A DNA stretch of 24,575 nucleotides from a virus. The stretch is taken from the IMG/VR virus record IMGVR_UViG_3300010155_000092, positions 1 to 24,575 of that record, one strand, 5' to 3'. How positions within the stretch are numbered: position 1 is the first letter of the stretch; each line of letters begins with the position of its first letter. A program made the position numbers and the translations under genes. A model generated the notes under the pieces. The model did not search any database and had not been told where the DNA came from. It saw nothing but the letters and a program-made list of their open reading frames with translations. Of this stretch, positions 1 through 24,575 are shown piece by piece.

Positions 1-588
1 AAGAATAGTGGACATTTCTTCTGAATTACTTCCAGCATCACTTGCATAAAAAGATATAGTACCAGCATCATCACCATCTGAACCAGCACCTCCTGCTCTT
101 GTATTTTGAAGTCTTAATTCAGGAGCAGTAGCATCATTTGCAGTATTAGTAAGATGTAATGTTGTAGATGGAGAAGCTCCAATCCCGACATTGCCCGCTG
201 AAGTGATACGTACTTTTTCAGCTAATGAACCATTCAAACTCGTCTGAAAAGCCATATAAGAATCTTGAGTAGATGACGTAGCAGTAAATGATGCTTCCTT
301 ACCTACAAGTATCTTACCTGAATCAACAGCAGTACCACCAGTATCTTCTAAGTCGAATCTTTGTGAAATAATACCTGTTGTATCAGCGGCATCACTCTGA
401 TTAACTAAAATTAATGAAACAAATTCACCATCTGTGTCTTTAGTGATTTGCAATCCATCAGTTATTATCTCACTATATGCTCCACTACTATCACCACTTA
501 CAGTTAAATCACCTGAAATGGTCAGGTCTCCACCGATTGTACCTCCAGAACTTAGAAATCCAGCTGAACTTAATAATCCATCCAGCAT
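1..588 (-). CDS. Tail fibre-like protein, N-terminal part (cut by window edge)
   Basis: An ATG at 588 opens a frame that runs off the left edge, so only the first 196 codons are present. GGAGG lies six bases upstream, inside the end of the preceding gene. The start contains tandem GGDLTISGDLTVSGD-type strands, followed later by GNVGIGASPSTTLHL. Both are typical of beta-helical phage tail fibres and appendage proteins, where the second motif often precedes a C-terminal domain. The rest is rich in Gly, Ser, Thr and Asp, as expected for an extended beta structure. It is the last gene of the virion cluster seen here, a usual place for receptor-binding fibres. The receptor-binding tip would lie outside the window, so specificity cannot be judged. 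Confidence 0.75.
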   Translation of the reverse strand, partial: MLDGLLSSAGFLSSGGTIGGDLTISGDLTVSGDSSGAYSEIITDGLQITKDTDGEFVSLILVNQSDAADTTGIISQRFDLEDTGGTAVDSGKILVGKEASFTATSSTQDSYMAFQTSLNGSLAEKVRITSAGNVGIGASPSTTLHLTNTANDATAPELRLQNTRAGGAGSDGDDAGTISFYASDAGSNSEEMSTIL

Positions 589-589
589 G

Positions 590-994
590 TTAAACCTCCA
601 CTATCCTGACTGCATGTACAGTCGTTGAAGTAGACAAGAAATTAAATCTGATTATTTTACCGGAGGTACTCCCTGATGATCCAGAAATACTTATTGGGAC
701 TGCAATGCTCGTCAAACTCCCTCCGGGCAATATTAAATCTATATCGGTATCTATATCCAAATCAGAAGTTGCAAAATTAAAATATATATCACCTGCAGCG
801 TATACCAATAATTGAAACGTATCAAAAGATAAATCCATATGTTTGGTATCTGTAACGTCGGCATTGGAAGATGCCCTGACTTGAGCACCAGAACTGCCTC
901 CCAATCCGCCTGATGATGCATCGGCCACCGAAAATCCACCGGCTGCGGTGGTATTCAATGCCTCATGTGTTCTAAACCTTTGTAGGTCTGCCAT
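590..994 (-). CDS. Putative virion structural protein, beta-rich (134 aa)
   Basis: This 134-residue protein has a clear AGGAGA ribosome site just upstream of its ATG. Its stop is separated by one base from the start of the tail fibre gene, so the two are probably translated together. After a flexible Gly/Ser/Ala-rich N-terminus (about residues 15-45) the sequence alternates short hydrophobic strands, for example FQLLVYAAGDIYFNF and KIIRFNFLS, suggesting a beta-sandwich. There are no cysteines, membrane segments or catalytic motifs. Position between connector-like genes and the fibre suggests a tail or fibre-base component. I do not recognise the family; the structural role is inferred from context. 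Confidence 0.7.
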   Translation of the reverse strand: MADLQRFRTHEALNTTAAGGFSVADASSGGLGGSSGAQVRASSNADVTDTKHMDLSFDTFQLLVYAAGDIYFNFATSDLDIDTDIDLILPGGSLTSIAVPISISGSSGSTSGKIIRFNFLSTSTTVHAVRIVEV

Positions 995-1013
995 TCTATT
1001 CTCCTATTGTATT

Positions 1014-1052
1014 TACTCGACCTGTGGGGCGAGAATGCTCCCTATCCGAGTA
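1014..1052 (-). other. Short inverted repeat in an intergenic gap
   Basis: TACTCG (1014-1019) and CGAGTA (1047-1052) form a 6-bp stem around a 27-base loop in the 60-base gap between two structural genes. The gap is longer than most in this block. There is no T-run, so it is a weak candidate for a processing or attenuation site, not a clear terminator. Confidence 0.25.
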
Positions 1053-1054
1053 TA

Positions 1055-1486
1055 TTACATTAAACTAACTGATTTCAGTACTCTACTGCCACCAGTTTTA
1101 TCACGTTTTCTCATTCCATATCGTTTTATGGAATCGTCAAAATTTCTTTGATGCATACCAGACAACTGCATTGCCGAGGCCGTTAAGTTTGGATCGGTTG
1201 ATTGTCCTGCCTTATCCATATACAGACATTTTTTTACGTAGTCTACTATTGCCAAATGCATAGTATTGTCCAAATCCAATTCATCATTAATCGAAAGAAC
1301 ACTATTTGGTTCGGCATAATAATGAAGCAATAGTCCATTGGTTACGGCCTCCGATATGGCCTTCCACTGTTTTCTTTCCGTAGTTCTCGTATTGCCGTCA
1401 CTGTCTACGTTTGTTATAAGACAAAGCTTGTCGCCTTCTATGAACCATCTTGCTCTATCGTCTGGATATTTAATACTGCTGGCCAT
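1055..1486 (-). CDS. Putative virion/neck structural protein (143 aa)
   Basis: The 143-residue product starts at an ATG overlapping the upstream gene's stop as TAATG, a sign of translational coupling. It is mixed alpha/beta, with an early ITNVDSDGNTRTTE turn and a central acidic helical stretch (LSINDELDLDNTMHLAIVDY). The C-terminus is basic (RYGMRKRDKTGG). It has no signal peptide, membrane segment or enzyme motif. Its place after the adaptor-like genes and before the tail fibre suggests a neck or tail-associated virion protein. It resembles proteins seen at this place in marine phages, but I cannot assign a named family. Confidence 0.65.
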   Translation of the reverse strand: MASSIKYPDDRARWFIEGDKLCLITNVDSDGNTRTTERKQWKAISEAVTNGLLLHYYAEPNSVLSINDELDLDNTMHLAIVDYVKKCLYMDKAGQSTDPNLTASAMQLSGMHQRNFDDSIKRYGMRKRDKTGGSRVLKSVSLM

Positions 1487-1845
1487 TATTTATTGTCCGG
1501 TGTTGTGAGTGCAGATTCGCTTGAATCGGCATCCATAAGTAAAATATTTTTATCTATAAGTCTTGGTATTTGAATGTAATCACCATCCGAATCCATCAAA
1601 TCCACTCTAAAAATCTTGTTTGCCTCGAACTTGTTTCCACTAGAATCCTTAGCATCATCTCCTATTTTGTACCACATCTGATCTGCAACGGTACTCATCT
1701 TAGCCTGTACCGGCTTCGTACTGAACATACCAATTTCAACCAATGAATCATTAATTAAATTCAAAACGTAATTCTCGGAAGCTTCAGGAAACACCTGACG
1801 AATCCGACTTACAACCTGCTTTACCGATATTTTATGAGTTGCCAT
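1486..1845 (-). CDS. Putative head-tail connector/adaptor protein (119 aa)
   Basis: This small protein begins with helical sequence (VKQVVSRIRQVFPEASENY, then LNLINDSLVEIGMF). Such a helical start is common in small phage adaptors that plug onto the portal ring. A polar beta-rich part follows (WYKIGDDAKDSSGNKF, then IFRVDLMDSDGDYIQIPRL). It begins three bases after the 590-residue gene ends and overlaps the next start by one base, so it sits in a tightly coupled string. The adaptor role is inferred from size, the N-terminal helices and gene order. A tail completion protein is an alternative. Confidence 0.65.
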   Translation of the reverse strand: MATHKISVKQVVSRIRQVFPEASENYVLNLINDSLVEIGMFSTKPVQAKMSTVADQMWYKIGDDAKDSSGNKFEANKIFRVDLMDSDGDYIQIPRLIDKNILLMDADSSESALTTPDNK

Positions 1846-1848
1846 TTT

Positions 1849-3621
1849 TTATTTCAATACCTGTATACCTTTATCATAGTCTTGTTGTAACTTTGCTTGC
1901 TGTTTTTCATACCATGAATAATGTGCAGTATCTACCGCAAGTCTAGATTGAACTTCATTGCCATATCCTTGTGCAATACCTATTTTAGACTGTACTTCAT
2001 TCCCAAATCCTTGAGCTGTCGATACATAGGCTTGAGCTGTACTTATATGACCTTGAATTGCCTGTGATTTAGCAGAACTAAAACCAGCTCTAGAACTAAC
2101 TTCATTACCATACCCCTGAGCCTGAGAAATGTATGCTTGAGCCTCTGAAATATAAGCATTACCTTGAGATACATATGCTTGAGCTTCTTGAAGATAAGCA
2201 TTACCAGCCGACAATCTTGATTGAGATTCTTCTCTTTTAGCCCTAGCTTGAGATAATCTTTGAGTTACTTCAGCTACATACCCATTTACAATGGCAATTT
2301 TAGATTGTATTTCATTTGAATACCCTTGAGCAGCTGAAATATATCCTTGTGCTACTGCAACTTGAGAACCAACATGACCAGTCCTAGCCGATACTTCACC
2401 GACATATCCCTGAGCTTCACTTAGAGATGCCTGAGCCTCACTAATATATTGAGAACCAGCATTTGCATATCCTTGAGCCGTAGAAAGATATCCTTGAGCA
2501 ATTTCCACATCTTCAGAATCAACCTGAGCATTCGCTAAATCAACTTCAGGATTAACTAAATCAAATTCAGCATTAGCTAAAGCAACTGCAGTATTTACTC
2601 TACCAAGAGCTGTAGTAATAGCAGCTACTGCTGTATCTATACTAGAATCAACAAGAGTTGCAGCTTCTGCTAATTCACTAACAGCACTATCAACTTGCGT
2701 ATTAATCAAATCACATACTGTCTGAGTTTCATCCAATTCCGTAATAAATTTAGCCAAAGACGTATTAACAGCCCCTTCCGTATCAGTCTCACCTAAATCT
2801 AACAATGCGGTAGATTTATCAAGTTCTGTACTTCCTTCAACAATTACATTGTCAACCTTATCAAACTCTGTACTTGCTTCTACAATAACATCATCTACTT
2901 TATCTAATTCTGTATTTATTGCAGTTAAAGCCGTTGCGAAATCACTACTATTGTCTGTTTGTGTTGCAAGTTCAGCCGCTTCTGCTTTTGCAAGTACGAC
3001 TTCAGCCTTTGCAAGAACCAAATCAGCATCTATTTTATCACATACTGCCTGAGTTTCGTCAAGTTCCGTATTCATGGCAGTCAATGCCGTGGTAATGTCG
3101 GAATTAGATGATTTATTTCCCAATACGTTCTGTAACGATTTGATGGCTGCATATAGAACAACAAGATATTCGGCCTCATCAGGGAATACCGCTATCGCAG
3201 AATCTCCATAAGCCGGAGTTGGATATGCAACTTCAGAATAAGAACCAGTACTACCACTAGGCAAAACGGTTAAAGTATTATTATCTACGTAATAAATTGG
3301 GTCTGAAATAGTTGCATACATCATTTCGTCAGGGTCTTTAACCCTTCCTTTCAGATTAGCCGGAATTCTACGACATGGATGATCTATATCTCCATCGTTT
3401 CTAAAAACGTTCAATATTTTGCCGGTATTCAACGTACTTGCAGTCCCAGCAGTAACCGACACTGAAGCAGCACACAGTGGTAAAAGATTTTTTGGCAACT
3501 GATTAATTACTTCCTTAGCCCCATCCGTTAAAAACTGAGTAAGTTCCGTTTGAGTCGGAGCACTACTGCCGTCTATCGCCAAGCTCGTCAATCCTTCCAC
3601 TTGTGCTTCAAAAGTAGCCAT
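1849..3621 (-). CDS. Adaptor-like structural protein with long AQGY-repeat tail (590 aa)
   Basis: Residues 1-170 look like a phage head-tail adaptor: a helical start with a run of acidic and hydrophobic residues, then a beta part (SDPIYYVDNNTLTVLPSG) and a second helix (EAEYLVVLYAAIKSLQNVLGN). Residues 185-370 are made of Asp/Glu/Ala-rich segments with recurring TELDETQ and ELDKV words. Residues 374-565 hold AQGY seven times, AQAY three times and AQGF once, spaced by Ser/Gly/Glu-rich linkers such as GNEVQSR. The last 25 residues are charged and helical. The tail is probably a long helical or fibrous rod. Its start overlaps the upstream stop (TAATG) behind a GGGGAG site. Adaptor-like heads fused to such tails occur in marine phages; whether the rod is a neck fibre, a whisker or a tail component is unknown. 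Confidence 0.75.
   Translation of the reverse strand: MATFEAQVEGLTSLAIDGSSAPTQTELTQFLTDGAKEVINQLPKNLLPLCAASVSVTAGTASTLNTGKILNVFRNDGDIDHPCRRIPANLKGRVKDPDEMMYATISDPIYYVDNNTLTVLPSGSTGSYSEVAYPTPAYGDSAIAVFPDEAEYLVVLYAAIKSLQNVLGNKSSNSDITTALTAMNTELDETQAVCDKIDADLVLAKAEVVLAKAEAAELATQTDNSSDFATALTAINTELDKVDDVIVEASTEFDKVDNVIVEGSTELDKSTALLDLGETDTEGAVNTSLAKFITELDETQTVCDLINTQVDSAVSELAEAATLVDSSIDTAVAAITTALGRVNTAVALANAEFDLVNPEVDLANAQVDSEDVEIAQGYLSTAQGYANAGSQYISEAQASLSEAQGYVGEVSARTGHVGSQVAVAQGYISAAQGYSNEIQSKIAIVNGYVAEVTQRLSQARAKREESQSRLSAGNAYLQEAQAYVSQGNAYISEAQAYISQAQGYGNEVSSRAGFSSAKSQAIQGHISTAQAYVSTAQGFGNEVQSKIGIAQGYGNEVQSRLAVDTAHYSWYEKQQAKLQQDYDKGIQVLK
1927..2502 (-). repeat. Coding repeat region for AQGY/AQAY units
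   Basis: This stretch encodes residues 374-565 of the 590-residue structural protein. The units AQGY, AQAY and AQGF recur at irregular intervals, with partner words GNEVQSR, GNEVSSR and SNEIQSK. The repeats are degenerate in DNA, so they are old or under selection at the protein level, not a fresh slippage expansion. Confidence 0.8.
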
Positions 3622-4097
3622 TATGCACTCCCCACAAATACTTCTACGTTACATGACGACGTATCGGCAGTTGCCGTAATATCGACCAGATCGGCAAGAG
3701 TTTTTGTTGTTATTGCTCCATCTTTGGCATCCATAGTATCAACCACTCCACCACTGTTGTCGCAAGGATAGAAAAAAGAATGTCCATAATCGACAACTAA
3801 CTGAAACTCGTCAGTTGACTCATTTCTACACGTTAAACTAATATGATTGGTATCGTCCAAATTAGTAATCCTAATATATCTTACTTCATCTTCATCGAAT
3901 ACACCGGCCAAATAACTTTTTGACAAATCCGTTGAGTTTGCAGTTGCAAATCCAATCAATCCAGTTTCGGTTGTAGTAACGGTCACACATCTTTTTACTA
4001 TCTCATTTATACCGCTGATTTCCAAAATATTCTCAGAACCATAATCTTGATTCTCAATAATAAGTTGTTCACTTAATTTTACTTTTAAAATTGCCAT
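3621..4097 (-). CDS. Putative structural protein, paralogue B of a tandem pair (158 aa)
   Basis: This protein is roughly half identical by eye to the gene just upstream. The longest shared words are YIRITNLDDTNHI near the middle and DLVDITATADT near the C-terminus, followed by CNVEVFV in both. The sequence is strand-rich with no catalytic motif, which fits a decoration, neck or fibre-type virion protein. This copy has extra cysteines (for example in VKRCVTV, LTCRNES and FYPCDNS) that the other lacks. Its start overlaps the first copy's stop as TGATG. The function is not recognised. Confidence 0.7.
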   Translation of the reverse strand: MAILKVKLSEQLIIENQDYGSENILEISGINEIVKRCVTVTTTETGLIGFATANSTDLSKSYLAGVFDEDEVRYIRITNLDDTNHISLTCRNESTDEFQLVVDYGHSFFYPCDNSGGVVDTMDAKDGAITTKTLADLVDITATADTSSCNVEVFVGSA

Positions 4098-4576
4098 CAG
4101 GTACTCGCCACAAACACTTCAACGTTACATGAATCAGTATCGGCAGTCGCCGTAATATCAACTAAATCACCTAAACTTGACAACGACAAAGCTTGATCAT
4201 CCGCTCTCATACTATTTACCACTCCAGTACTGTTATCACCGGGATATATGAATGAATGACCTGCATCGACTTTAATGACAAATTCAACACCATTTTCATC
4301 CTTAAAAGTTAAAATAATATGATTGGTATCATCCAAATTAGTAATCCTAATATAGAAAACTTCATCCTCGTCAAATAAACCTGCTACGTGGCTTTTACCT
4401 AAATTATCTGAATTTGCCTCATCAAATCCTACAAGGCCAGTCTCGGTAGTCGATACCGAAACAATTCTTTTAATGGCTTCATTTATACCTGATTTCGTAT
4501 AAGTTCGTTTTGAACTGTAACTGGTATTGTTCAATACAATATTTTCATGTATCCTGACTTTAAGATTACCGGCCAT
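4097..4576 (-). CDS. Putative structural protein, paralogue A of a tandem pair (159 aa)
   Basis: This is the first of two adjacent paralogues. It shares INEAIKR/INEIVKR, STTETGL/TTTETGL, GLFDEDEV/GVFDEDEV, YIRITNLDDTNHI and DLVDITATADT with its neighbour at matching positions. The start overlaps the stop of the 38-residue basic peptide gene (TAATG). Alternating beta-strand patterns and the lack of enzyme motifs suggest a virion surface or neck protein. The equal lengths and uninterrupted alignment point to a simple tandem gene duplication followed by divergence. Which virion part it forms cannot be told from sequence alone. Confidence 0.7.
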   Translation of the reverse strand: MAGNLKVRIHENIVLNNTSYSSKRTYTKSGINEAIKRIVSVSTTETGLVGFDEANSDNLGKSHVAGLFDEDEVFYIRITNLDDTNHIILTFKDENGVEFVIKVDAGHSFIYPGDNSTGVVNSMRADDQALSLSSLGDLVDITATADTDSCNVEVFVAST

Positions 4577-4692
4577 TATTTCTTCTTAGCTCGTCTTTTT
4601 CTTGCTTTCTTAGCTCGTCTTTTTCTTGCTTTCTTAGCTGCCGCTTTTCCCTTTGGATCATAGGTATAATGTTTCTTACCAACTTTTGGCAT
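4576..4692 (-). CDS. Small, highly basic phage protein (38 aa)
   Basis: The frame begins at an ATG at 4692, preceded by AGGAGA at good spacing, and ends at a TAA that overlaps the next start. It begins MPKVGKKHYTYDPKGKAAAK, a pattern seen in tiny basic proteins next to structural genes of many marine phages. The second half is an 8-residue unit, KKARKRRA, repeated twice in full. More than half of the residues are Lys or Arg. It may bind DNA or the negatively charged capsid interior, but that is inference. It is easily missed because of its length and its 17-base overlap with the upstream zinc-ribbon gene. Confidence 0.7.
   Translation of the reverse strand: MPKVGKKHYTYDPKGKAAAKKARKRRAKKARKRRAKKK
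4591..4638 (-). repeat. Perfect 24-bp tandem repeat, two copies
   Basis: Two identical 24-bp units (4615-4638 and 4591-4614) encode the repeated KKARKRRA block of the 38-residue basic protein, and a partial third unit follows. Perfect identity at the DNA level suggests a recent in-frame slippage or duplication. Confidence 0.9.
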
Positions 4693-4885
4693 GATTTCTC
4701 CTATTCATTTTTTTGATATCTTCTTCTACTGTTGTAGCAGTTAGTTCAATATCGGTTCTTTTTCCCAAATCACTCATCATATACAAATTTGTGGTAAACT
4801 TGGATTCGGAAGTTTTACGACCACATTTTTTGCAGTAAAACCAACTCTCCGGATTGGGATTGGAACAATGTATGCAATTAGCCAT
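4676..4885 (-). CDS. Small zinc-ribbon protein (69 aa)
   Basis: Two CxxC pairs lie in the first third (C4/C7 and C18/C21), a short zinc-ribbon like those in rubredoxin-type and RNA-polymerase-type knuckles. The rest is a polar, partly helical tail with no recognised domain. The start overlaps the stop of the preceding gene (TAATG) without a clear ribosome site, so it is probably translated by coupling. Its end overlaps the basic peptide gene by 17 bases. A zinc-ribbon protein among virion genes could bind nucleic acid or a structural partner; no specific role can be supported. Confidence 0.65.
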   Translation of the reverse strand: MANCIHCSNPNPESWFYCKKCGRKTSESKFTTNLYMMSDLGKRTDIELTATTVEEDIKKMNRRNHAKSW

Positions 4886-5166
4886 TATGAATAATAGGCT
4901 ATGACGGCACCACTATCCAGTTCTATTGAATCAAACAATCCATATATTGTAGTTCCAACTGGAATCGCAAACGTTGCCGGTACGGTTCCTGATAGATTTG
5001 TAGTGCATTCCGACGTATCCACTACAGCTGCAGCCAAAGCCGTAACCGCAACAAATGGGCCGGTTATTTCATCAGTACCGTCTATTATAACGGCACCATT
5101 TTGACCTAATTGTGCATTTTGAGCTTCCGCTACCGTAAAATTACTTAAAGATTTTTTAAATGCCAT
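4885..5166 (-). CDS. Small putative virion protein (93 aa)
   Basis: The 93-residue product starts behind a strong AGGAGGAG site. It opens with a short polar helix (FKKSLSNFTVAEAQNAQLG), then becomes a beta-rich domain (GAVIIDGTDEITGPFVAVTAL ending with FDSIELDSGAVIAYYS). This composition is typical of small capsid-decoration or tail proteins that lie just after the major capsid gene in marine phages. It has one cysteine, no membrane segment and no catalytic motif. A decoration role is plausible from gene order but unproven. Confidence 0.65.
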   Translation of the reverse strand: MAFKKSLSNFTVAEAQNAQLGQNGAVIIDGTDEITGPFVAVTALAAAVVDTSECTTNLSGTVPATFAIPVGTTIYGLFDSIELDSGAVIAYYS

Positions 5167-5238
5167 ATTCTCCTCCTGCCCTAAGGACTGACCGTCCGTG
5201 AACGAGCTTGTTGATTGTCAAAAAATTCTTTGGATTTT

Positions 5239-5266
5239 GGGGGCCGCCCTTTATACGACAGCCCCC
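5239..5266 (-). terminator. Candidate stem-loop terminator after the capsid genes
   Basis: On the minus strand GGGGGC (5266-5261) pairs perfectly with GCCCCC (5244-5239), with a 16-base loop that can pair a little further. A weak T-run follows about 12 bases later. It lies in the 132-base gap after the decoration-type gene. It may give partial termination that lowers transcription of the minor structural genes below that of the capsid gene. The distant T-run makes full termination doubtful. Confidence 0.45.
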
Positions 5267-5298
5267 ACAGTTCCCACTGCTAACTTTATTTGTTAAGT

Positions 5299-5733
5299 TT
5301 ACGATGTAGTGATTGCGTCATCAATACTAGAAAGTGCGCTTCCAACGTATTCTCCATCAGTCCACAATAACTCAAGGTAATCACCTTTTTGAGCAGAAGT
5401 TCCAACAATTACATTGGAAATTTGTGTACCTGCTGTTGAATTAGAAGCATTGCCACCAGCGTCTTTCATTACAAAACTAACGATTGCGCTTCCAGCCGCT
5501 ATAGTAATAGCAGCAGTTGGAGTTTCTTCTTTTACGATGAATCTATAATGAACACCTTCTTCACCGCTAGTAGCAGTTGGAAGTGTTATTGTGTAAGCAC
5601 CACCGGCAGAAGAAAGAGTAAATACTTTTCCACTATCATCATTAGTTAGTGTACGAGCTACTTTTATTTCTTCAACTTTCTTTTTAAATCCGGCTGTTTG
5701 ACCGCTATTTTGATTTAGATAATCACTTCTCAT
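5299..5733 (-). CDS. Putative head decoration/fibre-like protein (144 aa)
   Basis: The gene directly follows the major capsid gene. Residues from about 20 onward read as a beta-sandwich (KVARTLTNDDSGKVFTLS, then AYTITLPTA and HYRFIVKE, ending YLELLWTDGEYVGSA). This pattern is common in small capsid-associated proteins of marine phages. I chose ATG at 5733 because GGAGG (5747-5743) is nine bases upstream and the ATG follows the capsid stop by one base. The GTG at 5742 in the same frame touches the GGAGG and would leave no spacing. A decoration or head-fibre role is inferred from position and fold impression. Confidence 0.7.
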   Translation of the reverse strand: MRSDYLNQNSGQTAGFKKKVEEIKVARTLTNDDSGKVFTLSSAGGAYTITLPTATSGEEGVHYRFIVKEETPTAAITIAAGSAIVSFVMKDAGGNASNSTAGTQISNVIVGTSAQKGDYLELLWTDGEYVGSALSSIDDAITTS

Positions 5734-5734
5734 C

Positions 5735-7087
5735 TTAGACACCCTCCAAATTAATCAAGGCATGAGTTTCAGGAAGACCAACTTCAAGACCTGCTTCCGT
5801 GAGGATCATGTCTTTCCGCAAATCTTCATCTGCTGCCTGAACGTTAGTTTGGATTGAAGTATCTCGGTTAATACCATTACCAACCAAAGGCCGGTAGGAT
5901 ACGTGATCTAGATCGACCATACACAGGAAACCTGCTGCCATACCCCTGAAAAGAGGTTCTTTGACAAGCGAAACTTCACCATGAACGGTTTCTATCCGAG
6001 TTATACGATGTCCGAATGAACCCTTACTTCTTTCAAAGTTATACAATGACGTTCCATCACTTGCTGCAGCCATGGAAGCATCAACAAAACCACCCAGTTT
6101 GTTAAAGTGTGAAATGACCGGAAGACTGGCCAAGGCCAGTTTTGCCGAACTTCCACCCCTTGCCGGGTCGAATATAACTTCGAAATCAGAAAGAAGGTCA
6201 TCATAAGTCCATTGAGCTGCCGTATTGGATTTTAGGTAAGCCTTATCTTCCGTATAGGACATTTGACTACCATCCAACACTGCCTGAGACTGTGAATTTG
6301 CAATAATATGCCCTGCAATACCGTCAGTATAGTTAATACTGTTCTGACTGCCGCGCATACCAAAAAGCATAGCCCGCTCAATATCGATCTTATGTTCCCT
6401 AAGTTTTAAGTTCCAGATACGTTGCCACTCATCGGCATATCCACGATAAACAGTTGCCCTAGCCGTATTCGACATTTCAGCAGCCGTTTTGAATATCTGA
6501 CAATATCCATAATCGTGATCAAGCTTTTGAGACCAAACGTCTGGAGCTCCAGAACCTTCTTCAAATGCAGTTCCGATAACAGTGCACTTCGTATTGTCGT
6601 CTACAGCCGTTGTAGAAGCATTGGCTGCAGCAATAGTAGTTGCTGATACTGTCGTTACGGTAGAAGACGTCTGAACAACACTATCCAACCGAACAGTACA
6701 CCATTCAGGCTGAGACGTTGAATCGTCGTCTTCTCCAATAGAAACTACCATACCGGGGATAAGCCATGCGACGTTAGCCCCTCCTGTCGTATCAAACGTT
6801 ATCGACGTTGAACTACCGGCTGCAGCAACCGTAACGGCTGCCTGAGCCAAGAAAGCCCTATCGGTAATTGATACTTTAGTTCTATCTTCTAAAAATCGAA
6901 ACTGAGAATCTGAAGTGGGAACTTTTGCCACTCTCGACAGATATACGAAAAATGGAGACTCTTCCGGGGATAATTCTGAAACTCTATCACTGAAGTCGAA
7001 TAATCGTCTTGTGTGAAAATCAGTTGCAGAGGTACCCGGAGTTCTTGATCCACCAGCCGATAAACTGCCAGCACTATATGTTGCCAT
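5735..7087 (-). CDS. Major capsid protein, SU10/DUF5309-like
   Basis: The 450-residue product sits between scaffold and decoration genes, the usual capsid position. The N-terminus (LFDFSDRVSELSPEESPFF, then VYLSRVAKVPTSDSQFRFLED) matches the pattern of SU10-type capsid proteins with an HK97-like fold, in which a segment near LSPEESPF precedes the E-loop region. The C-terminal half carries helical and strand elements expected of the A-domain (WTYDDLLSDFEVIFDPARGG, LASLPVISHFNKL). A ribosome site (AAGGAG) precedes the ATG. No frameshift or truncation is visible. I am confident of the role and less sure of the exact family. Confidence 0.88.
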   Translation of the reverse strand: MATYSAGSLSAGGSRTPGTSATDFHTRRLFDFSDRVSELSPEESPFFVYLSRVAKVPTSDSQFRFLEDRTKVSITDRAFLAQAAVTVAAAGSSTSITFDTTGGANVAWLIPGMVVSIGEDDDSTSQPEWCTVRLDSVVQTSSTVTTVSATTIAAANASTTAVDDNTKCTVIGTAFEEGSGAPDVWSQKLDHDYGYCQIFKTAAEMSNTARATVYRGYADEWQRIWNLKLREHKIDIERAMLFGMRGSQNSINYTDGIAGHIIANSQSQAVLDGSQMSYTEDKAYLKSNTAAQWTYDDLLSDFEVIFDPARGGSSAKLALASLPVISHFNKLGGFVDASMAAASDGTSLYNFERSKGSFGHRITRIETVHGEVSLVKEPLFRGMAAGFLCMVDLDHVSYRPLVGNGINRDTSIQTNVQAADEDLRKDMILTEAGLEVGLPETHALINLEGV

Positions 7088-7104
7088 ATTCAGTACTCCT
7101 TAGT

Positions 7105-7836
7105 TTATTTGTGTAAAACATTACTCCTGCTTCCCGCACTCATGATGGCGTCCCACATCTGGTCTTTTTCAGACTTTGGTTGATCGGCCTCTTGGCCTTG
7201 TAGGACTCCTGCAGTACGGGGAGCCTCTCGTGCGGCTTTTACCGCATTAAATGAATCTGGAACAGGTTCATTGGATGGCATGGAACCCGATTTATTCCTT
7301 GAATTAAAAACGTTCACCAAAGTATCCAAGTTTAAACTGCTGCTTGGATCGGTTGACCATTCCATAAATTCACGAATATCCGATTCCGGCATCTTATAAA
7401 CGCTCTTCAGATCATTTACCGTATTATTTATCATCATGTCTTCCTGCATTTTTGCATTCTGTGCACCAATTGCCTGATTCACCACTTTACTTTCCTGCTG
7501 TTGCCGGAACTTAAAGCTCGGTGAATCCGGTTTATAATACGCATCCCAAGGATTAAATTCATCCTCGGGTAATGAAGGTTGATTATTGACACTGGCTTGT
7601 CTCTGATTTTTAGTGACTTCACCCACCAAATAGTTCATGTCTTGTTTCATCTTGTTGTTTTCAGATTTCTGTTTATCATACATAGACTGAAACTTCTTAG
7701 TTTCATTTTCCCAATCCACGTGATGAGTTTCACTTCTGTTTACTCCCCTATCAGCTACAGGCACATCTCCGTATACCTGCTCTTCATTAAAACCAGTATC
7801 TTCCAATACCTGACCTTCTACATTGACTTCACTCAT
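7105..7836 (-). CDS. Putative capsid scaffold protein
   Basis: This 243-residue, highly charged protein lies between portal and capsid genes, where scaffolds are usually found. Residues 42-80 form a Lys/Glu/Gln-rich coiled-coil stretch (KKFQSMYDKQKSENNKMKQD). The middle is Asn/Gln/Pro-rich and looks disordered. Residues near 110-165 are helical (FRQQQESKVVNQAIGAQN), and the tail ends with a helix (KDQMWDAIMSAG) that could contact the capsid protein. There are no cysteines or protease motifs. Low complexity plus gene order support scaffold; homology cannot be judged, as scaffolds diverge quickly. Confidence 0.75.
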   Translation of the reverse strand: MSEVNVEGQVLEDTGFNEEQVYGDVPVADRGVNRSETHHVDWENETKKFQSMYDKQKSENNKMKQDMNYLVGEVTKNQRQASVNNQPSLPEDEFNPWDAYYKPDSPSFKFRQQQESKVVNQAIGAQNAKMQEDMMINNTVNDLKSVYKMPESDIREFMEWSTDPSSSLNLDTLVNVFNSRNKSGSMPSNEPVPDSFNAVKAAREAPRTAGVLQGQEADQPKSEKDQMWDAIMSAGSRSNVLHK

Positions 7837-7857
7837 GATTTTCTCCCTGCAATGTCC

Positions 7858-9888
7858 TTAAATTTCAGGAATGGAACCGAGCCCTTCTCCAAATTCTTCA
7901 ATTTGGGGCCTCAATTTTTCCATTTCAAGCTGCACTGCATTATTGAGTTTGTTTGATTGTATTCGCCTGTCGGCCTTAGCGTCAGACTGTACCCCGGTAA
8001 GCTTGGATTTAAATTTCTCAACTTCAACCCGTTTCCTGTCGGATACAGACTCTCTTTGCGCCGTCTGCAAGTCTCCCTGCAATTCTTTGTTTTGTTCGGT
8101 AAGCTGCTGGACTTGTCCCTGCAGCTGCTGAATCTCACCCATTCTCTGAATAAGACCTTCCTTGTCAAAAATTTCCGGATTCTTCTTTATCACTTCAACC
8201 CTGTCTATCAATCCCATTTGGTATGCCTCCGCATAAACTTGATACTCAGTCCACTTACTGGTCGGCAACGTGGAACCCGGCTCTATGCTGACATCATGCT
8301 GTCCAATGAGATGTCTATCCTTTTGAATATCCATGACGGTCTCACTGTAGTCGTCGTAGTAGTTTGCCATAACTTCATTGACGTTATTGTTGGCCTGCAC
8401 CAGCCTAAAAATCTTTTTAAACGTATAATGTCCCTTGGAAAGACCATAAACGACCTGACCAAGTTTTCTAAGACTTAATTCTATATCTCTCAATTTTGAT
8501 TTGGGACGTTCAGCCCCCTGAGCCAACATCCTTTCGGTTCCCCTTACCGTATCAGGAGCCTTTTCGGCAAATCCGTGCATCAACTCCGGAAGCCCAAACG
8601 TAAAATCTATGTAGAACTCGCATGATTGAATCAACTTGTAGAATTCACCGGCCAATGGAGTCGGAGCCGGAAAATGAGGCTCTCCCTGAGAACTATCGAC
8701 TTCTATGACGGCATTTGGATTTGACCAATCCTGCTCGAGTTGACTCAAATCGTCGACACTGCCTATTGGAACAATTAATTTCAGACCCGCAGAAGCCTGA
8801 GCATGAGACAATGCCAGAGACCACAATTTGTTTAACAGTCTCTGCATGGGTCTCGCCCTAGATATGTCCGACCTCGGATAGGGAGTACCACTGTAAATAT
8901 TGGGCAATGGTACTATTGGGTATATATCAGTATTGAGAACCGCTTCATACAAAACGATTTCTCCAACGGATGCCACTACCGCAACACGGGTCTGCAAAAT
9001 TTCTTGGAACTGTATCAATCCCTTTTCGAAAACTTCGGGATTTTCTTCAAGAAACTTATGAAATTCCTCTTCATTCAATATCATCTCTTCCTGACTCTGG
9101 GCATCGACAATCTGATAAAAAGGAATTTTAGTCTTATAAAATCTTTCCAGTACCTGATATTTTTCCTGATGAGTAGTCTCCAAATCCTTGGCCTCGGCAG
9201 GAGTCCAAGTCTTTTGCTGATTGCTGTTTTGAGATGAAGGATAATCCTCGTCATCACTATAACCTGAAATATTTTTTAAAATTTCAGTTACTTCACCAGT
9301 TTCTTCGTCTACCTGAGGCCCAAGTTCAGGATATATACTTAAAATTTGATCTTTGGTAAGTATAGTCGATAATACTATATTTGAGGCATCATTGAAATAC
9401 CTGTCCCTACTGGAAGACGGAACGTATACCCTAAACGGATTGACGCTCGTAAACTTAACTTCTCCTTTTCCAAAATCCGAATCGGCATCGATATAAGCAT
9501 ACAAATAACCCAATCCGGAAGTACTATGATCGTGAATGGCCTCCTTCAACTGTGAATTGCCATCGGATATTTCCCAAACGTAGCTTATTATGACACGCCA
9601 CATCTTGGCCATCTTAACGTCGGAATCTTCTCTGGGTATTACCGTAAACGCCGGAGCGGAAGAAGTCAACATTGCCTTCAACTTCTCTACGGCGGGGCCA
9701 CATCTGTCCATAGGAACCGCAGCCTGATTGCGACTTTCCAGCTCATCAACTTCATTACTACTGAAATGATTGCCGTAAAAAAAGTCTATGTCGTTACGGG
9801 CCTCGGTATCCCAATCGGAGCGAGCGTCCCTATAACGCCTATAAAGCTCCCTATTGGTCTTAGCTCTTGGGTCTTCCTGTATTTGCAT
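7858..9888 (-). CDS. Portal protein, P22-like
   Basis: The 676-residue product follows the terminase gene and has the length usual for P22-type portals. It forms the dodecameric ring through which DNA enters and leaves the head. The N-terminus (YRRYRDARSDWDTEARNDID, then FFYGNHFSSNEVDELESRNQ) and the following VPMDRCGPAVEKLKAML are typical of portal clip and wing regions in this group. The segment TPYPRSDISRARPMQRLLNK is also characteristic. Residues about 590-650 form a Gln/Glu-rich coiled coil that could be the barrel. No ribosome site precedes the ATG, and a good promoter ends only about a dozen bases upstream. Confidence 0.88.
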   Translation of the reverse strand: MQIQEDPRAKTNRELYRRYRDARSDWDTEARNDIDFFYGNHFSSNEVDELESRNQAAVPMDRCGPAVEKLKAMLTSSAPAFTVIPREDSDVKMAKMWRVIISYVWEISDGNSQLKEAIHDHSTSGLGYLYAYIDADSDFGKGEVKFTSVNPFRVYVPSSSRDRYFNDASNIVLSTILTKDQILSIYPELGPQVDEETGEVTEILKNISGYSDDEDYPSSQNSNQQKTWTPAEAKDLETTHQEKYQVLERFYKTKIPFYQIVDAQSQEEMILNEEEFHKFLEENPEVFEKGLIQFQEILQTRVAVVASVGEIVLYEAVLNTDIYPIVPLPNIYSGTPYPRSDISRARPMQRLLNKLWSLALSHAQASAGLKLIVPIGSVDDLSQLEQDWSNPNAVIEVDSSQGEPHFPAPTPLAGEFYKLIQSCEFYIDFTFGLPELMHGFAEKAPDTVRGTERMLAQGAERPKSKLRDIELSLRKLGQVVYGLSKGHYTFKKIFRLVQANNNVNEVMANYYDDYSETVMDIQKDRHLIGQHDVSIEPGSTLPTSKWTEYQVYAEAYQMGLIDRVEVIKKNPEIFDKEGLIQRMGEIQQLQGQVQQLTEQNKELQGDLQTAQRESVSDRKRVEVEKFKSKLTGVQSDAKADRRIQSNKLNNAVQLEMEKLRPQIEEFGEGLGSIPEI

Positions 9889-9900
9889 TGATACTTTAGA

Positions 9901-9929
9901 AGTTAAGCACTATTTTTTTACAATGTCAA
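9901..9929 (-). promoter_or_regulatory. Candidate sigma70-type promoter for the portal gene
   Basis: On the minus strand TTGACA (9929-9924) is a perfect -35 box. After 17 bases comes TTAACT (9906-9901) with an upstream TG pair, making an extended -10 element. The expected start point would leave a leader of only about 5-8 bases before the portal ATG at 9888, and no Shine-Dalgarno sequence is present. A near-leaderless transcript is therefore possible. Confidence 0.5.
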
Positions 9930-9947
9930 TAAAAAAAATATCTTTTT

Positions 9948-10145
9948 TCAATTTATTCTTGCGCCGGTAAACCAGTTGTATTTTTTACCTGATACTTTCT
10001 TTCCGGTATCCTTATCCATCTTAGTCTTACTGACCTTACCGCTGAGAGGAGGCTTGGCAAAATAATCGGCATAATACAATCCATCCATAAGATCGTCGTG
10101 TTTTGCAAAAGGGTGTTCGAAGAACTCATCTATGATTTCAGTCAT
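9948..10145 (-). CDS. terL: Large terminase C-terminal fragment in a second frame (65 aa)
   Basis: This 65-residue frame starts ATGA-overlapped with the stop of the terminase frame. It carries HPFAKHDDLMDGLYYADYF. The KHDDLMDGL block is the classic last motif of the terminase RNase H-like nuclease domain and provides the third metal-binding aspartate (D17/D18 here). The main terminase frame ends immediately before it. The -1 frame stays open upstream as far as a TAA inside GTTAAT near 10179, so a -1 shift in the overlap would give a full-length protein reading through EDRP into AMTEIIDEFF. Options are an indel in the assembly, a programmed -1 shift (I see no classic slippery heptamer), or genuine two-polypeptide translation by ATGA coupling. 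The tail after residue 35 is basic. Confidence 0.75.
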   Translation of the reverse strand: MTEIIDEFFEHPFAKHDDLMDGLYYADYFAKPPLSGKVSKTKMDKDTGKKVSGKKYNWFTGARIN

Positions 10146-11557
10146 GGCCGGTCTTCGTACAATTTCTTGGAATTAACTATAGGGCCCAGCGAAGTTTCCA
10201 ATCTGTCTTCCTTTTTAATTCCGGCGGGAGGTCTCACTCCCTTGAACATCCCCGGTATCAACCTCCTGTCCTTTACGGCAATTCTCGTAACCATATCCCT
10301 GACCATTTCCTGAGCGGCAACGGTTTCTATAGTCACCCTTTTTACGGGACTGTACTTCTTGGCAAGTTCAACTATCTTTTCCGGCATGTCGAAAGTAGGT
10401 ATCCGTTCATGGAAATATTCCAACAGATATCGATTCTTGTTCTTATCGATCCCAATAACCACTATTACCTGAAAATCCGATTTCTTTGTGGCAGTGGCTG
10501 CAACGTCCACTCCGATATACACGTTTATGGGAATGAAGTCTCCGTCCTTATCCTCAAGATAACAGAATTTGTTTCTGGACACAAAAGTATGATTGTGTTT
10601 TAATATCCTATCTATCTTGAATGAAGCATCGGAAATGTCTCTGGCGTCGTTCATATACTCTTGAGCATATTTGTTGACCATTCCTGCTTCAATAAATTCT
10701 TTTTTCTTCGTCTCCAGTTTTTTAAGAGGGAATTGTTGAGGCCACAACGGTTTGTCGTTTTCGATGGCCCTGTAGAAAGTCACGTCCCAAGGATATTCCC
10801 TTCCGTGTTTCTCAGCATCCCTATATCCATCAACCACCATTTGCAGAAAACTGTCGTAATGCACGATTGTCCCGGCCAACCATATCCATCCTTCCCTACC
10901 GGGAGATTCCTCCAAGGCGGGAAATACGGTAGATACGATCCATTTCTTGATCTCGTCTCTCCTTTCTGGAGTCTTCGTATTCAGTTCAGATTCGAAATCG
11001 TCCAAAATGATGCCGGTGTACCTAACGTCGATTTCAGTTCTACCCCTAAGACGCTGACTGGTTCCCTTGGCAATGATCCTGTCTCCCTTGGCAGAAACGA
11101 TATCCTTCTCAGTCCATCTTTTTCCTACGGCATCTCCGGCCAAATTGCCAAAATAATATCTTATCTTATCATTATACTCGAAATGAGACTTAAGATACTT
11201 GATGTGATCGATGGCCTGTCCCTGTTCTTCGGCAACCCATGCCGTAAACAGCCTATCTCCCTGAGGAGAGAACAGCATCTTATGCATAACTGCCGCTTTG
11301 GCAAGTATCGATTTCCCGAAACCTCTTGGAAGTATGTTGCAGATTCTGGCTGCAGGTTTGGTGGACATCAGCTTTTCGGCAACTTCATAGTGAAACTTTG
11401 GAGAAGAGCTTTTATCTAGAAAATCCTTAGGAAGAAATGCTCTTCCGAAATAAAGCAAGTCCTTAAACGATTGTTTTAGAACCTCGTCGTTTATCTTTGA
11501 TTGGGATGGAGGAGGAATTATATTGAATGCATCGGCTTCCTTACTACGATTCGCCAT
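10142..11557 (-). CDS. terL: Terminase large subunit (ATPase and most of nuclease)
   Basis: The large terminase is the motor that translocates and cuts phage DNA. I start it at ATG 11557, six bases after GGAGGAG (11570-11564), and not at the longer open frame that begins inside the upstream gene; this gives 471 residues. Walker A is PRGFGKS at 77-83, Walker B is IILDDFE at 183-189, and WLAGT near 226-230 fits the coupling motif. The nuclease domain shows the first acid at D351 (GVDVAATA) and the second at E411 (TIETVAAQ). The third acidic motif is absent; the frame stops at EDRP and the motif appears in the next, overlapping frame. As read, this protein alone would lack part of its nuclease site. 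Confidence 0.88.
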   Translation of the reverse strand: MANRSKEADAFNIIPPPSQSKINDEVLKQSFKDLLYFGRAFLPKDFLDKSSSPKFHYEVAEKLMSTKPAARICNILPRGFGKSILAKAAVMHKMLFSPQGDRLFTAWVAEEQGQAIDHIKYLKSHFEYNDKIRYYFGNLAGDAVGKRWTEKDIVSAKGDRIIAKGTSQRLRGRTEIDVRYTGIILDDFESELNTKTPERRDEIKKWIVSTVFPALEESPGREGWIWLAGTIVHYDSFLQMVVDGYRDAEKHGREYPWDVTFYRAIENDKPLWPQQFPLKKLETKKKEFIEAGMVNKYAQEYMNDARDISDASFKIDRILKHNHTFVSRNKFCYLEDKDGDFIPINVYIGVDVAATATKKSDFQVIVVIGIDKNKNRYLLEYFHERIPTFDMPEKIVELAKKYSPVKRVTIETVAAQEMVRDMVTRIAVKDRRLIPGMFKGVRPPAGIKKEDRLETSLGPIVNSKKLYEDRP

Positions 11558-11744
11558 GAACGTCTCCTCCGTCGGGACTGCCCACTTCAACCAACACGTC
11601 GTCGTTAACGTATATGGAACGGCAATGACTGCAACTGAAACCAACTGGAACGAACGTCTCTCCAAAGACTATCATTTTGGTGTGATTGGTCATTTCCCGT
11701 TCGCATACCTTGCATATTTTAGACTTGCTGTTGTAAATCGGCAT
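11544..11744 (-). CDS. Small zinc-ribbon protein between terminase genes (66 aa)
   Basis: From the ATG at 11744 the product is 66 residues with CKVC (C11-C14) and CSHC (C38-C41), a two-pair zinc-ribbon. The part after the second pair is acidic and Gly-rich. Its end overlaps the large terminase start by 14 bases. Start choice is uncertain: ATG at 11786 and GTG at 11810 are in the same frame but lie inside the small terminase gene, and none has a strong ribosome site. Zinc-binding proteins placed next to terminase genes are sometimes HNH nucleases, but no HNH histidines are visible here, so no enzymatic role is claimed. Confidence 0.6.
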   Translation of the reverse strand: MPIYNSKSKICKVCEREMTNHTKMIVFGETFVPVGFSCSHCRSIYVNDDVLVEVGSPDGGDVHGES

Positions 11745-11763
11745 GGTATATAATGATATATCG

Positions 11764-12501
11764 CTATGTGATATCTTTTTCTGCATGTCCCAAAGCCTTC
11801 GCTTTTCCACTATTCAGAGACTGCAGTTGTTCTTTGCTGAATCCCTGAAACACGGTAAGCGATTCCGTTTTCTTGTCGTTTGGGAACATTCCGGAAACTT
11901 TCATCAACATTTCTATGGCTCTCAACTTATCCGAAGCCCGGCCATCCTCATCGTCTATGACGTATTTCGTATTGTGAAGCAAGTATTCTTCATCGATACC
12001 GACCTTGCCCATCATTTTCTTTGTTTCTTCACTTATCAATTTCTTGACCCTCTTGGTTTTAAGCAGGGCCGACGACGCATTCTTGGAATAAACCGAATCA
12101 TTGGTTTTGAATATTCTCAAATAAGCCTGATCCGGAGGCATTCCGTTGGCCACGTACTTGGCAAACACGATTTCCCTGCCATTTGGATTTTTGTCTTCAA
12201 TCCTATATTTTCTATTCTTGTTTGATTTGCTGAATCTATACACGTCCTCTGCAATTTCACCCTGCATAAGAACGTTTTTTCTTACGGGATAGGTTCCAAG
12301 TATGGTACGAACGTACTCCTTGCCGTCTGAAAAGGCTCCGCGATGAAGTATTCGGCATACCTGACCATCGTCAGAAACAACCCAATCGCCGGTTTTTGAC
12401 GTACGCCAGTCTCCAGAGAGTTCCTCATCAGAGTTATTTAAAAACTCATCTTTATCATCATACAGTCGTTCCGTCTTTTTACCAATCAGTTTCGATTTCA
12501 C
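11764..12501 (-). CDS. terS: Terminase small subunit
   Basis: The 245-residue product starts at GTG 12501, seven bases after GGGAG. The central segment resembles small terminases of the Terminase_2 type: IVFAKYVANGMPPDQAYLRI (a helix-turn-helix-like start), then RVKKLISEETKKM and YLLHNTKYVIDDEDGRASDK. It is followed by LRAIEMLMKVSGMF, the familiar end motif of this family. The first 90 residues are an extra charged and beta-rich region not typical of the short forms. Small terminases recognise the packaging start site and load the large subunit. It lies directly upstream of the zinc-ribbon and large terminase genes. Confidence 0.8.
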   Translation of the reverse strand: MKSKLIGKKTERLYDDKDEFLNNSDEELSGDWRTSKTGDWVVSDDGQVCRILHRGAFSDGKEYVRTILGTYPVRKNVLMQGEIAEDVYRFSKSNKNRKYRIEDKNPNGREIVFAKYVANGMPPDQAYLRIFKTNDSVYSKNASSALLKTKRVKKLISEETKKMMGKVGIDEEYLLHNTKYVIDDEDGRASDKLRAIEMLMKVSGMFPNDKKTESLTVFQGFSKEQLQSLNSGKAKALGHAEKDIT

Positions 12502-12516
12502 AGCATCACTCCCAAC

Positions 12517-13332
12517 CTAATGACTTCTCTTCGCCCTTGCCACCCCTCCGGATGCTGCATTTCCGTCTATGAGTTTTCCCCATACGTAAGTTTTTCCTTT
12601 ATGTATGTCTATCACGTCTATTCTGAAGTTTCCGTCTTCGAACCAATCGACTATGGCAAAGGCATGTGCCCAATTATGCATTCTGCCTCTAAGCCACAGG
12701 TTGGCTTCTCTCTTCATGTCCTTAAGACATCCCAATGAGAATCCATGATGGGCTCCATCGACGTGAGTAACGCCATGTCTCTGAACGTCGTGCATATGTC
12801 CATACACCACGTTCTTACCGAGTTTCTCGGCATGTTGTTTCGTATGATACGTGGTCGTATAATGACCTCCGTGATAAAAATACAATTTTCCTATTTTCAA
12901 ATATTTGCCGTAAGGATGGTATTTATATCCCCTTTCTGCCAAATGCATGGCATTTTCGAATCTGAACTTCTTTAGATAGGGATATTCCTCCACAAAGAAA
13001 TTCAACCAATTATCGTGATTGCCCTCAATCATGTGCATTTCCGAGCATTTCACCGATTTCAATACCTTATCAAACCTGTCCAGCCCTTTTTCAACGGCAT
13101 CGATTTCCTTTTGAAGGTCTTCTATCACGTATTCAAGAGGAGGCCTCTTACGGCGCTTGTATTTGAAAGGAGAAACACTTTTCCATTCGCCAAGGTCTCC
13201 AAGACACACGAATATATTCGGCTTTACCATTTTTATGGACTTCAACACAACTTCCACGGCAGGATCGTCCTGCAATGGGAAATGTATGTCCGGAACTATT
13301 ACGGCCCTTTTGTGAATCTTTTTCTTGCCCAT
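12517..13332 (-). CDS. Calcineurin-like metallophosphoesterase (271 aa)
   Basis: All signature motifs of the calcineurin-like phosphoesterase fold are present in order: PDIH (D15, H17), GD (G45-D46), GNHD (104-107), an isolated H in YHGGH (154-157) and GHMH (178-181). These residues bind two metal ions and hydrolyse phosphoesters. The substrate may be nucleic acid, nucleotide or phosphoprotein; the sequence does not say. I start at ATG 13332, which has AGGG six bases upstream and lies one base after the preceding stop. A longer open frame exists but overlaps that gene. Its place next to terminase genes suggests a link to DNA packaging or late infection, but this is inferred from position only. 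Confidence 0.85.
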   Translation of the reverse strand: MGKKKIHKRAVIVPDIHFPLQDDPAVEVVLKSIKMVKPNIFVCLGDLGEWKSVSPFKYKRRKRPPLEYVIEDLQKEIDAVEKGLDRFDKVLKSVKCSEMHMIEGNHDNWLNFFVEEYPYLKKFRFENAMHLAERGYKYHPYGKYLKIGKLYFYHGGHYTTTYHTKQHAEKLGKNVVYGHMHDVQRHGVTHVDGAHHGFSLGCLKDMKREANLWLRGRMHNWAHAFAIVDWFEDGNFRIDVIDIHKGKTYVWGKLIDGNAASGGVARAKRSH

Positions 13333-13333
13333 A

Positions 13334-13531
13334 TCAGGCCCTGTATTCCATAAGATCGACGTTTCCCATATCCACTCTTTCCACTTCAAGGGACATCACT
13401 CTCTCCTTTATTTCCACAATCATCTCTATCTGATCTGCATTACCATCGATAATCTTGGAAACGTTAAGTTTTCTACATATCTCACGCAGTCTGCCTATGG
13501 TATCCACCAAATCAAGACTATCAAGCTTCAT
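13334..13531 (-). CDS. Small helical protein of unknown function (65 aa)
   Basis: This 65-residue product is mostly helical (LDLVDTIGRLREICRKLN, then ADQIEMIVEIKERVMSLEV), with a regular hydrophobic spacing suggesting a short coiled coil or dimer. It overlaps the upstream Cys-rich gene by 11 bases, and the phosphoesterase start follows after one base. No family is recognised and no ribosome site is obvious, so translation probably depends on coupling. Confidence 0.6.
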   Translation of the reverse strand: MKLDSLDLVDTIGRLREICRKLNVSKIIDGNADQIEMIVEIKERVMSLEVERVDMGNVDLMEYRA

Positions 13532-13739
13532 TTTTGATACCCGGCACCACTATTCTGTCGAAATAGTCGCATTTGTCGCACACTTGACACGGAAATCCTG
13601 CAAATCTGCCTGAAACCCTAAAAATTATGGATTTATCGGACACTTTTATCATACAACCAAGGCAGTCGCCGTCATTCCAGTTTGCACAGTGTTTCCTTGC
13701 TGAAGAAATAAGGGAAGTCATCGGCAGAGGCACTACCAT
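13521..13739 (-). CDS. Small Cys-rich, probably zinc-binding protein (72 aa)
   Basis: Six cysteines lie in two groups: C18, C26, C29 (HCANWNDGDCLGC) and C51, C54, C57 (CQVCDKC). The first group, ARKHCANWNDGDCLG, matches a motif seen in small uncharacterised phage proteins. The cysteines could hold one or two zinc ions. The ATG overlaps the stop of the upstream basic peptide (ATGGTAG). It opens the packaging/structural block and may be made early in that transcript. Function is unknown; a regulatory or DNA-binding role is a guess. Confidence 0.65.
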   Translation of the reverse strand: MVVPLPMTSLISSARKHCANWNDGDCLGCMIKVSDKSIIFRVSGRFAGFPCQVCDKCDYFDRIVVPGIKNEA

Positions 13740-13828
13740 TTCTTAAACTTAAACGGCAATTTCACTGGCTTTTTCAAAGCCTTCAGCACCGATTTGAACA
13801 ATTTATTGGATTTCCTACTCTTTTTCAT
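13733..13828 (-). CDS. Candidate basic micro-ORF (31 aa)
   Basis: A 31-codon frame from ATG 13828 to TAG 13733 encodes a very basic peptide (begins MKKSRKSNKLFKSV, ends KLPFKFKKW). GGAG lies about ten bases upstream. Its end overlaps the next start in ATGGTAG, the same kind of coupling seen elsewhere in this genome. It would be the first gene of the minus-strand block. Its size makes coding status uncertain. Confidence 0.5.
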   Translation of the reverse strand: MKKSRKSNKLFKSVLKALKKPVKLPFKFKKW

Positions 13829-13858
13829 TATTTCAAGACTCCAGTTTTATTGGACGTC

Positions 13859-13888
13859 AATATAAGAAGAATCTAACCATAAAAACAA
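13859..13888 (-). promoter_or_regulatory. Weak promoter candidate for the minus-strand block
   Basis: On the minus strand TTGTTT (13888-13883) is followed after 18 bases by TATATT (13864-13859), a five-of-six match to the -10 box. It points at the basic micro-ORF and the packaging genes. The poor -35 and AT-rich context keep confidence low. Confidence 0.3.
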
Positions 13889-13942
13889 GAACAATCCCGA
13901 TTCCCGTTAAAAACATAAAGATTCCCTATTATATATATATAT

Positions 13943-13987
13943 ATAGCATAGCAATAGCCATAGCATAGCCATAGCCATAGCTATAGC
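13943..13987. repeat. Phased ATAGC array (eight copies)
   Basis: ATAGC begins at 13943, 13948, 13954, 13960, 13965, 13971, 13977 and 13983, a spacing of 5 or 6 bases throughout. The array directly follows a TA-dinucleotide tract. Half-turn spacing would put bound units alternately on the two faces of the helix. It could be an iteron-like protein-binding array or simple slippage sequence. Confidence 0.85.
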
Positions 13988-14257
13988 AAAGCTAAAGTAA
14001 TTAAAGAAATAACTTAAAACGTGTGGAAATTGGAAAAATAGGCTTACAATGTGGGGCCTTCTTTTACCCCGCCCCCATCCCGGTTGTTTTCTTATTGAGA
14101 TTAAAGTTTTGGGTTAAAATTAATTATACATAATGTAGGCTATATGTAATCTAAGATTTTTTATTGATGGACTCAATAAATATAGTCTACCAATGGTTTA
14201 TTGATTATTAAATTATATCATCGTAACTTCTGATCATGAAAAAGGAGATTAACTAAC

Positions 14258-14725
14258 ATGGGTAAAGATACTCAAACGACACCTTCACCGGTGTCTGTGT
14301 TGGATTCACTACCTCCTCTACCCTCAAACATCACCATATTGGACTGGTTTGTTGACTCTGTCAACAATAAGAACCTTATCAATATCGGTGGTAAGAACTG
14401 GAAAACACACCTCTACGAATGTTTCGACCAAAAGACCAAGACATATAATGTCGAGATGGTCAGAGTTAAGGTTAAGACACTCGGACTCATGAACCAAAGA
14501 CCACCTTCATCAGAAGGGATAGGGAATCGGAACATGGAGGACTATTCCGACATTATGAACGACACCAAGTCGAAAATAATGACAATCATCAACGAGAATA
14601 GTAACGAGAATGATGTTTTTATCGGTAAGTCTGGGAAGATGTACAAACCTCATGTTTTCTTCCGTGAGTACATCAAGACACCAGAAGGTAGAGTTGTCAT
14701 GAAAACGACATACAAACCTAAATAA
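14258..14725 (+). CDS. Unknown early protein (155 aa)
   Basis: This is the first gene of the plus-strand block, with AAAGGAG about ten bases before the ATG and its own terminator after the stop. The N-terminus is Pro/Ser/Thr-rich (TTPSPVSVLDSLPPLPSN) and probably flexible. A central part (LINIGGKNWKTHLYECFDQK) and the C-terminus (KPHVFFREYIKTPEGRVVMK) look like alpha/beta segments. It has no known motif. A separate transcript under the divergent region suggests an abundant or early-needed protein. Function not recognised. Confidence 0.65.
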   Translation: MGKDTQTTPSPVSVLDSLPPLPSNITILDWFVDSVNNKNLINIGGKNWKTHLYECFDQKTKTYNVEMVRVKVKTLGLMNQRPPSSEGIGNRNMEDYSDIMNDTKSKIMTIINENSNENDVFIGKSGKMYKPHVFFREYIKTPEGRVVMKTTYKPK

Positions 14726-14737
14726 CACATACCATTG

Positions 14738-14771
14738 AAGAGGGGATGTCATAGTAGATATCCCCTCTTTT
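14738..14771 (+). terminator. Rho-independent terminator
   Basis: AAGAGGGGAT (14738-14747) pairs perfectly with ATCCCCTCTT (14760-14769), a 10-bp GC-rich stem with a 12-base loop, followed by further T residues. It lies right after the 155-residue gene and separates it from the small ORFs that follow. Confidence 0.8.
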
Positions 14772-14821
14772 AAACAGTTAATCCTAACACACACAGTAAA
14801 CACCAACACAGGTAAGGAAAT

Positions 14822-15037
14822 ATGACAACAAAAATAAAATATTGTCCAAATAATAATGAATGTGATGGAAATTGTTTAGATGTCACCGAGATTATAAAAG
14901 ACAATAAGGAAACACTTGACAATGTTTATGAATTCATTGTTTCTTGGTTTGAAGATGATGAAAACATCCAACCAATTAAAAACGAACTCAAAGAAGTAAT
15001 AACGACACTCGATGTAATCAGTCGTTTAAAATTTTAA
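14822..15037 (+). CDS. Small acidic unknown protein (71 aa)
   Basis: The 71-residue product follows AAGGA at close spacing. It begins with a Cys-containing stretch (YCPNNNECDGNC, three cysteines) and then becomes an acidic helical domain (ETLDNVYEFIVSWFEDDENI). Base composition is very A-rich compared with later genes. The cysteines could bind a metal, but there is no second pair to complete a ribbon. It may be related to the next gene by its helical Trp/Phe-containing core. Function unknown. Confidence 0.55.
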   Translation: MTTKIKYCPNNNECDGNCLDVTEIIKDNKETLDNVYEFIVSWFEDDENIQPIKNELKEVITTLDVISRLKF

Positions 15038-15076
15038 AAACACCAAAGATTTAAACAACAACAAAAGAGACACCAA

Positions 15077-15289
15077 ATGACACTAACAACAAAAGAAAAA
15101 ACACCTTTTGAGACTTCACAGACTCAAACTGTGTTTAAAAACGATGATATAAATAAAATAACAAAACAAATAAATGAAACAATCAATGTTTTAACATGTT
15201 TCAAATGTGATTTTGTAGAGGAGTCTCAGAAAGACCTCTTCGAAATAGTCATTGGTTTAGAGTGGTTTTTAGAACAAATAAACGAATAA
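15077..15289 (+). CDS. Small helical unknown protein (70 aa)
   Basis: This 70-residue, A-rich gene has only a weak ribosome site (AAGAGA). After a polar N-terminus it is helical and amphipathic (DDINKITKQINETINVLTCF, ending with IVIGLEWFLEQINE). It lies with two other small genes in a string after the first terminator. The layout of its C-terminal helices resembles the previous protein, but the similarity is too weak to call paralogy. No family recognised. Confidence 0.5.
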   Translation: MTLTTKEKTPFETSQTQTVFKNDDINKITKQINETINVLTCFKCDFVEESQKDLFEIVIGLEWFLEQINE

Positions 15290-15308
15290 TACAACAATAA
15301 AAGATTTA

Positions 15309-15764
15309 ATGATGTCAGATAAAATAAAAGACACCAAATGTTATGACACTCTCATGACTGTTGCAATAGAAAAAAGAAATAAAATAAGATTTAGTTGCCT
15401 TGGAGTGGAGCATGTGATTCACATACCTGCAAGAGATCAAAAGGCATTTGTAAATGAATTTTTCAGACGCTATAAACCCATGTATTTGGATGAAGAAGGC
15501 GTTGAAAAGGGATTGCCCGTATTGATAACCAATTACAGGTCGAATGACGCAGTGACTCTGAATATGGAGCAACCAAAATTTAAAGATGTATATAAAGGCA
15601 TGCCGAAGGGTATGCGTTATGTTCCAAACAAGCTCGTAACCTTTGAGAAGAGCGAGAAGGAATGGAAATACGACCAAATGAAGCGATTGTTCAATTATTA
15701 TGATGCTGGAACTATTGATGAAGCGAAGTATAAGTCGGAGATACGCAAGTTGTTGGGCAGATGA
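15309..15764 (+). CDS. Unknown early protein (151 aa)
   Basis: The frame starts with two adjacent ATG codons at 15309 and 15312; the first is used here. The product has a compact alpha/beta look (IRFSCLGVEHVIHIPARDQK, then FVNEFFRRYKPMYLDEE and LPVLITNYRSNDAVTL). Residues 95-145 include MPKGMRYVPNKLVTFEKSEK and a C-terminal helix resembling a short helical hairpin. Its stop overlaps the next start as ATGA. No catalytic motif is clear and the function is unknown. Confidence 0.65.
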   Translation: MMSDKIKDTKCYDTLMTVAIEKRNKIRFSCLGVEHVIHIPARDQKAFVNEFFRRYKPMYLDEEGVEKGLPVLITNYRSNDAVTLNMEQPKFKDVYKGMPKGMRYVPNKLVTFEKSEKEWKYDQMKRLFNYYDAGTIDEAKYKSEIRKLLGR

Positions 15765-15907
15765 GATGTCCTTACTCCAATAAGAAAGAGCTCGTTCAAT
15801 GGGCATCCAAAAGATTTAATCTTACGCCTTCAAGATTTATGAAGATGAGAAAATCTCAACTTTACGCAATATTTTACAACACAGGTAAAAAAAGGAGCAC
15901 AAAATGA
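15761..15907 (+). CDS. Small basic helical protein (48 aa)
   Basis: This micro-gene is ATGA-overlapped at both ends, so it lies in a translationally coupled run. The sequence (KKELVQWASKRFNLTPSRFM, then KMRKSQLYAIFYNTG) resembles a motif common in short phage proteins, in which a KKELV helix is followed by a KMxKxQLYAI helix. It is basic and probably folds as two short helices. The role is unknown. Confidence 0.65.
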   Translation: MRCPYSNKKELVQWASKRFNLTPSRFMKMRKSQLYAIFYNTGKKRSTK

Positions 15908-16035
15908 TATTTTTAGATGTTTGGGAATGGGTGGCAAACCTGTTCTTCATCAGCATATCGTCATTGGTGCTGGCATTATCTCTTCTCGTATGGGGAATGT
16001 TGGTGAGCATGGCGAAGAGAGCATTGAAATGGTAG
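15904..16035 (+). CDS. Single-pass membrane micro-protein (43 aa)
   Basis: AAAGGAG lies six bases before the ATG at 15904, and the start overlaps the previous stop as ATGA. Residues 10-36 (VANLFFISISSLVLALSLLV and onward) form a clear transmembrane segment, followed by a basic end (AKRALKW). It could be a holin-like, anti-holin or membrane-anchoring peptide, but size alone cannot decide. A longer frame on the same strand (15921-16136) overlaps it in another reading phase and has no ribosome site at its start. Confidence 0.6.
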   Translation: MIFLDVWEWVANLFFISISSLVLALSLLVWGMLVSMAKRALKW

Positions 16036-16136
16036 ACAAGATAATTAAATTTCTGTCTAGCGACGAAGCTTTTTATCTGTTCGTGATTTTCTGTATGCTG
16101 AATATATTCTTTCAGATAATCAGGGCAATTATTTAA
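16029..16136 (+). CDS. Second candidate membrane micro-protein (35 aa)
   Basis: An ATG at 16029 overlaps the TAG of the preceding micro-gene as ATGGTAG. The 35-residue product has one hydrophobic segment (FYLFVIFCMLNIFFQIIRAI) after a short polar start. GAGAG lies about seven bases upstream. If real, the two overlapping membrane peptides form a pair, an arrangement also seen in two-component lysis or membrane-targeting modules. An upstream extension to 15921 is possible but lies fully within the previous gene. Confidence 0.5.
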   Translation: MVDKIIKFLSSDEAFYLFVIFCMLNIFFQIIRAII

Positions 16137-16150
16137 TAGGGAAAAGCAAC

Positions 16151-16369
16151 ATGAACAAAGAACAAAGAACAAAGCTGATAAACAGTTGGGTTGGAGTTTC
16201 CGATGCAATCGGAGAGCTGGTTGATGCCATGACTGGCATGTCGAGTCATGAAGACATGGTGAGAATGCTTGAAGTTATGGACAGTGTCGATGAAATGATG
16301 GATGCCATACATAAGTCGGCGGAGAAAACCAGAGACATGCTGTTTTCAGAAAAAAAGGAGGCGAAATGA
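16151..16369 (+). CDS. Small helical unknown protein (72 aa)
   Basis: The protein is almost wholly helical and Met-rich (GVSDAIGELVDAMTGMSSHE, then DMVRMLEVMDSVDEMMDAIH), suggesting a helical bundle or dimer. AGGGA precedes the ATG, and its end overlaps the next start as ATGA. No family is recognised. Confidence 0.6.
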   Translation: MNKEQRTKLINSWVGVSDAIGELVDAMTGMSSHEDMVRMLEVMDSVDEMMDAIHKSAEKTRDMLFSEKKEAK

Positions 16370-16563
16370 CGCTTTCATCAAATAAGTCGGATAAACCGGC
16401 AAAAGTGAAAAGTACGACATCGTCAATAACTCTACGCGAGTTGATACTCGTTTACGAGGGTCTTAAGGCAAAAGGCAAAATAAAGCCGAATGGATCAGCT
16501 GCAAAACGATTGGAGCACCTGAAAAACCTTAAAGACCTTTATGGAGCTAGATTCAAGACGTAG
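16366..16563 (+). CDS. Small basic unknown protein (65 aa)
   Basis: An AAAGGAGG site and ATGA overlap support this start. The first 20 residues are Lys/Ser/Thr-rich and look disordered. The rest is a short basic helical domain (ITLRELILVYEGLKAKGKIK, then AAKRLEHLKNLKDLYGARF), possibly nucleic-acid binding. It is the last gene before the 185-base structured gap in front of the AAA+ ATPase. Confidence 0.6.
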   Translation: MTLSSNKSDKPAKVKSTTSSITLRELILVYEGLKAKGKIKPNGSAAKRLEHLKNLKDLYGARFKT

Positions 16564-16568
16564 TGCAA

Positions 16569-16730
16569 ATGAAACTTGGGCTGGTATCGGTGGCACGTGC
16601 ATGTCAAGCATGACTTGGCGTTGTAACTATCCGCACCAGCCTTCGTTTCAATCCCTAAAGATTTAGACTTTAGTGCCGATTCGTGGAATTGGAGGTATGA
16701 AACCAACGGAGCGTTGGGGTCGGCACGTTA
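16569..16730 (+). ncRNA. Candidate structured RNA upstream of the AAA+ gene
   Basis: The 185-base gap has no convincing ORF but several stems. TGAAAC (16570-16575) pairs with GTTTCA (16645-16650), and GGCTGGT (16579-16585) with ACCAGCC (16635-16641), enclosing GTCAAG/CTTGGC (16603-16619). Next comes CTAAAG/CTTTAG (16655-16673). Last is a perfect 7-bp helix GTGCCGA (16673-16679)/TCGGCAC (16720-16726) enclosing CCAAC/GTTGG (16703-16717). It is too short inside the last helix to be a tRNA. It may be an independent small RNA or a leader that controls the ATPase gene. Confidence 0.4.
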
Positions 16731-16748
16731 AAAAAAAGGAAGTGAAAC

Positions 16749-18860
16749 ATGCCGAACAAGCAAAGTACCGATCCTCGGGAAATGCCCAACTGGACGCTTG
16801 AAGTCCCAGAACTACACCAAAGGCTCAACGACAGAGGTTATATCTGCAGTGAAGAGTTTGCGGCAAAAGTTCTGACTTCAATAAACAGTAAGCCGATGGG
16901 CGGGGCGTTTCTTTATGGAATGGCAGGGACTGGAAAGTCCTATTTGCCTCAAATACTTGCTCAAGTGTTGAATCGGCCTCTGTACGTACACCAATGCACT
17001 CAAGGCACTCGCGAAGAAGATTTGCTCGTGAAACTCATGCCGTCGGAGAATACTACCTCCGGCGTCAAGGTATCAAAGGGCAAATTGTTTCGTGCTGCCT
17101 GTGAATCACGAAAGAAGCCAGTAATATTGATGCTCGACGAATGGGATAAAACCAGACCGAGCGTCGATGGTTTCTTTTTGGATTTTCTGCAATATGGAAG
17201 GCTTTCGATCCCCGGTGTCGAAGGAGGAGAGGTATATGCCGAAATGGATAATCTCACCATCTTCATAACCGCCAACGACGAACGCGAATTTCACGAAGCT
17301 CTCTTGAGACGCTTTCCGATGATTCATGTAGACCCGATGTCGGCATCGGATGTAGTGAAGGCCTTGAATATCACTCATTCCAATCACAGCTATCTTCCTC
17401 AGATGCTGGATTTGTATTTGCGTAGTGTGGCGGCAGCAATGCCGAAACCTGCAACAATACAGGAACTCCGGCAGTTGATGGATGCCATCACTACTTTGGG
17501 GAGCAATGCCGATTGGAACGATTTGGTGTATCAGTATGTCACTAAAACGCCAGAAAACCATGAAATGCTGAGCAATCAGCGACAGGTTGAAGGAGTCGAT
17601 GTCAGGCGAGCGGCAAAAATAGATGCCGAAGGATATGGAGTTGATGAAGTAATCAAAAAAAGAAACTCCAAAAATCCTGAAATGCCCAGACTTACCGAAC
17701 TGCTTCAGTTCAACGAGTCTTTCAAGAAGTCAGTTGAAGTGCCTGAGAATGCCTCTGCAGTAATTAAGAGAAGTTCACAGGCCGACAGCATAGTCATGCG
17801 TAGTCATCTTGACAGCGAAGACCCTGAAACTCCAGCCTTTTCGGAATGGGGAGTAATAACGGAGCACTATAATTTTCTACTTGAAGATTTTGCGTCTACC
17901 GATATTGCAGTTCTTCTGAAAAGTGGAGAATTTGAAGGATGCGACGGAGAAATAAAAATCTCCGACAAATATGTCACTCGCAAAGAGATCAACAGAATGA
18001 TTGCCGGGAAGTGGTACGTTCACAAAAGAGACAAGCACGAATTAATTGCCAGAAGGCATGTCGGAAGAAACGGAAATTATGCCGATTTGAGATACAGGGA
18101 AGAAAGCGGTTTGGAAATAGTCGCTCCCATAGGACTCACTCCGCAGCAAATGGCATCTCTTTTTAAGATGAACAAAAACGAAAACCTCGTTTATTCGTAC
18201 ACTCTCGACGATGCTTCAGGTGATTTTCTTCTAAACATCGGATCAGACAAATCTTCGAATGTTGCCGTGTGCGACATTTTTTCCAATGTTGCTTCAGGAA
18301 CATACAGTTTAGGCAACAGTTTGTTGAAAAGCATGGAAAATCATGAAGGATTTTGTCGGATGATGAAGCCTTTGGAGCACTGTAACTACGTTGATTTCGA
18401 AGGCATGGAAAGCCTGTTGAATGGTCACACTGTTGCAAAATCAAAGAGTGTAGAAGACGGGCTGTTGATTACGGCTACAAACATGCGTCTCAGGTTCTAC
18501 GATTACAATGGAACCAGCCCATATGCTGCGTTTTTGAAAATCGACGGAGCCGTAAACGGATTGGTGATGAAAACGATAGTGGGATGGTTTCGCAATCCCA
18601 TACCGGTGTACAGATGCTTCAAACACTGTGGCGACATAAGCGACAAACTTCAGAAATGCGGATGGAAAGTAAATAGTAAGAACAGCAAAGTGTTCGTGCG
18701 AAACGGCATTTATGCCAGAATATCGTATGATCACGTAATGTTTGCGGCATTTCTCAGAAGCGATGAACAGTTGAGCTCGTCATCACTTTCACTATCTATG
18801 AAATCAAAGATAAAGAGGATAGAATCACTTGAAAAAGCATTCAAGTCACAAGACTCTTAA
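16749..18860 (+). CDS. MoxR-like AAA+ ATPase with unknown C-terminal half (703 aa)
   Basis: Residues 1-260 are a MoxR/CobS-type AAA+ domain. Walker A is GMAGTGKS (57-64), Walker B is VILMLDE (125-131), sensor 1 is ITAND with N176, and the arginine finger is in LLRRFP (185-190). Such ATPases act as ring-shaped remodellers and usually work with a vWA partner, here encoded by the next gene (32-base overlap). Residues 300-703 match nothing I recognise and make the protein about twice the usual MoxR length. That region carries mixed alpha/beta segments and ends with a Ser-rich basic tail. The start has only AAGGAAG at about six bases. The function may be metal insertion, protein remodelling or defence-related. 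Confidence 0.8.
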   Translation: MPNKQSTDPREMPNWTLEVPELHQRLNDRGYICSEEFAAKVLTSINSKPMGGAFLYGMAGTGKSYLPQILAQVLNRPLYVHQCTQGTREEDLLVKLMPSENTTSGVKVSKGKLFRAACESRKKPVILMLDEWDKTRPSVDGFFLDFLQYGRLSIPGVEGGEVYAEMDNLTIFITANDEREFHEALLRRFPMIHVDPMSASDVVKALNITHSNHSYLPQMLDLYLRSVAAAMPKPATIQELRQLMDAITTLGSNADWNDLVYQYVTKTPENHEMLSNQRQVEGVDVRRAAKIDAEGYGVDEVIKKRNSKNPEMPRLTELLQFNESFKKSVEVPENASAVIKRSSQADSIVMRSHLDSEDPETPAFSEWGVITEHYNFLLEDFASTDIAVLLKSGEFEGCDGEIKISDKYVTRKEINRMIAGKWYVHKRDKHELIARRHVGRNGNYADLRYREESGLEIVAPIGLTPQQMASLFKMNKNENLVYSYTLDDASGDFLLNIGSDKSSNVAVCDIFSNVASGTYSLGNSLLKSMENHEGFCRMMKPLEHCNYVDFEGMESLLNGHTVAKSKSVEDGLLITATNMRLRFYDYNGTSPYAAFLKIDGAVNGLVMKTIVGWFRNPIPVYRCFKHCGDISDKLQKCGWKVNSKNSKVFVRNGIYARISYDHVMFAAFLRSDEQLSSSSLSLSMKSKIKRIESLEKAFKSQDS

Positions 18861-19869
18861 TTTTGGATGGCGTGATTTTTCGTCGCCCGAGATAAAATCA
18901 GAAATCAACTCGGCGAAGGTGATATCGTGCAAAAAGAAAATCAAAACGAAGATCACGCCTATTTCTAATGTAGTGAAAAACAAGTCGGGGGGCATCAAGC
19001 TCCCCGGCTTGAGCAAGTTTCACAACAATATTTCAAAAATTGCAAAAAAATTCAGTAACAACAATAAATCGTCTTTTCGATCCGTTGAAGCAGTTTATAG
19101 TGGAGCCTATTCTTTAGCCGGACTTGACATGAAGAATAGAGATGTGGCGAATAAAGTACACAAATTCGACGAGGCATACGGAATGTCTCGCATAAACATG
19201 AACCCGGCAATGCCCGGCAAATACGACCTGAAATCGGTGAGAGACAGAAGAATTGCAGCAAATTTTGCAAGAGTGATGTCAAAAATTGCAGAGGACAATG
19301 TTGGAGGAGAGATTGAAGGCGACGATTTTTGGGACGTCAACAGGATAATGTCCCGCAAGATCAGTAGAGAATCCATACTAAAATGTCGCATGTCGAGAGA
19401 AAAACGCAGAATAGTTCTGCTTTTGGACAGCAGTCCCTCATGTAGTGATTATTCGAACTTTTACAGCAAAATGGCCGTAGTTGCGGCCGAATATGGAGAC
19501 GTTGAAATGTATGATGCACCCAATGGTCACATAGTGCATCGATGGAGTCTCAGAAAAAAACGATTTGAAAGATTTTTGACTCCGCAGGACATACTTGCCG
19601 GAGTTTCTCAATGGAGTTTGTTCAGAAACAGGGTAGTCGTAATATTCAGCGACTATGATGCCGCCGGCATCTCCTTAAAAAACACCATTCACAATAAAGT
19701 TTATTATTTTTGCACTGAATATGGGGCAGATCATGCGACAAGTCACATTTACAATACTGCACGTAGAATAACAAAGAATATGAGTTCAGTCAATACAAAG
19801 AATTTGGTTGTCTACTCAGGCATCACGAATACAAGACAGTTTGCCAAAACGGCAAAGAAAATGAAATAA
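18829..19869 (+). CDS. vWA-domain protein, partner of the AAA+ ATPase (346 aa)
   Basis: A TTG at 18829 starts the frame, with GAGGA about nine bases upstream and a 32-base overlap with the ATPase gene. Residues 1-85 are Lys/Ser-rich and likely flexible. From about 193 the sequence IVLLLDSSPSCSDYSNFYS is a vWA strand with a metal-ion adhesion site (DxSxS: D200, S202, S204). VVVIFSDYDA (270-279) is the strand carrying the later acidic residue. MoxR ATPases commonly pair with vWA proteins, as in RavA-ViaA and CobS-CobT, so the pair probably forms one machine. Similarity to CobT is only architectural; no cobalamin role is claimed. Confidence 0.72.
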   Translation: MKKHSSHKTLNFGWRDFSSPEIKSEINSAKVISCKKKIKTKITPISNVVKNKSGGIKLPGLSKFHNNISKIAKKFSNNNKSSFRSVEAVYSGAYSLAGLDMKNRDVANKVHKFDEAYGMSRINMNPAMPGKYDLKSVRDRRIAANFARVMSKIAEDNVGGEIEGDDFWDVNRIMSRKISRESILKCRMSREKRRIVLLLDSSPSCSDYSNFYSKMAVVAAEYGDVEMYDAPNGHIVHRWSLRKKRFERFLTPQDILAGVSQWSLFRNRVVVIFSDYDAAGISLKNTIHNKVYYFCTEYGADHATSHIYNTARRITKNMSSVNTKNLVVYSGITNTRQFAKTAKKMK

Positions 19870-19890
19870 CCGAAAAAAGGAGAGCACAAA

Positions 19891-20427
19891 ATGGTTAAAA
19901 AACGAAAATTCATCACTCCTTGCGATGCACAGTTGGGAGAATCCCAAACTGAGAGCGTAAACAGGATGAATGCCTTGTCTATGGCCGTAGATTGCGAATT
20001 AATTTCAAGCAATTTTAAAAGCACTGAGGAGAAATATGATGCATTTGTGAAATATTTTTCCGAAAGACCCGGCATATGGGATGATGATGCCTCAAACGAA
20101 AAAGAAATGGCTCGAAGAATGACGATAGTGTCCATTCTTATAAATGGAATTCACAAGGTCTCTGAAATGCTGGGGCTCGATGAAGGCGAGATAAAAATTC
20201 TTGCCGAATGGGGTTCGGAAAAAAGAGAAGAAAAGCTTGGAATCGGAGTGAGTGCGGATGTGGGAGAGCAAAAAACGGCTCTTATCAGAAGACTGTTCAC
20301 ATCGTTTGTAGACCTCAGCGAAATGGGGTATTCCGAAAGAGATTCGAAAGAAGTAGAGCTGGACGAAGAGATGACATCAGAGCTCAGTCGCCTCGAATGG
20401 GACAAAAAATCGAGGGGAGAAGCTTAA
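19891..20427 (+). CDS. Unknown third protein of the AAA+/vWA module (178 aa)
   Basis: AAAGGAG lies seven bases before the ATG, 21 bases after the vWA gene, so it belongs to the same operon. The 178-residue product is acidic and helical (EEKYDAFVKYFSERPGIWDD, MTIVSILINGIHKVSEMLGL and later ALIRRLFTSFVDLSEMGY), with a strongly charged C-terminus. It contains no enzyme motif. Being last in the module and directly before a structured gap, it is likely an accessory or substrate-adaptor subunit; this is inferred from position only. Confidence 0.65.
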   Translation: MVKKRKFITPCDAQLGESQTESVNRMNALSMAVDCELISSNFKSTEEKYDAFVKYFSERPGIWDDDASNEKEMARRMTIVSILINGIHKVSEMLGLDEGEIKILAEWGSEKREEKLGIGVSADVGEQKTALIRRLFTSFVDLSEMGYSERDSKEVELDEEMTSELSRLEWDKKSRGEA

Positions 20428-20433
20428 AAATAC

Positions 20434-20484
20434 AGAGCTTGGGGAGTGGGTTTCGTCTCTTTTCCTCCCGCTCCCAACCCCTCT
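20434..20484 (+). terminator. GC-rich hairpin after the AAA+/vWA module
   Basis: GGGAGTGGG (20442-20450) pairs with CCCGCTCCC (20467-20475), nine pairs with one G-U, and outer AGAG/CTCT can add four more around small bulges. It directly follows the 178-residue gene. There is no T-run after the stem, so it may stabilise the transcript 3' end or slow polymerase more than terminate it. Confidence 0.5.
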
Positions 20485-20493
20485 AAATGAATG

Positions 20494-20613
20494 TTATTTG
20501 GGCAGATGGCTTAATAAAGTACACGTGCCTTCCATGTCTGAAATTGAAGTACAAGAGAGATCGGATATAACATGAGGCTGCATAACGTAGCATTGCTCTC
20601 ACTGCCCAAATAA
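20494..20613 (+). ncRNA. Candidate structured RNA closed by a 12-bp helix
   Basis: TTATTTGGGCAG (20494-20505) and CTGCCCAAATAA (20602-20613) are perfectly complementary, 120 bases end to end. Inside, ACGTG/CATGT (20523-20537) forms a hairpin, and GCTGC/GTAGC (20577-20591) and GAGAG/CTCTC add further stems, so the RNA could fold as a multi-branched structure. A 27-codon frame at 20487-20570 overlaps it but has no ribosome site. The next gene's AAAGGAAAG site lies just 3' of the closing helix, so it could act as a leader controlling that gene or as a free small RNA. Confidence 0.45.
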
Positions 20614-20632
20614 AATAAAAGGAAAGTAAATC

Positions 20633-20848
20633 ATGCTGCAAATAAAACTATCGGAAATTTTGAGCGACAGTCAAATAAAAAAAGTCATCAAAATTCTAAA
20701 AACAAATAAGAATGAAGATAGGTTATCAAGCTTAAAGTCTTACTTTACGGAGATTTCTGATGATTTGAAAAAAAAAGGAATACATCACGAATACTTGGCT
20801 TGGGTAATTTATGCAAGATCGGAGGAAATAATTAAGCGTGAACTTTAA
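20633..20848 (+). CDS. Small helical unknown protein (71 aa)
   Basis: The product starts behind AAAGGAAAG and is helical throughout (SEILSDSQIKKVIKILKTNK, then DRLSSLKSYFTEISDDLKKK and EYLAWVIYARSEEIIKREL). It overlaps the next gene by 11 bases. It contains no cysteines or catalytic motif. It follows the structured RNA candidate directly. No family recognised. Confidence 0.6.
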   Translation: MLQIKLSEILSDSQIKKVIKILKTNKNEDRLSSLKSYFTEISDDLKKKGIHHEYLAWVIYARSEEIIKREL

Positions 20849-21134
20849 AGATTTTAAACTTAAAAAGGTCTGTAATTTAGGCGACAGCGTCTTCTGCGAC
20901 GGATGCAACGGCCCTTATGGGGATGAAGTAAACGGAGGCGTGATCATAGGTGGTTACGCATACTGTGGAGAATGCTGTAAAGGATATGGATACGACAAGG
21001 ACGAATACGAATATGCCGATGAAATCGAAGAAATTATGGACAAAGGCAAGACGTTCAAGGAGAACGTTCTTGATTACAGAAAACGTAAAACTGGTTCAAG
21101 TGACGGCATTATGCAAATTTTCACTGTGGATTAG
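20838..21134 (+). CDS. Small Cys-rich, zinc-binding-like protein (98 aa)
   Basis: GTG at 20838 follows GGAGG by about 12 bases and overlaps the previous stop. C20 and C23 (FCDGC) and C43, C46 and C47 (YCGECC) form two cysteine knuckles typical of a zinc ribbon, separated by a Gly-rich turn. The middle is strongly acidic and Tyr-rich (YGYDKDEYEYADEIEEIMD). A role in binding nucleic acid or a protein partner is possible. No named family recognised. Confidence 0.6.
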   Translation: MNFKDFKLKKVCNLGDSVFCDGCNGPYGDEVNGGVIIGGYAYCGECCKGYGYDKDEYEYADEIEEIMDKGKTFKENVLDYRKRKTGSSDGIMQIFTVD

Positions 21135-21159
21135 ATTTACACAACAAAAGGAGTATCAA

Positions 21160-21948
21160 ATGAGCAGAGAAACTACGACCTCCACAACAAATGGAGGAAC
21201 CATCATAGGAACTGCTGCAATCGGCTCTCGTAAAGTTCAAAAAGTGGATCAGTTTTCCACTAAAGACTATACGCAGTTCTCTTTTTTCAAGGGGAACAGA
21301 CCAATCAGCCGAAGCAAAGTTGTAAGACTCCGTAAATCCATACGGCAAAAAGACCTTACGAGGTTTTATCCGATTCTCGTCAACGGCGACATGGAGATAC
21401 TCGACGGACAGCACCGATATATTGCGTGCTCGGAACTCGGCATCCCCATTCAGTATAATACTACGCAAGATATAGACATATCAACCGTGGCAAAGCTGAA
21501 CAATTCGCAGGACAAGTGGAATGCCTATGATTTTTTGAATGCTTGGGTAGAATCAGGTATTCACGATTATAGGATTTTTGCCGGATTTATGAAGAAATAC
21601 GACCTGAACTTCTCGACGGCGTTTGCCATTTTCTTCGATGGATGGGGAGGCTCTATGTACTACCTGTTCAAGACCGGAGAAATGAAGATAAACAACCTGA
21701 AGGAAGCTACGGAAAAGGCGGAAATGCTGGAATCTCTCAAAGAGTCGTGCGAACGTTGTTCGGACAGATACTTCGTACTGGCTCTTATGGATTGCTTCAA
21801 ACACTCTGATTACGATCATAATCGCATGAAGAGTAAAATGGAGTATCTCGGGAGTACGATAAAAAAGGCAAGCAACAAAGGCGAATATCTTCGTCAAATA
21901 GAGGATGTCTACAATACCAGAACCTCAAATAAATTAAGATTCTGGTAA
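21160..21948 (+). CDS. ParB-like nuclease/partition-family domain protein (262 aa)
   Basis: I start at ATG 21160, seven bases after AAAGGAG; a longer frame upstream overlaps the Cys-rich gene. Residues 45-100 carry the ParB/Srx signature: RPISRSKVVRLRKSIRQKDL then MEILDGQHRYIACSELGIPI, where DGQHR (82-86) is the core box of CTP-binding ParB-like folds. The rest of the protein is helical and lacks a standard ParB helix-turn-helix that I can recognise. Phage ParB-like proteins may bind CTP, nick DNA or regulate transcription. A strong palindrome lies just downstream and is a possible target site. Confidence 0.75.
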   Translation: MSRETTTSTTNGGTIIGTAAIGSRKVQKVDQFSTKDYTQFSFFKGNRPISRSKVVRLRKSIRQKDLTRFYPILVNGDMEILDGQHRYIACSELGIPIQYNTTQDIDISTVAKLNNSQDKWNAYDFLNAWVESGIHDYRIFAGFMKKYDLNFSTAFAIFFDGWGGSMYYLFKTGEMKINNLKEATEKAEMLESLKESCERCSDRYFVLALMDCFKHSDYDHNRMKSKMEYLGSTIKKASNKGEYLRQIEDVYNTRTSNKLRFW

Positions 21949-21957
21949 TAGTAAGTT

Positions 21958-22040
21958 CTCTTTAAAGAGGGCAGTATATGGCTATGGCCTTGCAAGGCTA
22001 TAGCCATATATGATATATATATTATATTATATATATATTA
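21958..22040. repeat. Palindromic, AT-rich intergenic region after the ParB-like gene
   Basis: CTCTTTAAAGAG (21958-21969) is a perfect 12-bp palindrome. Then 21975-21989 and 21996-22010 form a 15-bp stem (one G-T pair) around TTGCAA, built from TATGGCTAT/ATAGCCATA words. A TA-rich stretch follows to about 22040. The ATAGCC word also makes up the array in the divergent region. Site, operator or transcript hairpin are all possible. Confidence 0.75.
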
Positions 22041-22084
22041 CCCAAAAAAAATAAATATTTTAAAAAAAAGGTTTTTGAAACTTA

Positions 22085-22870
22085 ATGAATTTAAGTAATT
22101 TCCGTATATCCGAAAGGATCAAAAAGGTGGAAATGGAAACGGAAAACAAACTCAGCTCAATATATAATCAGTACCTTGTCGGCTTGGACGAAAAACACGT
22201 CGCCTCACGGTACAAGGACAATTCTTGGTTTCACAGCAGTGTGGCCGGTTTATGTGCGAGAAAGCATTACTTCAGTACACGGATAGATGCTTCCGAAAGA
22301 AAGCCAGTCGATGAAACCACCAGAAGATTGTTCAGGCTCGGAAATCTCGTTCATGAAGACGTACAGAAGGCCGTTACCGACCACGCCGTGCAATATGGAC
22401 TCCCATTGCTGATAGAAAAAGAAATATACCTTGAAGATTTAAACGTCCGTGGCTTTATCGACTTGGCTCTACTCGATGCTGAAGGAGACGATCACGTTCT
22501 CTATGACATAAAGACATGCAATTCATTCAAGTGGAAGAAAATGTTTGGCAGGTATCCCGATCCAAACCCATCAACGAATTACTTTACACAACTTGCCACC
22601 TACGGGCTATGGGCCAAAAGATTTTACGAACTTGAAAGCATATCCATGAAAATATGCTACTACAACAAAGACAATTCAAAGATGAAAGAAGTGGATATTG
22701 GTGAAGAATTCATAGATGAAGCCATGATATATTGGACAACTGTAAACGAACTTGTTAAGGACGGCAACATTCCGGACGTGAATCTCGGAATATCTCCCGT
22801 CTACAAATGGGAATGCAACGATAAATACTGCAACTTCTATGAACCTTGCGGTGGAGGATTGAATGGTTAG
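22085..22870 (+). CDS. Cas4/RecB-like PD-(D/E)XK nuclease, probable Fe-S protein (261 aa)
   Basis: The fold is seen in order: H90 in GNLVHED, E111/E113, D126 in RGFIDLAL, D141 and K143 in LYDIKTC, and Q169/Y173 in QLATYGLW, the classic RecB-family nuclease set. C57 early in the protein and C244, C249, C255 at the end (CNDKYC, CNFYEPC) match the one-plus-three cysteine arrangement of Cas4 and AddB, which hold a 4Fe-4S cluster. It probably degrades DNA ends to give single-stranded tails for the annealing protein downstream. The first ATG lacks a ribosome site; ATG at 22133 has AAGG five bases upstream and is an alternative start. Confidence 0.8.
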   Translation: MNLSNFRISERIKKVEMETENKLSSIYNQYLVGLDEKHVASRYKDNSWFHSSVAGLCARKHYFSTRIDASERKPVDETTRRLFRLGNLVHEDVQKAVTDHAVQYGLPLLIEKEIYLEDLNVRGFIDLALLDAEGDDHVLYDIKTCNSFKWKKMFGRYPDPNPSTNYFTQLATYGLWAKRFYELESISMKICYYNKDNSKMKEVDIGEEFIDEAMIYWTTVNELVKDGNIPDVNLGISPVYKWECNDKYCNFYEPCGGGLNG

Positions 22871-22991
22871 GGGCAAAAGTGCAAGACTTCTTTTTAACGG
22901 GATGACTGTTGAAAATGTGTGGTTGGCTTGGAGGATGCTGCCATGCCCCTACGTTAAAAAAATAAAGGAGATCATAACTGATGAACGATAA
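22863..22991 (+). CDS. Micro-protein after the nuclease gene (42 aa)
   Basis: GGAGG lies five bases before the ATG at 22863, which overlaps the nuclease stop by eight bases. The 42-residue product (MVRGKSARLLFNGMTVENVW and onward) is basic at both ends with a Trp-rich core. Its end overlaps the next start by 11 bases. The strong ribosome site makes it credible. No family recognised. Confidence 0.6.
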   Translation: MVRGKSARLLFNGMTVENVWLAWRMLPCPYVKKIKEIITDER

Positions 22992-23274
22992 AAAAATTAC
23001 GACCAACAGGTTGAGGGTGGACGGCATCATAAACGAGATGCTTCTCGATCTTGAAAATCACATGCAGATATACTTGGAGGCATTGAGAAAGATTTCATTG
23101 TCGGAAGGAAGTAAAACCGCTATGAAGAGGATTGCAAATCAGGCATTGAGTGCTCACACAAAAAATGATAGAGAACGGAAAAAAGATAAGATGCAAGAAG
23201 ACGAAAAACTGGTTGAACATGATAGAAAAAGACTTGTTCAACTGAAGAAGTTCTGGGATGCCATCAACGAGTAA
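22981..23274 (+). CDS. Helical, charged unknown protein (97 aa)
   Basis: AAGGAG lies ten bases before the ATG. The protein is helical: IINEMLLDLENHMQIYLEAL at 16-35, then a long Lys/Glu/Asp-rich helix (NDRERKKDKMQEDEKLVEHD) likely to form a coiled coil. It sits between the nuclease and the annealing protein. It may be an accessory factor for recombination, but there is no motif to prove it. Confidence 0.6.
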   Translation: MNDKKITTNRLRVDGIINEMLLDLENHMQIYLEALRKISLSEGSKTAMKRIANQALSAHTKNDRERKKDKMQEDEKLVEHDRKRLVQLKKFWDAINE

Positions 23275-23307
23275 GATTACCAACAAAGTAAAACAAGGAG
23301 TACAAGA

Positions 23308-23475
23308 ATGAGATATTATTGGGAAGCTCTTTTCTCGAGCGAATACTTTCCCTATTGGGAATTTACGATGGTTCTGATCATGTTTCTCACGATCAGCACA
23401 ATACTAAGGCTTACGCGAGTCGAAAAAAAAGTCGACGAGATGCATCGGTCTTTAGTGGATATGGACGAAGTGTAA
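23308..23475 (+). CDS. Small single-pass membrane protein (55 aa)
   Basis: CAAGGAG sits seven bases before the ATG. The 55-residue product has one hydrophobic segment (WEFTMVLIMFLTISTILRL) followed by a helical charged tail (VEKKVDEMHRSLVDMDEV). The short N-terminus is rich in aromatic residues. A membrane peptide in a recombination operon might anchor a complex or act in lysis; neither is proven. Confidence 0.65.
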   Translation: MRYYWEALFSSEYFPYWEFTMVLIMFLTISTILRLTRVEKKVDEMHRSLVDMDEV

Positions 23476-23518
23476 AAATCCATCAATACGCCAATTTAAC
23501 AAACAAAGGAGGCCTACA

Positions 23519-24115
23519 ATGGCTAAAAAGAACATGGATTTGTGGAGCTCGGTTGAAACCACCGACCCCGAATTCACGACAAAAGTAAATCAGCGTGGAG
23601 GGTTCACGGCAATAGGAGCCCAATACCAAATCAAAACGGCAACTGAAACGTTCGGGCCTTTCGGCATAGGATGGGGAGTTTCCGATGAAAATTTTACCAT
23701 AATGGAAGAAGTTGGGCTTTCCCTGTACCAAGCCACCCTCTGGTACAAATACGACGGAAACGACGGAACTCTGCCCATCAACAGCTCCATCAGATATCAC
23801 CACAACAACCGAGTCGATGACGACTTTTCCAAAAAAGTAAGCACAGATGCCCTTACGAAAGGGCTGAGTAAGATCGGATTCAATGCCGACGTGTTCATGG
23901 GCAAGTTCGACGACAACAAATACGTAAACTCTCTCGAAAAGAACAAGAACGGAGTGTGGAAGAAGGAAATCAGCGGAGCCATCAAGGGACTCAACGAAAA
24001 AGACGAGGCCTCCATAAGAGGTTATATGGAAGACGGCACCTTGAACTCGAAAAACTACAAGAAGGCCCTTAACCGCATACAAGACCTTAAAGACTCCTAC
24101 GTCATCAAGACCTGA
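23519..24115 (+). CDS. Putative single-strand annealing protein, Rad52-like (198 aa)
   Basis: AAAGGAGG precedes the ATG at nine bases. The N-terminal half (GGFTAIGAQYQIKTATETFG, then IGWGVSDENFTI) and the later SKKVSTDALTKGLSKIGFNA block fit the Rad52/Sak-type annealing fold, in which a TDALTKAL helix near the middle is characteristic. GKFDDNKYV follows. The C-terminal part is charged and helical. Such proteins coat single-stranded DNA and promote annealing, usually with a partner exonuclease; the Cas4-like nuclease upstream fits that role. Its stop overlaps the next start as TGATG. Confidence 0.65.
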   Translation: MAKKNMDLWSSVETTDPEFTTKVNQRGGFTAIGAQYQIKTATETFGPFGIGWGVSDENFTIMEEVGLSLYQATLWYKYDGNDGTLPINSSIRYHHNNRVDDDFSKKVSTDALTKGLSKIGFNADVFMGKFDDNKYVNSLEKNKNGVWKKEISGAIKGLNEKDEASIRGYMEDGTLNSKNYKKALNRIQDLKDSYVIKT

Positions 24116-24575
24116 TGGCAGGCATAAAAGACCTCGTCAAGGACGTTGAAGACGATGGCGGGGTATTCTACGAAGAAAGCGGCATAGAATCCAATATAAC
24201 GCCGGGAACCTACGAAGCAACTATAATAGGGCTTCGAAAAAGAATAAAGAAAACCACCAAGAGCGGTGGAGTATGCGATTTGTTCTGGCCTCGATATAGA
24301 ATAAACGGGCCTGATTTCGAAGGACGCATCCTAAGGGACAGAGGACTGTTCAGATACTATGACGCAGGATCGAGAAACAGCAACATTCACTACAAAAAGT
24401 TCCTCGAAAATCTCGGAATTTCCTTGAATAAAAAGGAAATAAATGGTAAAATAAGATACCTCCTGCCTTTAATTTCTTTGGATATGATAGAAGGAAAGAG
24501 AGTCATCGTAAACGTATATAAAGAGGAGTGGAACGATTCAAACGGATACCATAAGATACCTGTTGCAAAACTGGT
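24115..24575 (+). CDS. Putative single-strand DNA-binding protein, N-terminal part (cut by edge)
   Basis: The frame starts at ATG 24115, overlapping the annealing gene stop, and runs off the right edge after 153 complete codons. ITPGTYEATIIGLRKRIKKT, then KSGGVCDLFWPRYRINGPDF, resembles the OB-like start of phage DUF669-type proteins, often found next to annealing proteins. A KSGG turn followed by a long strand and an EGR element fits that pattern. The C-terminal acidic tail typical of binding proteins would lie beyond the edge, so the call is tentative. Confidence 0.5.
   Translation, partial: MAGIKDLVKDVEDDGGVFYEESGIESNITPGTYEATIIGLRKRIKKTTKSGGVCDLFWPRYRINGPDFEGRILRDRGLFRYYDAGSRNSNIHYKKFLENLGISLNKKEINGKIRYLLPLISLDMIEGKRVIVNVYKEEWNDSNGYHKIPVAKL

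Follow-up and report, generated by a model that had tools for sequence, protein, structure and literature searches.

A MoxR/vWA gene pair fixed among early-type genes of a group of uncultivated bacterial viruses, with a folded RNA leader in close relatives

Pairs of a MoxR-type AAA+ ATPase and a vWA protein are widespread, and to our knowledge few of their targets are known. What, then, does such a pair do in a bacterial virus, and does it move as a unit or belong to the core genes of its lineage? The question is raised by a locus within a 24,575-nt stretch of viral DNA (IMG/VR record IMGVR_UViG_3300010155_000092; hereafter the window). On its + strand, a gap of 185 nt (16564..16748), the leader of the MoxR gene, precedes the gene of a 703-aa MoxR-clade AAA+ ATPase (16749..18860), recognized by its Pfam AAA_5 and NorQ/CbbQ fold matches. 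The gene of a 346-aa vWA (CoxE/NorD-like) protein follows (18829..19869), assigned from a weak Pfam VWA_CoxE match, alignments and C-termini; it starts with TTG at 18829, inside the ATPase gene, giving an overlap of 32 nt. A third open reading frame (19891..20427, 178 aa), without a family match, is followed by a downstream gap of 205 nt (20428..20632) with a folding prediction of its own. The open reading frames, lengths and coordinates bear out the sequence-only reading of three linked genes between long gaps; a further gap of 136 nt (21949-22084) lies in the same block. Neighbours in this block are ParB-like, PD-(D/E)XK, Rad52-like, SSB-like and DnaB genes, none of which points to a target of the pair, and the head and terminase genes lie on the opposite strand.

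The ATPase consists of a AAA+ core (residues about 28-281), a variable linker (281-330) and one or more C-terminal domains (331-703); the roughly 400 extra residues noticed earlier thus amount to about 420 beyond the core that matches NorQ/CbbQ. Pfam assigns the protein to AAA_5 (1.1e-13). When the core was compared with PDB structures, the top entries among the matches listed were NorQ (Z 16.9, rmsd 4.1, 240 aligned) and CbbQ (Z 16.7, rmsd 3.6, 237 aligned), with dynein and Clp behind them at Z 14-15. RavA was absent among the PDB matches listed, which were filled by matches to the AAA+ core, and no RavA model appeared among the Pfam or NCBIfam matches of the ATPase; the NCBIfam model of the MadB family ATPase (NF047784) scored 44.2 bits, below its curated cut-off of 475. 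The invariant residues of Walker A, Walker B (LDEWDK) and the sensor 1 asparagine are present in an alignment of 11 sequences, and the segment after sensor 1 reads TANDERxFxEALLRRF in the near clade, with related forms elsewhere. With what we take to be Walker A/B, sensor 1 and an arginine finger, and with a MoxR-like fold, the protein falls in the MoxR clade of AAA+ ATPases. The position of segment 94-115 (P98, T102, G105, V106 and G111 invariant) fits the helix-2 insert, a beta hairpin; the model has pLDDT < 50 at residues 98-109, inside this candidate segment. No relevant PDB chain was found by profile searches with MoxR (E up to 1e-5), vWA, the third protein or the C-terminal part.

The nearest folds, NorQ and CbbQ among the matches listed, would also suit a metal-cofactor or chelatase-type maturation factor (NorQ/CoxD/CobS-like) acting on a phage or host metalloenzyme. 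The best PHROG of the ATPase is likewise 249 (5.3e-12), presumably CobS, annotated in PHROGs as 'porphyrin biosynthesis', and the vWA protein is weakly CoxE-like. The PHROG similarity covers ATPase residues 40-206 against profile positions 117-287 of 380 rather than the whole protein. CbbQ, however, acts on Rubisco, and the fold therefore does not fix the function. Moreover, no metalloenzyme was recognized among 20 window proteins scanned with Pfam or PHROGs, nor among 10 Pfam-scanned proteins (58 predicted) of the window's twin contig. We consider such a role very unlikely. Our literature search found nothing joining CobS/CobT with phage MoxR and nothing useful on MadB/MadC.

The vWA protein matches Pfam VWA_CoxE at 4.5e-5 (23.4 bits, under the curated cut-off of 26.4). 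Its DxSxS motif, as read earlier from the letters, is D200-S-S-P-S204; D200, S202 and S204 are invariant across 11 sequences, as are D275/D277, whereas a MIDAS threonine could not be picked out in the alignment. Invariant residues cluster in the block 151-205 (13/26, P 2e-5). The C-terminus is also conserved: in 31 of 32 proteins the chain closes with a hydrophobic residue and [KR], followed by one further residue at most, the single failure being L093. The starting set was 37 complete vWA proteins, three of them MAG-derived, from which the twins L043, L046, L065, L068 and L076 were removed; the window, with its conserved KKMK, is represented by its twin L036. In NorQD, according to the available portions of the reports, a VWA finger enters the pore, and NorD lacking its last two residues no longer co-purifies (PMC13036017; PMC9976466). 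By analogy, the conserved terminus may correspond to the part of NorD that docks onto NorQ, and it offers a way to ask how far docking of the NorQD type extends to other pairs. The pair thus resembles NorQ/NorD and CbbQ/CbbO in its AAA+ core fold, its adjoining vWA partner and a vWA C-terminus that is conserved where NorD docks. In contrast to them, it is a phage-borne core gene set, has a C-terminal ATPase part of ~370 residues outside the NorQ/CbbQ matches, and has no recognized NOR or Rubisco gene nearby.

This C-terminal part is predicted with confidence (pLDDT 90, pTM 0.89), and it diverges faster than the motor in the near clade (36-42% versus 72-75% identity). It had no match among PDB sequences at E up to 5, and the best Foldseek hit had E 0.02. 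The best VIA-align matches were RnlA residues 93-175 (Z 7.2, 75 residues, model 65-142) and a putative adenylate cyclase (Z 6.3, model 286-373), scores that we judged below the level of a relationship, and kinship with either was rejected. In the two halves of the model, strands and helices follow one another in a similar order. The model suggests a duplicated alpha/beta unit. The machine is probably of a known kind, its unusual feature being the extra C-terminal ATPase domain, without a convincing PDB match.

The third protein had no Pfam match at E up to 1 in the copy used, from which VMAP models may be missing. It evolves fast, the near clade keeping a C-terminal tail that ends in GEA, and profiles recognized it in 8 of 59 loci. 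Profile comparisons between clades were marginal (A14 with A12, E 1.2e-4, 41 columns, probability 55%), gave E 6e-4 at a probability of 29% (A13 with A15) or found no match (A14 with A13, E 0.13, 0.5%). Its position is constant, and its recognizable homology mostly stays within clades. The arrangement of MoxR, vWA and a third gene recalls the MoxR-vWA-centric ternary conflict systems (VMAP, iSTAND, FtsH and others), as set out in the accessible part of PMC7159879; here, unlike there, the third protein is small and lacks a Pfam match, and the MoxR gene is a phage core gene.

In the collections searched, relatives occur in uncultivated phage contigs and in three bacterial MAG contigs. The latter came from a second scan of genome_contigs, the first having found no relatives, and their neighbours look chromosomal as judged from ORF starts only. 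Isolate phages (INPHARED copy) gave no match at E 1e-5 for MoxR, vWA, distant MoxR or distant vWA. Every phage contig with enough sequence beyond MoxR (35 of 35, in about 28 clusters at 90% MoxR identity) has a vWA gene immediately after it. From the 59 loci, this count leaves aside 12 whose sequence stops within MoxR or shortly after it (L047, L050, L053, L057, L060, L062, L064, L072 and L077-L080) and nine with a shorter, distant MoxR and no vWA by HMM (L082-L090); the three MAG loci (L091-L093) were counted apart.

We also approached the locus from the terminase. IMG/VR holds 529 stretches related to the lineage terminase, a number of relatives rather than of lineage members. Among the best 80, twelve loci extend > 5.2 kb on the MoxR side, and MoxR is present in 11 of these 12; the remaining one may stop short of it. 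Thirteen loci with 3.3-5.2 kb lacked MoxR, which the distance would lead one to expect; 55 were shorter still. For both MoxR and vWA, pairwise distances show a correlation with the TerL, TerS and PD-(D/E)XK distances (rho 0.36-0.50), somewhat below the value for the nuclease against TerL (rho 0.61). Because of the pairing in 35 of 35 contigs and the terminase-anchored 11 of 12, the MoxR/vWA genes look like an early core operon that one phage lineage has kept, not a mobile cassette. The idea of a self-contained module that moves as such is therefore not supported: the genes have a fixed place in an early-type operon and their distances track those of TerL, TerS and the nuclease. Co-occurrence is supported for MoxR with vWA and not for the third protein, recognized by profile in 8 of the 59 loci. 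A lineage that keeps the pair among early-type genes of every informative contig seen provides a natural test of the ring's role during infection.

Taken together, the MoxR/vWA pair is probably a phage NorQ/NorD-like remodelling machine, encoded by an operon in the core set of the lineage and with a leader RNA. Pairing, synteny, predicted core fold, conserved motifs and near-relative covariation are directly supported. In this machine the ATPase would form a hexameric ring, onto which the vWA protein would dock as in NorQD, with its finger in the pore. ATP hydrolysis would twist the vWA protein and so pull on a target gripped by the MIDAS face and/or the fast-evolving C-terminal ATPase part. 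The third protein would most likely be an adaptor or a dedicated substrate, recognized through its C-terminal tail. To judge from the neighbouring genes, production of the machine probably falls early in infection. As its target, an early-infection protein complex (host or phage replication/transcription) seems likelier than the virion.

A special case of this machine would serve counter-defence or host takeover, the ring and vWA protein disassembling a host complex chosen by the C-terminal ATPase part and the third protein. The early-type position suggested by the neighbours, the conserved motor beside a fast-diverging C-terminal part and the very variable third protein are consistent with this. 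However, the distribution of the pair is not patchy, nearly every tested member having it, other early genes diverge equally (the SSB-like gene has a median distance of 0.67), and PADLOC found no more than weak AAA+ similarity for the ATPase (PDC-M37B 2.5e-5, IetA 0.0013); we regard this case as unlikely. Rather less probable still is a viral remodeller of a new class, with a fused fast-evolving recognition part, an exchangeable third protein read by its tail and its own RNA leader, that would disassemble or re-tool host complexes early.

Alternatively, the pair could be a virion chaperone assembling phage structural proteins, as proposed for p618/p892 of ATV, the only biochemically studied viral pair of this type that we found in the literature searched (PMC4124505, available part). 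There, p618 binds p892 and virion proteins, and p387 and p892 raise the ATPase activity of p618. By description, both systems have virus-encoded MoxR and vWA proteins and a MoxR with a further C-terminal domain. ATV, however, is an archaeal virus with p618 as a virion component, whereas the genes here sit in a tailed-phage early-type operon, where ParB-like, PD-(D/E)XK, Rad52-like, SSB-like and DnaB genes are neighbours and head and terminase are encoded on the other strand. We regard a virion role as unlikely. The AAA/vWA neighbours of the halovirus Hardycor1 and the two-subunit MoxR-type chaperonin of phage 0305phi8-36 (orf66/orf63) are also comparable by description; unlike here, the accessible parts of their descriptions mention no leader RNA or third protein.

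The gaps had also been read as folded, and both do fold better than dinucleotide shuffles, though not extremely so: the upstream gap at -56.7 kcal/mol (z -2.00; 8/200 shuffles as good) and the downstream gap at -55.0 (z -2.72; 1/200). The main predicted hairpins of the upstream gap lie at 16570-16650 and 16673-16726 on the + strand; between them stands AAAGATTT (16657-16664, +), and an A-rich spacer and ribosome-binding site follow. Downstream, a stem is predicted at 20442-20450 / 20467-20475 and a long outer stem at 20494-20505 / 20602-20613 (both +). No Rfam family reached its gathering score in the window; permissive thresholds gave two sub-gathering matches in the upstream gap and none in the downstream gap.

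Covariation in near relatives is better evidence for an RNA than folding energy, and we found it in small sets of 4 to 6 sequences, with the P1 and D1 arms aligned by hand. Hairpin P1 (4/7 near-clade leaders; the window, L007 and L018 left out, L018 having a similar hairpin by eye) keeps 40/40 pairs with double changes at 4 positions, the double-change value being reached in 77/5,000 column shuffles. Its loop is conserved; L007 lacks P1. For P2 (6/7 leaders, the window left out), 45/48 cells pair, with double changes at 2 positions, and the covariation score is equalled in 71/500 column shuffles. The downstream hairpin D1 (4 sequences; the window and L018 left out, L009 cut before D1) has 44/44 pairs and double changes at 3 positions, its pairing being reached in 152/5,000 column shuffles. 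The first downstream stem of the window is positioned as D1, and the window's leader is the positional counterpart of P1/P2, yet fits neither pattern.

These gaps could, with some but lesser probability, be ordinary spacers or transcription signals without special RNA. The modest z-scores, the small sets with non-negligible shuffles and the absence of the hairpins from most distant clades agree with that. Against it stand the compensatory changes in P1 and D1, the conserved P1 loop and the P1 pattern, which in viral_contigs matches only at MoxR leaders; also, on the + strand neither window gap contains a site resembling a terminator, and counts of promoter- or terminator-like sites there do not exceed shuffles. 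The P2 pattern matches MoxR leaders and one site inside an ORF (L031), judged a chance match. The suggestion that the genes have their own RNA elements is supported for hairpins with compensatory changes in near-relative gaps; the P1/P2-type leader is limited to the near clade, other clades having another hairpin or almost no gap upstream of MoxR. As part of the proposed machine, the upstream gap would act in cis as the operon's leader, probably by binding a protein or by serving mRNA processing.

A kissing contact between the P1 and P2 loops, considered by eye, was discarded because L008 breaks the pairing. A leader peptide beginning within the P1 loop was likewise discarded, since its frame is not preserved. 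We make no claim for AAAGATTT as a general early element, since most sites lie in coding sequence, and those between predicted genes number 5/20 in contig G001, 4/18 in G002 and 0/21 in G003. In the window, it occurs at 12 sites versus 3.3 expected.

In the window sequence we confirmed the positions of the genes for the MoxR-like ATPase (16749–18860, 703 aa), the vWA protein (18829–19869, 346 aa) and a third protein (19891–20427, 178 aa), and of the gaps upstream (16564–16748, 185 nt) and downstream (20428–20632, 205 nt) of them. Neither the ATPase nor the vWA protein had a tblastn match at an E value of 1e-5 among 50,697 phage records; relatives were gathered from IMG/VR with single-sequence and alignment searches. 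These include a near twin, with 11 differences over 3,679 positions of the three genes and none in either gap, against an expectation of about one; a near clade (L005–L009 and L018) with a MoxR identity of 49–53%; and, beyond these, more distant clades. HMM annotation of 59 loci gave 35 phage contigs with both MoxR and vWA (about 28 clusters when MoxR is grouped at 90% identity) and three MAG contigs with both; 12 loci break off within MoxR or shortly after it, and nine carry a shorter, distant MoxR without vWA. In every one of the 35 phage contigs of this family that are informative, the vWA gene lies directly behind MoxR; the sequence-only reading was thus right to link these two genes. In the phage contigs L082–L090, the shorter, distant MoxR has 275–287 aa where complete, and HMM annotation found no vWA neighbour for it. 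The MAG pairs belong to the same family (L091, L092 and L093; S015_6, SAR324 and Bacteroidia KatS3mg026) and have chromosomal-looking neighbours; in L093 the vWA gene precedes MoxR. These pairs are possibly a cellular source or a cousin.

The window, an IMG/VR virus record of 24,575 bases, carries head, portal and terminase genes on its minus strand, and on its plus strand an early-type block that holds the three genes, a ParB-like protein and a PD-(D/E)XK nuclease. A further protein of this block has PHROG matches named exonuclease and one phage match annotated as a RAD52-like annealing protein, and further along the block the twin contig encodes an N6/N4 DNA methylase (L095:7975–8826) and a DnaB helicase (L095:10203–11552). 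The terminases of the 15 phage records listed among 251 related ones, such as that of Vibrio phage ICP2, are 24–27% identical, which places the lineage far from cultured phages. A terminase-anchored search, independent of MoxR, yielded 529 related stretches, of which the best 80 were kept. In twelve of these 80 loci the sequence on the MoxR side exceeds 5.2 kb, and 11 of the 12 contain MoxR, with a distance of 3.4–6.1 kb between its start and the terminase match; L148, the twelfth, reaches 5.5 kb on that side and may end before MoxR. As the best 80 are those closest to the window (terminase at least 72% identical), the test says little on distant members. In pairwise distances, MoxR correlated with vWA (rho 0.50), and both correlated with terminase, small terminase and nuclease (rho 0.36–0.50); no more than 4 of 300 permutations reached such values. 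For nuclease against terminase, rho was 0.61. In 11 relatives the terminase is 70–86% identical to that of the window. Median distances were 0.67 for MoxR and about 0.74 for vWA; the module is not alone in changing fast, since the SSB-like gene reaches 0.67 as well. MoxR and vWA look like core genes of the lineage rather than a cassette: the idea of a self-contained, moving module was not borne out, given the 11 of 12 long terminase loci with MoxR and distances that track terminase and nuclease.

The grouping of all three genes holds in part: it is firm for MoxR and vWA, and a near-clade profile recognized the third protein in 8 of the 59 loci at an E value of 1e-3. Profile-profile comparison of this protein between clades was marginal to none. 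By a weak criterion (any ORF of 40 or more residues starting shortly after vWA), 34 of the 35 phage contigs have an ORF in this position, the exception (L045) being a cut contig. Of the 19 positions of the third protein that are invariant in the near clade, 5 fall within its last nine residues (P 0.0008); the protein ends in GEA in six of six near-clade sequences and in AEA, YEA, AxS or GQS in other clades. If the ring or the vWA protein reads this tail, that would account for its conservation.

The upstream gaps of the near clade contain two hairpins. P1 (four sequences, arms aligned by hand) has TCATG in its loop and then GGGGCAAAGATTT or a near variant of that sequence, and P2 (six sequences) lies directly 5′ of the ribosome-binding site. 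All 40 P1 pairs are formed, with changes on both sides at four positions; among 5,000 column shuffles, 1 was as good in pairing, 77 in double changes and 14 in pair types. For P2, 45 of 48 cells are paired (25–40% in slid controls) and two positions changed on both sides, but its covariation score was reached in 71 of 500 shuffles. Downstream, a hairpin of four near relatives, D1, has 44 of 44 pairs and double changes at three positions; of 5,000 shuffles, 152 matched its pairing and 2,557 its number of pair types. P1 is thus well supported, and P2 and D1 fairly supported, as RNA elements of the near clade only. When viral_contigs was scanned with patterns built from P1 and P2, the four P1 stretches were all MoxR leaders, and the seven P2 stretches were six MoxR leaders and one within an ORF. 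The leader of the window matched neither pattern; at the place of P2 it has a hairpin with a larger loop. In a survey of 30 other relatives, either more distant ones or duplicates, the mechanical gap before MoxR is 25 nt or less in 16; a different hairpin (CGACAA..TTGTCG-like) is predicted before the MoxR ribosome-binding site in L042, L047, L049, L060 and L063, and yet another at the same place in L052. The near-clade RNA is likely a cis-regulatory leader; of the module's proposed own RNA elements, covarying hairpins stand in the near clade, but they probably do not travel with the module.

The ATPase core aligned best with the structures of NorQ (Z 16.9) and CbbQ (Z 16.7), with dynein and Clp proteins behind at 14–15; its viral structure matches were phage proteins named MoxR or CobS and other AAA+ proteins. 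Identity to the window is 72–75% in the near clade and 49–60% in distant sequences for the core (20–280), and 36–42% and 15–22%, respectively, for the C-terminal part (331–703). Modelled alone from 28 sequences, the latter gave a pLDDT of 90 and a pTM of 0.89, with a similar predicted strand-helix order in its segments 70–140 and 263–368 (fragment numbering). Its PDB matches were weak, each over about 75–80 residues: RnlA (Z 7.2) and putative class IV adenylate cyclases (Z 5.6–6.3). Most of this part is missing from the shorter ATPases (460–534 aa) of phage relatives L067, L069 and L070.

The vWA protein matches Pfam VWA_CoxE weakly. Over 11 divergent sequences it has 26 invariant positions, 13 of them within 151–205, up to and including DxSxS. 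In NorD, the pore finger is given as residues 403–448 (PMC13036017) and later MIDAS residues as T534 and D562 (PMC9976466), so the finger would lie before DxSxS. At the extreme C-terminus, 31 of 32 vWA proteins have a hydrophobic residue and K or R, followed by no more than one residue, and the ATPase segment corresponding to the docking site reads TANDERxFxEALLRRF in the near clade, with related forms elsewhere among the ATPases fitting the search expression. This putative match of motif and docking site is the strongest mechanistic hint. The vWA gene starts at a TTG 32 nt inside the ATPase gene (window 18829–18860), and near-clade overlaps of 29–41 nt likewise suggest translational coupling.

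Virus-borne MoxR/vWA pairs as such are already known, from ATV (p618/p892, with biochemical data; PMC4124505), Hardycor1 and 0305phi8-36. Since we recognized no publication on this lineage, or on a phage MoxR of this build, among the literature matches listed, whose coverage leaves out most subscription journals, we rate the pair described here as a new variant.

The sequence AAAGATTT is over-represented in the window, with 12 sites (for example at 15045, 15300 and 16657) against 3.3 expected and none of 100 shuffles as high; some of its sites fall between genes of the early-type block in the twin contig G001 and in contig G002, and none in G003. A 98-aa protein with two CxxC-type pairs (window 20838–21134) has about 60% identity over 86 residues in the distant relative L029, where MoxR has 43%.
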